Assembly (NCBI RefSeq): GCF_018118585.1
Contig: NZ_CP069421.1
Span: forward strand, 496,001-560,000
DNA from: Aristaeella lactis
GTDB lineage: Bacteria > Bacillota > Clostridia > Christensenellales > Aristaeellaceae
Length of the DNA stretch: 64,000 bases
Reading direction: 5' to 3'
Below, piece by piece: positions 1 to 64,000 of this stretch. Every line of letters begins with the position of its first letter. Position 1 is the stretch's first letter. Below the pieces are notes generated by a model that ran no database searches, had not been told where the DNA came from, and worked only from the letters and a program-made list of their open reading frames with translations. Made by a program: the position numbers and the translations under genes.

Positions 1-202
1 TCAGATTATGCATCCGCAGGGTCCGGAGAAAACCGATGGCCAGTGCCACAAGCCCCAGAACAGCGCACAGCGCGGCCGGATAGAGTACAGCCTTTACCGG
101 GAGGTGGTAGAGGGAAAAGGAGAATGCCATGATGGCCGCAAAAAGCAGAAAAATCAGCAGGACGGCGGCTTTACTCCTCAGGTATTGTATAAGCAGCTTC
201 AT
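1..202 (-). CDS. Sensor histidine kinase, N-terminus only (BceS-like), cut by window edge
   Basis: This is the 5' end of a minus-strand gene that starts with ATG at 202, four bases after the stop of the response regulator upstream of it, so the two are co-transcribed. The visible 67 residues begin MKLLIQYLRSKAAVLLIF and hold two hydrophobic segments (about residues 11-33 and 40-60) with almost no extracellular loop between them. That layout is typical of intramembrane-sensing kinases of the BceS type, which detect antimicrobial peptides through a partner BceAB-type ABC transporter. The kinase domain and any transporter lie outside the window, so the assignment rests on gene order and topology only. 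Confidence 0.7.
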   Translation of the reverse strand, partial: MKLLIQYLRSKAAVLLIFLLFAAIMAFSFSLYHLPVKAVLYPAALCAVLGLVALAIGFLRTLRMHNL

Positions 203-206
203 TTTC

Positions 207-881
207 TTACCCCACCAGATAACCTTCGCCGAATTTGGTTGTGATGAAATCGCTGACGCCGGCCGCTTCCAGTTTTTTGCGCAGGCGGCCTACATTGACT
301 GTGAGGGTGTTCTCATCCACAAAGGAATCGGTCTGCCAGAGGGCTTCCATGAGCTTTTCCCGGCTGACGATTTTGCCCTTGTTCTGCATAAGGGTGAGCA
401 GGATCCGGTATTCATTGCGGGACAGATCCAGCTTCTGATCGTTGCAGGTCAGGGTATTATCCCCGGTGTTCAGGACGATGCCTCTGTGCTCGATTACCGG
501 AGCGGAACCGGCAAAATCGTAAGAGCGGCGAAGCAGGGCCTGCACCTTGGCAACCAGGACATCCGGATCAAAGGGCTTGGCGATGAAATCGTCCGCGCCC
601 ATGTTCATGGCCATAATGATATTCATATTATCGGATGCGGAGGAAACGAAGATCACCGGTACGGCGGAAACCTTGCGGATCTCTGTGCACCAGTGGTAGC
701 CGTTCATGAAGGGCAGGGAGATATCCAGCAGCACCAGGTGCGGCTGGACACGTTCGAAGTCTTCCATGACATGACGGAAATCCGTGACAGCTTCGGCCTT
801 CAGGCCCCAGCGGGCCATGGCAGAACAGACAGACATGGCAATGCCCTGTTCATCCTCCACGATCAGGATACGATATTCCAT
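207..881 (-). CDS. OmpR-family response regulator (BceR-like)
   Basis: A 224-residue two-component regulator. The receiver domain (about 1-115) has the acidic pair E9/D10, the phospho-acceptor D53 in LLDISLPF, and K102 in FIAKPF. A winged-helix Trans_reg_C domain (about 125-224) ends with the usual RLRKKLE recognition region. The ATG at 881 follows an AAAGGAG site at good spacing. It is followed directly by a BceS-like kinase gene, which suggests a response to cell-envelope stress or peptide antibiotics. OmpR-family identity is firm; the BceR sub-family is inferred from the partner kinase. Confidence 0.92.
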   Translation of the reverse strand: MEYRILIVEDEQGIAMSVCSAMARWGLKAEAVTDFRHVMEDFERVQPHLVLLDISLPFMNGYHWCTEIRKVSAVPVIFVSSASDNMNIIMAMNMGADDFIAKPFDPDVLVAKVQALLRRSYDFAGSAPVIEHRGIVLNTGDNTLTCNDQKLDLSRNEYRILLTLMQNKGKIVSREKLMEALWQTDSFVDENTLTVNVGRLRKKLEAAGVSDFITTKFGEGYLVG

Positions 882-932
882 AGCGGGTCTCCTTTGACGG
901 CCCGGCTTTTAGATGCAGCCGGGACCACCTGA

Positions 933-941
933 ATCATACCA
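933..941 (-). promoter_or_regulatory. Extended -10 promoter for the two-component pair
   Basis: On the minus strand this reads TGGTATGAT, an extended -10 element (TGnTATAAT with one mismatch), about 50 bases upstream of the response regulator start. No good -35 is needed for this class. Confidence 0.5.
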
Positions 942-1007
942 TATTATTGAAAGAAAGGACAGGGAGAAGCGGAATCCATCCGGTCCGTAAAAAGAACAGG
1001 AAGATGT

Positions 1008-1036
1008 TTGACATTGACCTGTTTTCCGGTTACCAT
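1008..1036 (+). promoter_or_regulatory. Sigma-A type promoter for the FNT gene
   Basis: TTGACA at 1008-1013, a 17-base spacer, then TACCAT at 1031-1036. The -35 is perfect and the -10 is moderate. It lies 37 bases upstream of the chosen start codon. Confidence 0.5.
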
Positions 1037-1072
1037 GGGGGCAGATTTTTATATTGCAGGAGGATGAGCACC

Positions 1073-1660
1073 ATGAAGACCTCTCTGGCACGGTCCGCGG
1101 CAGCGGGTATCCTGATCTGTATGGGATGTATTGTGAATCTCAAAGTCGGCGGCGGTATACCGGGAGCGGTGCTCTTCAGCGCGGGCCTCTGGTTCGTTGT
1201 CAACTTTGACGCGGAACTGTTCACCGGACGTGTGGCCCGGGATGACTACAATCCCCTGCAGAAGCTGATCATGCTGGTGATGAACGTGATCGGCGGAGGT
1301 ATATGCGGCTACCTGGCCTCCCTTTTCCTGCCGGAGATCCGGGAAGCTGCACAGAAGATCGCCGCGGGATACCAGGATCCGGTCAAGGTAATCTGGCAGT
1401 CCGTGATGTGCGGTATCTGTATGTATCTGGCAACCACCCAACCGAAGAACAAGGATATCAGCCGCCTGCCTTTTGTGGTGTACGGCGTGGCGCTGTTCAT
1501 CCTTTCCTCCTATGCCCACTCCATCGCCCTGGCCGGATACGCGGCCATCGCCCAGGGAATTGCCTGGTGGGTGATCCCGCTGGCGGCAGTGGGAAACGGA
1601 ATAGGGAGTTATCTGATCAGATTCCTTCTGACATGGCAGAAGAAATCTGATCAGAAATGA
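1073..1660 (+). CDS. Formate/nitrite transporter (FNT) family channel
   Basis: A 195-residue membrane protein with about six hydrophobic segments. The family-like signatures are the N-terminal SAAAGILICMGCIVNL, followed by GLWFVVNFDAELFTG, which resembles the FNT consensus around the pore (LxxxGAELFTGN). FNT proteins are pentameric channels for formate, nitrite, hydrosulfide or lactate. At 195 residues it is shorter than typical FocA/NirC (about 260-285), so the family call is firm but the substrate is unknown. I chose ATG 1073 because CAGGAGG at 1057-1063 is nine bases upstream. An in-frame ATG at 1064 abuts the ribosome site and is unlikely. The last codons and stop run into an A-rich repeat. 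Confidence 0.75.
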   Translation: MKTSLARSAAAGILICMGCIVNLKVGGGIPGAVLFSAGLWFVVNFDAELFTGRVARDDYNPLQKLIMLVMNVIGGGICGYLASLFLPEIREAAQKIAAGYQDPVKVIWQSVMCGICMYLATTQPKNKDISRLPFVVYGVALFILSSYAHSIALAGYAAIAQGIAWWVIPLAAVGNGIGSYLIRFLLTWQKKSDQK

Positions 1661-1693
1661 ATAATGAAAACTTAAAACTTAAAAACGAATAAT

Positions 1694-1730
1694 TGTGGTA
1701 AAAACAGCACCGAAGGGTGCTGTTTTACCA
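1694..1730 (+). terminator. Rho-independent terminator after the FNT gene
   Basis: Inverted repeat AAAACAGCACC/GGTGCTGTTTT with a GAAG loop, ending in a T-rich tract. It follows A-rich repeat sequence (AACTTAAAACTTAAAAA) that starts at the stop codon. Confidence 0.75.
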
Positions 1731-1746
1731 TTAAGGAGTATATCCT

Positions 1747-2574
1747 TTGAAACAAGTGAAATATATGCATTTTAATTCGGCATGTTCTTTTACGGCACTG
1801 GCGTTCATCCTGGCTGAAAAGGGAATCATGACGGAAGATACGGAGATCGTCAGGGAAGCAGGGCTTCCGTGGATTTTTGCCCGGGAAGGGGACTCCTTCC
1901 TGGGCGGGCCGATGCTGCAGGGAAAGAAATGGTATGACCTGTACCTGAATCCGCGGGGACTTTGCATGCGGGAAGAGCCGGTGGAGAGGGAAAAACTGCC
2001 GGAATACCTGCGGGATCATGAAGGGAGTATGCTTGGCCTGAGACTGCCCGGACATCGGGGAAAACACGCGGTTGTGATGGAAGAGTATGACGGCGCCTGG
2101 TGTTTCTTCAATCCGACCCGTGAGGGGAGCGGACAGGAAACGGAGATCCAGCTGGATCGGGAAGGGCTTATGCTTGCGGCGGATCCGGTTACGATAGTCG
2201 GGACTGTGGCTGAACATGACAGGGTGATTCCGGATCAGCGGAAACTGACGGAAGAATCCCTTGCTGTACTGGAAGAAAATTACAGGACTGCAGAGTCTTT
2301 CTGCGGGAAACCGCATTCGCGGGAAGAATATGATACAGCTATGGACAAGATTTTCCGGCCGCTGCTTCTGGATGGGATTACCATGCTGGAACTGATCGGG
2401 GAGACGGAACTGGCGGAAGGCTTCCGGAAAGAACAGAGGGCATTTCTGACCTTTATGAAAGGAGACAGAACGGGAAAGCTGGATGAGACGGTCTCGCTGA
2501 ACAACCTGAGACGGTTAAAAGAAAGGTACGGGGAGCTTGTCGCTGCGCGAAGGAACAAAAGTAATGAAAAATGA
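1747..2574 (+). CDS. Peptidase C39-like domain protein, uncharacterised
   Basis: A 275-residue cytoplasmic protein with no signal peptide. Its first half looks like a papain/C39-like fold: a Cys in NSACSFTA (C13), a His in GKHAVVMEEYDG (H107) and an Asn in FFNPTRE (N122) are spaced like a Cys-His-Asn catalytic triad. The C-terminal 130 residues are helical and unfamiliar. The start is TTG at 1747, set by AAGGAG at 1733-1738 with eight bases spacing; no ATG is available before residue 7. It may be a peptidase, transglutaminase-like or inactive peptide-binding protein. Function is unknown. Its C-terminus (RRNKSNEK) is encoded by the A-rich repeat that also carries the stop codon. Confidence 0.6.
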   Translation: MKQVKYMHFNSACSFTALAFILAEKGIMTEDTEIVREAGLPWIFAREGDSFLGGPMLQGKKWYDLYLNPRGLCMREEPVEREKLPEYLRDHEGSMLGLRLPGHRGKHAVVMEEYDGAWCFFNPTREGSGQETEIQLDREGLMLAADPVTIVGTVAEHDRVIPDQRKLTEESLAVLEENYRTAESFCGKPHSREEYDTAMDKIFRPLLLDGITMLELIGETELAEGFRKEQRAFLTFMKGDRTGKLDETVSLNNLRRLKERYGELVAARRNKSNEK

Positions 2575-2585
2575 AGAATGATGGA

Positions 2586-2616
2586 GAAAATCGCACCCGA
2601 AGGTGCGATTTTTTTG
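2586..2616 (+). terminator. Rho-independent terminator
   Basis: AAAATCGCACC/GGTGCGATTTT stem followed by a run of T. It is preceded by the motif ATGATGGAGAAA, a variant of the ATGGYGGAGRAA motif that precedes most terminators here. Confidence 0.85.
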
Positions 2617-3037
2617 ATTTGAATCAGATCTCTCTGCTTAGCTACGTTCCGGTAGAGATGACAAACCAGGTGAGGGACAATTTGGTTTCCATGTTTATTG
2701 TTTGATTGTGAAACAGCAGGGAAGCACACGGGATGATGAAGACAATATGCAAAATGTACGGGTTGTACGGATGAAGTTGCTGAAATTGCATTTTTATGCA
2801 TTTTTGTTTGGAAGGAGGTGCCAGCGGGGCAGGGAGATACGTATCAAGAAACGGTGGACCGGAAACTGTCCGGAGAATCCGGATGCCATTCAGGATAAAC
2901 TTTCCAGGCGATGATCAGGAACGGTTTCCGGCACAGGATACCTTTTTACCAGTGCGAAAAGAAAAGGACATGAGACCTTTTCTTTGCATATTTATTTGTT
3001 TTTTGGGCAATTTGGGACTGTATTCCGGCGAGGTTTG
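2617..3037 (+). other. Untranslated gap with a terminator-like hairpin; possible small RNA
   Basis: About 420 bases with no convincing gene. Short open frames here lack a ribosome site and recognisable composition. The stretch holds GGAAGGAGGTGCC (around 2811-2823), a small hairpin CCGGA-AACTG-TCCGG near 2859-2873, and a hairpin AGAAAAGG/CCTTTTCT followed by T-rich sequence at 2959-2990. A terminator without a gene before it hints at an unrecognised RNA, but I cannot assign a family. Confidence 0.3.
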
Positions 3038-3046
3038 TGATATACT
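3038..3046 (+). promoter_or_regulatory. Extended -10 promoter of the RsbV/MATE/RsbU operon
   Basis: TGATATACT (TGnTATACT) within TTGTGATATACTG, 30 bases before the STAS start codon. No well-placed -35 is present. It is the only obvious promoter before a run of six closely spaced genes. Confidence 0.6.
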
Positions 3047-3075
3047 GTCCTCATCTCAAAAGGGAGGAATTGAAT

Positions 3076-3369
3076 ATGACAATCCGGAAGGAACAAAACG
3101 GCGGCGCACTGGACATCGCTCCGGAGGGCCGGCTTGATACTACGACTGCTCCTGAACTGGAGGCTGAACTGAAGAACCTGGAAGGCGTGACGGAACTGAC
3201 ATTTGATCTCGCCGGACTGGAATATATCTCTTCCGCCGGGCTGCGGGTACTGCTTTCCGCCCAGAAGATGATGAATAAACAGGGAAGCATGATCATCCTG
3301 AATACACGGCCGGAGATCATGGACATTTTCGAAATCACAGGTTTCACGGATATCCTGAATATTCAGTGA
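3076..3369 (+). CDS. STAS-domain anti-sigma factor antagonist (RsbV/SpoIIAA-like)
   Basis: A 97-residue single STAS domain. The phosphorylatable serine is S53 in YISSAGLRVLL, the position aligning with SpoIIAA Ser58. In known systems the unphosphorylated protein binds the RsbW-like kinase and frees its target; RsbU-type phosphatases reactivate it. Both partners are encoded downstream in the same operon (6822-8525 and 8518-8925). ATG 3076 follows GGGAGGAATTGAAT; an upstream in-frame ATG at 3037 overlaps the promoter and is rejected. No sigma factor gene is in the operon, so the regulated output is unknown. Confidence 0.9.
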   Translation: MTIRKEQNGGALDIAPEGRLDTTTAPELEAELKNLEGVTELTFDLAGLEYISSAGLRVLLSAQKMMNKQGSMIILNTRPEIMDIFEITGFTDILNIQ

Positions 3370-3385
3370 GGATGCTTGTTTCAGT

Positions 3386-4180
3386 ATGAAGGCAGCGTAT
3401 ATCGGAATAGATTTCCTGTTTCCCGCGCTTCCGGTCCTGGCAGGGTGCGGATGCGAGATCATGAAGATCTTTTCCTGCGAAACGGACAATGTGACGGAAT
3501 TCAACATCCAGGTATGCGGCTATGCCCGGGAACACGGGATCCCGCTCCAGCTTGACCGAATCCGGAAGAGCGACCTGGAGGAGCTGGCCGGACAGGGCTG
3601 TGAACTGGTGGTCTGCGCCGGATACTATTACAAGATTCCGGTTCCGGAAGGGATGCGGATCGTGAATATCCATCCCTCCTACCTTCCTTCCGGCAGGGGC
3701 GCGTGGCCGATGGCGGTCACGATCCTGCGGGGACTGACGGAGTCCGGCGTTACGATCCATAAAATGACAAACGAACTGGATGCCGGGGATATTCTCCTGC
3801 AGCGGAAGATTATCGTTGAACCGGATGAAAACCAGGAAACCCTGATGGAGAAGCAGCGCAGCGTTCTGCCGGAAATGATCAGGGAGCTGTGCGCGGATCC
3901 GGACGGCCTCTGGAACAATGCCGCGGTCCAGGATGAAACAGCCGCCGAATACTGGCCCTGCCCGACAGAAGAGGACTGGACGATCACCGACGGGATGGAC
4001 GAGGACTGCGTGGAGCGTGTGCTGCGCGCGTTCTACAGCTATGAGGTGATCTATGAGACAAAAGGAGAAAAATGGGAGCTGATCCGGGCCCTGCTGAAGG
4101 ACACCGAAGAAGAGAACACAATATGTTTTCCCTTCGGAAGCCGGGTTATATGCGCCATGAAAGCGAGGAAGCTTCAGTAA
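3386..4180 (+). CDS. Formyltransferase-family protein (Fmt N-terminal domain-like)
   Basis: A 264-residue protein with the formyl_trans_N fold. The catalytic set of the family is visible: N94 and H96 in NIHPSYLPSGRG and D132 in LDAGDI, at the spacing seen in methionyl-tRNA formyltransferase and GART. It lacks the Fmt C-terminal tRNA-binding domain signature, so it probably formylates a small molecule or sugar-nucleotide rather than Met-tRNA. It sits 16 bases after the STAS gene and its stop abuts the ATG of the next gene (taaATG), so it is in the operon. The ribosome site is weak (GTGAGGA, 13 bases away). The substrate cannot be read from the sequence. Confidence 0.75.
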   Translation: MKAAYIGIDFLFPALPVLAGCGCEIMKIFSCETDNVTEFNIQVCGYAREHGIPLQLDRIRKSDLEELAGQGCELVVCAGYYYKIPVPEGMRIVNIHPSYLPSGRGAWPMAVTILRGLTESGVTIHKMTNELDAGDILLQRKIIVEPDENQETLMEKQRSVLPEMIRELCADPDGLWNNAAVQDETAAEYWPCPTEEDWTITDGMDEDCVERVLRAFYSYEVIYETKGEKWELIRALLKDTEEENTICFPFGSRVICAMKARKLQ

Positions 4181-5059
4181 ATGACCGACACCCTGACAGT
4201 ACAGAGCATCACCATCGCGGATAAGGCAGCTGTGGAGGAGCTGTACAGCGCGTATGGAAGATGCGACAGCGCCCATGCTTTCGCATCACTGTTTTTGTGG
4301 AAGCAGGACATGGACCTTTCCCTTTACATGACACCGGACGTTTATACCGTACGCAGCGGCTGGAAGGGCGAAAACAGCTGGTTTTATCCCTGCGGAAAGC
4401 CGGAAGCCAGGCTGGAATGCGTTGAAACCCTGATCCGGTCCGGCTGCAGAAGGCTTTGCTACCTGCAAAAGGAAGACGCTGAAGAACTGAACAGGTATTT
4501 TCCGGGCGTGTTTACGATCCATGAATCGCCGGAAGACAGTGAATACCTGTATAACCGGGAGGAAATCCTCCAGATGGCAGGCGGACGGTTTGTGAAGATG
4601 CGCAACCTGTACCGCAGGCTGCAGAAAGAGCACGAGATCACAACGGCGCCCATTACGGAAGACATTCTTCCCGCTGTGCGGGATATATGCCGCCAGTGGC
4701 AGCAAAACCGCGGAAAGAATGTTTCCCTGCTGTGGGAAGAGCCGACCAATGCCCTGCTGGACAACTGGAACGCGCTGGAAGCCAGGGGCGTTATCCTGAG
4801 GCTGGACGGGAAAGACTGGGCCGTTTCCGCCGGTTTTCCGCTGAGCGAGGGAGTATATGACTGCTGCCTGCACAACGCCCGGGAAAACCTGCCGGGAATG
4901 ACGGAAAACCTTCGCGCAGCGTTTGTCGGGGCATGTCCGGAGCATGTCGGACAATTCAATTATGAAGAAGATCTGGGAACGGAAGGACTGCGACTGACCA
5001 AGGAAAGACTGCGTCCCTGTGCCATGATCCAAATGTTTACAGGAGAGCGCAGCCTATGA
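4181..5059 (+). CDS. DUF2156 protein (phosphatidylglycerol lysyltransferase C-terminal-like)
   Basis: A 292-residue protein resembling the soluble aminoacyltransferase domain of MprF/LysX-type enzymes, a double-GNAT fold. The hallmark is the segment MAGGRFVKMRNLYRRL (about residues 131-146), close to the family L-x-G-x-x-F-x-K-x-R-N motif, and the late GQFNYEEDLGTEGLR. MprF-like enzymes move amino acids from aminoacyl-tRNA to membrane lipids, but stand-alone DUF2156 proteins like this lack the flippase domain and are mostly uncharacterised. The ATG directly follows the previous stop and the last codon overlaps the MATE start (ATGA), showing tight translational coupling. Confidence 0.8.
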   Translation: MTDTLTVQSITIADKAAVEELYSAYGRCDSAHAFASLFLWKQDMDLSLYMTPDVYTVRSGWKGENSWFYPCGKPEARLECVETLIRSGCRRLCYLQKEDAEELNRYFPGVFTIHESPEDSEYLYNREEILQMAGGRFVKMRNLYRRLQKEHEITTAPITEDILPAVRDICRQWQQNRGKNVSLLWEEPTNALLDNWNALEARGVILRLDGKDWAVSAGFPLSEGVYDCCLHNARENLPGMTENLRAAFVGACPEHVGQFNYEEDLGTEGLRLTKERLRPCAMIQMFTGERSL

Positions 5060-6825
5060 ATATGAACAGGATTAACGGAACGGGTACAGAAGAACACAAT
5101 TATTTCATCCGCCGCATGTTCCGGCGGCAGTATATGCCTGCGCTGATCTCCGCGCTGACGCTGTCCCTGGGCGATATGGCGGACGCCATTGTGCTGGGCC
5201 GCCGGATGGGAGAGGTCGGCCTGGCCGCCATGTCCTTTGCGCTGCCGATCTTCATGATCTACAACGTGATCATGCATTCTTTCGGTCTCGGCGGTTCCAT
5301 GAACTTTTCACGGCATATGGCCGCGGGACACGAGGAAAAAGCCAGGGCGGATTTCCAGGGCGTATTCACTTTCCTGATCCTGATCGGAGCGGCAATCGCC
5401 GTGCTGGGCAACCTGGCCATACAGCCGATCCTGTTTGTGCTCGGCGCGGGAGAAAGCCATACGCTGCTGTATGACACAACAGCGGTCTATGTGCGGATCC
5501 TGCTGATCAGCGCGCCTCTGTTCTTCTCAGCATACAGCCTGGGATACTATATGCGGAACTGCGACATGGAGCGTGAGGCAGGCATCGCGGCGTCCGTGGG
5601 CAATATTGTTGATATCATCCTGAATGTTGTGCTGGTCTTTTTCCTGCGGATGGGTGCTGCCGGCGCGGGAATCGCGACCCTTGCCGGAGTGGCGCTGACA
5701 TCCGCCATTGAGATCGTGGTGATCCGGTGCCGGAAAAACGCTCTGCGGCTGCTGCCGTTCAAGCCGGATTACAGCAATGTATGGAAATGCTTCCGGACCG
5801 GCTTTTCAACCTGTGTATCCTATCTGTACAAGCTGGTCTTTGTGCTGCTGTGCAACAACATCATCATCCGCCTCGCCGGTGAGGAGGGAGTGGCAGTTTT
5901 CGATGTCATCCAGAACCTGACCTATTTCTTCTCCTACATCTACGGCGCGGTGACGCAGGCAGTCCAGCCGATCCTGAGCACCTATTCCCAGGAATACAAC
6001 CACGAAGCCTGTGACCTGGCGGAACGGAAAGGCTTCTTTGTGGGGATGGTTACGGGACTGGCGGTTACGGCCCTGGTGGCCGTCTTTGCTCCCGAAGTAT
6101 GCGCCGTGTTCGGCCTGTCGCCCGAAAACGGCGGAACGCTCGGAACCTGGGCAATCCGGGTGTTCTGTACCGGTACGCTGCTGACGGGTATAAACCATCT
6201 GTGGGGTGAGTTTTCCCTGGCCAGGGGACAGAGCCTGCCGACGTTTGTGCTTTCCACGCTGCGCGGCGCCGCGGTACTGATTCCCCTGACGCTGCTCTGC
6301 TCCCAGTTCGGGGCCAAGTTCTTCTGGACGGTGTTCCCGCTGACGGAGGCTGTTTCCCTGGCAATCTTCCTGCTGTGGCGGAAACTGAAATATGTTGACA
6401 ACGGGCAGATCGAACCGGAACGCGTATACAGGGCCTTCCTTCACAACCAGCTGGAGGAGATCGGAACGGTTACGGAACAGATCGAAGCATTCTGCGAACG
6501 CTGGGAAGCCACCCCAAAACAGCATTATTACGTGCAGATGACCGTGGAAGAACTGTGCAACGTGATCATGACCAAGGGTTTCCAGGGAAAAGAAGCGGAT
6601 GAATGCATGATCCAGATCTCCCTGGTGGCAGGAAAGGACGGAAAGTTCACCCTGCACCTGAGGGACAGCTCCGACACCTTCAATCCCTTCGCCTTCTCAG
6701 CAGACAAATCCGACGGAGAAGATATTGACTTCAACGAAGTCGGCATGCAGGTTATCAAAAAACGAGCGGAAAGCTTCTACTACCGCAGGTACCAGGAATT
6801 TAATACGATGGTGGTGACGATATGA
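5056..6825 (+). CDS. MATE-family exporter fused to a C-terminal RsbW-like ATPase domain
   Basis: A 589-residue protein. Residues about 20-455 form a MATE/MOP transporter with 12 hydrophobic segments (early signature SLGDMADAIVLGRRMGEVGLAAMSFALP, cited only by position 38-65). MATE proteins normally stop near 450-460. Here a further 130 residues resemble a HATPase_c_2 (RsbW/SpoIIAB) domain: an N-box-like MTVEELCNVIM (495-505), LRDSSDTFNPF in place of the G1 box, and VGMQVIKKRAESF near 562. The canonical glycine-rich D-x-G-x-P is degenerate, so ATP binding is uncertain. Start ATG 5056 overlaps the upstream stop and its own stop overlaps the RsbU start. The fusion ties transport to the partner-switching proteins beside it. 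Confidence 0.88.
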   Translation: MNMNRINGTGTEEHNYFIRRMFRRQYMPALISALTLSLGDMADAIVLGRRMGEVGLAAMSFALPIFMIYNVIMHSFGLGGSMNFSRHMAAGHEEKARADFQGVFTFLILIGAAIAVLGNLAIQPILFVLGAGESHTLLYDTTAVYVRILLISAPLFFSAYSLGYYMRNCDMEREAGIAASVGNIVDIILNVVLVFFLRMGAAGAGIATLAGVALTSAIEIVVIRCRKNALRLLPFKPDYSNVWKCFRTGFSTCVSYLYKLVFVLLCNNIIIRLAGEEGVAVFDVIQNLTYFFSYIYGAVTQAVQPILSTYSQEYNHEACDLAERKGFFVGMVTGLAVTALVAVFAPEVCAVFGLSPENGGTLGTWAIRVFCTGTLLTGINHLWGEFSLARGQSLPTFVLSTLRGAAVLIPLTLLCSQFGAKFFWTVFPLTEAVSLAIFLLWRKLKYVDNGQIEPERVYRAFLHNQLEEIGTVTEQIEAFCERWEATPKQHYYVQMTVEELCNVIMTKGFQGKEADECMIQISLVAGKDGKFTLHLRDSSDTFNPFAFSADKSDGEDIDFNEVGMQVIKKRAESFYYRRYQEFNTMVVTI

Positions 6826-8525
6826 AAAAGGCATCCAGGTTTTCCCTTCGTAAAAAAATCGTGCTTCTGATCATTGTGATGGCGGTTATCCTTTCCGGTA
6901 CGGCACTGACCATCAGCGGGATCGTTTTCTCACGGAACAACGATACCCGTTACCGGAACAAGGCTACTGAACTGGCCGCAACGGTCCAGGCTGTTGTGGA
7001 CGCCGAAAAGGTGGACGAGCTGCGCCGGGAAGTCGAGGAAGTGTATGAATCGACGAAGAACAAGGTCGGCAGCGAGAATATGGGGACTCCCGAGTATGAA
7101 GAGTACCTGGCACGCTTTTCCCATATCCAGGAGAGCGAAGCCTATCAGTTCCTGTACAAACAACTGCGCGGCATCCAGGACGCGAACGAGGTGGAGTCCA
7201 TTTATATCCTGTATGTGGACGTGCCTACCCGGGCTACTGTATACATGGTGGATGCCTCGGATGATCCTTGCTTCCCGGGCAACTTTGATCCGGTATATGA
7301 CCAGAACAAGGCGGTACTGAGCAATCCTTCCGTAGGATTCCCGCCTTACATCACCAATACGGAAGAATACGGCTGGCTGGTTTCCGCCGCAGTGCCGATC
7401 TACCGGGCGGACGGAACGGTAAGCGCCTATGCCTTTGCGGATATCTCCATGAACGAGGTGAAGAACTCTGAAAAGATGTTCCTGATCACCCTGTCCATGT
7501 TCCTCCTGGGCCTGACCCTGGCGCTTTGCATCATCTTCTTCCTGGTTGTCAACAAGGGTGTTGTCAAACCACTGAAGAAGCTGTCCAGCGCGGCTTCCGA
7601 GTATTACGCGGAGGAGGGATCGGAAGGAGCAAAGACAATCTTTACGGATCTTGACATCCGGACTCATGACGAAATTGAAGACCTGTCCGTCGCCATGAAG
7701 CAGATGGAAACGGACATGAACGAATACATCCATAACCTGACTGCCATCACGGCTGAAAAGGAACGGATCGGCGCGGAACTGAACGTTGCCACGCAGATAC
7801 AGGCGGACATGCTGCCCCGGATTTTCCCGCCGTTCCCGGACCGCAAGGAGTTTGATATCTTTGCCTCCATGTCCCCGGCGAAGGAAGTCGGCGGTGACTT
7901 CTATGACTTCTTCCTGATCGATGATGACCACCTGGGCCTTGTTATGGCGGACGTATCCGGCAAGGGCGTTCCGGCGGCCCTGTTCATGGTGATTACCAAG
8001 ACGCTGATCAAGAACCGGGCCCAGATGGGCGGCGGACCTGCCGAGATCCTGCGGTATGTGAATGAACAGCTTTGCGAAGGCAATGACGCGGAACTGTTTG
8101 TCACCGTATGGTTTGCCATCCTGGAGATCTCCACCGGTAAGGGAAAGGCCGCGAACGCGGGCCATGAACATCCTGTGCTCTGCCGGGCCGATGGCTCCTA
8201 TGACCTGGTGAAGTATACCCATTCTCCCGCGGTTGCGGTGATGGAAGGAATTCCCTTCAAAGAACATTCCTTTGAACTGCATGCGGGTGATACCCTGTTT
8301 GTGTACACAGACGGTGTGACCGAAGCAACCAACGCGGATAACCAGCTGTTCGGTACGGACCGGATGCTGGAAGCCCTGAACAAGGAACCGGATGCTTCTC
8401 CACAGCGGCTGCTGCGGAATGTCCGGAACGGAATCAACCGGTTTGTAGGCAGCGCACCGCAGTTTGATGACATCACCATGCTTGCCCTGCGCTATTTCGG
8501 ATCTGAGGAGGCACAGAATGGCTGA
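6822..8525 (+). CDS. Membrane RsbU-type PP2C (SpoIIE) serine phosphatase with extracellular sensor and HAMP
   Basis: A 567-residue sensor phosphatase. Layout: TM helix about 10-32, extracellular Cache-like sensor about 33-222, TM helix about 223-245, HAMP about 246-305, helical linker, then a PPM/SpoIIE phosphatase domain from about 335. Metal-binding residues are visible: D359 in VGGDFYDF, D377 in MADVSGKGVPAAL, VYTDGVTEA and a late FDDITML. It should dephosphorylate the STAS antagonist encoded at 3076. ATGA overlap with the MATE gene on the left and overlap with the kinase start on the right show coupling. The ligand of the sensor is unknown. Confidence 0.93.
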   Translation: MKKASRFSLRKKIVLLIIVMAVILSGTALTISGIVFSRNNDTRYRNKATELAATVQAVVDAEKVDELRREVEEVYESTKNKVGSENMGTPEYEEYLARFSHIQESEAYQFLYKQLRGIQDANEVESIYILYVDVPTRATVYMVDASDDPCFPGNFDPVYDQNKAVLSNPSVGFPPYITNTEEYGWLVSAAVPIYRADGTVSAYAFADISMNEVKNSEKMFLITLSMFLLGLTLALCIIFFLVVNKGVVKPLKKLSSAASEYYAEEGSEGAKTIFTDLDIRTHDEIEDLSVAMKQMETDMNEYIHNLTAITAEKERIGAELNVATQIQADMLPRIFPPFPDRKEFDIFASMSPAKEVGGDFYDFFLIDDDHLGLVMADVSGKGVPAALFMVITKTLIKNRAQMGGGPAEILRYVNEQLCEGNDAELFVTVWFAILEISTGKGKAANAGHEHPVLCRADGSYDLVKYTHSPAVAVMEGIPFKEHSFELHAGDTLFVYTDGVTEATNADNQLFGTDRMLEALNKEPDASPQRLLRNVRNGINRFVGSAPQFDDITMLALRYFGSEEAQNG

Positions 8526-8925
8526 CCTGACAGTTGATGCCCTCGTGAGCAACCTGGATCAGGTACTTGCTTTTGTGGACGGTCAGCTGGAAACGATGGA
8601 CTGTTCCATGAAGGCTCAGATGCAGATTGATGTCGCGGTGGAAGAGATCTATGTGAATATCGCCAATTATGCCTATGCGCCTGAAACCGGCAAGGCTTAT
8701 ATCTCTGTGCGTCCGGATCCGGAAAACGCGTCAGTTACGATCGAATTCCGGGACAACGGTATTCCTTTTGATCCGCTTGCCAAAGCGGATCCGGACGTGA
8801 CGCTGTCCGCCGAGGAAAGGAAGATCGGCGGCCTGGGGATCTATATGGTGAAGAAAAGTATGGACGCGATGGAATACAGCCGCAAAGACGGGCAGAATAT
8901 CCTGACGATCACCAAAAAGCTTTAA
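8518..8925 (+). CDS. RsbW-like anti-sigma factor serine kinase
   Basis: A 135-residue HATPase_c_2 protein with all nucleotide boxes: N-box DVAVEEIYVNIANYAY (N47), G1 box FRDNGIPFDP (D79, G81) and G2 box GGLGIYMVKKSMD (104-116). It is expected to phosphorylate the STAS protein at 3076 and to hold an unknown target. ATG 8518 lies inside the end of the phosphatase gene and follows GAGGAG; an upstream in-frame ATG at 8464 would extend into the PP2C domain and is rejected. It closes the operon begun at 3076. Confidence 0.92.
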   Translation: MADLTVDALVSNLDQVLAFVDGQLETMDCSMKAQMQIDVAVEEIYVNIANYAYAPETGKAYISVRPDPENASVTIEFRDNGIPFDPLAKADPDVTLSAEERKIGGLGIYMVKKSMDAMEYSRKDGQNILTITKKL

Positions 8926-8982
8926 CGCTTTCTTTGCCAGATCTCAAACAAAGGCATATTACAATGAGAGGCAGAATTTCCC

Positions 8983-9513
8983 ATGTTTGACTATCAGGAG
9001 ATTTTTGACGAGTACTGCCGGGAAAACGGACTGGCCCTGCACCTGTGCTTTGAAATGCCGGAAGGCTTTGAAGGCGCGGACGGAATGTTTGATCCTGACA
9101 GCCGGACGGTATACATCAACACGGATTTCCCGGAAGGGACACCGGACTTCATACGGGCGTTCTTCCTGTTCCATGAGCTGCGGCACGCGTCACAGTACCT
9201 GTGCCCGGAACGGTTCAGCGAACTGATCCGGCGGAGCATCGGATACGTGATCCAGTATGACGGAACCTGCTATAAGCTGGTGAACGGAGAATACATCGAG
9301 TGCAAACTGGAAGGCGGAGAAGAGGCTTTTACGGACCTCTATATGGGACAACCGCACGAGATGGACGCCAACAGGTTTGCCTATGAGCAGGTGAAGAAAC
9401 TGTACGGAGACAGCGAAAAACTGAGGGAAATGTACGAGGAGAGGAAGCCGAAAGAGGCAATCGCGGAAGAAAAGTACGTGGAAGTGTATGGGATGATTGA
9501 TGAAAAATGCTGA
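8983..9513 (+). CDS. ImmA/IrrE-like zinc metallopeptidase
   Basis: A 176-residue protein with the zincin motif FHELRHASQ (H64, E65, H68) and a downstream HEMDANRFA that supplies the third ligand region typical of the ImmA/IrrE (Peptidase_M78) family. Such enzymes often cleave repressors or regulatory proteins. There is no helix-turn-helix partner next to it, so it may be an orphan. It is 57 bases after the RsbW-like gene and could be its co-transcribed tail, which would make it a possible effector of the switch. That link is inference. Confidence 0.75.
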   Translation: MFDYQEIFDEYCRENGLALHLCFEMPEGFEGADGMFDPDSRTVYINTDFPEGTPDFIRAFFLFHELRHASQYLCPERFSELIRRSIGYVIQYDGTCYKLVNGEYIECKLEGGEEAFTDLYMGQPHEMDANRFAYEQVKKLYGDSEKLREMYEERKPKEAIAEEKYVEVYGMIDEKC

Positions 9514-9519
9514 AAGCAA

Positions 9520-9610
9520 GTAATTAATTCAGAATTCAGAATTCAGAATTATCCGCCTGCGGGCGGAAACAACTGAAAAATGAAAACTTAAAACTGAAAA
9601 CTTAAAAATG
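9520..9610 (+). repeat. GAATTC-type 7-nt repeat and A-rich repeat tract
   Basis: Tandem ATTCAGA units (about 9528-9550), then GAAAACTTAAAACTGAAAACTTAAAAATGG. The tract runs from near the peptidase stop codon to the terminator. The same two repeat classes recur at many gene ends in the window. Confidence 0.8.
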
Positions 9611-9612
9611 GT

Positions 9613-9646
9613 GGAGGAAACCGCTTACGAGGACGTAAGCGGTTTC
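9613..9646 (+). terminator. Rho-independent terminator
   Basis: GAAACCGCTTACG/CGTAAGCGGTTTC stem with an AGGA loop, then TTTG. Preceded by ATGGTGGAGGAA. Confidence 0.8.
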
Positions 9647-9725
9647 TTTGAATTAAAGTTGTGAGTGAAGAGTTTAGAGTTATCAGTTTAAAGTGAAGAG
9701 TGAAGAGTTAACAGGATTCTGGAAA

Positions 9726-10175
9726 TCATAAATCAATTTCCAGAATCCTGTTCATATCGAGAGAGATGGGTTGGGGAGGAGTGGATTCTGTGAGAATGAG
9801 AAGCTGCTTTTCGACGGGATCGAGGCGGCGGGCAAGGCCGGAGACGGTATCATAGCGGCCGCCGGCTTTATGCGGGTCAGGTACAAAGAATGTTACGGTA
9901 ACCGGAGGACGCTGGCCGGCAGACAGCAATTCCGAAAGGCGGCGGAACTGCTGATCCAGGATATCCAGGTCCGAGTCCCCGAGGGAGATCTCCCGTTCCG
10001 TGAGGCGGGCCTCCTCATCCACCATTTCCTCATAACCGGTGAGCGCGGCAAAAGGCGCAAACTGGGCAGCGCGATCGTGCAGGCTCATGTGCGGACGGGT
10101 GGGAGACTGGTGATGGGGAAGGTCGATGATGTCGCCGTAGACCTGACGGGGGGAGGGAGCAGATTCTTGATTCAT
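9726..10175 (-). CDS. YolD-like family protein, partner of the Y-family polymerase
   Basis: A 149-residue soluble protein. The segment YGDIIDLPHHQSPTRPHMSL (residues 13-32), followed by HDRAAQFAPFAALTGY, is characteristic of small Clostridial proteins that accompany UmuC/DinB-like polymerases. The C-terminal half (VTVTFFVPDPHKAGGRYDTV) resembles YolD-like domains, which in Bacillus pair with UvrX-type polymerases. It lies downstream of the polymerase gene on the same strand. The start at 10175 has only a weak GGGG site. The role is probably in SOS or mutagenic repair, inferred from the neighbour. Confidence 0.6.
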   Translation of the reverse strand: MNQESAPSPRQVYGDIIDLPHHQSPTRPHMSLHDRAAQFAPFAALTGYEEMVDEEARLTEREISLGDSDLDILDQQFRRLSELLSAGQRPPVTVTFFVPDPHKAGGRYDTVSGLARRLDPVEKQLLILTESTPPQPISLDMNRILEIDL

Positions 10176-10199
10176 AAGCGTTTACCCCATTAATGGTGG

Positions 10200-10320
10200 T
10201 CGATGCGTTCAGGTAGGAGGCTGTGTTCAGGTAGGAGGCTGTGTTCAGGTAGGAGGTAGGAAGTAGGAGGTAGGAGGTTTTACTTAAAACTTAAAAATGA
10301 AGACTTAAAAATGAATAATG
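10200..10320. repeat. GTAGGAGG tandem repeat and A-rich repeat tract
   Basis: Three near-identical copies of CAGGTAGGAGGCTGTGTT, then GTAGGAGGTAGGAAGTAGGAGGTAGGAGG (by position 10245-10278), then ACTTAAAACTTAAAAATG repeats. It separates the polymerase and YolD-like genes. A shorter GTAGGAGG tract recurs near 12099-12115. Confidence 0.7.
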
Positions 10321-10374
10321 GCGGAGGAATGACTACGTCATTTTTTGAATTTAACAACCGCCTGCGGACGGGAA

Positions 10375-10495
10375 AAGGCATAAATGCCTTTAATGATATG
10401 CTGCCGGGGCAGCATGATATATTTGCCTTTGGCAAATATGATATATTGGCTTGCGGCCAATATGATATGTCCGACTGCGTCGGACGTGATAGTTA
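10375..10495. repeat. Hairpin array, ATGATAT-linker variant
   Basis: Five palindromes in a row with unrelated stems: AAAGGCATAAATGCCTTT, GCTGCCGGGGCAGC, ATTTGCCTTTGGCAAAT, ATTGGCTTGCGGCCAAT and GTCCGACTGCGTCGGAC. They are separated by a constant ATGATAT and end in GTGATAGTTACTAG, which contains the stop codon of the minus-strand polymerase. It matches the six GTGAAAT arrays in design but has its own linker. It lies at the 3' side of the polymerase gene. Confidence 0.85.
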
Positions 10496-12064
10496 CTAGG
10501 CGCGGTGACCACCGACCTGGCCGTTGCGTTTGATGGTCATGGCGCCTTCCTCCAGGTTCATGCCTTTGAGCATGGCGTTTTTGCCGAAGCGTTCCTGAAT
10601 ATCCAGGGCAGCCTCCTGCAGGCGCTTTTCCTTTGCGTCCGCGGCGGCTTCCTCCTCCTTTTGGCGGGCCAGGGTCTCATAATCCGTGAAGAGGTCCAGC
10701 TGCAGGGGAGCTTCCTCCGGTATATCATCCTCGGGAATCAGACCGACGGCGACCACATAGGCGCGGCGGATCAGCAGATCCGGATCAACGATCCGGTCAT
10801 AAAGCTCCATCATCGCGTCTGAAATACGGCGGGTGCTGCTGGTCCAGCGATCCAGGTTTCCGGTGCCGTGAGCGTGCTTCGGAATGATGCGGCCGTAGGG
10901 ATCCGCGGAGATGGCGCCGGTATAGATCCTTCCGGTGGAGGCCACGCGAAAGACTGAATCCCGAAGGGAACGTCCCTGGACTTCCACAGCCAGGCTTTCC
11001 CGGTCGTAGCAGACGGTGAGCTCGATCTTTTTGGTGACCAGTTTCTTTTTCACCAGGTCAAGGGTCAGCAGGTCTGTCATCTCCCGGATGATCAGGCGGC
11101 CTTTCCGGGCATCACAGGCCTCGGAAAGTACCTGGCCGCTGCTGAGACTGTTGGATATGGGACGATAGGTTTTGATGTCTGAAATCCGGGCAGGCTCCCA
11201 GCCCCAGGCATGATCAATGAGCAACTCCGCGTTGATGCCCAGCGCCTTGTAAAGCAGATCTTCATTGGTCAGGCTAAGGCGGGCGATATCTCCCATGGTA
11301 TAGCAGCCCAGCTTTTCCAGGCGGGCAGCGATTCCGAACCCCACACGCCAGAAATCCTTCAGGGGACGGTGGCACCAGAGAAGTTCCCGGTAGGTCTGTT
11401 CATTCAGTTCCGCGATGCGGACACCGTCCTGGTCCGCGGGAACCCGCTTGGCCACAATGTCCATGGCGATTTTCGCCAGGTACATATTGGTTCCTATGCC
11501 GGCGGTGGCGGTAATCCCGGTGTTGTAAAGCACGTCCCGGATCATGGTCATGGCGAGCTCATGGGCGGTCATGCCGTAGGTTTTCAGATAGCCGGTGACA
11601 TCCATGAAGCATTCGTCCACGGAATAGACATGGATATCTTCATCACTGACATATTTCATGTAGATGGAAAAGACTTTGGTGCTGATCCGCTCATAAAGCT
11701 TCATCCGCGGCCGGGCAATAATATAATCCAGCTCCAGGGACGGATCCGCCGCCAGCTGACGCGCATCGGCGGAGCGGACGGAGAAACCGTATTTCCCGTC
11801 CGGCCCACGGACAGCCTTGCCCAGGCGGATGGCATTGCGCAGCCGTTCCGCATTGACCTCTTTAACCCGCTGGATGACTTCAAACAGGCGGGCACGGCCG
11901 GCGATCCCGTAAGCCTTGAGACTGGGAGAGACGGCCAGGCAGATGGTTTTCTCTGTCCGGGTCGCGTCAGCCACAATAAGATTAACGGAAAGCGCGTCAA
12001 GACCACGGTCCGCACACTCCACGGAAGCGTAGAAACTTTTGAGGTCGATGGCGATGTAAGTCAT
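10496..12064 (-). CDS. Y-family DNA polymerase (UmuC/UvrX-like)
   Basis: A 522-residue translesion polymerase. The first catalytic aspartate is D6 in YIAIDLKSFYASVE and the second carboxylate pair is in YSVDECFMDVT. Thumb (helix-hairpin-helix) and little-finger regions follow. It is longer than DinB (about 350-400), closer to UmuC/UvrX/ImpB-MucB types, and has a charged C-terminal tail from about 465. Flanking small genes at 12143 and 9726 make up a cassette often seen with these polymerases. There is no strong ribosome site before ATG 12064, but the catalytic residues at the N-terminus fix the start. No LexA-type operator was recognised. Confidence 0.92.
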   Translation of the reverse strand: MTYIAIDLKSFYASVECADRGLDALSVNLIVADATRTEKTICLAVSPSLKAYGIAGRARLFEVIQRVKEVNAERLRNAIRLGKAVRGPDGKYGFSVRSADARQLAADPSLELDYIIARPRMKLYERISTKVFSIYMKYVSDEDIHVYSVDECFMDVTGYLKTYGMTAHELAMTMIRDVLYNTGITATAGIGTNMYLAKIAMDIVAKRVPADQDGVRIAELNEQTYRELLWCHRPLKDFWRVGFGIAARLEKLGCYTMGDIARLSLTNEDLLYKALGINAELLIDHAWGWEPARISDIKTYRPISNSLSSGQVLSEACDARKGRLIIREMTDLLTLDLVKKKLVTKKIELTVCYDRESLAVEVQGRSLRDSVFRVASTGRIYTGAISADPYGRIIPKHAHGTGNLDRWTSSTRRISDAMMELYDRIVDPDLLIRRAYVVAVGLIPEDDIPEEAPLQLDLFTDYETLARQKEEEAAADAKEKRLQEAALDIQERFGKNAMLKGMNLEEGAMTIKRNGQVGGHRA

Positions 12065-12097
12065 AAATAATACGTAAACAGTCGGGAAAGAGTGATG

Positions 12098-12146
12098 AGG
12101 TAGGAGGCAGGAGACAAAAGTTTAGAGTGAAGAGTGAAGAGTTTAG
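12098..12146. repeat. GTAGGAGG and GAAGAGTGAAGAGTTTAGAG repeats
   Basis: A short GAGGTAGGAGG tract and the AGTTTAGAGTGAAGAGTGAA repeat lie between the two minus-strand genes and overlap the stop codon of the upstream one at 12143. The same GAAGAG-type repeat occurs at 9663-9711, 20985-21020, 48633-48648 and 61626-61692. Confidence 0.7.
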
Positions 12147-12424
12147 AGCTGGCTGCCGGTTTGTGAATCGGGATTCACAAACCAACGGCCGAGACGGCCG
12201 GCAGAACGGTCGGTTGTGCGTTCAAAGAAGAGGCGGCGTTCTTTTCCGTGGATGACGACGGTATAGCAGTCCAGAGAGCGGTCCCCGCCGGCAGGACGGA
12301 AGGAACGGATCTCCTCAATACTGAAATTCCGCCCGTCCGGCCAGAGAATGGCACGGGGCTGCATATAGCCGGTGGAATCAAATTCGGACGATACCTTAAC
12401 GTATACGCGATCCAATGCAGGCAC
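12143..12424 (-). CDS. Small conserved protein of the Y-polymerase cassette, unknown function
   Basis: A protein of up to 93 residues, without membrane segments. The pattern RVYVKVSSEFDSTGYMQP, a central DGRNFSIEEIRSFRPA and a C-terminal FFERTTDRSAGRLGRWFV suggest a small beta-rich domain. Proteins of this look are common upstream of Clostridial Y-family polymerases, but I know no experimental function. The start is GTG 12424 or, better spaced from GGAGAGG, TTG 12415. The end of the frame runs into a dispersed repeat, so the last four residues may be repeat-derived. Confidence 0.55.
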   Translation of the reverse strand: MPALDRVYVKVSSEFDSTGYMQPRAILWPDGRNFSIEEIRSFRPAGGDRSLDCYTVVIHGKERRLFFERTTDRSAGRLGRWFVNPDSQTGSQL

Positions 12425-12689
12425 ACCTCTCCGTCAATGCTGCGATCGCCGTTACCAAAGCCGCTTCGCGACTTTGACGGCTGTAGCATGGGAGTTGTTA
12501 CCCAAATCAAAGATTTGGACAACTCCTCAACAATTCAGAATTAAGAATGCAGAATTATATATGGTTTATACCGCCCGCAGGGATTGAAAAACAAAGCCCG
12601 TTGCAGGGAACACAGTTCAGTTCAATTGAATTGTAGCACAAAGAGAAGGGGAAGGCAACAGAAAAGCACAAAAATATTGTGATTATATA
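12425..12689. other. Intergenic: hairpin and GAATTC-type repeat
   Basis: Contains a long inverted repeat GGAGTTGT...ACAACTCC with an inner CAAATC/GATTTG stem (12491-12526), then TTCAGAATTAAGAATGCAGAATT (12535-12557). No gene or promoter recognised. Confidence 0.5.
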
Positions 12690-13340
12690 TCAGTACAGGA
12701 AGAAATAGATGCCGAACCAGTGGATGACGGCGCCGAAGAAAACGAAGAAATGCCAGAGGAAATGAGCTCCCTTCTTTTTCATAGCAAAGGGAATGATGCC
12801 CACGGTATAGACAATACCGCCGATGAGGGTAAACAGGAACAGCGGCAGGTTTTCACGGAGCATACGGGGCAGGAAGATCAGGCCGCACCAGCCCAGGACA
12901 ATGAAAAGCGTGATATGAAGCGCCCTGGGACGGCCGGGGCCGAAGACGGCGACAAAAACCAGCCCGGTAATGATGACAGCCCACTGGACGCAGCAGAGGA
13001 TGGTCCCCAGCTGTCCGCCCCAGAACATCAGCCACATGGGCGTAAAAGTGCCGCCGATGAGCAGGTAAATGGAGATATAGTCGAACCGCCGCCAGAGGCG
13101 TTTGACGCCGGAACCCCAGCGGAAGGAATGATACAGGCAGCTCATGAGGAACATCATGACCAGGCAGAAACCGTAGATGACGGCGCACAAAACACCGGTG
13201 GGCGTACTGGCTTTAACCAGGAGCAGCACCAGGCCGGCAATGGCAAACAGGGCGCCGACACCGTGGGTGACCGCGTTGCCAACCTCTTCCAGGATGGAAC
13301 GTTTCGGCGGCTCATTGAGTATACGGGCATCTTTTTTCAT
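12690..13340 (-). CDS. Hemolysin III family (PAQR-like) membrane protein
   Basis: A 216-residue protein with seven hydrophobic segments. The family signature runs through EVGNAVTHGVGALFAIAG (residues 19-36), SCLYHSF, FDYISIYLLIGGTFTP and a late HFLWHFFVFFGAVIHW. The conserved histidines (H26, those in YHSF, and HFLWH) correspond to the metal-binding residues of PAQR hydrolases. It is likely a membrane-lipid homeostasis protein (TrhA/YqfA group) despite its haemolysin name. ATG 13340 follows GAGGAGATATTTC. It is a lone gene. Confidence 0.9.
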   Translation of the reverse strand: MKKDARILNEPPKRSILEEVGNAVTHGVGALFAIAGLVLLLVKASTPTGVLCAVIYGFCLVMMFLMSCLYHSFRWGSGVKRLWRRFDYISIYLLIGGTFTPMWLMFWGGQLGTILCCVQWAVIITGLVFVAVFGPGRPRALHITLFIVLGWCGLIFLPRMLRENLPLFLFTLIGGIVYTVGIIPFAMKKKGAHFLWHFFVFFGAVIHWFGIYFFLY

Positions 13341-13499
13341 GAAATATCTCCTCAGAAAAACAAAAATGAACGGAACAGATTATAGCACATTTCTCAGGGA
13401 ATGACGCACGAAAGACAGGGAAATGATCCGTGTCCGGCGTAATAATACAGTACTGAAAAACAGCGCAATGAGCGCATACAAGCCCTGGAAGGAGAAAGT

Positions 13500-14207
13500 A
13501 TGGACATCCGGATAAATCACCTGATCAGCGGGGCACAGCAGGCGGAAGGCCTGACAGTGATCATTGACGTGTTCCGCGCGTTTTCCATGGAATGCTACCT
13601 GTACGCACAGGGCGCCAGAGAAGTACGCCCGGTGGGGAGCATTGAGGAAACCTTTGACTGGCGTGAGAAAGACTCCGAATGCGTCCTGGTGGGGGAACGG
13701 CATGGGATCAGGATTGACGGATGCGACCTGGGAAATTCTCCTTCCTCCATCAACCCGGAGATGATCCAGGGAAAGCGCGTCATCCATACCACGAGCGCCG
13801 GAACGCAGGGGATAGTCAACGCCGTTCACGCGGACGAGGTGATCACCGGCAGCTTTGTGAACGCCAAAGCGATCGCCGCGTATATCAGGAGCAAAGCACC
13901 GGCGAAGGTGACGCTGGTCTGCATGGGAAAGGAAGGAATCACGCTGGCGGAAGAGGATGAACTGTGCGCCATCTATATTGAAGGACTTTTGACAGGACGG
14001 GGAATGCCGGATATTGACGAAAAACTGCGGGCACTGCGGAACGGAAACGGAAAGCATTTCTTTGATCCCTGCAGGCAGGCGGATTTCCCTGAAAAAGATT
14101 TCTGGATGTGCATTGACCGGGATAAGTTTGATTTCGTACTGAAGGCCGAAAAAGACAGCAATGGATACCTCTCGAGGATGATTCCGGGCACCGGATTTCC
14201 GGGCTAA
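13500..14207 (+). CDS. ComB-like 2-phosphosulfolactate phosphatase family protein
   Basis: A 235-residue protein of the ComB family: early VIIDVFRAFS (acidic metal site), ALVGERHG-like VGERHGIRIDGCDLGNSPS, and TTSAGTQGI. In methanogens ComB acts in coenzyme M synthesis. Clostridia do not make coenzyme M and no other such gene is nearby, so the native substrate is probably another phosphate ester. AAGGAGAAAGT precedes ATG 13500. It is expressed on its own just before guaB, which has a separate promoter. Confidence 0.85.
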   Translation: MDIRINHLISGAQQAEGLTVIIDVFRAFSMECYLYAQGAREVRPVGSIEETFDWREKDSECVLVGERHGIRIDGCDLGNSPSSINPEMIQGKRVIHTTSAGTQGIVNAVHADEVITGSFVNAKAIAAYIRSKAPAKVTLVCMGKEGITLAEEDELCAIYIEGLLTGRGMPDIDEKLRALRNGNGKHFFDPCRQADFPEKDFWMCIDRDKFDFVLKAEKDSNGYLSRMIPGTGFPG

Positions 14208-14224
14208 AAACAGGCAAAGAATAA

Positions 14225-14254
14225 TTGACAGGGGCGCTCCGGATTTGATAAAAT
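14225..14254 (+). promoter_or_regulatory. Sigma-A promoter of guaB
   Basis: TTGACA at 14225-14230, an 18-base spacer and TAAAAT at 14249-14254. The leader is only about 27 bases and leaves no room for a riboswitch. Confidence 0.8.
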
Positions 14255-14263
14255 ACACTTTAA

Positions 14264-15877
<1,614 letters not shown>

Positions 15878-15879
15878 CA

Positions 15880-16010
15880 ACTTATATAATTCTGAATTCA
15901 GAATTAAAGGTTTCTGCGCTATCCATTCAGAATAAATAATATGAAACCTGTCATTTACGTATAACAGTTCATTATTCTGGGTTCTGAATTCAGCATTCCT
16001 CAGCATCCGC
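15880..16010. repeat. GAATTC-type repeats
   Basis: TTCTGAATTCAGAATT at 15892-15907 and GTTCTGAATTCAGCATTCC near 15980. The rest of the gap between the array and the acyltransferase gene shows no gene. Confidence 0.6.
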
Positions 16011-16062
16011 AGGTGTTTTCCTGCGCAGAAAAAGGATCGCAGATCAGACGGGAGGAGCAGAA

Positions 16063-16725
16063 GTGGGCAAGCGCTTTTATAAGCTGGCGGGAGCCACAGT
16101 ACGGCTTTTCAGCCGGAAAATGAAAACAGAATGGGAAGTTCCCTTTGAGGAAGGTCCCTGCGTGTTTGTGGTGAACCATGCGGGTTCCAGCGGACCTGTT
16201 GACATGTGCGCCAAGTTCCCGCTGCGGGGTAAGATCCACCCCTGGGTCAACAGTGAAATGCTGAACCCGAAGGAGATTCCGGCTTACGTCCGGAAGGACT
16301 ACTGGTGGAAGCCGGACAGCTTTTTCGCGCCGCTGCTGAATGTGACGGTTCCTTATATCGCTTCTGTGCTGATGCCCCCAATGCTGCGCAGCATTCCGCA
16401 TATCCCGGTTTACCGTGACCAGCGGATCATGCTGACACTGCGCGAGAGTGTCCGCGTACTGCAGAAGGATCACTACCTGCTTCTGTTCCCGGAAATCCCG
16501 GGTCCCGGAAAAAACAGCCACCGGCGGATCAATACCGGGTGGCTGCGTCTGGGACAGCTGTGGTACAAGGCCAGCGGAAGAGCGCTGAAGATGTATCCTG
16601 TCCATGTGGATTATAAGAATCATTTGTTCAAAGTTGCCGCTCCTGTGTGGTACGATCCGGCCCGCCGTTTCAGCGAGCAGGAAAAGGAACTGGCAGAGAA
16701 ACTGACAGCGGGTATCCGCGGCTGA
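16063..16725 (+). CDS. PlsC-like lysophospholipid acyltransferase
   Basis: A 220-residue acyltransferase-family protein. The catalytic block is NHAGSSGPVD (N-H-x4-D variant), followed by a degenerate second block around FPEIPGPGKNS in place of FPEGTRS. Normal 1-acyl-glycerol-3-phosphate acyltransferases have E-G-T-R in that place, so specificity may differ. There is no clear membrane helix. The start is GTG 16063 after GGGAGGAGCAGAA. It is a single gene converging on the next gene. Confidence 0.8.
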   Translation: MGKRFYKLAGATVRLFSRKMKTEWEVPFEEGPCVFVVNHAGSSGPVDMCAKFPLRGKIHPWVNSEMLNPKEIPAYVRKDYWWKPDSFFAPLLNVTVPYIASVLMPPMLRSIPHIPVYRDQRIMLTLRESVRVLQKDHYLLLFPEIPGPGKNSHRRINTGWLRLGQLWYKASGRALKMYPVHVDYKNHLFKVAAPVWYDPARRFSEQEKELAEKLTAGIRG

Positions 16726-16728
16726 TGA

Positions 16729-17379
16729 TTATTCGTCAGCGGCGGTTTCCTCAGGCGGGGCAGTGAGCATATCCCTGCAGAGGATCCGGAGGAACTTCAT
16801 AGCGTTTTCCTGGTTTCCACCTGTAAGGGGGACACAAAGGAAACCATCCTGTGCATAAGCATACTGAATAAGACCGGGGAGCTTGTCCTGCGGAATACCG
16901 TAGAGATGATTCTCCCCGGATTCTGTTTCTTTCCGCCATCCGCTCTGCAGGTTAACACCGGCAGCGTCAAACAGAGCCATCAGCTCGGCATCATTCTCCA
17001 GGGGAACCATGGAACCGCCCATGGAGTAATTCAGGAACTGTTCACGGGGCAGCATATAGACATCGCCTTCACCGGCGGACAGGTAGGTCATCAGCTGCAT
17101 CGGTCCGTAGGTGTCATCCATGGCGAGCATGACAGAGGACATTTCCTCCATGTCAGACATTTCGGTTTCGCGGATATTATCCATATAGGCGGACATACCC
17201 GTATCATTCACATAGCCGTAAACATAGAACCCGATGGTCTTATCCCTGGGCGAACGATAGGCTGTCACTGTATAGAGCAGGTCCACCAGGCCAAAAGCGA
17301 GCAGCGCGATCAGAAGATACACCCACCAGTTATAGGTGAAGTGCTGACGAAGGGATTTGGAAGTGACAGGGGTCTTCAT
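16729..17379 (-). CDS. Uncharacterised single-pass membrane protein
   Basis: A 216-residue protein: a short cytoplasmic N-terminus, one TM helix (about residues 17-40, WWVYLLIALLAFGLVDLLY), then an extracytoplasmic domain with YVNDTGMSAYMD, VYMLPREQFLNYSMGG and a C-terminal NAMKFLRILCRDM. I do not recognise a family; parts resemble the outer face of substrate-binding-like proteins. ATG 17379 follows CGGAGTTTGC; the frame continues upstream for 79 codons but only with AT-rich non-coding composition. Expression and role are unknown. Confidence 0.65.
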   Translation of the reverse strand: MKTPVTSKSLRQHFTYNWWVYLLIALLAFGLVDLLYTVTAYRSPRDKTIGFYVYGYVNDTGMSAYMDNIRETEMSDMEEMSSVMLAMDDTYGPMQLMTYLSAGEGDVYMLPREQFLNYSMGGSMVPLENDAELMALFDAAGVNLQSGWRKETESGENHLYGIPQDKLPGLIQYAYAQDGFLCVPLTGGNQENAMKFLRILCRDMLTAPPEETAADE

Positions 17380-17614
17380 GCAAACTCCGTTCCCATTGAA
17401 TGAACAATGAAAAATGAATAATAAACGGTTGAAATTATTCCCTTGAATCATAATTGATTCAACAGGAAGCATACCACGGAACAGGGAGGAAAACAAGGCA
17501 ATAACAGGACAAAAGCAGGGAAACGGCAGACAGGAAGCGAATACTATAAGTGAGAACTTACTAAAATGTGCCTCCGGCACACAGATAAAGACGAAAGAAA
17601 GGAAGGGAGTTTTC

Positions 17615-18265
17615 ATGAAGTATCAGCCGATCATCACCGTAGGGAGACAGTACGGTTCAGGCGGCCGCTATGTGGCCAAACTGCTGGCCGAGAAACTGGA
17701 CATCCCTTTCTATGACAAGGAGCTGCTGGCGGAAGCATCCCGGGACAGCGGCATCTGTCAGGAACTTCTTGAAAGCTATGACGAGAAGCAGGGAAAGAAT
17801 CTCCTGTTCTCCCTGATCAGCGGCGCGCAAACACGGGGTGAACCGGGAACCATGTATATGGATATGCCGCTGAACCATAAGATCTTCCTGGCCCAGTTTG
17901 ATACCATCCGCCGCCTGGCGGATGAAGGTCCCTGCGTCATCGTGGGCCGCTGCGCGGACTATGTGCTGCGGGATCATGATAACGTGATCAACGTCTTTGT
18001 GAAGGCGAAGACAGAAGACCGGATCCAGCGAATCATCAAGTATAACGGAGCGGATCCCGTGAAGGCGGAGGAAATCCTGCGCAAGGCGGACAAGCAGCGC
18101 GCTTCGTACTACAACTATTACGCTACAGGCACATGGGGCGATGTGAACAACTATGACCTGTGTGTTGATACAGGCACCCTGGGCATTGAAGGGTGTGTTG
18201 AACTGATCTGCCAGTGCGTGGAGATCAGGAAAAAAATGGCAGAGGAAAAGGATAAAGAATGGTAA
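17615..18265 (+). CDS. Cytidylate kinase-like family protein
   Basis: A 216-residue P-loop kinase-like protein. The start MKYQPIITVGRQYGSGGR carries the family's modified P-loop (GRQYGSGGR), and IVGRCADYVL is the second signature. These proteins resemble Cmk but differ in the CMP-binding region, and their substrate is not established. A good GGAAGGGAG site precedes ATG 17615. Its stop overlaps the next start by seven bases, so the two are coupled. Confidence 0.88.
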   Translation: MKYQPIITVGRQYGSGGRYVAKLLAEKLDIPFYDKELLAEASRDSGICQELLESYDEKQGKNLLFSLISGAQTRGEPGTMYMDMPLNHKIFLAQFDTIRRLADEGPCVIVGRCADYVLRDHDNVINVFVKAKTEDRIQRIIKYNGADPVKAEEILRKADKQRASYYNYYATGTWGDVNNYDLCVDTGTLGIEGCVELICQCVEIRKKMAEEKDKEW

Positions 18266-19023
18266 AACGGATTTTTGCGCTGCTCCTGGTCTTGGTTATG
18301 ATCGCAGGATGCGGCATTGCGGATGAACTGCCGCTGCGGGACTCCACTCCCGGACAGAAGATGCTGAAAAACTACATGTCGAGGGTGAATGATTTCCTGG
18401 TAGAGAACGGTGACTACGAGATCAACAGGGTGTTTGACGAAACGGACAACGTTGTGGAACTGGGCATCTCTTCCGCTCCGGATAATTACGAACCTGAAGT
18501 TGTTGGTGTAACCGTATATATGAGATATGACGGTATTCACTATATGCTGGTGCGGGTAAGCGATGTAAACCGTTTTCCGCGTGTCGCCGGCGCTTTTATA
18601 CGCGCACTGAGCCCGGATACGATAACGAAGGAACAGGCTATGGCAACGCCTGCCGAGCGCGCACAGAGGGTTGTCAGCAATCCTTCAGATTCCTTTGTTG
18701 ACTATGAGTTTGACAAGTACGAAGACAAGGAAAAGGAAATCCTGAACGGGGAAAAGCCCCAGGTTACATACGCGTATTATCCGAACCAGTACCAGACCCA
18801 TAAAGACTGGCTGCAAATGATGATCATCTTTCCGCTGCCCGAATACTGGGATCAGGATGAGGGTATCATCATGAAAGTGGAAACCACCGATCCGCCTTTC
18901 GATGAAGAAGGCGAGGGCGGTTATTTTCCTGATAACAGGCTTGTGACACTGGAAGCTAATGCCACTCCGACACCGGAACCGGATTCCGCCGCAATGGAGT
19001 ATGACGCCTGGGCTCCGGACTGA
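18259..19023 (+). CDS. Uncharacterised lipoprotein
   Basis: A 254-residue protein with a lipoprotein signal (hydrophobic 5-16, lipobox MIAGC with C18). The mature part is acidic and has no domain I recognise; the segment VVGVTVYMRYDGIHYMLVR (residues 75-93) suggests a beta-rich fold. It ends in a Pro/Thr/Glu-rich tail (PTPEPD). ATG 18259 overlaps the cytidylate-kinase-like gene. It is probably exposed on the outer face of the membrane. Confidence 0.7.
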   Translation: MVKRIFALLLVLVMIAGCGIADELPLRDSTPGQKMLKNYMSRVNDFLVENGDYEINRVFDETDNVVELGISSAPDNYEPEVVGVTVYMRYDGIHYMLVRVSDVNRFPRVAGAFIRALSPDTITKEQAMATPAERAQRVVSNPSDSFVDYEFDKYEDKEKEILNGEKPQVTYAYYPNQYQTHKDWLQMMIIFPLPEYWDQDEGIIMKVETTDPPFDEEGEGGYFPDNRLVTLEANATPTPEPDSAAMEYDAWAPD

Positions 19024-19062
19024 TCCTGTCTTTTCTGTGTTGTTTTTTGGAAGTCTGCTTGT

Positions 19063-19106
19063 ATCTCCCCGAAGGATAGCATAAAATCTCCTTCGGGGAT
19101 CTTTTA
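19063..19106 (+). terminator. Rho-independent terminator
   Basis: TCCCCGAAGGA/TCCTTCGGGGA stem followed by TCTTTTA. A GAATTC-type repeat tract (19110-19140) follows. Confidence 0.75.
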
Positions 19107-19210
19107 TGCAATTCAGAATTCAGAATTAAGAATTCAGAATGAAAAGAGTGCTTATCCCGCTTCATCCATACGGGATGACGATACTGATATTATGGAAAGA
19201 GGACAGATAA

Positions 19211-20413
19211 ATGAGCAAGATTCAGATGAAAACCCCGCTGGTGGAGATGGACGGGGATGAAATGACCCGGATCCTCTGGGCGGAGATTAAAAAGCAGCTG
19301 CTGGAGCCCTTTGTGGACCTGAAAACCGAGTATTATGACCTGGGTCTGAAACACCGGGATGAAACCAATGACCAGGTGACTGTGGACAGCGCGAAAGCGA
19401 CGCTGAAGTACGGCGTGGCGGTGAAGTGCGCTACGATCACTCCCAATGCCCAGCGGGTTGAGGAATACAACCTGAAGGAAATGTGGAAGAGCCCTAACGG
19501 AACAATCCGCGCGATCCTGGACGGTACCGTGTTCCGGGCTCCGATCCAGGTGAACGGTGTGCATCCCACGGTGCGGACCTGGAAGAAGCCCATCACCATT
19601 GCCCGTCATGCTTACGGCGATGTGTATAAGAATACGGAAATGCGGGTTCCCGGCGCCGGGAAAGCGGAGCTGGTGTTTACAGGGGAAGACGGAAAGGAAA
19701 TCCGCCAGACCGTTTTCGAGTTCAAGGGCCCGGGCGTACTGCAGGGACTGCACAACCTGGATGCTTCCATTTCCTCTTTCGCCCACAGCTGCTTCCAGTA
19801 CGCACTGAGCGTGAAGCAGGACCTGTGGTTCTCCACGAAGGATACCATCAGCAAGACCTATGACCACCGGTTCAAGGACATTTTCGCTGAACTGTATGAG
19901 ACAAAGTACAAAGAAGCTTTTGAAAAAGCCAGGATCACCTATTTCTACACGCTGATCGACGATGCCGTAGCGCGGGTAGTCCGCTCCGAAGGCGGATTTA
20001 TCTGGGCCTGCAAAAACTATGACGGCGACGTGATGAGCGATATGATCGCCACGGCTTTCGGTTCCCTGGCTATGATGACTTCCGTTCTGGTAAGTCCGAA
20101 CGGACAGTTTGAATATGAAGCCGCCCACGGAACCGTAACCCGGCACTACTACCGCTACCTGAAGGGCGAGGAGACCAGCACGAATCCCGTGGCTACGATC
20201 TTCGCCTGGAGCGGAGCGCTGCGGAAGCGGGGCGAACTGGACAACCTGCCGGAACTGCAGGCTTTTGCGGACAAACTGGAGAAGGCTACGCTGGACACTA
20301 TCAACAGCGGGATCATGACGAAGGACCTGGCTACGCTGTATGAGGGAGAAGCGAAGGCTGTGAACAGTAAGGAGTTTTTGCTTTCCATCCGTGAACGGAT
20401 GGAAAACAATTAA
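19211..20413 (+). CDS. icd: NADP-dependent isocitrate dehydrogenase, eukaryote-like dimeric type
   Basis: A 400-residue enzyme that converts isocitrate to 2-oxoglutarate and NADPH. The opening [13 protein letters not shown], the substrate loop [16 protein letters not shown] and the late [15 protein letters not shown] are those of the homodimeric subfamily found in eukaryotes and some anaerobic bacteria, not of the E. coli type. Metal-binding aspartates are in [10 protein letters not shown]. Length fits that subfamily (about 400-410). ATG 19211 follows AGAGGACAGATAA. Its stop (after RMENN) is in an AACAATTAACAATTAATAATT repeat. Confidence 0.95.
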
Positions 20414-20439
20414 CAATTAATAATTCACAATGAACAATG

Positions 20440-20475
20440 GCGGAGAACCAGCTTCCTGAGGAAGCTGGTTTTCGA
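20440..20475 (+). terminator. Rho-independent terminator of icd
   Basis: AACCAGCTTCC/GGAAGCTGGTT stem, then TTTCG. It is preceded by ATGGCGGAGAA, the shared pre-terminator motif. Confidence 0.8.
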
Positions 20476-20509
20476 TTGAAAGGAATGCGTTTGGAAGAAA
20501 AGGGGACTC

Positions 20510-20538
20510 TTGACTGAGAAACCTGCAGCGGATATAAT
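20510..20538 (+). promoter_or_regulatory. Strong promoter of the 20.5 kb ncRNA
   Basis: TTGACT at 20510-20515, a 17-base spacer and a perfect TATAAT at 20533-20538. It is the best sigma-A promoter in the window, and no protein gene follows. Confidence 0.85.
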
Positions 20539-20544
20539 AATGAC

Positions 20545-20768
20545 AGACATCCTGGGGTTCGCGACAGCTTTTCGGTTTTCCCCACATTTCATAAAATGGA
20601 GCCCGGGTCCAAAGGACGATATGCCATGCCCCCGTCTTGTACGCCAGGGGACGGCAAAAGCGTTCGGCAGGGCACCAGCCTGCTTTACAGAGCGGGTGAA
20701 AAAACGAAGGCATCGGCTCCCCGGGGGTTGGGAAAAAACCTTTCGCAGTTGCGGAAGGTTTTTTCAGT
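20545..20768 (+). ncRNA. ssrS: Structured non-coding RNA, 6S RNA candidate
   Basis: About 220 bases run from a near-consensus promoter to a strong terminator (AAAACCTTTCGCA/TGCGGAAGGTTTT, 20733-20766) without a plausible reading frame. The two halves can pair into a long rod: CCTGGGG (20551-20557) with CCCCGGG near 20720, TTCG/CGAA and TTTTC/GAAAA further in, then a large internal region, and an apical stem TGCC..CCCC/GGGG..GGCA around 20622-20658. A rod with an internal bubble plus a strong promoter fits 6S RNA, which binds sigma-A RNA polymerase. The SRP and tmRNA hallmarks are absent. ncRNA status is likely; the 6S identity is tentative. Confidence 0.6.
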
Positions 20769-20892
20769 GAAATATTGAGCAGCTATGCTGCTCAATGTGA
20801 AATATTCGGCTTACGCCGAATGTGAAATATCGGTCTGCGACCGATGTGAAATATGAGCCATAGACTGAGGTCTATGGCTCATGTGATATAAT
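20764..20892. repeat. GTGAAAT hairpin array (ncRNA 3' side), ending in a promoter
   Basis: Begins two bases after the ncRNA terminator stem. Four palindromes, TGAGCAGC-TAT-GCTGCTCA, TCGGC-TTAC-GCCGA, CGGTC-TGC-GACCG and GAGCCATAGAC-TGAG-GTCTATGGCTC, are framed by AT...AT and separated by GTGAAAT. The last linker is replaced by TGTGATATAATG, a perfect extended -10. Confidence 0.9.
20884..20892 (+). promoter_or_regulatory. Extended -10 promoter at the array end
   Basis: TGATATAAT, a perfect extended -10. A terminator lies only about 20-50 bases downstream, so it would make a very short RNA or act as a dead-end promoter. An identical element ends the array at 34.4 kb upstream of folT. Confidence 0.6.
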
Positions 20893-20912
20893 GTTTAAGG
20901 CGGAAAAAGGTG

Positions 20913-20942
20913 GATAAAACAGCACGGAGTGCTGTTTTTTTG
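20913..20942 (+). terminator. Rho-independent terminator
   Basis: AAAACAGCAC/GTGCTGTTTT stem with a GGA loop, then T7. Preceded by AGGTGGATA. Confidence 0.85.
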
Positions 20943-20948
20943 AATAGA

Positions 20949-20975
20949 AGAAAGCCTGCCGGATGGCAGGCTTTG
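20949..20975 (-). terminator. Terminator of the stator-pair operon
   Basis: AAAGCCTGCC/GGCAGGCTTT stem; on the minus strand it is followed by T-rich sequence (TTCTATTC). It lies downstream of the 21064-21546 gene, after a GAAGAGTTAAGAGTGAA-type repeat (20985-21020). Confidence 0.65.
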
Positions 20976-21063
20976 GTGGTGAGTTAAGAGTGAATAGTGA
21001 AAAGTTAAGAGTGAAGAGTTTCCAGTTTTTACAGAAAAGCATCCCGTTGAAGATGACTGAATG

Positions 21064-21546
21064 TCATCTTCCCAGCGTCAGCTTTTCTGTAAAGGGCAAA
21101 CCCCAGAAATACCAGGTGACGGTGGCCTCACGGACGGCATGCATATTCCTGGCTGTCATGATGGTGGCCGTCAGGTCCATCTGCTGTCCGGCGGGCAGGT
21201 CATGGACATACTCCTCACCGATCTGGATAACATCTCCCTGCATGGGCGTGATCCGGATCTCAATGACTTCGGCTTTCAGGAAAGAATGATTGTTAAAGTG
21301 CAGGGTGTAGGTCAGGAACTGATACTGATCCGCGGTACCGGGCTCCTCCTTCGTGAAAAGGGTGCCGACAAAGGTGGAGTTTTTGACTCTGGTCTTGAGG
21401 GTGTCGAAGACTTCCGCCTGGTCCACGCCATCATTGGCAACGCAGGACACGAAGCGGATATCCATCCGCGCGTTCAGATACAGCCAGCCTACGCCGACGA
21501 CGGCGGCCAGCACCAGAACAACCAGAATGATCGCTAAGGGTTTCAT
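21064..21546 (-). CDS. Small membrane-anchored protein of the ZorAB-like operon
   Basis: A 160-residue protein with one N-terminal TM helix (about 4-25, LAIILVVLVLAAVVGVGWLYL) and an extracytoplasmic domain of about 130 residues with beta-rich pattern (QYQFLTYTLHFNNHSFLKA). I do not recognise the family. It starts 14 bases after the ZorB-like stop and follows AAAAGGAGACTGAAGG, so it is the third gene of the operon. It occupies the place where effector genes sit in Zorya defence systems but has no helicase or nuclease feature. Confidence 0.7.
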   Translation of the reverse strand: MKPLAIILVVLVLAAVVGVGWLYLNARMDIRFVSCVANDGVDQAEVFDTLKTRVKNSTFVGTLFTKEEPGTADQYQFLTYTLHFNNHSFLKAEVIEIRITPMQGDVIQIGEEYVHDLPAGQQMDLTATIMTARNMHAVREATVTWYFWGLPFTEKLTLGR

Positions 21547-21560
21547 CCTTCAGTCTCCTT

Positions 21561-22532
21561 TTACTCCGCCGGGGCGGGTTCACTGCCGGAAAGGATGCGG
21601 TTCATTTCCGCGATCATTTCAGAATCCTTCAGGCTGAATTTGAATTCAACACGGCGGGACGCGTCAGCATCCTCAATACCGTCGACATAGATCAGGTCGG
21701 CATAGCTGCGGCCTTTTGCGGTGAGAATCTTCTGGAGCTGGGCTTTCTGTTCACCGGTCAGGGAAGGCATCTTCAGGCAGTAGAGGGCCACCTGAAGGGC
21801 ACGGTTCTGGCTCAGCTTCAGGTTCGATTCATAGGAACCCTTGGAGTCCGTATGGCCCTCGATGATGATCTCACCGAGATAATCAGAATACTGATCACGC
21901 AGAAGCACGTCCAGGTAAACCGGGATAAAGCGGTCCAGCAGGTCTTTACCTTCCTGACGGATCTCTGAACTGCCGGTTTCAAAGAAGACAGCGCTGTCCA
22001 GCATGATATCGCCGGTATTCGGGTCAACAGCGGCCTTCAGGTTTGCCGCGGAAAGGGAATTGGACAGGTCCTGGATCATGGTGGAACGGATACCGATCAG
22101 TTTATCGATCCGCAGGGCCTGGGCATTCAGCAGGTCTTTCTGCTCCTGGAGCTGGATGGTGGCGGCTTCCAGATCCGCTTCCTTGGAGGAAAGTACGATC
22201 TGCAGGTCGGACAAGGTCTTCTCCTGGTCTTCCAGTTTCACTTTCAGATCATCCAGGTCTCCCTGGATGATGACCAGGCGGGCTTCCTTGTCATCCAGTT
22301 CATCTTTGGCCAGCTGCAGGTCAATGGTCTGCTGATCCAGTACCAGCTGCTGGGCATTCAGTTCTTTTGTTTTGGCCTCCAGCATGGTGAAATACTGATA
22401 GAGGCTGTAGGTCAGGATCAGGACGAAGATGAGCAGCAGGGCTGCCATCATATCGGAATAGCTGATCCAGCTGGCGCCGGTGCCTCCGGAACCCCGGCCG
22501 GCACGACGGTTATGGATACGTTGACGTGCCAT
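21561..22532 (-). CDS. MotB/ZorB-like stator protein with OmpA peptidoglycan-binding domain
   Basis: A 323-residue protein. After a short basic N-terminus comes one TM helix with the ion-binding aspartate D27 in WISYSDMMAALLLIF (the counterpart of MotB Asp32). A long coiled coil spans about 50-150 and a C-terminal OmpA-like domain contains GHTDSKGSYESNLKLS and a late DADASRRVEFKF. It should anchor an ion-driven motor unit to the cell wall. The long coiled coil is more like ZorB or other non-flagellar stators than MotB. It starts two bases after the ZorA-like stop, with AAGGAGG at 7 bases from ATG 22532. Confidence 0.85.
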   Translation of the reverse strand: MARQRIHNRRAGRGSGGTGASWISYSDMMAALLLIFVLILTYSLYQYFTMLEAKTKELNAQQLVLDQQTIDLQLAKDELDDKEARLVIIQGDLDDLKVKLEDQEKTLSDLQIVLSSKEADLEAATIQLQEQKDLLNAQALRIDKLIGIRSTMIQDLSNSLSAANLKAAVDPNTGDIMLDSAVFFETGSSEIRQEGKDLLDRFIPVYLDVLLRDQYSDYLGEIIIEGHTDSKGSYESNLKLSQNRALQVALYCLKMPSLTGEQKAQLQKILTAKGRSYADLIYVDGIEDADASRRVEFKFSLKDSEMIAEMNRILSGSEPAPAE

Positions 22533-22534
22533 GA

Positions 22535-23824
22535 TCAGGCCTCCTTGGACAGCCGGGTCAGGGTTTCAGAAACGGATTTGACATTCTCATTGAGGCCGGA
22601 AAGCAGGCCACTGATCTCGGAAAGCTTATCATCAGCCGGAGCGTCTCCGTCTTCGGGAAGGGTTTTCAGTTTATCGGTGAGTCCGGAGATCAGGGAAGCC
22701 ATATCCTTGCTTTCCTTGCGCATATCATTGAGCAGGTCCGCGGCACGGCGTTCGAAATTTTCATCCCGCTCCCGAACGGTATTGATCTGCTTCATGTAGG
22801 TATCAAACTTATCCAGCGCGTGGGAGGTGATCTCCTGCAGGGACTGGGCATTGCGGATAATGCCTTCCGCCGCGGAGAGGTTTTCACCGGTGGCTTTGGC
22901 AGCCTGGCGCTGGCTCTGTTCCAAAGTGCTCATGGACTGGGCCAGGGAAGTGAGCTGTCCCCCCATACTCCTATCCATTTCAGCCAGGAAGCGGCTGACA
23001 ATATGATTGACACCCTCGATCTGATTCCGGGTCGTGCCGACCAGGAAGCGGTCCATGGATTCCGCAACAGGATTCAGGGCACGGGAAATGGAACGGCCCA
23101 CATTGTCCACAAGGCGGTCCGTCAGGGTTTCGTTGATGCCCTGAAGCATGAAGTTGCGGTCCTGGTTCTGGATGATCATCTGGACATCGTTATCCAGGGG
23201 CCGGGACATGGCCAGCTGGGTAAAGGAAGTAACAAAATCATCGATAGCGCGGTAGCTGGAACCCTGGGAAATACGGTTGAGCATGTTGAAGACCAGGCTG
23301 CAGCTGATACCGGCCACAGAAGTACCGAAAGCAAAACGCATACCGCTCAGCAAATCCGGAATGCCCTGGATGAGCTGCGCGGAGTCAGCGAAGTTCAGGG
23401 AGGACAGACCGCGGGAAAGACCCATGAAGGTACCGAGAATACCAAGGGAGGTGAGCAGGTTCGGGATCAGCTCGGCCAGGCCGGCATTTCCGGGACCGTG
23501 GGTCACGGTATCATCGTTGATATAGTCTTCCACGTTGGTGGGAAGACCGCGGCGGTCCAGTTGTTCCGCATTCTGCAGGAAACGAAGCCAGCTGCCTTTC
23601 AGGCGGCGGCCCACAAAACGGGCTTCCTGCCAGACGGGCTTGTCCAGCTTTTTCCCGGCGTTCTGCTGCAGGCGGGAAATAGCCAGCCGCAGGGAAGCGG
23701 TGGTCCGCCACAGCGGGATCAGGCATTTGAAGAGACCAATCAGGGTAACAATGGCAATGGCCCCGTAAACCACATAATCGGCAAGATCCGGCAGGATCGC
23801 CGTGACTTTAGATAAATCAGGCAA
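22535..23824 (-). CDS. MotA/TolQ/ExbB (ZorA-like) proton-channel protein with long cytoplasmic tail
   Basis: A 429-residue protein. TM1 is near residues 16-38, TM2 near LIPNLLTSLGILGTFMGL and TM3 near FAFGTSVAGISCSLVF, which is the MotA_ExbB pore region. The following about 220 residues are predicted helical/coiled and hydrophilic, as in the ZorA tail and unlike flagellar MotA. The start is TTG 23824, eight to nine bases from AAGGAGG; the GTG at 23845 lies upstream of that ribosome site and is rejected. It forms an operon with the ZorB-like and small membrane genes. There are no flagellar genes nearby, so it is a non-flagellar motor. Confidence 0.85.
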   Translation of the reverse strand: MPDLSKVTAILPDLADYVVYGAIAIVTLIGLFKCLIPLWRTTASLRLAISRLQQNAGKKLDKPVWQEARFVGRRLKGSWLRFLQNAEQLDRRGLPTNVEDYINDDTVTHGPGNAGLAELIPNLLTSLGILGTFMGLSRGLSSLNFADSAQLIQGIPDLLSGMRFAFGTSVAGISCSLVFNMLNRISQGSSYRAIDDFVTSFTQLAMSRPLDNDVQMIIQNQDRNFMLQGINETLTDRLVDNVGRSISRALNPVAESMDRFLVGTTRNQIEGVNHIVSRFLAEMDRSMGGQLTSLAQSMSTLEQSQRQAAKATGENLSAAEGIIRNAQSLQEITSHALDKFDTYMKQINTVRERDENFERRAADLLNDMRKESKDMASLISGLTDKLKTLPEDGDAPADDKLSEISGLLSGLNENVKSVSETLTRLSKEA

Positions 23825-23856
23825 ATCATTCGCCTCCTTTGACACAACATCGTCTG

Positions 23857-23865
23857 ATTATATCA
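23857..23865 (-). promoter_or_regulatory. Extended -10 promoter of the ZorAB-like operon
   Basis: Minus-strand TGATATAAT, a perfect extended -10, about 33 bases upstream of the TTG start. Confidence 0.6.
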
Positions 23866-24067
23866 TATCTGACACATTAATGAAACGATTGATTAACATA
23901 TGCTGTTCCGGAAGCTTTCATATAATTGAGAATTCATCATTACAGTTACCGGATCAGTCATTTTCACAGGAAGGTATACAGCCGCTGATACGTCATCTAT
24001 TATGAACAGTATGTTTATCCGCGTCCCATACGGGTAACGGCTGTGTTTGCCCAAAGGAGGAATGCTT

Positions 24068-25336
24068 GTGAAAAGGACGGTCACTCAAAGAATAACAGCC
24101 ATATCAATGGCTGTTTTGCTGACAGCAGCGGCTTTGCCGGTTTCCGGTCATGCGGAGAAAGAAGAAACCATTGCTATGAGTGCGGAAGAACTGGCTCCGG
24201 AGGTTCTGGAGTATCTTCAGCCGGGAGAGAATGTCACTGACATCATAACAGGGGACGAATGGTTATACGTGATGGCTGTTGATCCGGAAGGAGGACGGAA
24301 CGTCAGGCTCTTCGACAAAGATGACGGCAAATGGGAACCACAGCATTTTGCAGGAACTGATGAGCCCTTGCCGGAGATCCTTAACGATCTGGAAGAGGGG
24401 ACATATATCCTTGATGCTGAAAAGGCCGATGACCGTTTTTATGTGCTTGCTGGCGATATGAGCGGCAAATGGCAGATCAGGATTTACAGCTGTATTGATG
24501 ACAGATGGATGCCCGAAACAAAGAGCGGCTGGCTCGAAAAACTGTTTGGCGTATTCCCGGATATCTATTTCCAGGGCTTATCCGGGGATCAGCTTATGAT
24601 CAATTTCATTGATGAAGCAACCGCATGCTTCATCCGGCTGCCCGGGAACCAGTGGGTATTATCAAACTGGTACTCATACTATGGAGAGGAAATGATACTG
24701 ACGTATTATCCGGATATTATGAATATCGAGTACAGACAAAGCGTTTACGGCAGGACAGACGACAGAACAACCAGAATATGCGGTGCGTATGAGGAAGCAC
24801 GGAAGATAGAAAACGTGACCGCTCAGATGATGCCTCAGGGCCTGAAGAACGTGAATTTATACCCGCAGACAGGAAGATATGACGCGATTGCTGCTTCTGA
24901 TTCAAATGAATATATCCAGATTTATTCGGGGTACGAAGGGAAGCTGAAATACCATGAGTCCTTTACTGTTTACCAGGGAACGCCGGTAAAGATACTGGAA
25001 GAGGTGGAAGACGGTATTATCCGGGTCGCGTTAGGAGATATGACAGGATATGTGTGGAATGAAGATATATATCCATCCCCAAACGGTGTGCTGTTTGAAG
25101 TGGACAATAATCCCACCCAGTCATGGAACGTGACAAGCGATACTTCTTTGTTAAATGAGATGACGCTTTATTCGGAACCCTCTGTTTCATCAACCGCGAT
25201 CTGGACCTATTCCGATTGCTCCATCCTATATCTGGATATGCAGCTGATCGGAGAATCAGAAGACTGGTTTGCTGCTTTGACAAACCTGGGGACAGGGTTT
25301 ATCGAGAAAAAGTATTTCAGGGATGGAAACGGATAA
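24068..25336 (+). CDS. Secreted protein with SH3-like domain
   Basis: A 422-residue exported protein. The signal peptide (basic VKRTVTQR, hydrophobic AVLLTAAALPVS) would be cut after SGHA. The body is rich in Trp/Asp/Tyr, perhaps beta-propeller-like in its first 250 residues, followed by an SH3-type segment around FTVYQGTPVKILEEV and GDMTGYVW, and a second similar stretch ending GTGFIEKKYF. SH3-like domains bind the cell wall. GTG 24068 is seven bases from AAAGGAGG; ATG 24047 and 24062 lie before or against that site. Lone gene, substrate unknown. Confidence 0.65.
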   Translation: MKRTVTQRITAISMAVLLTAAALPVSGHAEKEETIAMSAEELAPEVLEYLQPGENVTDIITGDEWLYVMAVDPEGGRNVRLFDKDDGKWEPQHFAGTDEPLPEILNDLEEGTYILDAEKADDRFYVLAGDMSGKWQIRIYSCIDDRWMPETKSGWLEKLFGVFPDIYFQGLSGDQLMINFIDEATACFIRLPGNQWVLSNWYSYYGEEMILTYYPDIMNIEYRQSVYGRTDDRTTRICGAYEEARKIENVTAQMMPQGLKNVNLYPQTGRYDAIAASDSNEYIQIYSGYEGKLKYHESFTVYQGTPVKILEEVEDGIIRVALGDMTGYVWNEDIYPSPNGVLFEVDNNPTQSWNVTSDTSLLNEMTLYSEPSVSSTAIWTYSDCSILYLDMQLIGESEDWFAALTNLGTGFIEKKYFRDGNG

Positions 25337-25340
25337 CAAG

Positions 25341-25381
25341 ACAGCAGCCGCCTCCTGCCGGAAGCGGCTGCCTTTTCGTTT
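25341..25381 (+). terminator. Rho-independent terminator
   Basis: GCAGCCGC/GCGGCTGC stem followed by CTTTTCGTTTT. It may serve both converging genes. Confidence 0.75.
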
Positions 25382-25392
25382 TGCATATTATA

Positions 25393-26109
25393 TCAGGTGA
25401 GGGAGGAGAGCACCTCTCCGACCTTGTCGTGGATCACAAGATCACATTCAGAGTCCATGGGGGTGGCGTCCCGGTTGATCAACACCAGGTGTTTCCCGCG
25501 GAAATAGCGGACAAGACCGGCGGCAGGGTAGACGGTGAGACTGGTACCGGCCACGATGAGCATATCAGCCTGGGCTATGGCATTGACCGCTCCGGAAACC
25601 ACATCGTTATCCAGGCCTTCCTCATAGAGAACAACATCCGGTTTGATCCGGCCGCCGCAGGGGCATACGGGGATTTCGTCCTTGCTGTCCCGGATATATT
25701 CCGGCGGGAAGAACTTGCCGCACTTCATACAGTAATTCCGGTGAACACTGCCGTGAAGCTCGTAGACCTTTTTGCTGCCGGCTGCCTGGTGGAGCCCGTC
25801 GATATTCTGAGTCACCACGGCCAGCAGCTTTCCTTCCTTTTCCCATTCGGCGAGCTTCAGATGGGCCTTGTTGGGCTTCGCGTCCAGGGGGAGCATCTTA
25901 TCCCGGTAGAAGCGGAAGAAAGCTTCCGGCCTTTTCATAAAGAAGGTATGGGAAAGAATAGTTTCCGGCGGATAATCATACTTCTGGTTATACAGTCCGT
26001 CCACACTGCGGAAATCCGGAATGCCGCTTTCCGTGGACACACCGGCACCGCCGAAGAAGACGATGCGGGAACAGTCATTGACCATCTTTTGCAGGGCATC
26101 ATATGACAT
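25393..26109 (-). CDS. cobB: NAD-dependent protein deacylase, SIR2 family
   Basis: A 238-residue sirtuin. NAD-binding motifs GGAGVSTESGIPDFR and TQNIDGLH are intact, the catalytic histidine is in ELHGSVHR, and the zinc ribbon is CMKCGKFF plus CPCGG. It should remove acyl groups from lysines using NAD. The full motif set and length match bacterial CobB/SrtN proteins. ATG 26109 follows AAAGGATCTGATCATT. It is followed upstream by repeats and is a single gene. Confidence 0.93.
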   Translation of the reverse strand: MSYDALQKMVNDCSRIVFFGGAGVSTESGIPDFRSVDGLYNQKYDYPPETILSHTFFMKRPEAFFRFYRDKMLPLDAKPNKAHLKLAEWEKEGKLLAVVTQNIDGLHQAAGSKKVYELHGSVHRNYCMKCGKFFPPEYIRDSKDEIPVCPCGGRIKPDVVLYEEGLDNDVVSGAVNAIAQADMLIVAGTSLTVYPAAGLVRYFRGKHLVLINRDATPMDSECDLVIHDKVGEVLSSLT

Positions 26110-26142
26110 AATGATCAGATCCTTTCAGGGCGGGAAAGAAGA

Positions 26143-26222
26143 CAAATTCAGAATTCAGAATTCAGAATTATTCGGCTGCGGCCGGGGTGCTACTTAAAAC
26201 TGAAGACTGAAAACTTAAAAAT
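26143..26222. repeat. GAATTC-type and ACTTAAAA-type repeats
   Basis: Tandem ATTCAGA units at 26146-26169 and ACTTAAAACTGAAGACTGAAAACTTAAAAATG-type sequence at 26193-26222, between the sirtuin and DUF308 genes. A CGGCTGCGGCCGGG block occurs twice (26174 and 26225). Confidence 0.75.
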
Positions 26223-26248
26223 GTACGGCTGCGGCCGGGATGAGATAG

Positions 26249-27013
26249 TTACTCTTTTTCTGTAGCAGGGGTGTCCTCTGCGGCGGGAGTCTCGGCTGGA
26301 TTTTCTTCGGTTGCAGGAACTTCCTGGGCGGGGGATTCGGCGGGAGTCTCAGGGGATTCGGCGGGAGTCTCAGGGGATTCGGCGGGGGATTCGTCGGCGG
26401 GGGTGTCAGACTCGAAGGTCTGAGTTACGGCGGCCACTGGCTGGGAGCTCTTCTTCAGGGCGTGGCGAAGGAGGAAGAAAACCGTGATATCCAGCACAGC
26501 CTCCAGCACCAGCAGGATGCCGATAACCAGGTTGCGGTTTTCACCCAGCAGGTTCAGCAGGGAAAGGATACCGACGATGAGGGAGAAGGCGGCGAAGATC
26601 AGCATGATCCACCATCTCTTTACATCGACGGATTTCTCATCAAAAGCATACTGGATCTTCAGGAAACCGCCGAAGAGAAGCGCCAGGCCCCAGATGAAGG
26701 GCAGGAAGTCCTCCAGGTAGTTGGGATTGAAAGCCAGCAGGGAACCGGCGACCAGCAGGATGAGACCTGTGGCAAGGCGGGATTCCGTGATCCGCTGGAC
26801 AGGCTTGGAACGCATATAGGCAATGATGGACCAGATACCGCAGAGAATCATGACACCGGCCAGCACATAGGCTGTGATGCGCAGGGCCAGATTGCCGAAC
26901 AGGATCAGCAGCACACCGCAGACAAGACAGAAAGCGATGGGCAGGATCATGGAACGGGCAGTCAGCGTATCCGGATCTTTTTTACTGCGGCTGAAAAGCT
27001 TTATATTCTTCAT
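26249..27013 (-). CDS. DUF308 (HdeD-like) membrane protein with Pro/Glu-rich tail
   Basis: A 254-residue protein with six hydrophobic segments in the first 185 residues, paired as in DUF308/HdeD proteins (for example LATGLILLVAGSLLAF). The cytoplasmic or surface tail is a low-complexity repeat of PAESPET units (about 205-254). In DNA the units are near-exact copies of GGGGATTCGGCGGGAGTCTCA (by position 26333-26395), so the tail probably varies in length. ATG 27013 follows GAGGAATATCTGTT. HdeD relates to acid resistance in enterobacteria; here function is unknown. Confidence 0.8.
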   Translation of the reverse strand: MKNIKLFSRSKKDPDTLTARSMILPIAFCLVCGVLLILFGNLALRITAYVLAGVMILCGIWSIIAYMRSKPVQRITESRLATGLILLVAGSLLAFNPNYLEDFLPFIWGLALLFGGFLKIQYAFDEKSVDVKRWWIMLIFAAFSLIVGILSLLNLLGENRNLVIGILLVLEAVLDITVFFLLRHALKKSSQPVAAVTQTFESDTPADESPAESPETPAESPETPAESPAQEVPATEENPAETPAAEDTPATEKE

Positions 27014-27326
27014 AACAGATATTCCTCCGCTTTTATATTCATTTCATATCACCCATTATTTCCACATCCGGCAGACAAAATCCTGCCGCATGGAAGGGAA
27101 GGGGAAAGGCTGTAACAGACGGCAGAAAGCGCTGAATGGATAAAGGACACAGGATGAGAAAAAAGGGCAAAGGGGAAGGTTTCTATATAGGAAAGATAAA
27201 TGTTTCAGCAACGCAAAAAATGTGAAACGAAATTGTTTTACAATTGTTTTTTAGTTTACTTTAACAAACCGGAAGGTTAAAATATCAACCAGGTTAACCA
27301 TAATTTAATCAGGAGAGTGAACTATC
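27014..27326 (+). promoter_or_regulatory. oppA upstream region with promoter and direct repeat
   Basis: A 313-base gap. It holds TTTACT at 27255-27260, a 17-base spacer and TAAAAT at 27278-27283, about 44 bases before oppA. Just upstream, AATTGTTTTACAATTGTTTT (27231-27250) is a direct repeat with inner palindrome (CAATTG) that could be an operator. No gene seen in the rest. Confidence 0.55.
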
Positions 27327-28976
27327 ATGAAGAAACTGACGGCTATCCTGTTGTCCATCATGATGCTCCTGGCCTGCGTTGTCACGGCTTCCGCCGAAGA
27401 CGCAAGCTACCTGGGCGTTATGCTTGGTACGAACGTTATGTCCCTGGACACCAACCTGGCGACTGACGGTGACTCTTTCGAAGTAATCGCTGACTGCATC
27501 GACGGCCTGATGCAGATGGACAAGGACGGTGCTGCCGTTCCTGCCATCGCTGAAAGCTACGACCTGAGCGAAGACGGCCTGACCTACACTTTCCACCTGC
27601 GTGACGCGAAGTGGAACAATGGAACGGCTGTTACCGCCAACGACTTCGTGTTCGCCTGGAGGCGGATCGCGAAGGAAGCCGGCGAATATGCCTATATGCT
27701 GGACGAGATCGGCAACATCAAGGGCGCCGCGGAAATCATCAGCGGTTCCGAGTCCGACCTGACCACCCTGGGCGTCAACGCCGCGGATGACAAAACGCTG
27801 GTTGTTGAACTGAACGTTCCGGTGTCTTTCTTCCCGAGCCTGATGTATTTCCCCACCTTCTATCCGATTAATGAAGAGTTCTACAACAGCCTGGCGGACG
27901 GTACCTACGGCACCAGCCCGGAGACCTTCCTGAGCAACGGCGCCTTCGTGCTGGAAAGCTATACCCCCGGTACCGCGAACCTGAGCGTGAAGAAGAATCC
28001 TGACTACTGGGATGCCGACCGCGTGAAGCTGGCCGGAATCACCTATCAGGTGGTCGGTTCCTCTGACAACGCCCTGACCGCGTTCCGCAACAACACCCTG
28101 GACGTTGTTATGATTTCCGGCGACCAGGTGGATGCCGCCAAGAAAGACGCTGCCCTGGCCGAGAAACTGAAGGTGACCGGTGCCGGATACATGTGGTACC
28201 TGTCCTTCAGCCAGACCGAAAAGAACGCTGAGGGCGGCATGCTGGCCAATGCTAACCTGCGCCTGGCCATCAGCAACGCCATCGACCGGGACAACCTGGT
28301 TGACAACTATGTTATGGACGGCTCCCTGGCGACCTTTACCGCGGTTCCGCCGCAGTTTGCCGCCAGCAGCACCACCGGCGAAGACTTCTCCGCCAACCAG
28401 GATGCCTTTACCGACTATGTCGGCTACAATCCTGAAAAGGCTGCCGAATACTATGAGGCCGCCAAGGCTGAACTGGGCAAGGACAGCTTCACCTTCACCA
28501 TGATCTACGGCAACAACGAGGGCGATGAAGTCCAGAAGGTTGCGCAGGCCATCAAGGAAGACGTTGAAGACGCGCTGCCCGGCGTTGTGATCAACCTGCA
28601 GAGCATGACCAAGGCGGAGCGCCTGGACAAGATGCAGAACGACAACTACGATATCGCGCTGACCCGCTGGGGTCCCGACTACGCTGACCCCATGACCTAC
28701 CTTGGCATGTGGGTGACCAACAATTCCAACAACTACGGTTTCTGGTCCAACGCTGAATTCGACCAGCTGATCGCGGACTGCACCACCGGCGCCTACATCA
28801 CCGACTATGATGCCCGCTGGGATGCCATGTTCAAGGCTGAGACCCTGGTTATGCAGGAAGCGGTTATCGCTCCCCTGTACACCAAGGCCAACGCGAACCT
28901 GATCACTGACGGTGTGGAAGGTATTGACTTCCATCCTGTGGCGCTGAACCGTGTCTATAAGGATACAACCAAGTAA
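27327..28976 (+). CDS. oppA: Oligopeptide ABC transporter substrate-binding protein
   Basis: A 549-residue SBP_bac_5 family protein. A signal peptide (MKKLTAILLSIMMLLACVV) is followed by TASAEDAS: the LLAC may be a lipobox, or the protein may be cut by signal peptidase I after ASA. The mature protein has the family pattern YDLSEDGLTYTFHLRDAKWNNG, FVFAWRR and the closing DYADPMTYL region. It binds peptides for the permease encoded immediately downstream. Codon use is strongly biased (GGC, CTG, AAC), which suggests high expression. AGGAGAGTGAACTATC precedes the ATG. Confidence 0.94.
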   Translation: MKKLTAILLSIMMLLACVVTASAEDASYLGVMLGTNVMSLDTNLATDGDSFEVIADCIDGLMQMDKDGAAVPAIAESYDLSEDGLTYTFHLRDAKWNNGTAVTANDFVFAWRRIAKEAGEYAYMLDEIGNIKGAAEIISGSESDLTTLGVNAADDKTLVVELNVPVSFFPSLMYFPTFYPINEEFYNSLADGTYGTSPETFLSNGAFVLESYTPGTANLSVKKNPDYWDADRVKLAGITYQVVGSSDNALTAFRNNTLDVVMISGDQVDAAKKDAALAEKLKVTGAGYMWYLSFSQTEKNAEGGMLANANLRLAISNAIDRDNLVDNYVMDGSLATFTAVPPQFAASSTTGEDFSANQDAFTDYVGYNPEKAAEYYEAAKAELGKDSFTFTMIYGNNEGDEVQKVAQAIKEDVEDALPGVVINLQSMTKAERLDKMQNDNYDIALTRWGPDYADPMTYLGMWVTNNSNNYGFWSNAEFDQLIADCTTGAYITDYDARWDAMFKAETLVMQEAVIAPLYTKANANLITDGVEGIDFHPVALNRVYKDTTK

Positions 28977-28987
28977 GGACAACCGAA

Positions 28988-29022
28988 CGGAGCGGTCAGC
29001 ACGCTGGCCGCTCCTTTTTTCC
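28988..29022 (+). terminator. Attenuating terminator between oppA and oppB
   Basis: GAGCGGTCAGC/GCTGGCCGCTC stem followed by CTTTTTTCC. Placed after the binding-protein gene, it would keep permease mRNA below oppA mRNA, a common arrangement in binding-protein operons. Confidence 0.7.
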
Positions 29023-29057
29023 TGTTTATCGTACAGTAAATGTGAGGAACGCGGAAA

Positions 29058-30005
29058 ATGATCAAGTATACGCTGAAGCGGATTGGCATGGCCCTGCTGA
29101 CCCTGCTGATCATAACGTTTTTGCTGTTTGTGCTGGTGCGCATTATGCCGGGCAATCCGTTCCCGTCTGAACGCATGAGCGCGGAGCAGATCCAGAATAA
29201 ACGGGCGGAAATGGGACTGGATGATCCGATCCTGACCCAGTTTATCCGCTATATGGGGAATGTGCTGAAAGGGGATTTCGGAAAGGGAACCTCCCTGTAT
29301 TACGGTGCTCCGATCAGCACGGTGCTGAGCACGGCTGTTTCCAACTCTTTCCGGATCGGCGGACTGGCGGTGCTGATCGGCGCACTGATCGGGCTTTTGC
29401 TGGGTATTACGGCAGCGCTGAACCGGGGCAGGTTCCTGGACGGCTTCTGCACGGTATTCTCAATCCTGGGAGTATGCGTGCCGAGCTATGTGTTCCTGAT
29501 CTTCCTTCAGTATACTTTTTCCTTTAAAATTCCGTTTTTCCCATATTTCTTTGAAGAAAAACGATTCCTTTTTTCTTCGGTCATTCCGTCCGTTTCCCTT
29601 TCCCTGTTTACCATGTCCACCATTGCCCGGTTCACCCGGAACGAGATGGTGGAAGTGTTTGACAGCGATTATGTTCGGCTTGCGGAATCCAAAGGTATGT
29701 ACGGCAGGAGCCTGGTGATGAAGCATGTGCTCCGGAACGCCCTGATCCCGATCGTGACGGTGCTGGCACCGCTGATCGTTGACCTGCTGACCGGCGCACT
29801 GGTCGTGGAGAAAATCTACGGCATTAACGGCATCGGCAAGCTCATGGTGGACGCCATTGCCGGGGAAGGCATTGACTACAACTATGTGCTGGCCCTGGGT
29901 ATCCTGTATTCCGCCCTGTATATCGGCATCATGCTGGTTGTGGACCTGCTGTACGGCGTGCTGGATCCCCGGATCCGTGTGTCCGGCAAGGGAAAGGAGG
30001 CGTAA
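29058..30005 (+). CDS. oppB: Oligopeptide ABC transporter permease OppB
   Basis: A 315-residue permease with six TM helices. MIKYTLKRIGMALLTLLIIT is the standard OppB/DppB opening and the EAA loop is in ADSKG-like RLAESKGMYGRSLVMKHVLRNAL (residues 210-232 region), ending with GALVVEKIYGINGIGKL. It pairs with OppC. It follows oppA by 81 bases; the gap holds a GC-rich stem (GCGGTCAGCACGCTGGCCGC, 28993-29012) then TTTTTT, which may partly terminate and lower permease expression. Confidence 0.95.
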   Translation: MIKYTLKRIGMALLTLLIITFLLFVLVRIMPGNPFPSERMSAEQIQNKRAEMGLDDPILTQFIRYMGNVLKGDFGKGTSLYYGAPISTVLSTAVSNSFRIGGLAVLIGALIGLLLGITAALNRGRFLDGFCTVFSILGVCVPSYVFLIFLQYTFSFKIPFFPYFFEEKRFLFSSVIPSVSLSLFTMSTIARFTRNEMVEVFDSDYVRLAESKGMYGRSLVMKHVLRNALIPIVTVLAPLIVDLLTGALVVEKIYGINGIGKLMVDAIAGEGIDYNYVLALGILYSALYIGIMLVVDLLYGVLDPRIRVSGKGKEA

Positions 30006-30010
30006 TCGGG

Positions 30011-31021
30011 ATGGAGAAAGGCTATACTCCCGTCAAAGAGGATTTTACCCTGCTTCACAGGGAAGACCTGTACACAGACAAAAACTTTGCTTCCCAGAGT
30101 TACTGGAAAGGGGTGGCAATCCATTTCTTCCGAAACCGCAGGGCGGTTTTCGGCCTGGTTATCGTACTGCTGATCATCCTGCTGGCCGTGATCGGACCCT
30201 CCCTGAACGAATTCGGATATAGTGATATCCTGAAATTCCGGAACGAGAACAACAAGCGCGTGGTAGCCAAGGGCATTGCCCCGCAGATTCCGGCGATCCA
30301 CAAGCTTCTTACAGGAGAAGAACCGGAAGGCGATTTCGGTCACTATACCTTCCTGTTTGGTACCGATAACATGGGGCGGGACCTGTGGACCCGTACATGG
30401 TACGGCGCCCGGGTATCGCTGCTGATCGCTTTTGTGACCATCTTTATCGATATGATCATCGGAATGAGCTACGGTCTCATATCCGGCTATTTCGGCGGGC
30501 TGACAGACAATATCATGCAACGGGTGGTGGAGATCGCCAACAGCGTTCCGCGGCTGGTTATTGTTTCCGTGCTGGCCATATTCATGCAAAAGGGCATATG
30601 GCTGGTTATCATCGCGCTGCTGCTGACGGAATGGATCGGGATGAGTAAAATTGCCCGGGCTGAAATGCTGAAGACCAAGGAACGGGAGTATGTCCTGGCC
30701 AGCAGAACCCTGGGAGCACGAAGCGGTCATATCATCTTCCGGGAGATCCTGCCGAACACCATCGGGCCGATCATTACCCAGGTGATGTTCTCCATCCCCA
30801 CGGCTATCTTCACCGAAGCCTTCCTGAGTTTTGTGGGCGTAGGTATCGCCCTGCCCGAGTGCTCCGTTGGTACACTGATCGAGGACGGTTTCAACAACAT
30901 CACGACCCTGCCTTACCAGATCATTCCTCCGATCATTGTGCTGGCCCTGATGATGCTGGGCTTCAACTTCATAGGTGACGGATTGCGGGAAGCGCTGGCG
31001 CCGAAGCTGGAAGATATGTAA
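30011..31021 (+). CDS. oppC: Oligopeptide ABC transporter permease OppC
   Basis: A 336-residue permease with the OppC_N region (FFRNRRAVFGLVIVLLIILL) and a binding-protein-dependent transport domain; LFGTDNMGRDLWTRTWYGAR (residues 117-136) is the DppC/OppC hallmark. The EAA loop is near REYVLASRTLGARSGHIIFR. Start ATG 30011 follows AAAGGAGGCG. It lies five bases after oppB. Confidence 0.95.
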   Translation: MEKGYTPVKEDFTLLHREDLYTDKNFASQSYWKGVAIHFFRNRRAVFGLVIVLLIILLAVIGPSLNEFGYSDILKFRNENNKRVVAKGIAPQIPAIHKLLTGEEPEGDFGHYTFLFGTDNMGRDLWTRTWYGARVSLLIAFVTIFIDMIIGMSYGLISGYFGGLTDNIMQRVVEIANSVPRLVIVSVLAIFMQKGIWLVIIALLLTEWIGMSKIARAEMLKTKEREYVLASRTLGARSGHIIFREILPNTIGPIITQVMFSIPTAIFTEAFLSFVGVGIALPECSVGTLIEDGFNNITTLPYQIIPPIIVLALMMLGFNFIGDGLREALAPKLEDM

Positions 31022-31036
31022 GGAGTGGAGAGACAG

Positions 31037-32122
31037 ATGAGCGAGACACCAAAGAAAATCCTCGATATCAGAAATCTGGATATCTCCTTCAGGACAAACG
31101 CGGGAACCGTGCATGCCATCCGGGGCGTAAGCCTGGACCTTTGCAAGGGTGAAACAGTGGCGATCGTGGGTGAATCCGGTTCGGGCAAATCCGTGACCAT
31201 GAAAGCTACCATGGGCCTGCTGGACAGCAACGCGAAGATCAACAGCGGAGAGATCCTGTATACCTATACGGACAAGGACGGGAAGGAAACCACGGTGGAC
31301 CTGCTGAAAATGAGCAGGAAGGAGCTGCGCCGGGACATTAACGGGCAGCGGATCGCCATGGTGTTCCAGGATCCCATGACCAGCCTGGATCCCACGATGA
31401 CCATCGGAAAACAGATTATGGAGGGAATGTTCCTCCATAAACATATGGAAAAGGAAGCGGCCCGGAAACGGGCGATCGAACTGCTGGAGCTTGTGGGGAT
31501 TCCGGACGCTGAAAAACGGTTTAAGAACTATCCCCACCAGCTATCCGGCGGTATGCGCCAGCGGGTGGTGATCGCCATCGCCCTGAGCGCTGATCCGGAC
31601 ATCCTGATCTGCGACGAACCTACCACGGCCCTGGACGTGACCATCCAGGCCAGAATCCTGGAACTGATCATGGATATCCAGCAGAAAATGAAGCTGTCCG
31701 TGATCTATATCACCCATGATCTCGGCGTGGTTGCCAAGGTGGCAGACTACGTCAACGTGATGTATGCCGGAAAGATCGTTGAGGTTGGCAACGTCAACGA
31801 GATCTTCTATGAGCCGAAGCATCCCTATACCTGGGGCCTGCTTTCCGCCATGCCCGACCTGGACACGGACGACGAACGGCTGTATTCCATTCCAGGCAGC
31901 CCGCCCAATCTGCTGCATGAGCCGAAGGGAGACGCTTTTGCCGCCAGGAACCAGTTTGCCATGGCCATCGATGAAAAGGCGGAGCCGCCGATGTTCCAGG
32001 TTTCGCCCACCCATTCCGCCGCCACCTGGCTGCTGCATCCGGACGCCCCGAAGGTGGAAATGCCTGAGGAACTGAAAGCCCGGATCGAACGCGCGCAGAA
32101 GGAGGTGGAGAAGATCCTATGA
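31037..32122 (+). CDS. oppD: Oligopeptide ABC transporter ATPase OppD
   Basis: A 361-residue ATPase: Walker A GESGSGKS, signature LSGGMRQR, Walker [14 protein letters not shown] and the C-terminal oligo_HPY region ([12 protein letters not shown]). OppD proteins with this tail often bind an Fe-S cluster, but no cysteine set is evident here. ATG 31037 follows GGAG six bases away; the GTG at 31025 lies within the ribosome site and is rejected. The stop overlaps the oppF start (ATGA). Confidence 0.95.
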
Positions 32123-33045
32123 GTGAACCGCTCCTGAAAGTGGAAAACCTGAAACAGCATTTCAGGATCTCCCGTAACTATACTGTGAAAGCCGTAAACG
32201 GCGTATCCTTTGAGATCTATCCCGGAGAGACCTACGGACTGGTGGGGGAATCCGGCTCCGGAAAAACCACCATCGGCCGCAGCGTTATCCGGCTGTATAA
32301 TCCGACAGAAGGAAAGATCATCTTTAACGGGATGGATATTACCGGCAGGCTGGAAGGGAAGATCCGGGAAAACCTGCGGAAAAACATGCAGATGATCTTC
32401 CAGGATCCCATGGCGTCCCTGAATCCCCGGAAAAAGGTTGCGGACATCATCGGTGAGGGACTGGACATCCATCATATGGCTTCGTCGAAGGAAGAACGGG
32501 CGGAGCAGATCAGCGCCATGCTGAAAAAGGTCGGACTGTCACCGGAACACGCGGAACGCTATCCGCACCAGTTTTCCGGCGGCCAAAGGCAGCGGGTCGG
32601 CATTGCCCGGGCACTGATCATGAACCCGAAGCTGATCATCGCGGATGAGTGTATCTCCGCCCTGGACGTGTCCATCCAGGCCCAGGTGGTCAACCTGATG
32701 AAGGATATCCAGGATGAGACATCCTGCGCCTATCTGTTTATTGCCCATGATCTGAGCATGGTCAAGTATATATCAGACCGGATCGGTGTGCTGCATCTCG
32801 GATACCTTGTGGAAGCGGGGACCAAGGAAGAAATCTTCTCCAACCCGGTCCACCCGTACACGAAGTCGCTGCTGTCCGCCATCCCGCATCCGAATCCGGA
32901 AGCGGAAAAGCGGCGGAAATCCATTGCTTACGACTATGCCTCATCCGGTATCGATTATGCCAAAGGAACGGAACATGTGGTTTCCGGAACACACACTGTC
33001 CTTGCGACAGAAGATGAATTCGACCGGTGGGTGAACAGGCAGTAA
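32119..33045 (+). CDS. oppF: Oligopeptide ABC transporter ATPase OppF
   Basis: A 308-residue ATPase, the second subunit of the OppDF pair: Walker [10 protein letters not shown], signature FSGGQRQR, Walker [14 protein letters not shown]-loop AHDLSMVKY. In Walker B the usual DEP is DEC, a common natural variant at that place being P, so this is slightly unusual. The oligo_HPY tail is present ([12 protein letters not shown]). It is the last gene of the opp operon and ends before a strong terminator. Confidence 0.95.
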
Positions 33046-33051
33046 AACGGA

Positions 33052-33083
33052 TAAGGGTTCCCTGTCGGGAACCCTTGTTTTTC
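33052..33083 (+). terminator. Rho-independent terminator of the opp operon
   Basis: AAGGGTTCCC/GGGAACCCTT stem with TGTC loop, then GTTTTTC. Confidence 0.9.
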
Positions 33084-33107
33084 GCTTGTTCCCAAAGTCC
33101 CAGAAGG

Positions 33108-33136
33108 TTGACACATACGTACGCACGTGTTAAGAT
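33108..33136 (+). promoter_or_regulatory. Sigma-A promoter of asd
   Basis: TTGACA at 33108-33113, 17-base spacer, TAAGAT at 33131-33136. The spacer holds the palindrome ACGTACGCACGT, a possible operator. The transcript leader is about 45 bases. Confidence 0.8.
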
Positions 33137-33188
33137 TCACAGGAACAACGGGCGGAGCCCGGTTTTTTACTACATGGAGGGTGCTGCA

Positions 33189-34289
33189 ATGACTCAGTAT
33201 CGCGTCGGTATCATCGGTGCCACCGGAATGGTGGGACAGCGTTTCATTACCCTGCTGAAGGACCATCCCTGGTTCAAAGTGACCTGCCTGGCGGCTTCTG
33301 CCCGCAGCGCCGGTAAGAAATACAAGGATGCAGTGGGAGAACGCTGGGCTTTTGACTGGCCGATCCCGGATTATGCCGCGGATATGACCATTGTGGACGC
33401 TGCGGATATCGATGCCGTCGGCGAACTGGTTGACTTCTGCTTCTGCGCCGTGGACATGAAGAAGGACGAAGTCCGCGCCCTGGAAGAAAATTACGCAAAG
33501 CATGAAATTCCGATCATCAGCAACAACAGTGCCTGCCGTGGGATTGAAGACGTTCCCATGGTAGTGCCGGAGATCAATGCCTCCCACTTGGCTGTGATCG
33601 ATACCCAGCGGAAGCGCCTGGGAAGCAAGTACGGCTTTATCGCCGTTAAACCCAACTGCTCCATCCAGAGCTATGTGCCTGCCCTGACCCCCCTGCTGGA
33701 CTTTGAGCCCACCCAGGTCAGCGTATGCACCTATCAGGCGATCAGCGGCGCCGGCAAGACCTTCAAGAGCTGGCCGGAGATGGTGGATAACGTCATCCCC
33801 TATATTGGCGGGGAAGACGAGAAGAGCGAAAACGAGCCCCTGAAGCTGTGGGGTACCGTGGAAGACAAGGGCAACGGCCCGGTGATCGTGAACGCAGCGG
33901 AGCCTGTGATCAGCGCCCAGTGCCTGCGCGTTGCCTGCAGCGACGGTCATATGGCTGCTGTTTCCGTCAGCTTCCGCAAGAAGGTTACCAAAGAACAGAT
34001 CCTGGAGCGGTGGGCGAACTTTGAGACAGAAGCCCAGCGGCTGGAGCTGCCGAACGCTCCCAAGCCATTCCTTCAGTACTTTGAGGATCCGTCCCGTCCC
34101 CAGACCCGTCTGGACCGGGATTTCCAGAACGGCTTCGGCGTCAGCATCGGCCGTCTGCGTGAAGACAAGATCTTCGACTGGAAGTTTGTGTGCCTGAGCC
34201 ACAACACGATCCGCGGCGCTGCCGGCGGCGGTATGCTGACTGCGGAACTGCTGTGCAGGAAAGGAATCATTGTTGCGAAGCAAAAATGA
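33189..34289 (+). CDS. asd: Aspartate-semialdehyde dehydrogenase, archaeal/fungal-type
   Basis: A 366-residue enzyme of the lysine/threonine/methionine pathway. NADP-binding [10 protein letters not shown] is at residues 10-19, the catalytic cysteine is C157 in KPNCSIQ and the histidine is in CSDGHMAAV. Length and the NCSIQ motif fit the archaeal/fungal-like branch rather than the E. coli branch. ATG 33189 follows GGAGGGTGCTGCA; upstream in-frame starts lie before the promoter. The gene's 3' end forms half of the first hairpin of a palindrome array. Confidence 0.95.
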
Positions 34290-34410
34290 TTCCAGTGAAA
34301 TATTGAACGGCGAAGCCGTTCAATGTGAAATATCCGACTGACGTCGGATGTGAAATATTTGGCTGAAGCCAAATGTGAAATATTCCGCATTCGCGGAATG
34401 TGATATAATG
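34263..34410. repeat. GTGAAAT hairpin array (asd 3' side), ending in the folT promoter
   Basis: The first hairpin, GGAATCATT/AATGATTCC, contains the asd stop codon. Then TGAACGGC-GAA-GCCGTTCA, CCGAC-TGAC-GTCGG, TTGGC-TGAA-GCCAA and TCCGC-ATTC-GCGGA follow, each framed by AT...AT and separated by GTGAAAT. The array closes with TGTGATATAATG, which is the only promoter before the THF riboswitch and folT. Confidence 0.92.
34401..34409 (+). promoter_or_regulatory. Extended -10 promoter of folT, formed by the array end
   Basis: Perfect TGATATAAT, placed about 70 bases upstream of the THF riboswitch. No good -35 is present; the position where a -35 would lie is inside the last array palindromes. 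Confidence 0.65.
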
Positions 34411-34478
34411 TTTTCGCCTGGGTTCCTGTGACGGGCTGGAAAGCCCGGAACAGTCAGGATATGCAAAACGATTCGTAA

Positions 34479-34580
34479 AGGCAGAGTAGCGTTTTCCGCG
34501 TAAAGTGTTCATGAACGGGGAGTTGTCATGAAACGAAACGGCAAATGCCGTGCGGTGGAGGATGCGCATCCCGCTGCTTT
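34479..34580 (+). ncRNA. Tetrahydrofolate (THF) riboswitch
   Basis: The segment AGAGTAGCGTTTTCCGCGT (34483-34501), then AAGTG, GGGGAGTTGTCATGAAACGAA, GTGCGGTGGAGGATGC and a closing CATCCCGCTGC match the THF riboswitch core (AGAGTAG...CGCG...AAGTG...ACGAA...GCGGTG...GGATGC). GCAG near 34481 pairs with CTGC at 34574 to close P1. It sits in front of a folate-type ECF S component, the expected target. Downstream, AAAGCCTC (34588-34595) can pair with GGAGGCTTT (34632-34640) and so hide the folT ribosome site or form a terminator with the T run, giving a clear off state. Confidence 0.88.
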
Positions 34581-34587
34581 TTACAGC

Positions 34588-34643
34588 AAAAGCCTCTGCG
34601 AATCACAAGAACTTTTTTCTGTGAGACGAAAGGAGGCTTTTTG
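34588..34643 (+). promoter_or_regulatory. Riboswitch expression platform: RBS-sequestering hairpin / terminator
   Basis: AAGCCTC and GAGGCTT form a stem across the folT ribosome site AGGAGG (34631-34636), followed by TTTTT. It can act as a translational sequester and possibly as a terminator. Confidence 0.65.
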
Positions 34644-34644
34644 T

Positions 34645-35190
34645 ATGCAAAAAAACAAAGAGACGAACCCAACCTACAAGCTGTGTGTGGTCGGCATCCT
34701 GTGCGCACTGGAAATCGTGCTCAGCAGGGTCGCGGCGATCAACGTATTTCCGTGGCTGAAAATCAGCTTCGGATTTATCCCGATCGCGATCTGCGCCATT
34801 CTGACCGGGCCGGTATGGACGGTCATGATGGCCGTAGTATGCGATATTATCGGGGCAACATTGTTTCCTACCGGAACATTCTACTGGGGATTCACTCTCG
34901 TGGCTGCCGTGGACGGCCTGATTTATGGCCTGTTCCTGTATAAACAGAAGAACCATCTTCTGCGCTGCCTGCTTTGCACTTTGACGGTTACAATTATCTG
35001 CAATATTGTTCTGAATACCATATTCCTTGTCCGCACCGGCTATATTGTAGGTCCGGAAAACGAAGCGTTCATGTCCATTTTCTGGACCAGGGTCGGGAAA
35101 AACATGGCGCAGTTTGTTGTAAACGGATTTATCCTGTTCGGAATATGGAAGACGCTGGACAGAATACCCGCTCGACTGAGGAAACTCTGA
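34645..35190 (+). CDS. folT: Folate ECF transporter S component
   Basis: A 181-residue membrane protein with about six hydrophobic segments. The opening LCVVGILCALEIVLSR and the LPWLKI-like FPWLKISFGFIPIAI match FolT-family S components, with GTFYWGFTLVAAVDGL a further family feature. It captures folate and docks on the shared EcfA1-EcfA2-EcfT module encoded at 49.6-52.1 kb. ATG 34645 is eight bases from AGGAGG; upstream in-frame ATG 34528 lies inside the riboswitch. It is coupled to nth (one base apart). Confidence 0.93.
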   Translation: MQKNKETNPTYKLCVVGILCALEIVLSRVAAINVFPWLKISFGFIPIAICAILTGPVWTVMMAVVCDIIGATLFPTGTFYWGFTLVAAVDGLIYGLFLYKQKNHLLRCLLCTLTVTIICNIVLNTIFLVRTGYIVGPENEAFMSIFWTRVGKNMAQFVVNGFILFGIWKTLDRIPARLRKL

Positions 35191-35191
35191 T

Positions 35192-35833
35192 ATGAAGAAA
35201 GAACAGAAGTTTGCTATCCTGGCGAAGCTAGAGGAAATGTATCCGGAGGCGAAGGCGGAACTGGTCTTTTCCAATCCGTACGAGATGCTGGTTGCCACCA
35301 TGCTTTCCGCACAGTGCACCGACAAGCAGGTGAACAAGGTAACCCCCGCAGTCTTTGAACGCTGGCCGGACGCGAACAGCATGGCAGAGGCTTCTGTTGA
35401 GGAGCTTTTCCCGATGGTGAAAAGCTGCGGCTTTCGCTCCAAAGCAGGGAATATCATTGCTGCCTGCAGGATTATTAAAGAAAAGCATGGCGGACAGGTG
35501 CCGGACACCATGGAAGAACTGACCGCGCTCCCCGGCGTGGGCAGGAAGACGGCAAACGTGGTGCTTTTCAACGCTTTCGGGATTCCAGCTTTTGCTGTGG
35601 ACACCCATGTGTTCCGGGTCAGCAACCGGATGGGCTTGTGCAAGGCGGATACGGTTGAGGAAACAGAGAGGCAGATGACAAGGCTGATTCCCCGGGAAAA
35701 GTGGGGACAGGCCCATCACTGGCTGATCTGGCATGGCAGGAAGCTGTGCAAAGCGCAAAGGCCGCTGTGCGAAGAGTGCGGGGTAAAAGGACTTTGCAGC
35801 TATGCTGCAAAGTCAATGAAGAATGAAAAATAG
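35192..35833 (+). CDS. nth: Endonuclease III
   Basis: A 213-residue base-excision-repair glycosylase/AP lyase. The helix-hairpin-helix LPGVGRKTANVV carries the catalytic K119, the catalytic aspartate is D137 in AVDTHVFR, and the 4Fe-4S ligands C186, C193, C196, C202 have the C-x6-C-x2-C-x5-C spacing. It begins one base after the folT stop, so it shares the THF-controlled transcript. Its last residues (SMKNEK) and stop are supplied by the AATGAAGAATGAAAAAT repeat. Confidence 0.96.
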   Translation: MKKEQKFAILAKLEEMYPEAKAELVFSNPYEMLVATMLSAQCTDKQVNKVTPAVFERWPDANSMAEASVEELFPMVKSCGFRSKAGNIIAACRIIKEKHGGQVPDTMEELTALPGVGRKTANVVLFNAFGIPAFAVDTHVFRVSNRMGLCKADTVEETERQMTRLIPREKWGQAHHWLIWHGRKLCKAQRPLCEECGVKGLCSYAAKSMKNEK

Positions 35834-35880
35834 ATCCTTCGACTGCGCTCGCTACGCTCGTCTTGCTCAGGATGACACTT
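35834..35880. repeat. Dispersed CTGCGCTCGCTACGCTC-type repeat
   Basis: ATCCTTCGACTGCGCTCGCT followed by ACGCTCGTCTTGCTCAGGATGACA. Sequence of this kind, a complement-rich block bounded by ATCCT...AGGAT, is found between genes in many unrelated bacterial genomes. Confidence 0.7.
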
Positions 35881-35891
35881 TTATAGGATGG

Positions 35892-35926
35892 AAAAAACTC
35901 CTGCGATGGGAATCGCAGGAGTTTTC
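35892..35926 (+). terminator. Rho-independent terminator of folT-nth
   Basis: AAAACTCCTGCGAT/ATCGCAGGAGTTTT stem with a GGGA loop. Confidence 0.85.
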
Positions 35927-35952
35927 ATGACTTAAAGGAAGAGTAAAGAGTG

Positions 35953-35983
35953 AAAAAGCAGCCCGGCGATGCCGGGCAATCTT
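35953..35983 (-). terminator. Terminator of the secreted Ig-like protein gene
   Basis: GCCCGGC/GCCGGGC stem with flanking AAAAG...CTTTTT; on the minus strand it is followed by TGCTTTTTC. Confidence 0.75.
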
Positions 35984-35984
35984 T

Positions 35985-37586
35985 TTATTCATAGAAGCTG
36001 AAGATGAAGCAAGGATAAGAGACGACATCTTCTTCACTCTGGTACTGATGTCCTACACCCTCACAGGTGCCGTAGATCTTCACCTTGGAACCGGCCTCCA
36101 GGCCGGGATCATGATCGGCACTGTAGACCAGGTAATTGGAATACTTGTCCTTGTTCTTCTTCAGGGCGGCCAGGATGATCCACTGATCGCCGGACTGTTC
36201 CACGCTCACGACATGGGCGGTATAAACCATATACTTGCCGGCGTAGGTATCCAGTTTCTTGACAAGCGTATTATACGCGGGATGGATCGCCTTGGTGGCG
36301 GAACGATCGCGGGTATCCTGCTCTGTCAGCTGGCGGGTGGTTTTATATTCAAGACGCTTATTGTCCAGTCCTTTCTTCTGGAAGGCAAGGACGATATCAT
36401 AATCACCCTCCAGGGTTGTGGGAACTTTGAACTTGAATACACCGGTTCCATTGGTCCGGATGGTTTTTTCAAGAACAGTGGCGCTTCCGCAGGAAACGAG
36501 GCACTGGACGGTAACGCCCTTATCTGTGACACCGGACACGGTGAGCTCATCGGAGGTCAGGATCTCGGGGATTTCCGAGGTCATGGAGATGGGCAGGAGA
36601 GACTTGTAGTACTGGGTTACATTTTCCGAACTGTAGGTCTCAAGAACCCGGACACCGTTGATCTCCAGTGTAAGGGTAATGTTCCATACGCCTTCTTCCG
36701 GCAGGGTGAACTTCAGTTTGAAGTTGCCGGACTTGGGGACTTCCATCGGGAAATTCTGTGTAGAGAAGTTAGCCAACCGCTGGGCGACACCGATGATGGA
36801 AGCACCGGGAGTGGCACGACCTTCAACCGTGAAGATACCAGTATTGGTCACAAGCGGCGGCTCCACGGTAACCTGGAGGACGCTGGTCAGATCCACGGAG
36901 ATGGTATCAGCGTTGCCGGCATCTATGGCGGCTGCGGACTGAATAGCGGCTTCACCGGGATCTTTTGTTTCAAAGACCAGGGTGTTGGCAATCTTGTTCA
37001 GGTTATCTTCATCCGTGCGGCGGGGAAGACGATCAAATACTTTATAGTCCAGGAACACGGTATAGCCGTTCCGGATGCTTTTGCGGGCGACGCCGCGCCA
37101 GGTGGCTTCACCGACGGTGCGCTTGTACTCAAACTTCAGGAAGTTGCCGCCGTACTTCTGCTTTTTCCATTCGGGCTTCAGGATGGTGAAGCCTTCCTTG
37201 GCATACTTACCGGAACCCTGATGGAGCTTGAGGTATTCGTTACGGGTCTGGCGGGTCTGCTGTTCCAGATCGAAATAGTGGGTTGAATCTTCATCCACAT
37301 AAACACGCACTTCCAGGCAGGCATCCATCTTTTTGGTCCAGGCCTGAAGCAGCACGTGATTCTCTTCCCAGTCCGCAAGGAGTTCTTCCTTGGTTTTGCT
37401 GATAGCGGGGCTGGAAAGCAGGTCCTGATGATCGTCGAGATTTTCGGGCGTCAGGACGATATAGTTGGTCTCATTGATGGAGATCTTACCGGCACAGGGC
37501 TCCAGGGCATATTCCGTATCAGCCACGGCGCAGGCACAGAAAACCATCATGAAAAGGACCAGAATGAGTAACAACGATTTCCGCAC
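35985..37586 (-). CDS. Large secreted protein with Ig/Big-like domains, unknown function
   Basis: A 533-residue exported protein. The signal region MRKSLLLILVLFMMVFCACAV has FCAC, a possible lipobox, or cleavage after AVA. Residues about 40-220 form a domain with many charged and aromatic residues (KKMDACLEVRVYVDEDSTHY is 20 residues within it). From about 240 to 440 there are two beta-sandwich-like repeats (FTVEGRATPGASIIGVA and LTVSGVTDKGVTVQCLV) typical of bacterial Ig-like modules. The C-terminal 90 residues resemble an OB-like segment (GSKVKIYGTCEGVG). The start is GTG 37586 with a weak site. Substrate unknown. Confidence 0.65.
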   Translation of the reverse strand: MRKSLLLILVLFMMVFCACAVADTEYALEPCAGKISINETNYIVLTPENLDDHQDLLSSPAISKTKEELLADWEENHVLLQAWTKKMDACLEVRVYVDEDSTHYFDLEQQTRQTRNEYLKLHQGSGKYAKEGFTILKPEWKKQKYGGNFLKFEYKRTVGEATWRGVARKSIRNGYTVFLDYKVFDRLPRRTDEDNLNKIANTLVFETKDPGEAAIQSAAAIDAGNADTISVDLTSVLQVTVEPPLVTNTGIFTVEGRATPGASIIGVAQRLANFSTQNFPMEVPKSGNFKLKFTLPEEGVWNITLTLEINGVRVLETYSSENVTQYYKSLLPISMTSEIPEILTSDELTVSGVTDKGVTVQCLVSCGSATVLEKTIRTNGTGVFKFKVPTTLEGDYDIVLAFQKKGLDNKRLEYKTTRQLTEQDTRDRSATKAIHPAYNTLVKKLDTYAGKYMVYTAHVVSVEQSGDQWIILAALKKNKDKYSNYLVYSADHDPGLEAGSKVKIYGTCEGVGHQYQSEEDVVSYPCFIFSFYE

Positions 37587-37668
37587 GGGCTCACCGTCTT
37601 TCTCTAGAATGATGGATCAGCAACAAAACTGATAAAATATCAACAATAATTATATCATAGGAAGAAGT

Positions 37669-37884
37669 TTATTGACAAGATTCCTGCGCAGGAGACTCTC
37701 CGCGGGAGATAACCGCTTTGCGGCGGCGAAGGAAGCTTTCCCTGTCGAGCATGACAATCCTTCCGCAGCCCTTGCAGCGGATCTTGATATCGGCGCCGGT
37801 ACGGATGACGGTCCATTCCGCTGAACCGCAGGGATGGGTTTTACGGGTGGTGATCACATCACCGACCAGGATCTCTTCAACCAT
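37669..37884 (-). CDS. DUF951 family protein
   Basis: A 71-residue protein: EEILVGDVITTRKTHPCGSAEWTVIRTGADIKIRC is matched (by position 3-37) to the DUF951 pattern, then GCGRIVMLDR. The three cysteines in HPCGS, KIRCKGC form a probable zinc site. These proteins are conserved near ribosome, MscS or chromosome-partition genes in Firmicutes, with unknown role. ATG 37884 follows TTGGAGCGATAACC. The frame stays open upstream only because of a GAATTC repeat and is not coding. Its C-terminus has a non-conserved 20-residue extension. Confidence 0.88.
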   Translation of the reverse strand: MVEEILVGDVITTRKTHPCGSAEWTVIRTGADIKIRCKGCGRIVMLDRESFLRRRKAVISRGESPAQESCQ

Positions 37885-37904
37885 GGTTATCGCTCCAATA
37901 AAAA

Positions 37905-37942
37905 CGGAATTAAGAATTAAGAATTCAGAATTCAGAATTATA
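37905..37942. repeat. GAATTC-type repeat in a 5' leader
   Basis: GAATTAAGAATTAAGAATTC followed by AGAATTCAGAATTA. It lies just upstream of the DUF951 ribosome site, so it is in the mRNA leader or promoter. Confidence 0.8.
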
Positions 37943-38021
37943 TATTGTTTACTGTGCCAATTGATCAACGGACAGACTCCTATGTCATGATATAGCATGG
38001 AAGGCTAAAATTCAACTGAGG

Positions 38022-38050
38022 TTTACAGAAGACAGAGAATTTGTTAAAAT
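38022..38050 (+). promoter_or_regulatory. Sigma-A promoter of murI
   Basis: TTTACA at 38022-38027, 17-base spacer and TAAAAT at 38045-38050, with TG upstream (TGTTAAAAT). About 36 bases to the start codon. Confidence 0.8.
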
Positions 38051-38085
38051 ATCGCGAAGAAAACGGAGACAGAAGAGGAATGAGC

Positions 38086-38838
38086 ATGAACCAGAAACGC
38101 GATCCGATCGGGGTTTTTGACAGCGGGGTAGGAGGCATCAGCACCCTGCGGGAAATGATCCGTGAACTGCCGGATGAGCGTTTTATCTATTTCGGGGACA
38201 TGGCGAATGCTCCTTACGGAACCAAGAATACAGAAGAGGTTATCACCTGCGTACGGTCTGTTGTGGACCGGCTGATGGAACAGAATATCAAGGCGCTGGT
38301 GATCGCCTGCAATACAGCCACAGGAGCGGCTGCTGCCGTTCTGCGGGACGAACTTAGTATTCCTGTTGTGGGAATGGAACCGGCCCTGAAACCGGCCTCA
38401 AAAGCCCGGAAAAACGGAAGCGTGCTGGTGCTGGCGACACCCCTGACACTGCATCAGGAAAAGTTTGAGAACCTGATGAAGCAGTATGGGGAAGGTGCTG
38501 TAAAGGTTCCGTGCCCCGGCCTGATGGAACTGGTGGAGGCGGATGACACAGAGGGAGCAAAGCGGTACCTGGAGAAGCTGTTTTCCCGATATCCTGCGGA
38601 AACAGTGGACGCGGTGGTGCTGGGATGCACCCACTATGTGTTCCTGAAGGATATGATCCGCGGTCTGCTGCCGGAACGCATTGCCATTACGGACGGGAAC
38701 ACGGGAACAGCCAGGCAGCTGCGCCGGGTACTGGCCGCGGAAAACCTGCTGAATGAGGAAGGTCCGGGAAGCGTGGAACTTGAAACCAGCGGAACGGAAA
38801 AAGATATAGAGCTGATGAAAAAACTTCTGATTCAATGA
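38086..38838 (+). CDS. murI: Glutamate racemase
   Basis: A 250-residue enzyme that makes D-glutamate for peptidoglycan. Motifs: GVFDSGVGGIS (D12, S13), the first catalytic cysteine C75 in ACNTATGAA, and the second in LGCTHYVFL. Length is within the family range. ATG 38086 is six bases from AGAGGA; ATG 38080 abuts that site. Its last codons and stop (TTC TGA TTC A ATGA region) form half of a perfect 16-bp inverted repeat that doubles as a terminator. Confidence 0.95.
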   Translation: MNQKRDPIGVFDSGVGGISTLREMIRELPDERFIYFGDMANAPYGTKNTEEVITCVRSVVDRLMEQNIKALVIACNTATGAAAAVLRDELSIPVVGMEPALKPASKARKNGSVLVLATPLTLHQEKFENLMKQYGEGAVKVPCPGLMELVEADDTEGAKRYLEKLFSRYPAETVDAVVLGCTHYVFLKDMIRGLLPERIAITDGNTGTARQLRRVLAAENLLNEEGPGSVELETSGTEKDIELMKKLLIQ

Positions 38839-38854
38839 ATCAGAAGTTTTTTCA
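38817..38854 (+). terminator. Terminator overlapping the murI stop codon
   Basis: AAAAAACTTCTGATTC/GAATCAGAAGTTTTTT perfect stem with a 3-4-base loop holding the stop codon. Confidence 0.9.
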
Positions 38855-38889
38855 TTTGAGATTATGTCCCGGTGACAAGGAAGTGGTAA

Positions 38890-38997
38890 GTGAAATATTC
38901 GACTTCGTCAAATGTGAAATGTTGACTTCGTCAACGTGAAATATTGAACAGCAATGCTGTTCAATGTGAAATATCCGGCTGCCGCCGGATGTGATGA
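38890..38997. repeat. GTGAAAT hairpin array (murI 3' side)
   Basis: Palindromes TTCGAC-TTC-GTCAAA (one mismatch), GTTGAC-TTC-GTCAAC, TTGAACAGC-AAT-GCTGTTCAA and CCGGC-TGCC-GCCGG, separated by GTGAAAT and ending in GTGATGATTAC. The second palindrome is framed by GT...AC instead of AT...AT, which shows that the constant part is exactly GTGAAAT. The rest of the 375-base gap holds the fusA-like promoter. Confidence 0.9.
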
Positions 38998-39119
38998 TTA
39001 CCCGGGCTGACGGTCAGGCTGCTCAGCTGGAAAGCCATCACAGATTGATGCATTTCATTGGTTTTCTGGCTCAGAATTGACCGGAAAATATATTTTTCCT
39101 TTTCTTTTGAGCCTTATTA

Positions 39120-39128
39120 TGGTATAAT
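39120..39128 (+). promoter_or_regulatory. Extended -10 promoter of the EF-G-like gene
   Basis: TGGTATAAT, perfect extended -10, about 85 bases upstream of the start. Confidence 0.7.
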
Positions 39129-39213
39129 CCCGTTTAGCATTTGATTCCCGCTCTTCGCGAATTCGGAGTGCAGGATGATCATCGTTTAATTAAATCAAGG
39201 AGGAATGACAACT

Positions 39214-41301
39214 ATGGCTGAATTCGCAACCAGTAACATTCGTAACGTTGCCTTCATGGGGCATGGCAGCGAGGGCAAGACCACGCTGACCGAGGCGATG
39301 CTCTTCGCTGCCGGCATGATTGACCGTCAGGGTAAAGTGGAGGACGGTACCACAGTATCTGACTTTGACCCGGAAGAGAAAAAGCGCGGTTTTTCCATCA
39401 GCGCTTCCTATGCACCCATTCCCTGGAATGGCAAAGTTATCAATGTGATCGACGTTCCCGGATATTTTGATTTCATCGGCGAACTGATGGGACCCCTGCG
39501 CGTGATCGAGACCGCGGTTATCGTGGTCGGCGGCGTGAACGGACTCAGCGTCGGCGCTGAGAAAGCCTGGGATTACGCGGGTGCCCATAACCTGGGCCGT
39601 ATGTTCATCGTGAACCAGATGGATCGTGAACATGCCAATTTTGAAAAAGTGACTGCTCAGCTTCGTGAAAAGTACGGCTCCAGCGTGGTGCCGATCCTGC
39701 TGCCCCTCGGACAGGGTGCCAGCTTCCGCGGTGTTGTGAACGTCCTGGAAAAGAAAGCCTATGAAGGCGCCTACAAGAAGAGCCTGGAAGTTCCGATGCC
39801 CGCCGAACTGGAAGCGGAAGTCAACGAAGCTTTTGAATATCTGACCGAACAGGCCGCGGCCGCGGATGACGATCTGATGATGAAGTACCTGGAAGGCGAA
39901 GAACTGACCTATGACGAAATCATGGCCGGTTTCCGCAAGGGCATGAAGGACGGCAGCATCGTTCCCGTTGTGGCCTGCTCCGCCGTGACCGGCGTGGGTA
40001 TTGCCCGTACGCTGGACCTGATGGCCAAATACCTGCCTTCTCCCGCACATGAAGGCCTGTTCCAGACCGGAAAGAACCCGAAGACCGGTGAAGAGATCAA
40101 GCGTGTCTGTAAGGACGAGGAACCCTTCTCCGCCCTGGTGTTCAAGACCATTGCCGACCCGTTCGTCGGTAAGCTGAGCCTGTTCCGGATCTTCTCCGGT
40201 ATGCTCACTTCCTCTACCCAGCTGTATAACGCCAACAAGGAAAAGACTGAAAAAGCCGGCGGTATGTTCACCCTGAAGGGCAACAAGCAGACGAACGTTG
40301 ACAAGCTTCATGCCGGTGACCTGGGCGCCCTGGCGAAGCTGCAGATCACCTCTACCGGTGATACCCTGTGCGACCCGAACAATCCGATCATCTATCCCCC
40401 GATCGAGTTCCCGGCTCCCTGCATCTCCAAGGCTGTGTTTGCCGCGAAGCAGGGCGAAGAAGACAAGGTCTTCAGCGGCCTGAACCGTCTGGCGGAAGAA
40501 GATCCTTCCATCAGGATTGAAAAGAACGTCGAGACTACCGAAACCGAACTGAGCGGCCAGGGTGAAATGCATCTGGACGTGATCAAAAACAAGCTGGCTT
40601 CCAAGTTCGGCGCCAACGCGGTGCTGCAGGATCCCAAGATCCCGTACCGTGAAACTATCCGCAAGACCGTTAAGGTCCAGGGCCGCCATAAGAAGCAGAC
40701 CGGCGGTCACGGCCAGTTCGGCGACGTATGGATCGAGTTCAGCCCCATCCTGGACAGCGACGCGGACTTCGAGTTTGAAGACGCGGTTGTCGGCGGCGTG
40801 GTGCCGAGAAACTTCATCCCCAGCGTTGAAAAGGGCCTGCGCGAGAACATCGTGAAGGGCGTCCTGGCCGGCTATCCGATGGTTCACCTCCATGCGAAGC
40901 TGTACGACGGATCCTACCATCCGGTCGACTCTTCCGAAATGGCCTTCAAGACCGCTGCCCGTATCGCCTACAAGAAGGGCTGTATGGAAGCGAGCCCCGT
41001 CCTGCTGGAGCCGATCATGCACGTTGAAGTGCTGGTTCCCAACGAGTACATGGGCGATATCATGGGCGACATGAACAAGCGCCGCGGCCGCATCATGGGT
41101 ATGAACCAGGTGAACGGCATGCAGCAGCTGGAAGCGGAAGCGCCCCTGGCTGAAATGTTCAAGTACGCCACCGACCTGCGCAGCATGACGCAGGCGAGAG
41201 GCTCCTTCTCCATGAAGTTTGAGCGCTACGAGGAAGTTCCCCAGGTCGAAGCTCAGAAGATCATTGCCAACGCGAAGATCGAAGAGGACGAGGAAGAATA
41301 A
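39214..41301 (+). CDS. EF-G-like translation GTPase (EF-G paralogue)
   Basis: A 695-residue five-domain GTPase of the EF-G family. The P-loop is GHGSEGKT (16-23), switch I has KKRGFSI, G3 is DVPGYFDF (80-87) and G4 is NQMD. Canonical EF-G has D-T-P-G-H-V-D-F and NKMD; here the catalytic histidine is replaced by Y84. Such changes mark the EF-G2-like branch of uncertain function, not the main translocase. Strongly biased codon use suggests high expression, so whether it is the only EF-G of the cell should not be assumed either way. AAGGAGG at 39197-39203 points to ATG 39214, not ATG 39205. Confidence 0.88.
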   Translation: MAEFATSNIRNVAFMGHGSEGKTTLTEAMLFAAGMIDRQGKVEDGTTVSDFDPEEKKRGFSISASYAPIPWNGKVINVIDVPGYFDFIGELMGPLRVIETAVIVVGGVNGLSVGAEKAWDYAGAHNLGRMFIVNQMDREHANFEKVTAQLREKYGSSVVPILLPLGQGASFRGVVNVLEKKAYEGAYKKSLEVPMPAELEAEVNEAFEYLTEQAAAADDDLMMKYLEGEELTYDEIMAGFRKGMKDGSIVPVVACSAVTGVGIARTLDLMAKYLPSPAHEGLFQTGKNPKTGEEIKRVCKDEEPFSALVFKTIADPFVGKLSLFRIFSGMLTSSTQLYNANKEKTEKAGGMFTLKGNKQTNVDKLHAGDLGALAKLQITSTGDTLCDPNNPIIYPPIEFPAPCISKAVFAAKQGEEDKVFSGLNRLAEEDPSIRIEKNVETTETELSGQGEMHLDVIKNKLASKFGANAVLQDPKIPYRETIRKTVKVQGRHKKQTGGHGQFGDVWIEFSPILDSDADFEFEDAVVGGVVPRNFIPSVEKGLRENIVKGVLAGYPMVHLHAKLYDGSYHPVDSSEMAFKTAARIAYKKGCMEASPVLLEPIMHVEVLVPNEYMGDIMGDMNKRRGRIMGMNQVNGMQQLEAEAPLAEMFKYATDLRSMTQARGSFSMKFERYEEVPQVEAQKIIANAKIEEDEEE

Positions 41302-41317
41302 TCCGTATAACACACAG

Positions 41318-41346
41318 TCCCCGGCGTATGCCGGGGCTGTTTTTGT
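41318..41346 (+). terminator. Rho-independent terminator of the EF-G-like gene
   Basis: CCCCGGC/GCCGGGG stem with GTAT loop, then CTGTTTTTG. It is nested inside a larger imperfect inverted repeat (41296-41311 with 41345-41360) that starts at the stop codon. Confidence 0.85.
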
Positions 41347-41360
41347 TATTCGGATTATTC

Positions 41361-41515
41361 CAATGAAATATTGAGCAGCAAAGCTGCTCAATGTGAAATA
41401 TCGGCCGACAAATCGGCCGATGTGAAATATTTGCCTTCGGCAAATGTGAAATATTCGGCTGCCGCCGAATGTGTGATTTACTGTGCTTCGCACGGGATAT
41501 TTGCCTACGCGAACG
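41361..41515. repeat. GTGAAAT hairpin array (EF-G-like 3' side) with shared tail
   Basis: Palindromes TTGAGCAGC-AAA-GCTGCTCAA, CGGCCGA-CAAA-TCGGCCG, TTTGCC-TTC-GGCAAA and TTCGGC-TGCC-GCCGAA, separated by GTGAAAT. The end is ATGTGTGATTTACTGTGC then TTCGCACGGGATATTTGC, nearly identical to the tail at 61523-61558. A further imperfect inverted repeat (GGGACGG...CCGTCCC, 41519-41568) follows. Confidence 0.9.
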
Positions 41516-41591
41516 GAAGGGACGGTCCTCTCGTTCCGTATAAACCGTAACGTGGAGAGCCGTCCCTGTCCGTTCACTCATCAGTTTCAGG

Positions 41592-41622
41592 TAACAAAAA
41601 TCCCTGCCTCCGAAGAGGCAGG
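41592..41622 (-). terminator. Terminator of the flavoprotein gene
   Basis: TCCCTGCCTC/GAGGCAGGGA stem with a CGAA loop; minus strand runs into ATTTTTGTT. Confidence 0.85.
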
Positions 41623-41644
41623 GAAGGGAAAACCAAGGAAAGGA

Positions 41645-44113
41645 TTATTCAGCAGCGATGGTGTTCGCAGCGGTACGGCCGGAAACGAAGATCTCAACGA
41701 TCGCGTTGCCGCCCAGACGGTTACCGCCGTGGATACCTCCGGTGACTTCGCCAGCGGCGTAGAGGCCGGGGATGATGTTGCCTTCAGCATCCAGAACATG
41801 ACGCTGGGTATCAACAACGATACCGCCCATGGTGTGGTGCGTGGAGGGAGCCATCAGACGAACGATCAGGTCAGCACCTTCCAGGTCATAGGTGGAAGGA
41901 TCGTACTTACCGTTCTCATCCTTGGCACAGTTACCAATGGTGCGGGAGGCAATGCCCTTGCCAACATCCGGGAATTCACCCTGTCCCATAACAGCCTGGT
42001 CATAAGCCTTGATGGTCTCCAGAACAGCGGCGGGATCAGCGGTGACACCTTCGAACTCGGGATCAGAGAAGAGCTTGGTCAGTTCTTCAACTGTGCCCTT
42101 GATGTGGTAGTAGCGGCCGGCAAAGTCGGTCGGCTGCAGCTGCGCGGTGGGCGGTCCGGGAATCTTCTGTTCAGCATTGTAGAACTCAACGAAGACGCCG
42201 GGGGTATTGTTCTTCACGATACCGTTGCGGAACTCAGCCAGGGACAGCACGTCACGCTCGGAACCTTCATCCACGAAGCGTTTGCCGGTGGTGGGGTTGA
42301 TCCAGCAGGCGTAGTTACCGCCGCCGAAGGCCAGGTTTCCGTTGTCTACCCAGGAGATGGGCATCAGCTGGGTAAAGCCCATACCGGTTGTGGCGGCACC
42401 GACCTTCTCGGCCATAACGATGCCATCACCGATCTGAGAGGAACGGTTGGTGGTCTTGGTGGAGGTGGTCAGGTAAGCGGTATCCCAGTACACGTTGTTC
42501 TCAAGTACCAGGTTGATGTTGGCAGCATAGCCGCCGGTGGCCAGCACAACGCCCTTGGTGGCATGAGCGGTCACTTCGGTGCCGTCAAACTTCACAGCCT
42601 TCACGCCGGTGACCTTGCCGTCTTCGATGATCAGATCGGTGGCGGTGGTGCGCAGCATGATGTTGTCTTCACCGATGGTCTTCACGGGTCCTACGAAGTA
42701 GGTGCCCCAGTTGCCGTCCTTCGGTTCATACTCATTTTCGCGATACCAGAGGGCACCGATCAGGGTGTTCTGCTGATCTTCCAGGAAGTGTGCGCCCTGG
42801 TCTTCCAGCCACTCCTTCAGGCCCTGGCCGTCGTTGATGAACTGCTTGACCAGGTCGATGTTGCCGTAGATCCACTGGGACTTGTCAGCACTCTGGCGCA
42901 GACCGCCGTAGTAGGTCTGGAAGATGTGAAGGTTCAGGGTGGAGAACAGAGCGAGCTGGGATTCGTCGATACCGGCATCCAGCTTGGGCTGCGCCCAGTC
43001 CAGATAAGCCTGGATCTCTTTCTTCAGCTCCTGCAGGACGGGCAGGTATTCCGCATGCACGCCGTGCTTGGCCAGTTCGACAGCGTCGCCGGCCACGAAC
43101 TCATGGGTCTTGTAGAACTCTTCATCGAAGGGTTCTTCGCTCCAGTTCAGGATGTTCTTGAGCTCGTTGATGCAGCCGTTCACAGACTTATACTTGTTGT
43201 AGGTCTGTCCGTTGTGGGCATAAACGCCGGTTTCAGCGTCCGGATCGGCCGGATCCCAGACAACGTAGGGCATCACAGACTGGAACTGACCGCCGGAGAC
43301 CAGCGTGTTACCGCCGACTTCAGCGTTCTTCTCGATAACCAGGACGGTGTTGCCGTTCTGGGTGGCCTGGGCAGCCGCGGCAATACCGGCACCGCCGGCA
43401 CCGACGACGACCACGTCAGCGGTCACATCGATGGCTTCGCCGGCAGTGTGCTCAATCTTGTTGGACTTGAAGGCGTCCAGATTGGTGCAGGCAGCCTGTT
43501 CGGCAGCATCGTTCACGATCGCGCGCAGGGCACGGCTGGTGAAGGTGGCGCCGGAGACGCCATCCACGCCGGAACCGTTGGCGGCGAGCATTTCGGGGAT
43601 CATGATGTCATAAGCGACATCGCCCACATGAGCGGTTTCCACAGAAGCGGTGATCTCGATGCTCTCGAGCTTGCTTTCGGAGAAGGTCACATTGGCAGTA
43701 ACGTTGCCATTGTAGCCGTAAGCAGTCGCTTCATAGGTGCCGGCAGTGAAAGCCAAATCAGCGGGAGCCTCTGTGCCTTCGGCCAGAGCCTTGCCAACAG
43801 CTTCCAGAACGGCCTTCTGGGTGGCGGTAGCACCTGCTACGGTGTCAACACCGTCAACAGTGCCGGCGGCAACGATCGCTTCGATCAGCTTTTCAACTGT
43901 TTCAGCACGGTCAAAACCGCCTAAAGTGTAGGTTTCTCCAGAGTCGTCCACGTCGAGGGCAGTGATCTTGCCGTCTTCGACGGTCACGGTCACTTTCACC
44001 TCGCTGCCGAAGCCCTGAGCAGCACCGGTCCTGGTTTCCGCATCAGCGGAAGCCACGGCCAGCATGCTGAAAAGCAGGCAGAAGGACAGGAGAAGAGCAA
44101 CAAGTTTCTTCAT
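41645..44113 (-). CDS. Secreted flavoprotein reductase: two FMN-binding domains plus fumarate-reductase-type FAD domain
   Basis: An 822-residue exported protein with a Sec signal (cut near ASADA). Residues about 30-110 and 120-215 are two FMN_bind domains; VAGATATQ and VSGATFTS carry the threonine that ApbE flavinylates. From about 228 (DVVVVGAGGAGIAAAAQA) is an FAD_binding_2 domain of the fumarate reductase/urocanate reductase type, with THHTMGGI and GGNRLGGNA as late landmarks. It likely reduces an external organic electron acceptor; the substrate is unknown. The FMN transferase gene is divergently encoded about 1 kb away. Very biased codon use suggests high expression. Confidence 0.93.
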   Translation of the reverse strand: MKKLVALLLSFCLLFSMLAVASADAETRTGAAQGFGSEVKVTVTVEDGKITALDVDDSGETYTLGGFDRAETVEKLIEAIVAAGTVDGVDTVAGATATQKAVLEAVGKALAEGTEAPADLAFTAGTYEATAYGYNGNVTANVTFSESKLESIEITASVETAHVGDVAYDIMIPEMLAANGSGVDGVSGATFTSRALRAIVNDAAEQAACTNLDAFKSNKIEHTAGEAIDVTADVVVVGAGGAGIAAAAQATQNGNTVLVIEKNAEVGGNTLVSGGQFQSVMPYVVWDPADPDAETGVYAHNGQTYNKYKSVNGCINELKNILNWSEEPFDEEFYKTHEFVAGDAVELAKHGVHAEYLPVLQELKKEIQAYLDWAQPKLDAGIDESQLALFSTLNLHIFQTYYGGLRQSADKSQWIYGNIDLVKQFINDGQGLKEWLEDQGAHFLEDQQNTLIGALWYRENEYEPKDGNWGTYFVGPVKTIGEDNIMLRTTATDLIIEDGKVTGVKAVKFDGTEVTAHATKGVVLATGGYAANINLVLENNVYWDTAYLTTSTKTTNRSSQIGDGIVMAEKVGAATTGMGFTQLMPISWVDNGNLAFGGGNYACWINPTTGKRFVDEGSERDVLSLAEFRNGIVKNNTPGVFVEFYNAEQKIPGPPTAQLQPTDFAGRYYHIKGTVEELTKLFSDPEFEGVTADPAAVLETIKAYDQAVMGQGEFPDVGKGIASRTIGNCAKDENGKYDPSTYDLEGADLIVRLMAPSTHHTMGGIVVDTQRHVLDAEGNIIPGLYAAGEVTGGIHGGNRLGGNAIVEIFVSGRTAANTIAAE

Positions 44114-44185
44114 GGGTTTCCTCTTCCTTTCCTTATAGAGATATAAAGATTGTTCGGGCCTGACAATACATCAGACTGTACATGG

Positions 44186-44215
44186 AGTGTACTATGCTGC
44201 AATCGTTTGCGTCAA
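44186..44215 (-). promoter_or_regulatory. Promoter of the flavoprotein gene
   Basis: On the minus strand TTGACG (44210-44215), an 18-base spacer and TACACT (44186-44191). Confidence 0.45.
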
Positions 44216-44297
44216 TTTGTATACAATAATAATGGCAAATTAGCAAAAACTACCAAAGAAGGGCAATAACTACATACTGTATCCATTTGGGAAACTG

Positions 44298-44326
44298 TTG
44301 CCCGAAAGACGTAAAATAGATATAAT
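44298..44326 (+). promoter_or_regulatory. Promoter of the Gx-ApbE-NusG_II operon
   Basis: TTGCCC at 44298-44303, 17-base spacer and a perfect TATAAT at 44321-44326. It faces away from the flavoprotein promoter, so the two units could share regulation. Confidence 0.75.
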
Positions 44327-44360
44327 GAACTGTTGTAACGGTAACGGAGGAGGAAAAATC

Positions 44361-45044
44361 GTGCGGCCTCAGACACAGAAAATTGCCCGGTTCGGCCTGC
44401 TGACAGCGCTGGCGCTGGTCCTTGGACTGATGGACAGGGCAATTCCGGTTTCCGCCCTTCTCGGGGGAGTTCTCCCCGGTATCAAACTTGGACTTGCCAA
44501 TACGGTACTGCTTTACGCTGTCTACCTTATGGACTGGAAGAGCTGTGTCGCGCTGATGCTGACGAAGGTTGTACTCTCCGGCCTGATCTTCGGCTCCCTG
44601 TCAGCCATCCTGTTCAGCCTGGCCGGCGGCGTGCTGAGCCTGATCGTGATGCTGCTGATCCGGAAAAAGCCTGAAAGGGGAGCCGCTGCCGTTATCCTGC
44701 TTACGTCGGCCGCTGAGATCTGGCTGTTAAGCAAAAACAGGCATCCGCAGGGGCAGGTGCTTGCGGTTGTGATCCTGATCGGGATCGCGTTTATTGCGGG
44801 CATTGTTATCCTGGTGCTGACCGTGAAGGGAACTGTCACTCCGGTGATGGGCACCTCCCTGGCCGGCGCGGTTTCCCATAATGTAGGGCAGATTGTAATG
44901 GCCTGCGCGGTTATGAACAATACCATGCTGCTGATCAGCTACCTGCCGGCCCTGATCGGAATCGGCGCGGCGGTGGGATGCCTGACCGGTATTGTGACGG
45001 ACCGGGTGCTGACGGCAATGAAGTTAATGAAGAATGAAAAATGA
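44361..45044 (+). CDS. Gx transporter family protein (heptaprenyl diphosphate synthase component I-like)
   Basis: A 227-residue membrane protein with about six hydrophobic segments. The pattern GLLTALALVLGLMDRAIP and VLPGIKLGLANTVLLYAVY is that of the Hpre_diP_synt_I/Gx family, an ECF-S-like fold that recurs beside ApbE and NusG_II in flavinylation loci and may handle flavin or quinone precursors. Between TM4 and TM5 there is an extra stretch (about 125-165) not usual in the family. GTG 44361 follows GGAGGAGGAAAAATC. The C-terminus (KLMKNEK) and stop are repeat-derived. Confidence 0.85.
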   Translation: MRPQTQKIARFGLLTALALVLGLMDRAIPVSALLGGVLPGIKLGLANTVLLYAVYLMDWKSCVALMLTKVVLSGLIFGSLSAILFSLAGGVLSLIVMLLIRKKPERGAAAVILLTSAAEIWLLSKNRHPQGQVLAVVILIGIAFIAGIVILVLTVKGTVTPVMGTSLAGAVSHNVGQIVMACAVMNNTMLLISYLPALIGIGAAVGCLTGIVTDRVLTAMKLMKNEK

Positions 45045-45086
45045 ACAATGAACAATGAATGGCTATGACCATTTATGGAGGAAGCA

Positions 45087-46079
45087 TTGAAAAGGATAAT
45101 AATGGCCGGAGCAGTTCTGCTGGCAGTGATGATGCTGTGCACTGGATGCGCGGCGCAAAAAGAACTGCCGAAACAGGCCGAAGTCGGGTTTTACCTGGAT
45201 ACGGTTATTACCCTGACAGCCTATGTTGAAGACCGGCAGGTACTGAAGGACGCGCTGGAGGAGTGCGGACGGTATGAGCGGATGCTTTCCCGTACCGTTG
45301 AAGGAAGCGACGTATGGCGGATCAACCATGCCAACGGCGCTCCGGTGGAAGTATCTGATGACACAATGCGGATCCTGCAGTGCGCGAAGGAGATCAGCGA
45401 GAAATCCGGCGGCGCGTTTGACGTAACGATCGCTCCGGTTTCCACCATGTGGAACTTTACCAGGGAACCGCATGAACTGCCGGACGCGGAAGCTATTGCC
45501 CGGGCCGCGGAACTGGTGGACTACACCCGGATGCAGCTGGACGGAAACACGGTGACCCTGCCTGAAGGCATGATGATCGACCTGGGCGGCATCGCCAAAG
45601 GATATATCGCGGACCAGGTGAAGGAGTATCTGAAAGGACGGGGCGTACAATACGCGATCCTGAGCTTCGGCGGCAATATTGTGGCCATTGGGAAAGAAAA
45701 ACCGGACGGGACGCCCTGGAAGGTCGGTATTCAGGATATTGACAAGCCAACCGGGGAACACATGCTTGTTTCCCTGAACAGGGGCGGATCCACGGTTACC
45801 AGCGGCATCTATGAACGGGGTTTTACCCTGGACGGTGTCCGGTATCACCACCTGCTTTCCGCGGAAACAGGCTGGCCGGTACAGAATGAACTGGCCTCGG
45901 TGACCATTTTTTCGGAAAGTTCCATGGAGGGCGATGCGCTTTCCACAACAGCATATGTGCTTGGAACGGAAAAAGGAATGGAACTGATCGAAAGCCTGGA
46001 AGGCATTGAAGCGGTATTTATTGCCAGGGACCGGACCGTGACGTATACATCCGGCGCGGCGGCCTATATGGTTGAATAA
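45087..46079 (+). CDS. apbE: FAD:protein FMN transferase (ApbE), lipoprotein
   Basis: A 330-residue ApbE protein that transfers FMN from FAD to threonine in secreted proteins. The lipoprotein signal ends in LCTGC. Conserved parts include SGGAFDVTIAP, DLGGIAKGY, the SFGGN loop and TSGIYERGF, with metal-binding SSMEGDALSTTAYVLG. I place the start at TTG 45087, after GGAGGA; ATG 45075 has no ribosome site. It is in one operon with Gx and NusG_II genes and can modify the reductase at 41645-44113. Confidence 0.94.
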   Translation: MKRIIMAGAVLLAVMMLCTGCAAQKELPKQAEVGFYLDTVITLTAYVEDRQVLKDALEECGRYERMLSRTVEGSDVWRINHANGAPVEVSDDTMRILQCAKEISEKSGGAFDVTIAPVSTMWNFTREPHELPDAEAIARAAELVDYTRMQLDGNTVTLPEGMMIDLGGIAKGYIADQVKEYLKGRGVQYAILSFGGNIVAIGKEKPDGTPWKVGIQDIDKPTGEHMLVSLNRGGSTVTSGIYERGFTLDGVRYHHLLSAETGWPVQNELASVTIFSESSMEGDALSTTAYVLGTEKGMELIESLEGIEAVFIARDRTVTYTSGAAAYMVE

Positions 46080-46092
46080 ACGGAGAAAAGAT

Positions 46093-46800
46093 ATGAAGAG
46101 GAAAAACTTTATTGCTGTTGCGGCCATCGTGCTGATTGCGGTAATCGCGCTTGTTGTTCTGATGCTGGAGAAGAATAATTCAGAATTCAGAATTCAGAAT
46201 TCAGAATTAAGTGTTACGGCGGAACCTGATAAAACGGAACCACAGGTGACACCGGACGTCATTGAGGTGGAACAGACGGAAGCACCCGCAGCGGAGCAGA
46301 CGGAAGAAACCACGGCAGAAGAAACGGCAATACAAGCAGAAGAAGAGACTGAAAAAACCTCAGCGGAAGAAACAGAAGCCCCTGCAGCAGAAGATATGGA
46401 AAAAACCGCTGAAGAAGAAACAAAAGCATCCGCTGAGGATGAGGCAAAGGAGCAGCCTTTCCTGGTGCAGATCACAGAGGATGATCCTTCCATCGGCTAT
46501 GTGCTGGTGAGAATGCCGAATCCTATAGGCCTGCTGCCGCTTCCGCAGGAAGGGGAATACAAAAAGACCATCCGGGTGGCTATGCCGGACGGATCTGAAT
46601 ATGTGAATGTGCTTCATATCACTACAAACGGATTCTGGATGGAACACGCGAACTGCGAGGGACAGGACTGTGTGAAACAGGGAGAAGTCACTCTCGAAAA
46701 CCGGGAGGAGCGGATCCTCTGGAATATGATCATCTGCCTGCCGCATCAGCTTTCCGCGGAGCTGATCACAAGGGAAGAAGCGGAGCAGATGCTTAAGTAA
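46093..46800 (+). CDS. NusG domain II protein with TM anchor; coding sequence contains a GAATTC repeat
   Basis: A 235-residue protein: TM helix at about 5-27, then a long acidic Ala/Glu/Thr-rich linker (about 45-125), then a NusG_II (DUF1312) domain with RVAMPDGSEYVNVL, the cysteines of ANCEGQDCVKQG, and WNMIICLPHQL. NusG_II domains are typical of flavinylation and extracytoplasmic electron-transfer loci. ATG 46093 follows CGGAGAAAAGAT. Right after the TM helix the DNA is four tandem ATTCAGA units (46178-46208) read in frame as NNSEFRIQNSELS, the same element found between genes elsewhere. Confidence 0.88.
   Translation: MKRKNFIAVAAIVLIAVIALVVLMLEKNNSEFRIQNSELSVTAEPDKTEPQVTPDVIEVEQTEAPAAEQTEETTAEETAIQAEEETEKTSAEETEAPAAEDMEKTAEEETKASAEDEAKEQPFLVQITEDDPSIGYVLVRMPNPIGLLPLPQEGEYKKTIRVAMPDGSEYVNVLHITTNGFWMEHANCEGQDCVKQGEVTLENREERILWNMIICLPHQLSAELITREEAEQMLK
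46178..46208. repeat. Intragenic GAATTC-type 7-nt repeat
   Basis: Four tandem copies of ATTCAGA plus ATTA, inside the NusG_II gene. Four times seven is 28 bases, and with flanking bases the frame is kept. Confidence 0.9.
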
Positions 46801-46865
46801 GAATTATCCGCCTGCGGGCGGATAATTACTTAAAAATGTAAAATGAATAATGAAAAATGAATAAT
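46801..46865. repeat. A-rich gene-end repeat tract
   Basis: GCCTGCGGGC stem within ATTATCCGCCTGCGGGCGGATAAT, then ACTTAAAAATG and AATGAATAATG units up to the terminator. Confidence 0.75.
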
Positions 46866-46902
46866 GGTGGAGAAAACAGCGCCTGGGCAGGCGCTGTTTT
46901 TT
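46866..46902 (+). terminator. Rho-independent terminator of the Gx-ApbE-NusG_II operon
   Basis: AAAACAGCGCC/GGCGCTGTTTT stem, then TTGATTT. Preceded by ATGGTGGAGAA. Confidence 0.85.
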
Positions 46903-46930
46903 GATTTGATGCCGTAAAGCGGCAAATGAT

Positions 46931-48547
46931 TTACAGTAACTGGAGTTTTTCGATGACTTTCAGGGCGGCGGAGATGCCGTCAGCGGCGGCGGAAACAATG
47001 CCGCCGGCATAGCCCGCGCCTTCACCGACCGGCCAGAGCCCGCGGATATCTTCTGCTTCTCCCAGGGGATTCCGGTTGATGCGGACGGGGGAAGAAGAAC
47101 GGGTTTCGGGACCGGTCAGGACCGCATCCGGACAGGAGAAACCGGACAGCTGCGCGTTCATGGCACGAATGCCTTTCTTCAGGTCTTCGATCATCCAGGC
47201 AGGCAGGACAGCACGGAGGTCCGCGGGAACAACACCGGGAAGGTAGGAGGGAAGAATGTCCCCGAAGCAGGCAGATTCCCGGCTTTCCAGGAAATCACCG
47301 ACCCGCTGGGCAGGCGCGATAAAGTTACCGCCGCCGGCCCTGAAAGCAGCTTTTTCGATACTGCGCTGCAGGACGAAACCGGCCAGGGGATGATCATCCC
47401 CGAAATCTTCCGGCCGAACACCTACCAGCAGGGCCGCGTTGCTGTTCTGACCGTCACGGGCATGATAACTCATACCGTTGGTCACGACGCCTCCGGGCTG
47501 GGAAGCGGCCGCAATGACCTCGCCGCCCGGACACATGCAGAAGGTATAGACGCCCCGGCCGTCCGGGGTATGGCAGATCAGTTTGTAGGATGCGGCACCG
47601 AGGGCCGGATGCCCCGCAAAGGAGCCATATTGGGATTTGTCGATAAAGGTGCGGGGATGCTCAATGCGTACACCCATGGCGAATGGCTTCTGCTGCATGC
47701 GCAGGCCCTGGGTGAAAAGCTTCTGGACAGTATCGCGGGCAGAGTGTCCTATGCACAGGAGAATGGTATCGGTCAGGAATTCCCGGCGTTCCCCGCTATG
47801 GGAAAGGACCGCTCCCTCCACATGACCGCCCCGGAGAATCAGCTCCTCCAGGCGGGTCTCAAAAAGAACGGTGCCTCCGAGACGAATGATCTCCTCCCGG
47901 ATGGAAGAAACAACACCCTTCAGGCGGTCTGTGCCAATGTGGGGCTTCTGGTCAATGAGAATGGATTCCGGCGCTCCGTGGGCAACGAAGGTATCCAGGA
48001 TGTTCCTGATATGGGGGCTCTTTACCCCGCAGGTCAGTTTTCCGTCAGAAAAGGCTCCGGCTCCGCCTTCGCCGAACTGGACGTTCGAATCAGGATTCAG
48101 GACGCCATCCTGCTGCATGGCGGCAACATCGTTGCTGCGGGCGTCCACGGATTTTCCGCGCTCAATCAGCGTAGGTGCCATGCCGGCACGGGCAAGGGTC
48201 AGGGCAGCGAAAAGACCGGCAGGGCCGGCACCCACAACAAGCGGCTTCGTCGCATGTTGCGGGTGCAATGAAGAATTAACAATGAACAATGAAGAATTGT
48301 TTTTGGCTGTATTCTGAACAGGTGTCAGGGTTTTGTTATGCCGAAGGGCGGACTGTTCGTTTTTGAGGGTAAGATCGATGGACAGGACGAAATGGACATC
48401 CTGTTTGTTCCGGGCGTCAACGCTGCGGCGGGACACATGAAAAGAGAGAAGCTGATCAGATGACAGCTTCAGCTTTTTCAGCAGGAGGGCCCGAAGGATA
48501 GCATCATCATAATCCAGCGGGACAGAAAGATTGGTGAGTCGGAGCAT
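46931..48547 (-). CDS. FAD-dependent oxidoreductase (COG2509) with a repeat-encoded insertion
   Basis: A 538-residue cytoplasmic flavoprotein. An N-terminal domain (about 1-65, LRLTNLSVPLDYDDAIL) precedes the FAD-binding fold (VVGAGPAGLFAALTLARAG). Other landmarks are GEGGAGAFSDGKL and the late GLWPVGEGAGYAGGI. COG2509 proteins are conserved in Clostridia, with unknown substrate. ATG 48547 follows GAGGGTTTT. The linker before the FAD fold is encoded by a gene-end repeat (48268-48300, read as NNSSLFIVNSSL), an in-frame insertion. A copy of the gene's first codons is duplicated upstream. Confidence 0.88.
   Translation of the reverse strand: MLRLTNLSVPLDYDDAILRALLLKKLKLSSDQLLSFHVSRRSVDARNKQDVHFVLSIDLTLKNEQSALRHNKTLTPVQNTAKNNSSLFIVNSSLHPQHATKPLVVGAGPAGLFAALTLARAGMAPTLIERGKSVDARSNDVAAMQQDGVLNPDSNVQFGEGGAGAFSDGKLTCGVKSPHIRNILDTFVAHGAPESILIDQKPHIGTDRLKGVVSSIREEIIRLGGTVLFETRLEELILRGGHVEGAVLSHSGERREFLTDTILLCIGHSARDTVQKLFTQGLRMQQKPFAMGVRIEHPRTFIDKSQYGSFAGHPALGAASYKLICHTPDGRGVYTFCMCPGGEVIAAASQPGGVVTNGMSYHARDGQNSNAALLVGVRPEDFGDDHPLAGFVLQRSIEKAAFRAGGGNFIAPAQRVGDFLESRESACFGDILPSYLPGVVPADLRAVLPAWMIEDLKKGIRAMNAQLSGFSCPDAVLTGPETRSSSPVRINRNPLGEAEDIRGLWPVGEGAGYAGGIVSAAADGISAALKVIEKLQLL
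48268..48300. repeat. Intragenic AACAATGAAGAATT-type repeat
   Basis: AATGAAGAATTAACAATGAA followed by CAATGAAGAATTG, inside the COG2509 gene. The same class occurs at gene ends at 20410-20436 and 45024-45056. Confidence 0.85.
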
Positions 48548-48772
48548 AAAACCCTCGAGATAATGCAGAATGCAGAATTCAGAATGCAGAATGGCGGAGG
48601 AATGGCTGCGCCATTCTTTCATTTGAGGAACCGTGAAGAGTGAAGAGTGGCGTGCGATCGTCGTTATGGGAGTCGGAGCATAGCACGTCGAGATAATGCA
48701 GAATGCAGAATTCAGAATGCAGAATGGCGGAGGAATGGCTGCGCCATTCTTTCATTTGAGGAACAGTGAAGA
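48536..48772. repeat. Direct duplication of about 100 bp including a gene start and a repeat-terminator unit
   Basis: Two copies, 48536-48640 and 48670-48772, 134 bases apart, differ at few positions. Each has GAGTCGGAGCAT (start codon region of the COG2509 gene), TCGAGATAATGCAGAATGC, a GAATTC repeat, ATGGCGGAGGAATGGC, the hairpin AATGGC-TGC-GCCATT and TTTCATTTGAGGAAC. In the outer copy the frame reads M-L-R-L-P-stop on the minus strand, a dead copy of the gene start. No other gene is in this 239-base gap. Confidence 0.9.
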
Positions 48773-48786
48773 GTCGATCCGGGCTT

Positions 48787-49572
48787 TCAGTCCGGATCAT
48801 GCCAGCGAAGTGAAGCGGGATCGGTGAAGGCGGCATCAGGATAACGGACCTGGGTCAGTTCGAGACCGTGGGCAGGAGCCGTCATCCCGAGAGCCAGGCG
48901 GTCCAGCGTCCGGAAAGCGGTTTCAAAGGCATCCGGTTTCAGCCTGCCAAGGCCGATCTCCGCAACGGTTCCCGCAATGATGCGGACCATATTATAAAGG
49001 AAAGCATCGCCGCTGACGGTCAGGATCCACTCATTTCCGTGAATCTCCAGATCAACAGAGCGTAACGTGCGGATGGTGGTTTTCGCGGTGCCGCCGGCTG
49101 CCTGGAAAGCGGCAAAGTCATGCTTTCCGGGCAGCGTCTCCAGGGCACAGCGGACAGGATCCTCCGAAAGCGGGACAGGAATGTGCCAATGGGTGTTGCG
49201 CCGAAGGGCGCTTGCATGGCGGGCATTCCAGATACGGTAGGTGTAGGTTTTCCCGGAAGTCAGGAAGCGGGCGTGAAAATCCACGGGAACCTCCCGGCCT
49301 TCCAGCACCCTGATATCCGGCGGAAGCATCGTATTCAGCACAAAGGGATACTTTTCCGGCGGAATCGAACAGTCTGTATCAAAATGAACTTTCTGGTCCA
49401 GCGCGTGAACCCCAGCGTCCGTACGGGAAGCGCCGGTGACTGTGACCGGATGACCGCAGGCGGAAGAGAGCGCCTCCTCCAGTACCTGCTGGACAGCCAG
49501 ACCGTTGATCTGCCGCTGCCAGCCGGCATAAGCGGTGCCGTCATATTCGACTGTCAGCAGGATCCGCTTCAA
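48787..49572 (-). CDS. truA: tRNA pseudouridine synthase A
   Basis: A 261-residue enzyme that makes pseudouridine at tRNA positions 38-40. The catalytic aspartate is D52 in TGASRTDAGVHA; YDGTAYAGWQ and a late NMVRIIAGT complete the signature. The start is TTG 49572 after GAGGGGATCATCTT, overlapping the ecfT stop by four bases. truA after ecfA-ecfA-ecfT is a standard Firmicute gene order. Confidence 0.96.
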   Translation of the reverse strand: MKRILLTVEYDGTAYAGWQRQINGLAVQQVLEEALSSACGHPVTVTGASRTDAGVHALDQKVHFDTDCSIPPEKYPFVLNTMLPPDIRVLEGREVPVDFHARFLTSGKTYTYRIWNARHASALRRNTHWHIPVPLSEDPVRCALETLPGKHDFAAFQAAGGTAKTTIRTLRSVDLEIHGNEWILTVSGDAFLYNMVRIIAGTVAEIGLGRLKPDAFETAFRTLDRLALGMTAPAHGLELTQVRYPDAAFTDPASLRWHDPD

Positions 49573-50372
49573 AAGATGATCCCCTCCAGTATAATCAGCC
49601 CAAGCAGCACAGCCATCGCGCCGCAGGCAATCCAGTCATTCCGGGTGATCTTCAGCACGCGGAGACGCGTACGTCCCTCACCGCCGTGGTAGCAGCGGCT
49701 TTCCATGGCCATGGCCAGGTCTCCGGCACGGCGGAAGGCACTGACGAACAGCGGCACCAGAAGCGGTACCATCGCCTTTGCCCGGGAGATCAGGTTTCCG
49801 CTTTCAAAATCCGCGCCGCGGGCCATCTGTGCCTTCATGATCTTATCCGTCTCCTCCAGGAGAGTAGGAATAAAACGAAGGGCGATGGTCATCATCATGG
49901 CCAGTTCGTGGGCGGGAAAATGGATCTTTTTCAGGGGCGTAAGCAGGATCTCAATGGCGTCTGAAAGGGCCACCGGGGAAGTGGTCAGGGTCAGCAGGCT
50001 GGTGCCGATGACCAGGAACATCAGCCGCAGGGAATAGAAGGCGGCCTGCATGAAGCCTTCCTTTGTGATGCGGATGATCCAGAACTCGATCCAGACAGTA
50101 TCACCTGACGTAAAGAACAGATTCAGCAGGAAAGTCAGGATGATGATCAGGCGAAGCGGTTTCAGGCCCCTCAGCAGCATGCGGAAGGGGACGTTGGCAA
50201 GGCGGGAAGTCATCCAGACAAAGCCAAGGATCAGGGCATAACCCAGGAAGGTTTTTGCCATGAACACTATGACAATGAAGACAATTGTCAGAATCAGCTT
50301 GATCCGGGGATCCAGGCGGTGGACCTTACTGTCCACGGGATAGTACTGGCCCATTGTGATATTGTTCAGCAC
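49569..50372 (-). CDS. ecfT: ECF transporter transmembrane component EcfT
   Basis: A 267-residue membrane subunit that couples the two ATPases to S components such as FolT. GQYYPVDSKVHRLDPRIKL (residues 8-26) is the typical opening, and the Ala-Arg-Gly coupling motifs are seen in MARGAD and FRRAGDLAMAMESR. The start is GTG 50372 after AAGGAGGGATCCGC. Overlaps with both neighbours show a single transcript. Confidence 0.95.
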   Translation of the reverse strand: MLNNITMGQYYPVDSKVHRLDPRIKLILTIVFIVIVFMAKTFLGYALILGFVWMTSRLANVPFRMLLRGLKPLRLIIILTFLLNLFFTSGDTVWIEFWIIRITKEGFMQAAFYSLRLMFLVIGTSLLTLTTSPVALSDAIEILLTPLKKIHFPAHELAMMMTIALRFIPTLLEETDKIMKAQMARGADFESGNLISRAKAMVPLLVPLFVSAFRRAGDLAMAMESRCYHGGEGRTRLRVLKITRNDWIACGAMAVLLGLIILEGIIF

Positions 50373-51229
50373 GCGGATCCCTCCTTCCAGAGGCGGAGAA
50401 GCTGTTCCTTCAGCTCTTCCGGCCTGAAAAGATCCGCGGGCAGGTCATAGCCTTTTGCCCGGAGCTGTGCGCACAGGCGCGCGGCAGCGGGGACATCCAG
50501 TCCAATGGAGGTCATCATATCCTCCCTGGCAAAGATTTCCCGGGGAAGACCGTCAGCGACAATTTTGCCCTCGCTCATAACGATCAGGCGGGTTGCAAGG
50601 CGGGCCATATCATCCATGCTGTGGGAAACCATGATGATGGTGACGTTTTCCCGGGCGTGGAGTTCCTCCAGCATGGTCAGGATTTTATCCCTGCCGCGGG
50701 GGTCAAGGCCGGCAGTAGGCTCGTCCAGGATGAGAACAGAAGGACGCATGGCCAGCACACCGGCAATCGCGACACGGCGCATCTGGCCGCCGGAGAGCTC
50801 AAAAGGACTCCGTTCCGCGTATTTCTCATAATTCAGGTGGACACAGTCCATGGCATAATGGACGCGTTCGGAAATCTCCTCAGCAGAGAGACCCTGGTTT
50901 TTCGGACCAAAGGCAATATCCTTCGCGACAGTTTCCTCAAAAAGCTGGTATTCCGGATACTGGAAGACCAGGCCGATTCGCTGGCGCAGAGCACGGCGGT
51001 TTACATGCTCACCGTTCAGGTCCTCACCATCGATCAGGACCTGGCCGGAGGAGGGCTTTAAAAGGCCGTTCAGATGCTGGACCAGGGTGGATTTGCCGCT
51101 GCCGGTGTGACCGATGATCCCGATGAACTCGCCTTCGTCAATCCGGAAAGAAACGTCGTTCAGGGCAACAGTACGCAGGGCACTTCCCTCGGAATAACAA
51201 TGGGTCAGGTGGCTGACTTCAATGGACAC
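50366..51229 (-). CDS. ecfA2: ECF transporter ATPase EcfA2
   Basis: A 287-residue ATPase: Walker A GHTGSGKST, signature LSGGQMRR, Walker B VLILDEPTAGLD and the switch HSMDD. The QMRRVAIAGVLA form of the signature is typical of EcfA2. The start is GTG 51229 after GAGGAGGTGGAAAGACT; it overlaps the EcfA1 gene by 25 bases. Confidence 0.95.
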   Translation of the reverse strand: MSIEVSHLTHCYSEGSALRTVALNDVSFRIDEGEFIGIIGHTGSGKSTLVQHLNGLLKPSSGQVLIDGEDLNGEHVNRRALRQRIGLVFQYPEYQLFEETVAKDIAFGPKNQGLSAEEISERVHYAMDCVHLNYEKYAERSPFELSGGQMRRVAIAGVLAMRPSVLILDEPTAGLDPRGRDKILTMLEELHARENVTIIMVSHSMDDMARLATRLIVMSEGKIVADGLPREIFAREDMMTSIGLDVPAAARLCAQLRAKGYDLPADLFRPEELKEQLLRLWKEGSAC

Positions 51230-52059
51230 AGTCTTTCCACCTCCTCTACAAGCTCCTCAACTGTCAGGATGCCGGTTTTCAGCGGCATGCCGGCGGCACG
51301 GAGTTCCGCGGCAAGCGCGGTCATATGGGGTACATCCAGATGCATTTCCCGCATTTCATCCACCCGGTCAAACACTTCAGCAGGCGTACCGGACAGACGG
51401 ATCTGACCGTCCGTTATAACGAGCACGCGGTCAGCCTGGGCAGCCTCTTCCATAAAGTGGGTGATCCAGATGACGGTAATCCCTTTCTGCTGATTCAGAG
51501 TGCGGATGGTTTCCAGCACTTCCTTCCGGCCGGAGGGATCCAGCATGGCGGTGGCTTCATCCGCAATGATCACGGACGGCTCCATGGCCAGGATTCCGGC
51601 GATGGCGACGCGCTGCTTCTGGCCGCCGGAAAGCATATGGGGCGCAGTGTCAGCATATTTGCTCATCCGGACGGCGGAGAGGGAACTCTCAATCCGGGGA
51701 AGCATCTCTTCCGTGGGGACTCCCAGGTTTTCCAGACCGAACGCAACATCTTCCTTGACGACGGTGGCAACGATCTGGTTATCCGGATTCTGAAAAATCA
51801 TGCCGGCTCGCTGCCGGATCTCCCAGACGAGTTTTTCCTCCCGCGTATCGTAGCCGCAAACGAGCACATTCCCTTCCGTGGGAATGTAAAGCGCGTTCAG
51901 GAGCTTGGCCAGGGTGGATTTGCCGGAACCGTTGTGGCCAAGGACGGCCACGAATTCTCCCGGCTGAATAACAGCGGAGACGCCGGAAAGAGCAGGCTGA
52001 GCCTGCTCTTCATAGGTATAGGATACATTGTTCAGCTGAACGCGGGTATCAGTCTGCAT
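51205..52059 (-). CDS. ecfA1: ECF transporter ATPase EcfA1
   Basis: A 284-residue ATPase: Walker A GHNGSGKST, signature LSGGQKQR, Walker B VIIADEATAMLD and WITHFMEEA. The DEAT variant of Walker B is the EcfA1 hallmark. ATG 52059 follows AAAGGAATTTCC. With EcfA2 and EcfT it forms the shared energy unit for folT and other S components elsewhere in the genome. Confidence 0.95.
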   Translation of the reverse strand: MQTDTRVQLNNVSYTYEEQAQPALSGVSAVIQPGEFVAVLGHNGSGKSTLAKLLNALYIPTEGNVLVCGYDTREEKLVWEIRQRAGMIFQNPDNQIVATVVKEDVAFGLENLGVPTEEMLPRIESSLSAVRMSKYADTAPHMLSGGQKQRVAIAGILAMEPSVIIADEATAMLDPSGRKEVLETIRTLNQQKGITVIWITHFMEEAAQADRVLVITDGQIRLSGTPAEVFDRVDEMREMHLDVPHMTALAAELRAAGMPLKTGILTVEELVEEVERLCPLKSAT

Positions 52060-52099
52060 GGAAATTCCTTTCTGAAATCAAGTGCGCTGGTTCAAGGGG

Positions 52100-53035
52100 T
52101 TAATTGGTGACGGTGATGTAGTGAATCTGGGGGAAGCAGAAAAGCCTGCCGGGGTAGAGGATGGTACCTACACCCCGGGAGATCAGCAGATCAACACGGT
52201 TTTCCTTCAGCCAGCCGCCGCGGTAGCGATCCGGCACATCTTCCGCGATATCCAGAAGGGAGCCGAAAATCTTCATCTGACCGCCGTGCGTGTGACCGAA
52301 GAGCCCCAGGTCAAACCAGCCGAGTGTTCCGGAAGAGTCCGTGGCCAGCTGCGCGTCTGAAATAGCCGAAGGATTATGACTGAGGAAAATAACATAATCC
52401 TGTGCGGATACAGAACCGGCAACTGTTCTGAAGTTTGGATCGCCGACAATGTAATCATCCACGCCGGCAATATAGATCCTGTTGGAGGCGACGTTAACAG
52501 CCGCGACCTTGTTCACCAGGGGAGTAACACCGGCATTGGACATGGATTCCGTCAGCTTTGTAAGATCAGCGGCGGATTCACCCCGGTCCATTTCGCCGAT
52601 GACACCGTACACACCGTAACGGGAATGAAGGGTTCCCTGTTTCCGGAGGGAAACGAAGAAATCAACAGCGGAAGCATTATCAGTGCCGTAATCCCCGCCG
52701 AGGAGTACCAGATCCGGACGGAGGTTGTTGATCTTTGACACCAGCCTGCTGACATCAGCGTCTGTAAACCAGAAACCATAATGGATATCACTGAGGTAAA
52801 CAATACGGAGGTTGTTCGCTTCCGCAGGAAGGTCATCTGACCGGATGGTAACCCTGTCTGTCAGGATCAGGCGGGCCTCCAGCAGGGGATATAACAGGAT
52901 CAGTACAATCAGGATCAGGCCAATGATCAGGGAGCGGCGGCGATGAGGATACCGCACCTGGTGACGGCCGCGATGGAAGGAGGGAGAAGCACGGCGGGCG
53001 GCCGCGGAAACATGCTTACCGCGATAAGCGTTCAA
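52100..53035 (-). CDS. Membrane-anchored metallophosphoesterase (YkuE/YaeI-like)
   Basis: A protein of about 311 residues. A basic N-terminus and one TM helix (SLIIGLILIVLILLYPLLE) precede a calcineurin-like domain: YLSDIHYGFW, LLGGDYGTDN, SHNPSA and GHTHGGQ supply the metal ligands. Members of this group act on membrane lipids such as UDP-diacylglucosamine-like or lipid phosphates. The frame opens at TTG 53044, which touches the AAGGAG site; TTG 53035 is nine bases away and preferred. It is 40 bases upstream of ecfA1 and probably co-transcribed. Confidence 0.85.
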   Translation of the reverse strand: MNAYRGKHVSAAARRASPSFHRGRHQVRYPHRRRSLIIGLILIVLILLYPLLEARLILTDRVTIRSDDLPAEANNLRIVYLSDIHYGFWFTDADVSRLVSKINNLRPDLVLLGGDYGTDNASAVDFFVSLRKQGTLHSRYGVYGVIGEMDRGESAADLTKLTESMSNAGVTPLVNKVAAVNVASNRIYIAGVDDYIVGDPNFRTVAGSVSAQDYVIFLSHNPSAISDAQLATDSSGTLGWFDLGLFGHTHGGQMKIFGSLLDIAEDVPDRYRGGWLKENRVDLLISRGVGTILYPGRLFCFPQIHYITVTN

Positions 53036-53124
53036 ACCTTTCAACTCCTTCCTGAATGCATTGACTGCATAACAAAACTATTATACACTAAATCGGTGAA
53101 TCTTCAAGAACTGGAGAGATGAAT

Positions 53125-53739
53125 ATGGACATGCAGAAGTACCGGATCCTGCCGCCCTCCACCATGCTGAATCCAACTCCTGTGGTGCTGGTCAGCTGCG
53201 CGGAAAAAGAACAGCCGGAAAACAAAAATATGATCACGCTTGCCTGGGCGGGAACGGTCAATTCCGAACCGCCGATGGTGTCCGTGAGCGTTCGGAAGGA
53301 ACGGCATTCCCACGGGCTGATTCTCGGATCCGGGGAGTTTGTTGTAAACCTGACGGATGAGAAAATGGCGCGGGCTGTGGATTTCTGCGGTGTCAAAAGC
53401 GGAAGAGATACAGACAAAGCCAGGGAAACCGGCCTCGAATACATGCAGGCGGAAGGACTCACTATTGCTCCCGCTGTAAAAGGCGCTCCGGTGAGTCTCT
53501 GCTGCAAAGTACGGCAGGTGCTGGAGCTGGGAAGCCATGACATGTTTCTGGGTGAGGTGGTTTCGGTTATGGTGCGGGAAGATCTCCTGGATGCCAAAGG
53601 GAGCCTGCACCTGGAAAAGGCCGGGCTGATCACTTACAGCCACGGCCTGTATCAGAAGCTGGGAGATGTACTTGGCTTTTTCGGATGGTCTATCGCGCGG
53701 GAAGACGTGTTACAGCGGCGGATGAGCGCTTACCACTGA
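53125..53739 (+). CDS. Flavin reductase-like FMN-binding split-barrel protein
   Basis: A 204-residue protein of the Flavin_Reduct family: NPTPVVLVSC, ITLAWAGTVNSEPPMVSVSV (residues 40-59) and a later EFVVNLTD are standard, and the C-terminal GLYQKLGDVLGFFGWS is shared by Clostridial members. It binds FMN and may be a flavoredoxin-like electron carrier. ATG 53125 is six bases from GGAGAG; ATG 53119 abuts it. The 3' end overlaps the convergent GNAT gene by ten bases. Confidence 0.9.
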   Translation: MDMQKYRILPPSTMLNPTPVVLVSCAEKEQPENKNMITLAWAGTVNSEPPMVSVSVRKERHSHGLILGSGEFVVNLTDEKMARAVDFCGVKSGRDTDKARETGLEYMQAEGLTIAPAVKGAPVSLCCKVRQVLELGSHDMFLGEVVSVMVREDLLDAKGSLHLEKAGLITYSHGLYQKLGDVLGFFGWSIAREDVLQRRMSAYH

Positions 53740-54356
53740 GCGGATTCCCAGTCGGAACGGAGAAACGCGTACAGCGCGGTATCCACATATTCCCCTTTGT
53801 TCAGTATGCGGCCTCGCAGGGTTCCTTCCCGGACGAAGCCGCTTTTTTGCATGACCCGGCCGCTGGCGGGGTTGCGTACATCGTGCTGAGCCTCCAGCCG
53901 GTTGAGGGGGAGAGAACGGAAAAGAGTATCGGTGACAGCCTTCAGGGCCTGGGTGGCATAGCCGTGATTCCAGTGTTCCCGCGAGAAACTGTAGCCCAGT
54001 TCCGCAGAATTGTTTTCAGAAGAATACCAGACAAAACCGATGGTTCCGATGACGGTTCCGGTTTCACGGAGCACAACAACCCAGGAAGAGGGCCATCCTG
54101 CCCTGCATCGGCTGCGAAGACTACGGACAAACATCCGGGTTTCCGAAAGCCGGCGGTGCGGTTCCCAAAGCACATAGCGGGCCACTTCCTCATCGGAGGC
54201 ATAACGAAAGATATCCTTCGCGTCCTTCATAAGGGGTTTGCGGAGGATCAGGTCTTCTGTTTCCAGCCGGGGCAGATTGTAAAAAAACTGCGCCGGAGAC
54301 TGGAAACCGTCTGCTCTTTCGGGAGCGGCAAGGAATCGATTCCAGAAAAAACTCAT
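53730..54356 (-). CDS. GNAT acetyltransferase, RimJ/RimL-like
   Basis: A 208-residue acetyltransferase_3 family protein. The main fold starts at about 30 with LETEDLILRKPLMKDAKDI; GTVIGTIGFVWY and the acetyl-CoA loop region HWNHGYATQALKAV (R/Q-x-x-G-x-A variant) and the late NPASGRVMQKSGF fit the RimJ type. It has an unusual 25-residue N-terminal extension. ATG 54356 is ten bases from GGAAGG; TTG 54365 is too close. Substrate unknown. Confidence 0.88.
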   Translation of the reverse strand: MSFFWNRFLAAPERADGFQSPAQFFYNLPRLETEDLILRKPLMKDAKDIFRYASDEEVARYVLWEPHRRLSETRMFVRSLRSRCRAGWPSSWVVVLRETGTVIGTIGFVWYSSENNSAELGYSFSREHWNHGYATQALKAVTDTLFRSLPLNRLEAQHDVRNPASGRVMQKSGFVREGTLRGRILNKGEYVDTALYAFLRSDWESAQW

Positions 54357-54487
54357 GGCAAACAAACCTTCCGGGAAGGAAACGGACGTCCGAACCGTTT
54401 CTATGTATGATTACGTTCCTTCAATTTCGACAGTTCCCCGTGCTTTTCCTTCCGGTAACGCGCGGGTTTGCCGGACGGCCGGATTCA

Positions 54488-54516
54488 TTGACACAGTATC
54501 CTGACGGCGGTAAAAT
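54488..54516 (+). promoter_or_regulatory. Sigma-A promoter of the five-SH3 surface protein
   Basis: TTGACA at 54488-54493, 17-base spacer, TAAAAT at 54511-54516. About 42 bases to the start codon. Confidence 0.8.
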
Positions 54517-54564
54517 GAACGGGAATTGTTCTTTTCATATTTTCTGATTCAGGAGGACCGGATT

Positions 54565-57500
54565 ATGAAAAACAAGCATCTATGGATCCTGAAAAGAACC
54601 GCGGCACTGCTGACTGCTTTGCTGCTGCTTCTTCCTGCCCTGCCGGCGGCCTTCGCCGCAAGTATGGACTGGGGCGAGCTGCAGATCACCCTCAGCTGGG
54701 CTGATGAGAACGGGGAGACCCGCACCGTTTACGCGGCACCCGCCGGAGAAACGGAGACGGGTGAAGGATGCTTCTGGGCATATGTTTCCCAGGACGCACC
54801 GCTGTATTCCCTGGTGTTTTCAGTATTCCATCCTTCCCATGCCTATGAGTATTTCCCCGTTCCGGGCAGTATCCTGGAAGGAGTTACCGACGCGGGCGAA
54901 ACAATGGACGGCGTGAGCTGCATCCCTGTTTCAGCCACTGATCCGGAAACCGGCATGACGGAGGTTTTCTACCTTTATATTTCCACAGTAACGGAACAGC
55001 CTGTCATGCAGGAAATTGAACCGGAAATCCCGGAAGAGCCGAATGTGGAACCGGAAGTTCCGGAAGAACCGTACGTGGAACCGGAAGTTCCGGAAGAACC
55101 GTACGTGGAACCGTATGTGGAACCGGAGACCCCGGATGAACCGTACGTGGAACCATACGTTGAACCGGAAACACCGGAAGAACCGTACGAGGAACCGTAC
55201 GCTGAACCGGAACCCCCGGAAGAGTCGTATATGGAACCGGCAACGGAAAATACCGAGGTGCCCGCGTACCTGCAGCCTTCTGAACCTGAGACGGAAGAGT
55301 TCATTCCTGAACCTGAACAGGAATCCGCCCCGACCGAAGCGCCGACAGAAGCCCCCACCGAAGCTCCGACAGCGGCGCCGACGGAAGCTCCTGTTATGCC
55401 TGTGGGCGAAATGATCAACCGCTACGGCATGATCACGAAAAAGGTCAACTATCGGAAGGAACCAAGCAAGGATGCCGGAAAATACGGTGAGCTGGCTCCG
55501 AATTCCATGGTCTACCTGATCTATACATTAACCAACGCGGCCGGTGAGAACTGGACGCTGGTTGAAGCGGAAGGCCATACCGGTTATGTGATGAGCGAAT
55601 TCATCACCGTGCTGACCACTGAGGACAGTGACGCGTGGAACAATGTACAGGCCAGTCCCGCACCGCTGTATAACTATGAGGATGTCTTCCCGACCGAAGC
55701 TCCGACGGAGGCACCTACCGAGGCCCTGACCGAGGCGCCGACGGAAGCTCCGACTGAAGCCCCGACGGAAGCACCGACTGAGGCACCCACGGAAGCTCCT
55801 ACCGAAGCACCTACGGAGGCGCCGACTGAAGCGCCCACGGAAGCACCGACGGAAGCTCCCACCGAGGCACCGACGGAAGCTCCTACGGAAGTACCGACAG
55901 AAGCACCCGTCATTACCGAAGGGGCTATGATCAACCGATACGGCGTTACCAACGCCGGCAAACTAGCCTTCAGGGCTTCCCCTGATAAAGACGGCAAGCT
56001 GATCGCACGGCTGGACAAAGGCCAGCATGTGTATCTGCTGCGCGCGGAACTGAACAAGGCCGGTGAAAGCTGGACCTATGTTGATGTCAACGGACAGCTG
56101 GGCTATATCAAGACTGAGTTCCTGGATGAACTGACAGAAGAGGACAGCACTGCCTGGGACAGCCTGCAGCCGAGTCCCGCTCCCGTAAGGACAGAAGAGG
56201 AACTGTTCCCCGCTCCGGCAACCGACACACCGGCACCGGCAGAGGAAAACACTGAGCCTCCCGTTTACGCGGATGAAACCGGTGAGGCCGGCACCCCCGC
56301 GGAGGTCAACGTGGAAACCGATGAACCTGCCGCAGAGGCAGAGACCAAAACACCGGAACCCAGCGCGACGCCTACCACCGCACCGACAGAGACGCCGGAA
56401 CCGGATATTCCGATAGGCTCGCTGCAGAACTGCTACGGCAAAACGAACAGCAAGGTATATTTCCGAAAGGAGCCCAGTACCAAGGCATCCAAACTGACCC
56501 AGCTGGCCAAGAACACCTACGTGTATATGATCTACACGCAGGAGAACAGCGCCGGCGAAGTATGGACCTATGCACAGGTAAACGGCAGGACAGGGTACAT
56601 TATGACGGAATACCTGGACGCGCTGACGGAAGAAGACAGCGCTGCCTATAACAGCGCCCAGTCCAGCCCCGCGCCCATCGTGCCGATCGAAAATGTTCCC
56701 AACGTGGAACTTCCTACTGAAGTGGTAACCATTCCGGCAACGGATGAACCAACTGTGGCGCCTACCGATACACCGGCTCCGACGGAACCTCCGACAGAGC
56801 CTCCCACAGAGGCACCGACTGAAAAGCCCACGGAACCGCCGACTGCCGCTCCGACAGAGACGCCTACCGCGGTTCCGACTGCTGCCCCGACAGAAACACC
56901 CACAGCAGCACCGACAGAAACACCCACAGCGGCTCCGACCGCAACGCCGGTACCCGCGCCGACACAGGAACCCTATCAGCAGACAGGATATGCCATCACC
57001 ATCGGTGACGGTGTTCCGGTCCGCCAGTGGCCGACAGCCTCCAGCTCCATCAACGAGACACTGGCTGTGAACAAGGTGGTTTACGTTACAGGCCAGGTCT
57101 ATATCGACGGTGTGGCATGGCATGTGGCAGAGTATGACGGGAAGTGGGGCTATGTACGAGCTGACCTGCTGAGGCTGATTTCCGAAGGAGAGCTGCAGGC
57201 CTATACCAGCCTGATCCGTCCCGGCACCACCCCGGTTATGAACGAAACTCCCGCTCCGTACAGTTATAATCCCACTGAGATGAGCTGCTACGGCTACGTA
57301 ACCACAGATGCCGTGAACTTCCGGGCTGAGCCCGCTTCCAGCTCCAGGCGGATCAAGCTGATGAAGAAGTACGCGCTCTTCATTGTCTACGGAAGCGTAC
57401 AGTCCGGCGGCGAAACCTGGTACAAGGTCTCCTATGACAACCAGGAAGGATACCTGAACGGTAAATACTTCAAGCAGATGACTGTTGGCGAGGCGGAAGA

Positions 57501-58434
57501 ATTCTTCTCTTCCTCCAAGTACCAGGAAGGCCTGATCAACAACAGCAACAGCAGCCAGAACAACTCCGGCAGCAACGGCAGCTCCAACCCGGCAACGACC
57601 GGTATTCCTTCCGGCGTTGTGTCGGCGGAAGACCAGAAGGTCAGCGAATGGGTGAATCCGGCCACCGGATCCACCGTGAGCTATGAGCCGTTCGATCCCT
57701 TTGCCACTCCGGCCCCGCTGGCTGAGAATGAGTTTGAGAACAACCAGTTTGTCAACTCCCTGATCGACCAGGTCCGGACCGGTAAACTGAAGCGTGAAGA
57801 CATTAAGACCGAACTGGAGAAATTCTATAAAGACGCCAAGGATCCGGAAGGGTCCGTGACCAGGGCGATGGATTACATTGAGGGCAAACTGGGCACGACC
57901 ACAGAAGAGCCTTCTGAATCTCCGGAACCCGTGACCACCGAAGAGATCACCGAGTTCCCGCAGGAGCAGAGCACCGGCGGTGCCGGCGGCTGGATCGCGG
58001 CCGGAGTTATCCTCGCGGCAGCGGGCGGCGGCGGATATTACTGGTACGCCCAGAGGGAACGGAAACGTAAGGCCGCCCAGAGAATGGCCCAGAAGAAGGT
58101 GGCCCAGCAGCAGAAAGCCCGTCAGCGGCAGGAAAGCCCGGCAAGCGGCCAGCCCGCTTCCGCGCAGAACGCGGCAAGGGTGAGAACCGGCAACTATACC
58201 GGAACAGCGGGCTCCGCAAAGCCCAAAGCCACACCGACGGCTTCCACGCAAGGGCAGAACGCGCCGAAACAGTATAAAACGACAGGGACACAGAATCCCT
58301 ACGGACGCTACTCCAGCTCCGAAGCAGGGGAAGACGCCACTTACACGGCAAGCTTCAAACCGGCTAACGGAGAAAGCAGAGTACGGACGAACAGGAGCCA
58401 TGACGCCTCCGGCGATGACAAGCCCGAAGCATAA
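54565..58434 (+). CDS. Giant surface protein with five SH3-like domains and PTEA repeats
   Basis: A 1289-residue exported protein. Order: signal peptide (to about 32, AAFAA); a novel domain (33-150); Pro/Glu repeats of the EVPEEPYVEP kind (151-226); SH3 one (283-355); about 18 tandem PTEA units (376-449); SH3 two (456-526); SH3 three (620-689); a second Pro/Thr region (726-799); SH3 four (809-873); SH3 five (906-973); TM helix (1141-1162, GGWIAAGVILAAAGGGGYYWY) and a basic cytoplasmic tail of about 125 residues. SH3 units have the YRKEPS...GYV pattern of wall-binding domains. The PTEA units use mixed synonymous codons. ATG 54565 follows AGGAGG at eight bases. Confidence 0.85.
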   Translation: MKNKHLWILKRTAALLTALLLLLPALPAAFAASMDWGELQITLSWADENGETRTVYAAPAGETETGEGCFWAYVSQDAPLYSLVFSVFHPSHAYEYFPVPGSILEGVTDAGETMDGVSCIPVSATDPETGMTEVFYLYISTVTEQPVMQEIEPEIPEEPNVEPEVPEEPYVEPEVPEEPYVEPYVEPETPDEPYVEPYVEPETPEEPYEEPYAEPEPPEESYMEPATENTEVPAYLQPSEPETEEFIPEPEQESAPTEAPTEAPTEAPTAAPTEAPVMPVGEMINRYGMITKKVNYRKEPSKDAGKYGELAPNSMVYLIYTLTNAAGENWTLVEAEGHTGYVMSEFITVLTTEDSDAWNNVQASPAPLYNYEDVFPTEAPTEAPTEALTEAPTEAPTEAPTEAPTEAPTEAPTEAPTEAPTEAPTEAPTEAPTEAPTEAPTEVPTEAPVITEGAMINRYGVTNAGKLAFRASPDKDGKLIARLDKGQHVYLLRAELNKAGESWTYVDVNGQLGYIKTEFLDELTEEDSTAWDSLQPSPAPVRTEEELFPAPATDTPAPAEENTEPPVYADETGEAGTPAEVNVETDEPAAEAETKTPEPSATPTTAPTETPEPDIPIGSLQNCYGKTNSKVYFRKEPSTKASKLTQLAKNTYVYMIYTQENSAGEVWTYAQVNGRTGYIMTEYLDALTEEDSAAYNSAQSSPAPIVPIENVPNVELPTEVVTIPATDEPTVAPTDTPAPTEPPTEPPTEAPTEKPTEPPTAAPTETPTAVPTAAPTETPTAAPTETPTAAPTATPVPAPTQEPYQQTGYAITIGDGVPVRQWPTASSSINETLAVNKVVYVTGQVYIDGVAWHVAEYDGKWGYVRADLLRLISEGELQAYTSLIRPGTTPVMNETPAPYSYNPTEMSCYGYVTTDAVNFRAEPASSSRRIKLMKKYALFIVYGSVQSGGETWYKVSYDNQEGYLNGKYFKQMTVGEAEEFFSSSKYQEGLINNSNSSQNNSGSNGSSNPATTGIPSGVVSAEDQKVSEWVNPATGSTVSYEPFDPFATPAPLAENEFENNQFVNSLIDQVRTGKLKREDIKTELEKFYKDAKDPEGSVTRAMDYIEGKLGTTTEEPSESPEPVTTEEITEFPQEQSTGGAGGWIAAGVILAAAGGGGYYWYAQRERKRKAAQRMAQKKVAQQQKARQRQESPASGQPASAQNAARVRTGNYTGTAGSAKPKATPTASTQGQNAPKQYKTTGTQNPYGRYSSSEAGEDATYTASFKPANGESRVRTNRSHDASGDDKPEA
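55689..55909 (+). repeat. Tandem 12-bp PTEA-coding repeat
   Basis: About 18 copies of a 12-base unit coding PTEA (variants LTEA, PTEV) inside the surface protein gene. Shorter tracts are at 55329-55395 and 56761-56950. Third-base variation between units argues for old, selected repeats. Confidence 0.9.
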
Positions 58435-58467
58435 GAGGGGCGGATCCTGAAAACAGTGACAAATCGC

Positions 58468-58505
58468 AGGAGGAGGCCGCCTGAACGCGGCCTCCTCTTT
58501 GCTTT
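58468..58505 (+). terminator. Rho-independent terminator of the surface protein gene
   Basis: AGGAGGCCGC/GCGGCCTCCT stem with a CTGAAC loop, then CTTTGCTTTT. Confidence 0.85.
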
Positions 58506-58517
58506 TCAACGGGGCCA

Positions 58518-58526
58518 TGGTATAAT
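58518..58526 (+). promoter_or_regulatory. Extended -10 promoter of the 58.5-61.1 kb operon
   Basis: TGGTATAAT, perfect extended -10, 36 bases before the small membrane protein start. Confidence 0.7.
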
Positions 58527-58561
58527 GTCCAAAGCGCGTTTGCAGAGAGGAGATTCAAATC

Positions 58562-58669
58562 ATGACAGACAGGAAAACCACGAGAAGGCAGCTGGGCGCC
58601 CGGATCATGGCGGTTGTGCTTGCAGGGATTTTTGTACTGACGGCACTCCTGGCGGTTCTCGTAAAATAA
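58562..58669 (+). CDS. Small single-TM membrane protein, 35 residues
   Basis: A short gene: MTDRKTTRRQLGARIMAVV begins a basic head, followed by a single hydrophobic helix to the end (residues 14-33). It has its own extended -10 promoter and a GGAG site nine bases before ATG 58562. It resembles the tiny basic-head/TM proteins of the DUF4044 kind in length and charge, but I cannot confirm a family. It is the first gene of the unit leading into the CapA-like gene (36 bases later). Confidence 0.65.
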   Translation: MTDRKTTRRQLGARIMAVVLAGIFVLTALLAVLVK

Positions 58670-58705
58670 AAGGAAAACCTGAAACACGGAAAGGAGGGGG
58701 AGCGG

Positions 58706-60019
58706 GTGAAAGGCAGAAGAAAAGGCGGTCGGCGCAGAATGTCCGCCGGTACTGTTTTCATGCTGGGACTGCTGGCTGTTGTTCTTTGCGGATCAGCACT
58801 GGTCCTGGGCAGGCTCTCCTCAGGAGCCTCGATCAACCTGAACAAACAGAAAGTCGATGTTATCGAACTGCAGGATGATCCTTCCCGTGAGACGACAGAA
58901 GAGACAAAAACAACGGAACAAACGGCGGAAGCCGCAAAGGTGACAGCACCACCGGTTTATGACGTGACACCTGTTCCGCAGGAGCAGGAAAACAGTTATA
59001 CTCTGACGATCGGCGGCAGCATCACCCTGTCCGGAGAAGTGCGGAAAAACAGCTGGAACGCGGATTCCAAGGTAACAGACTACGCCGACGTGATGATGCT
59101 GCTCGCGCCGCAGATTGACGCGGATGTGAACGCGGTGTTCCTGGAGAACATCCTGAGCGACAACCACAAAGCCAATGACAATACCGCGCCTGCCTCAGCT
59201 TCCGGAATTCTGAAGGAAGCAGGATTCGGAATGGCAGCCTGCGGCTTTTCACAAAGCTATTCCAACGGAAAAGAAGGCATTGAGGCCACCCTGGATACGC
59301 TGAACACACAGGGAATCAAGGCACTGGGAATCCGTTACGCGGATGAGGACAGTGCTCCCGTGATCACGAATGCCGGAGGCGTAAAAACCGCGTTCCTGCA
59401 GTACACCGCCACCATCTCTGCCAAAACCCGGAAAGCCATGGTAAAGGAAGAGACTTCCGGTATGGTACCGGAAGCGGATCTGACACAGATCTCCGCTGAC
59501 ATCGCGGCCGCGAGGGAACAGGGAGCAGAAGTGGTGATCGTCCTGGTGAACTGGGGCAAGAACGGGAAAGAACCTGACCGGACGCAGAAGGAACTGGCCG
59601 CGGGTATCGCCCAGGCGGGCGCTGACCTGATTGTCGGAAACGGAAGTCATGTCCCGCAGTCAGCTGAATATATCACCGAAAAAGACGGAAGCTCTGTCCT
59701 GTGCGTATGGAGCCTGGGAACCCTTTTGGGCGGCGACAGGGGCAATATCAAACATCTGTCCGGTTACCTGCTCCATGTGACAGTCCGGAGCGACGGAAAA
59801 GGCGGTGCCCTGATTCTCGGACCGGAGTACACGCCGGTCTATACCTGGAAATACAAGCAGGACGGCCGGTACTACTACCGCTGTATCGCATCCAACGGCA
59901 GTGTGCCGGACGGTATGGACAATGATCAGCGTAAAAAAATGAGCCAATCGGCTGAAACGGTACAATCTATCCTGAAAAACTCACCCATGACAGTCAGAGG
60001 ACAGGAGAATGCTGATTAA
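58706..60019 (+). CDS. CapA-family (PGA_cap) membrane-anchored protein with altered motifs
   Basis: A 437-residue protein: basic head, TM anchor (about 16-36), Thr/Glu-rich linker (50-90), then a PGA_cap metallophosphatase-like domain. Normal family motifs are GD-x-M near the start, GNH, H-W-G-x-E and G-x-H-P-H. Here they read IGGSITLSGEV, SDNHKAND, VNWGKNGKE and GNGSHVPQS, so several metal ligands are missing and the protein may be a binding rather than catalytic form. The start is GTG 58706 after AAGGAGG. Its stop overlaps the next gene. Confidence 0.82.
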   Translation: MKGRRKGGRRRMSAGTVFMLGLLAVVLCGSALVLGRLSSGASINLNKQKVDVIELQDDPSRETTEETKTTEQTAEAAKVTAPPVYDVTPVPQEQENSYTLTIGGSITLSGEVRKNSWNADSKVTDYADVMMLLAPQIDADVNAVFLENILSDNHKANDNTAPASASGILKEAGFGMAACGFSQSYSNGKEGIEATLDTLNTQGIKALGIRYADEDSAPVITNAGGVKTAFLQYTATISAKTRKAMVKEETSGMVPEADLTQISADIAAAREQGAEVVIVLVNWGKNGKEPDRTQKELAAGIAQAGADLIVGNGSHVPQSAEYITEKDGSSVLCVWSLGTLLGGDRGNIKHLSGYLLHVTVRSDGKGGALILGPEYTPVYTWKYKQDGRYYYRCIASNGSVPDGMDNDQRKKMSQSAETVQSILKNSPMTVRGQENAD

Positions 60020-60494
60020 CGCTTTCAGGCAGGAACTGAAGGATACCCTGTCACGAACGGAAACTGACAGGATGCCGGTGATCCGCAGGAGCCTGCTGCC
60101 TGACTGGCTGTATGCCACCGATCTTCCCGCACTGTGCCGGGAAACGGAGAAAAAGCGCTTCCTGGAAACACTGACGGAAAACGGATGGGAAACCATGGAA
60201 GACGACGGATGGATTCAGATGAGGAAAGCCTCATATGAACCGCCGGCCAACTGGTACGAAGGTCCGTTCGGACCGGAAGCAGCCTGCTGCCGCAGCCTGC
60301 TTGAACGTCATCCGGGGAATTCCGGTACAGACGCGGAAAGCGTAGAGTGTATCCTGATCAAAGCAGCGGAAGAGGGCGAAAAAGCCTTTGAAACCGCATG
60401 CGCCGCCCTGCATCACAGCTGGGCGGAACGCCTGCGGAAAGGAGAACCGCTTCCGGCGATAAATCCGGCATATTTCTCTGACAGAAAGGAATAA
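60009..60494 (+). CDS. Uncharacterised soluble protein
   Basis: A 161-residue, mostly helical acidic protein with no signal peptide or TM helix. Features are a Trp-rich middle (ENGWETMEDDGWIQMRK) and EPPANWYEGPFGPEAACC. I do not recognise a family. ATG 60009 lies inside the CapA-like gene's end (overlap of 11 bases) and follows ACAGGAGA, so translation is coupled. It precedes an MBL hydrolase by six bases. Confidence 0.7.
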   Translation: MLINAFRQELKDTLSRTETDRMPVIRRSLLPDWLYATDLPALCRETEKKRFLETLTENGWETMEDDGWIQMRKASYEPPANWYEGPFGPEAACCRSLLERHPGNSGTDAESVECILIKAAEEGEKAFETACAALHHSWAERLRKGEPLPAINPAYFSDRKE

Positions 60495-60500
60495 AGCATT

Positions 60501-61142
60501 ATGTTTATCCAGCATCCCGGCCACGCGGAATTCCTGATCGAGAATGAGAACGGAGTCCGTATCGTTACAGATCCCTATGATGCCCGCTGCGGTTATCCGC
60601 TTTATAAAACAGCAGCAGATATTGCCCTGGTTTCCCATCATCACCATGATCATGACGCGGTGGAAAACCTGACGGGGAAACCCAGGATCATAGACACGGA
60701 CGGTGTATTTCGTCCGGAACCGGACGTGAAGGTGACCGCTATCCGCGCTTTTCATGATGACGCGGGCGGAAGCAAAAGGGGAGAGACCCTGTTGTTCCTG
60801 ATCGAAACGGAAGGACTGCGGATTGTTCACCTGGGCGACCTGGGATGCGAGCTGAACCAGGATCAGCTGGCGACACTGAAAAATCCGGATGTGCTGATGA
60901 TTCCTGTGGGCGGGTTCTATACGATTGACGCTGAAATGGCCCAAAAGACGGCAGAACAGCTGAACGCCCGCATTATCCTGCCGATGCACTATAAAACGGA
61001 ATATAACAAAGACTGGCCGATCTCAGGTCCTGAAGCGTTTACAGCCCTGTATGATCCCGGTGTGATCTGTGAGGGAGCGGAAGCACTGCGAATCGCGAAG
61101 AAGGATATGGAATGCCAGCCGAGGATCGTTTTGTTCAAATAA
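60501..61142 (+). CDS. MBL-fold metal-dependent hydrolase (UlaG/UPF0173-like)
   Basis: A 213-residue metallo-beta-lactamase-fold enzyme. Metal ligands are in SHHHHDHDAVE (H-x-H-x-D-H), FHDDAGG, HLGDLG and PMHYKT, the pattern of small UPF0173/UlaG-type hydrolases. The substrate is unknown. It ends the four-gene unit begun at 58562. Its last codons and stop form one arm of a perfect inverted repeat (GGATCGTTTTGTT/AACAAAACGATCC, 61123-61154), the first hairpin of an array. Confidence 0.9.
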   Translation: MFIQHPGHAEFLIENENGVRIVTDPYDARCGYPLYKTAADIALVSHHHHDHDAVENLTGKPRIIDTDGVFRPEPDVKVTAIRAFHDDAGGSKRGETLLFLIETEGLRIVHLGDLGCELNQDQLATLKNPDVLMIPVGGFYTIDAEMAQKTAEQLNARIILPMHYKTEYNKDWPISGPEAFTALYDPGVICEGAEALRIAKKDMECQPRIVLFK

Positions 61143-61230
61143 ACAAAACGATCCAATGAAATATTTCAAAGCAATGTAATTGCTTTGAAATGTGAAATAT
61201 CGGCCGATGAATCGGCCGATGGGAAATATT
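61123..61230. repeat. GTGAAAT hairpin array (MBL gene 3' side), interrupted
   Basis: A first hairpin with the stop codon, then TTTCAAAGCAAT-GTA-ATTGCTTTGAAA and CGGCCGAT-GA-ATCGGCCG, with linkers AATGAAAT and GTGAAAT. A third unit (GGGAAATATTTGC) begins but has no second arm; unrelated GC-rich sequence follows. Confidence 0.88.
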
Positions 61231-61521
61231 TGCATCCGCATCCTCAATCGACGTACTGCTCCCTTGGAGCGGTTCGCATTACTTGTTTCGGTAAGGAAAC
61301 GCACACGCACCGCGGGCGGAATTCCCGCCTCGCGCACCGCGCGCGACAGGACTCCAGGTGGCTTCCTGCTATGCAGGATAGTTCCGCATCTTCAATAGTC
61401 GCAACTCCCCACTGGGGAGATTGCTCCTTTTCAGATGACCTCACCTCTGACGGAATTTCAGCCACTGGCTGCCCTCAGAGGTTCGCCCACTGGGCTACCG
61501 CTTCCTTCGCTCCACGGGCAT
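61231..61521. other. GC-rich dispersed element inside the array, not coding
   Basis: About 290 bases of low coding likelihood rich in short complementary blocks (GCGGGCGGAATTCCCGCC, CTCCCCACTGGGGAG, TGCTATGCA). Frames across it are composed of improbable Arg/Ser/His-rich sequence without ribosome sites. The array continues after it with a tail also seen at 41470, so it looks inserted. Similar junk-like blocks are known between genes of gut Clostridia, but I cannot name a family. Confidence 0.5.
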
Positions 61522-61572
61522 GTGTGAATTACTGTGCTTCGCACGGGATATTTGCTGACGCAAATATGAAGA
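61522..61572. repeat. Array tail shared with the 41.4 kb array
   Basis: ATGTGTGAATTACTGTGC then TTCGCACGGGATATTTGC, with the hairpins GTGC-TTC-GCAC and ATATTTGC-TGAC-GCAAATAT. Against 41469-41505 only one base differs over about 35. Confidence 0.85.
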
Positions 61573-61597
61573 TGCTGCGCTGGCCAAAAGGCGGGTA

Positions 61598-61624
61598 AAA
61601 CGGCACTGACAGGTGCCGTTTTTG
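61598..61624 (+). terminator. Rho-independent terminator
   Basis: AAAACGGCAC/GTGCCGTTTT stem with TGACAG loop, then TGAG. It is followed by GAACAGTTTAGAGTTGCC and another GAAGAGTTTAGAG repeat (61626-61692). Confidence 0.8.
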
Positions 61625-61697
61625 AGTAAATAGTGATGAGTGAACAGTTTAGAGTTGCCGAAAGCGAGGCTTTCGGCAGTGAAGAGTTTAGAGATAA

Positions 61698-61736
61698 AAG
61701 AGGCCGATCGCTTTAAAGCGACAGCCTCTTTTTGAC
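61698..61736 (-). terminator. Terminator at the end of the transglutaminase gene
   Basis: AAAAGAGGC...GCCTCTTTTT with inner TCGCTTT/AAAGCGA stem. It overlaps the last codons and stop of the minus-strand gene, again a stop codon inside a terminator stem. Confidence 0.85.
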
Positions 61737-63953
61737 AGGAACAAAGATGCGGCGGAAGAAGTAGCGGGCAAGGGCGGGCCGGCTGAGCTCTGATTTCAGC
61801 AGGACAGACGAATCCCGGACAAGGCCCGTATCCGTATCCGTGGCGGAAGAACGGGAATATCGGATCAGGGAGATACATTCACAGACGGTATTCAGGGAAA
61901 CCCCGAAACGGGCGGTGCGATCAATCCTGCGTCCGAAAGCCATCGGGGTTTCGCCCTTCCGGCGGGTCAGGTTTTCTGCGCTGAGGAGATCAGAGATCTC
62001 CTGTGTCCAGATATCAAAACGTTCCATTTCGCTGCCGGCGCGTTTGGCGCGGGTAACGGGAGAGGTCAGCCAGATCCGGAGCGCAGCAGCCGCGATAAGC
62101 AAAAGCAGAAGGATCCAGAACCAGGCCGAAGAACCGGAAGCAGTATCCTGGGGAGAAGACTCCGGTTCAGGAGTTTCCGGCGGCGGTTCGGGGGAATTCT
62201 GCGGAGGATCCTGCTGAGGATCCTGTGAAGGATCGGGCGTGGGTTCCGGGGTAGGTTCAGGCGTGTTTTCGGTGGGGGGCGCGGAAGGCGAATCGGAAGA
62301 ATCGGCATTATTGTTGTTGTCCGAATTGTTGTTTCCGCTGCGCCGGGGAGTCGCGTCAAAGGTGAGCCAGCCAAAACCGCTGAAATAGACTTCGGTCCAG
62401 GCGTGGGCGGAAAGGCCGGTGACAAGCGCGTTGCCGTCCTCATCCGGTTCCGCGAGATACCCCTCAATATATCGGGCCGGCAGACCGATCATACGGCAGA
62501 GCACGGTCATGGCGGAAGCAAAATGGGTACAGTAGCCTTCCCGGGTATCCAAAAGGAAATGGGTCACAAAATCATCATTGGCGGACTGGGGCTCCACATC
62601 CAGCGTGTACCGGCAGTTACGGGCCAGCCAGGACTGAAGCGCAAGCGCCTTCTCATAGGGAGAAGCTTTTATGGACGATACTTCCACAGCGATCGCGTAG
62701 ACAGGTTCCTCCAGATGGTTCGGAAGAACAGTGTAGGTATCCACAATATCACTGTAGGCACTGTCTTCCAGCGTGGAACAAACCTCAATCAGGGTACCGA
62801 GACCCGGATCGCCGGCCTGGAAAAGCGGCGCTGACACACTGTAAGTATCATCTGGTTTCAGGTTGCGGGTGATGAAGAGTTCAGAAGAGTTGGAAAAATA
62901 GGGAACAAGGTCGCCGCCGGGATAAAGCTCCCGGACCCGCTGGGGAACAAAAAGCGTAGAGGCGCTTTCACTGAGCATACGAACTGATACAGTGACCGGT
63001 TCACACAGCGCGTTACGGACAGACGGCGATGGCAGATTTTCATCAAACAACGCTTCACGCATCGATGCCAGGCGTGCCGACTGACGGAGATAACGCCGGG
63101 CACCGGTGGTGTTCTGCCATTTGCGGCCGGTATAATCATTCAGGATAACACCGCGGAGATAAACATTCCGGGGCGTGGAAACGATCATCACAGGATCGTC
63201 TTTCGGATTGGGCTTTCCGCCCAGCTGATCCTGCCCCTGGGGATAATAGCCATCCCTGCGCAGCGAGAAAACGTCCCGGGGCTCCGTAAAGAAGAGCCTG
63301 TCCAGAACAGCCTGGCGAAGCTCGTCCGCCTTTTGCCGGAGGGCATTCTGGCCGGTACCATTGCCGGCCAGCAGGAAAGCGAGGACAACCAGCAGGGCGG
63401 CAAAGGGCAGCAGGTGAGGAAGAGGTGTTTCAGGAAACCGCTCTGTCATCAGGAGCAGCAGCAAGGCTGCCAGCGCGGGCAGGAACATCGGAATAACCTG
63501 CTCTGAGGCTGTAAGGTAGATCAGGAGGATCATACCAAAGCAGAGGAGTGTTGCCGGCAGGATCGAAGCGTTCCGCAGGCAGGCAAAACAGCTGACCAGC
63601 GTAACCACAATGGTCAGGATGATCGCGGCGGGTGTAGAGACGAGCGGTACGGCGGAAAGAATCCCATTGAACCGGAGCACAACGGCCATGACCACATCCG
63701 ATACGGTCAGCATACCGCCCATGGCAAACAGCCAAAGCAGCAGAAGAACTGCTGAGACACCGGCAGCGGCGAGCCTGGTTATGCGGTTGATGGAAGAAAG
63801 CTCAAAAATCAGAATAACGACAGCGACCGGAAGAAGAACCAGGGGAGAAACCAGCGCTGAATCAAGAATACCCAGCAGGGGCAGCAGCAGGCCGACTGCC
63901 AGCAGCATGGACAGCAGCGCATGAACCAGGCGTGAGCGGACTGTTTCACTCAT
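61713..63953 (-). CDS. TgpA-type transmembrane transglutaminase-like protein
   Basis: A 746-residue protein: about six to seven TM helices in the first 215 residues, an extracytoplasmic transglutaminase core, a Pro/Glu/Ser-rich linker (PTPEPTPDPSQDPQQDPP, about 575-620), one more TM helix and a C-terminal DUF4129-like cytoplasmic part. The catalytic triad is Cys in EGYCTHFASAM (near 470), His in GLSAHAWTEV and Asp in TFDATP. Such proteins usually follow MoxR and DUF58 genes, which would lie beyond the right edge. A GGGGGG site precedes ATG 63953. Confidence 0.92.
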   Translation of the reverse strand: MSETVRSRLVHALLSMLLAVGLLLPLLGILDSALVSPLVLLPVAVVILIFELSSINRITRLAAAGVSAVLLLLWLFAMGGMLTVSDVVMAVVLRFNGILSAVPLVSTPAAIILTIVVTLVSCFACLRNASILPATLLCFGMILLIYLTASEQVIPMFLPALAALLLLLMTERFPETPLPHLLPFAALLVVLAFLLAGNGTGQNALRQKADELRQAVLDRLFFTEPRDVFSLRRDGYYPQGQDQLGGKPNPKDDPVMIVSTPRNVYLRGVILNDYTGRKWQNTTGARRYLRQSARLASMREALFDENLPSPSVRNALCEPVTVSVRMLSESASTLFVPQRVRELYPGGDLVPYFSNSSELFITRNLKPDDTYSVSAPLFQAGDPGLGTLIEVCSTLEDSAYSDIVDTYTVLPNHLEEPVYAIAVEVSSIKASPYEKALALQSWLARNCRYTLDVEPQSANDDFVTHFLLDTREGYCTHFASAMTVLCRMIGLPARYIEGYLAEPDEDGNALVTGLSAHAWTEVYFSGFGWLTFDATPRRSGNNNSDNNNNADSSDSPSAPPTENTPEPTPEPTPDPSQDPQQDPPQNSPEPPPETPEPESSPQDTASGSSAWFWILLLLLIAAAALRIWLTSPVTRAKRAGSEMERFDIWTQEISDLLSAENLTRRKGETPMAFGRRIDRTARFGVSLNTVCECISLIRYSRSSATDTDTGLVRDSSVLLKSELSRPALARYFFRRIFVPVKKRLSL

Positions 63954-63974
63954 GGCAGGCGACCCCCCTTTTCG

Positions 63975-64000
63975 GTAATGCAGAATGCGGAATGCATTCT
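63975..64000. repeat. GAATGC/GAATTC-type repeat at window edge
   Basis: GTAATGCAGAATGCGGAATGC followed by ATTCT, a member of the same gene-end repeat class, just upstream of the transglutaminase start. Confidence 0.6.

What the first reader, a model, noticed from the sequence alone, without database searches (positions are those of the whole stretch)
34263..34410. A family of palindrome arrays with a constant GTGAAAT linker
Six sites (15735, 20764, 34263, 38890, 41361, 61123) carry 2-4 consecutive palindromes whose stems differ completely in sequence, while the linker GTGAAAT is constant; a seventh (10375) has the linker ATGATAT. Stems are about 5-13 bp with mostly 2-5-nt loops, and a framing AT...AT extends most stems. 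At 38917 the frame is GT...AC, so only the 7-nt linker is fixed. It is the inverse of a REP element: structure and linker are conserved, stem sequence is not. As RNA these would be strings of hairpins spaced by an identical single strand, suitable for a protein that reads the linker; as DNA, repeated cruciforms. I know of no named element with this design.
Basis: seen in the sequence. Interest (0 to 1): 0.85.

Follow-up and report, generated by a model that had tools for sequence, protein, structure and literature searches.

The report
Four-hairpin DNA elements behind genes
A group of gut bacteria places, just behind genes, a fixed DNA element of four short hairpins whose stems can have almost any sequence while the seven bases between them stay the same; it looks built to fold as DNA rather than RNA, and we found no described element like it.

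Summary
GTGAAAT-type linkers between tandem palindromes are massively over-represented in this genome (110 ATGTGAAATAT against 1 reversed control). The arrays are one element: normally four hairpins, RTGAAAT before each, then a GTGAYAGTTACT-like tail, median 25 nt behind a sense stop codon. The linker recurs with unrelated stems in 13 families of the order; the same three-linker pattern gave no such array in 397 other sampled genomes of the phylum.

Stems are nearly perfect palindromes with no G-U preference. They are conserved between close orthologues, mutually dissimilar inside an array, and often swapped wholesale between species. Hairpin tips match exceptionally stable DNA loops, c(GNA)g and c(GNNA)g, almost only on the ATTTCAC strand and chiefly in short stems; terminators rarely have them. 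Arrays lie on the GC-skew-positive strand (56 of 59; 40 of 43). The nearest mechanism is the supercoil-extruded promoter hairpin of phage N4.

It fails the defining features of REP/BIME; Y1-type transposases and RVT_1 proteins are not required. The binding factor and the function remain unknown.

The parts
34263..34293 (+). HP0: gene-derived first hairpin; its 3' arm holds the stop codon of the asd gene (33027-34289)
   Evidence: G000/G004 comparison
34295..34399 (+). four-unit array: GTGAAAT + hairpins of 23, 18, 18 and 18 nt
   Evidence: folds of 34263-34420
34400..34410 (+). tail GTGATATAATG
10393..10485 (+). four-unit array with linker ATGATAT
10486..10497 (+). tail GTGATAGTTACT
15727..15760 (+). 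HP0 over the stop codon of the IMP dehydrogenase gene (14288-15745)
15762..15870 (+). four-unit array (ATGAAAT, then 3 x GTGAAAT)
20732..20765 (+). HP0 that is also a U-tract terminator-like hairpin
20767..20882 (+). four-unit array
38890..38990 (+). four-unit array that starts GGTAAGTGAAAT; unit 2 has the frame GT...AC
41363..41470 (+). four-unit array behind the elongation factor G gene (39205-41301)
61123..61154 (+). HP0 over the stop codon of the 60501-61142 gene
61156..61220 (+). two units of a broken array (next linker GGGAAAT, then other sequence)

Best explanation
Each array is one element of fixed design that works as folded DNA. SHOWN: normally four near-perfect palindromes (stems 4-17 bp, most often 7), each preceded by RTGAAAT, behind gene 3' ends and, in this genus, on the GC-skew-positive strand. 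What is conserved is the linker, the tip, self-complementarity and, within the genus, an outer A-T pair. INFERRED: under negative supercoiling, or when single-stranded at the fork, the strand that reads ATTTCAC folds into a row of mini-hairpins. Short ones are held by the exceptionally stable c(GNA)g or c(GNNA)g tips; long ones need no special tip. Stem sequence is free because the stem only has to exist, and it must differ from its neighbours so that each hairpin folds on its own and the array is not lost by recombination. [quoted passage not shown] INFERRED with least support: an unidentified factor binds the hairpins together with the constant 7-nt linker, and the element acts at the ends of leading-strand transcription units (torsion-gated landing site, block, or recombination substrate).
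For: Fixed size: of 216 arrays, single units included, 106 have four units and 1 has five; none above four in 56 arrays outside the genus. Linker: position 1 only G or A (242/35) with all letters allowed; in the genus positions 3-4 showed no variant, position 2 four, position 7 one; positions 5 or 6 are T in two linker families. Palindromy: 4581 Watson-Crick pairs, 8 G-T, 21 A-C and 11 other mismatches; terminator-like hairpins of the same genomes mismatch in 184 of 2684 pairs. Tips: tri- and tetraloops match stable DNA motifs on the ATTTCAC strand in 192 of 353 against 25 on the other strand (20 of these are symmetric motifs); random 58 and 47 of 1765; outside the genus 49 of 70 against 2. 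Trade-off with length: cGN(N)Ag tips on the ATTTCAC strand in 143 of 255 stems of 7 bp or less, 3 of 56 of 10 bp or more (p 1.5e-13); terminators 4 of 241 on that strand and 12 on the other, background hairpins 5 and 3 of 107. Constraint: in 68 homologous units of G001/G022/G035, 509 stem pairs show 7 one-sided and 2 two-sided changes, linkers 4 of 476 bases, loops 13 of 238. Mutual dissimilarity: shared runs of 6 or more in 0 of 552 unit pairs against 11.95 expected, 0 of 500 permutations. Strand: 56 of 59 and 40 of 43 on the skew-positive strand. N4 precedent: passages of PMC4496689; stable d(GNA) triloops with a C-G closing pair: passages of PMC5815330.
Against: No binding protein was found and no experiment exists. 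The computed DNA stability difference between strands is small on average (-6.47 against -6.35 kcal/mol), the RNA model also slightly prefers the ATTTCAC strand (-8.90 against -8.74), and only about half of the short hairpins have the special tip. Sense position shortly behind genes (49 of 56 arrays with a called upstream gene), including behind tRNA genes, is what a 3'-end RNA element would also show. Linker position 1 being only A or G would suit pairing with the linker's last U in RNA. The strand bias may partly reflect which genes lie on the leading strand; the G035 background comes from crude longest-ORF calls. In other families several gaps carry arrays on both strands. Arrays are often replaced wholesale between species with 93-97% identical flanks, which a required function does not predict. 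Most genus members read lack the focal array. Orthologues from related genomes are counted, so the tallies are not independent.
Confidence: 0.5

Rival explanations
1. RNA 3'-end element. The array is transcribed, its hairpins block 3'-to-5' exonucleases and short spacers deny them a landing place, so it defines and stabilises mRNA 3' ends, as REP hairpins are held to do.
For: Sense orientation, median 25 nt behind the stop codon, 49 of 56; an array behind tRNA genes; strong RNA fold z -9.44, in which two linker bases extend each stem and leave GAA unpaired (the DNA fold has z -8.99); linker position 1 only A or G; REP precedent for transcript stabilisation (passage of PMC12306157).
Against: G-T no commoner than A-C in stems, though the same is true of the terminator-like control; sense-strand loops are TN(N)C, and the stable motif lies on the complementary strand; arrays on the skew-negative strand are 3 of 59 and 3 of 43 in G000 and G035; some arrays start only after a U-tract terminator.
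Confidence: 0.2
2. Mobile single-strand DNA element. The hairpins are substrates of a structure-recognising nuclease or recombinase (HUH or integron-like) acting on single-stranded lagging-strand DNA; the linker is its tag; arrays behind genes are insertions.
For: Presence/absence and wholesale replacement at one site; replication-strand bias; dispersed version with 52 pattern matches in G172; TnpAREP proteins use a tag, loop bases and, in the two perfect-palindrome systems studied, a mismatch-free stem, while swapping a whole stem was only moderately harmful in one (passages of PMC8266576).
Against: Y1_Tnp (PF01797) is present in 7 of 14 array-rich and 11 of 20 array-poor genomes, RVT_1 (PF00078) in 4 of 14 and 9 of 20; arrays in this genome are not copies of each other (638 of 703 pairs of four-unit arrays share no stem in register); no clean empty site or target duplication was seen in the pairs inspected.
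Confidence: 0.18
3. Mutational by-product. Template switching or snap-back synthesis at the fork keeps making and re-perfecting palindromes; stable tips only reflect where a nascent strand folds back; there is no function.
For: HP0 contains the stop codon of the upstream gene in 12 of 26 strong cases, that is, one arm is an inverted copy of that gene's end; template switching can create and maintain hairpins (abstract of PMC8794818); strand bias and tip asymmetry could follow.
Against: Does not explain a constant linker across 13 families, the limit of four, or mutual dissimilarity of stems; between orthologues stems and linkers change far less than loops, with 2 two-sided changes in 509 pairs.
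Confidence: 0.12

Closest known systems
REP / BIME (GTAG- and CGTC-tagged palindromes; RAYT/REPtron)
   Same: High-copy extragenic hairpins, many downstream of coding regions, with a short constant tag beside the stem; in some TnpAREP systems the stem must be mismatch-free and loop bases matter (passages).
   Different: REP families are defined by a repeated stem sequence plus GTAG or CGTC; here stems are free and the tag is GTGAAAT on both sides of each hairpin, four hairpins in direct orientation; Y1-type proteins are not required.
Phage N4 virion RNA polymerase promoter hairpins
   Same: A small hairpin whose closing C-G pair and loop G and A are needed for extrusion, seen at sub-physiological superhelicity; non-conserved stem bases only have to pair (passages of PMC4496689). 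The 3-nt loop and 5-7 bp stem are recalled.
   Different: Single promoter hairpins of a phage with conserved contact bases; here chromosomal four-hairpin arrays behind genes, no polymerase known.
Integron attC sites
   Same: Folded DNA hairpins recognised by structure (abstract line of PMC11641012; sequence variability recalled).
   Different: No integron arrangement was noticed; attC sites and integrases were not searched for.
Intrinsic transcription terminators
   Same: Hairpins behind genes; HP0 sometimes is one.
   Different: No U-tract after array hairpins; mismatch rate and loop types differ.
Organellar double-hairpin / palindromic repeat elements
   Same: Dispersed hairpins between genes (listing and abstract lines only).
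   Different: Not bacterial; a constant linker with free stems is not mentioned in those abstract lines.

Membership tests
REP (GTAG or CGTC super-family) | palindrome sequence repeated many times in the genome | tested here: not met
   in this genome stems are not family copies: 638 of 703 pairs of four-unit arrays share no stem in register; a repeated-stem version exists in G172
REP (GTAG or CGTC super-family) | GTAG or CGTC tetranucleotide at one end of the hairpin | tested here: not met
   spacer census gives GTGAAAT and its variants; tag definition from PMC3733652 passages
REPtron / RAYT-mobilised element | a Y1-type transposase gene flanked by the repeats | tested here: inconclusive
   PF01797 present in G000, G001, G022, G035, G172, G121, G295 but not found in 7 of 14 array-rich genomes, some of them incomplete; flanking of those genes by arrays was not examined
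BIME | regularly spaced REPs in alternating orientation (abstract line of PMC2817692) | tested here: not met
   units are in direct orientation with like linkers
Retroelement-dependent array (RVT_1) | reverse transcriptase in array-rich genomes | tested here: not met
   no match in G000, G001, G022, G035, G165, G172, G178, G106, G123, G221, that is 10 of 14 array-rich genomes
Intrinsic terminator | U-tract directly behind the stem | tested here: not met
   a linker follows each array hairpin; a T-run of 4 or more stands just before the array in 5 of 49 G000 arrays, so HP0 is a terminator now and then
Known structured RNA (Rfam 15) | match above gathering score | tested here: not met
   only the THF riboswitch at 34480-34578 matched in the window
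Supercoil-extruded hairpin (N4 promoter type) | closing C-G and loop G..A on the folded strand | tested here: met
   met by about half of the short hairpins, on one strand; requirement
Supercoil-extruded hairpin (N4 promoter type) | extrusion at physiological superhelicity | not testable with these tools
   needs probing of supercoiled DNA
Integron attC | recognition by an IntI integrase | not tested
   no search made

The most novel reading that the evidence does not exclude
A cellular, order-wide class of torsion-gated DNA hairpin arrays: four strand-specific mini-hairpins, with free but mutually different stems and a fixed 7-nt linker, that fold out of the double helix behind leading-strand genes and are read as DNA shape by a dedicated factor. 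It would be a chromosomal counterpart of the extruded promoter hairpins of phage N4.
Probability: 0.3. Interest if true: 0.95.

Novelty: categorically new. Interest (0 to 1): 0.82.

Why it matters
It separates hairpin structure from hairpin sequence in a natural element: linker, tip, perfection and mutual difference of stems are kept, and the stem letters are let go. If the DNA reading holds, chromosomes of many gut bacteria carry arrays of DNA hairpins poised to extrude, and the question whether short cruciforms have a physiological role in cells becomes directly testable at dozens of defined sites. Searches by sequence similarity cannot see such elements, so other lineages with other linkers may hold more of them.

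Tried and rejected
Closing helix between the 5' flank and the tail: no clear excess over swapped pairs in the five genomes of the genus; 11-14 nt complementarity in a few arrays outside it, some of it due to the opposing array. Array as substitute for an intrinsic terminator: among genes that face a convergent gene or a gap of 100 nt or more, terminators stand behind 8 of 42 with an array and 70 of 280 without; not informative, and the gap classes are confounded by the array's own length. Mobile-element proteins as necessary partner: Y1_Tnp and RVT_1 do not track arrays. Clean empty site or target duplication: not seen in the pairs inspected; intergenic repeats of several kinds replace each other. 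Selection on total folding energy per array: the spread equals that of shuffled units (sd 8.43 against 8.04, sd 0.48). HP0 as a general part: strong in G000 (26 of 49) and G004 (6 of 7) but in only 7 of 35, 1 of 8 and 6 of 29 arrays of G001, G022 and G035. Covariance models, structure prediction, and viral or metagenome scans were not used.

Literature: ten searches showed no paper on such an element in their listings; subscription journals are mostly outside the library. Passages were read of PMC3733652, PMC8266576, PMC12306157, PMC5815330, PMC4496689 and PMC13155455; abstract and outline of PMC8794818 and PMC6060812; others were seen only in listings. The four tetraloop motifs used (cGNNAg, cGNABg, cCNNGg, gCNNGc) are recalled from the thermodynamic literature; only the d(GNA) family and its C-G closing pair were checked in a paper.

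Limits and rows dropped: one search left out 16 array pairs whose unit counts differ, 43 unit pairs of unequal length and 16 of under 75% identity before counting substitutions; pairs among three genomes are not independent, and the 2 two-sided changes come from non-orthologous replacements that passed the 75% limit. One search's printout was cut; only part of it was seen. The unit parsers need an RTG-like start after a hairpin and so undercount. Loci of this genome were chosen around linker matches, except the window and 3.081-3.320 Mb. Gene calls are my own codon-usage calls or longest ORFs. The terminator control counts pairs at the edge of the T-run, which may inflate its A-C class. The phylum scan tests one exact linker only; one genome there (G569) has palindromes of another design that contain the linker.

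Full report
1. What is there. The window lies at C1:496001-560000 of a 3.45 Mb genome in two contigs. The closest public records by the asd protein are mostly Clostridia genomes assembled from rumen and gut metagenomes; no tool names the source organism. Linker position 1 is G or A only (242 and 35); in the genus positions 3 and 4 showed no variant, and positions 5 or 6 are T in two alternative linker families, ATGATAT and ATGAATT, that are mostly used homogeneously within an array.

2. It is one element, not a loose array. Over sampled loci of five species of the genus, 106 arrays have four units, 22 three, 40 two, 47 are single and 1 has five. Four-unit arrays most often begin with ATGAAAT and continue with GTGAAAT three times (41 arrays), and commonly end in a tail like GTGATAGTTACT. 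Shorter arrays can arise by exact linker-to-linker deletion: in one orthologous pair with 98% and 91% identical flanks, one species has units 1 and 4 of the other's four (pair 21). In 56 arrays outside the genus none exceeds four (2 units 16, 3 units 25, 4 units 15, whose parser undercounts; in several of these a fourth hairpin is visible by eye).

3. Place. Of 56 G000 arrays with a called upstream neighbour, 49 follow a gene on the same strand; the median distance from the stop codon is 25 nt. In 26 of 49 G000 arrays of three or more units a strong extra hairpin, HP0, ends just before the first linker (0-3 nt in 23 of them), against 2 of 147 control positions; it is also common in G004 (6 of 7) but not in G001 (7 of 35), G022 (1 of 8) and G035 (6 of 29). 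The stop codon lies inside HP0 in 12 of those 26, so part of one arm is coding sequence and the other arm its inverted copy. In G000 and G004 the HP0 of asd carries Ile codon ATC or ATT with the matching change in the outer arm. In a G306 contig an array follows six tRNA genes and a U-tract hairpin.

4. Distribution. The asd-folT gap was read in 30 of the 41 genus members with a match: arrays in G000, G001, G004, G022 and G035, a single hairpin in G007, none seen in the printed stretch of the other 24. A three-linker pattern hits 37 of 396 genomes of the order, its reversed control 4; in my reading of the listed matches they are hairpin arrays in 13 families (f1, f5, f10, f12, f13, f14, f16, f19, f23, f24, f31, f32, f33). 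In the phylum sample 12 of 398 genomes match, and the matches of the 11 others are not such arrays. So the linker is conserved at the level of the order while stems are unrelated.

5. How it evolves. Between G001, G022 and G035, 68 homologous units show 7 one-sided and 2 two-sided changes in 509 stem pairs, 4 linker changes in 476 bases and 13 loop changes in 238. Between lineages the whole array, HP0 included, is often different although flanks are 93-97% identical. Within this genome, 638 of 703 pairs of four-unit arrays share no stem in register. Within one array stems avoid each other: identical stems 0 of 552 unit pairs against 338 of 22624 between arrays, and with position-preserving permutations shared runs of 6 or more are 0 against 11.95 expected, of 5 or more 14 against 35.4, pooled over G000, G001 and G035. 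In G172 of another family the same GTGAAAT-linked design of four hairpins is a dispersed repeat with 52 pattern matches; in the nine loci printed, one of them a repeat of another, stems are conserved with paired changes.

6. DNA or RNA. Stems hold 4581 Watson-Crick pairs with 8 G-T, 21 A-C and 11 other mismatches, so there is no sign of G-U tolerance; terminator-like hairpins of the same genomes have 52 G-T, 54 A-C and 78 others in 2684 pairs. The outer pair starts with A or G in 390 of 400 distinct hairpins, the loop is closed by C-G in 319, and it begins with T and ends with C in 183. Read on the complementary strand these tips are c(GNA)g and c(GNNA)g, which are exceptionally stable DNA loops (d(GNA) family and its C-G preference: passages of PMC5815330; tetraloop motifs recalled). 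Stable DNA motifs occur on that strand in 192 of 353 tri- and tetraloops, on the sense strand in 25, and in about 3% of random tips on either strand; outside the genus 49 of 70 against 2. They are concentrated in short stems, 143 of 255 at 7 bp or less against 3 of 56 at 10 bp or more, and are rare in terminators (4 of 241 on the corresponding strand, 12 on the other) and other perfect hairpins (5 and 3 of 107). Arrays lie on the GC-skew-positive strand, taken as the leading strand, in 56 of 59 cases in G000, where 63% of coding bases of the same loci do, and 40 of 43 in G035, against 54% by crude ORF calls; the exceptions cluster in one region of each genome. All this points to folding as DNA on the ATTTCAC strand.

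7. Mechanism. The nearest precedent is the N4 early promoter: its hairpins extrude at sub-physiological superhelicity in the presence of Mg, the loop-closing pair and the loop's G and A are required, and non-conserved stem bases only have to pair (passages of PMC4496689). By analogy a row of four such hairpins, separated by a constant 7-mer, could fold out behind transcribed genes and be bound by a factor that reads linker plus shape. What binds and what follows is not known; this step is inference. Results that cut the other way: sense position behind genes and behind tRNA genes, a linker base limited to purines as RNA pairing would want, a small mean energy difference, and arrays on both strands of one gap in other families.

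8. Known families. It does not meet the defining features of REP or BIME, has no Rfam match in the window, and neither Y1-type transposases nor RVT_1 reverse transcriptases are required. Ten library searches listed no description of it.

9. Verdict. Observation confirmed and extended; interpretation partly supported; DNA-level folding favoured at about one half; function open.

Noticed in passing
window 34480-34578: THF riboswitch (Rfam RF01831, 84.2 bits) before a folate-type ECF transporter gene; the focal array lies between asd and this riboswitch.
   Followed up: no
L305, L308, L311, L314, L317, L320, L323, L329, L332 (genome G172): A dispersed repeat with 52 pattern matches in the genome: four hairpins with GTGAAAT linkers whose stems are conserved between copies with paired changes.
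   Followed up: partly
L197, L211, L214, L218, L219: Some arrays have a tail complementary over 11-14 nt to the first linker and 5' arm, so HP1 and a closing helix would compete; in part this is the opposing array's linker.
   Followed up: partly
L139, L165, L214, L219, L304: Paired arrays on opposite strands a few tens of bases apart, in several cases with three units on one strand and four on the other.
   Followed up: no
L054 4595-5228; L059; L120; window 10300-10390: Several other intergenic repeats stand at sites that hold arrays in a relative, or beside arrays: runs like ACTTAAGACTTAAAAATGAATAATGG, GTGAAGAGTGAAGAGT tracts, TCCTTCGACTGCGCTC...CTCAGGATGACA elements.
   Followed up: no
L020, L022, L023 (G000 1.18-1.32 Mb) and L061 (G035 1.31-1.33 Mb): All sampled arrays against the replication-strand bias lie in one region in each genome, perhaps an inversion or a terminus effect.
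   Followed up: no
window 34263-34293; L014, L056, L124; L013, L018, L043: C-terminal residues of upstream proteins change with HP0; in L013, L018 and L043 HP0 lies inside the coding end and the first linker may supply the stop codon.
   Followed up: partly
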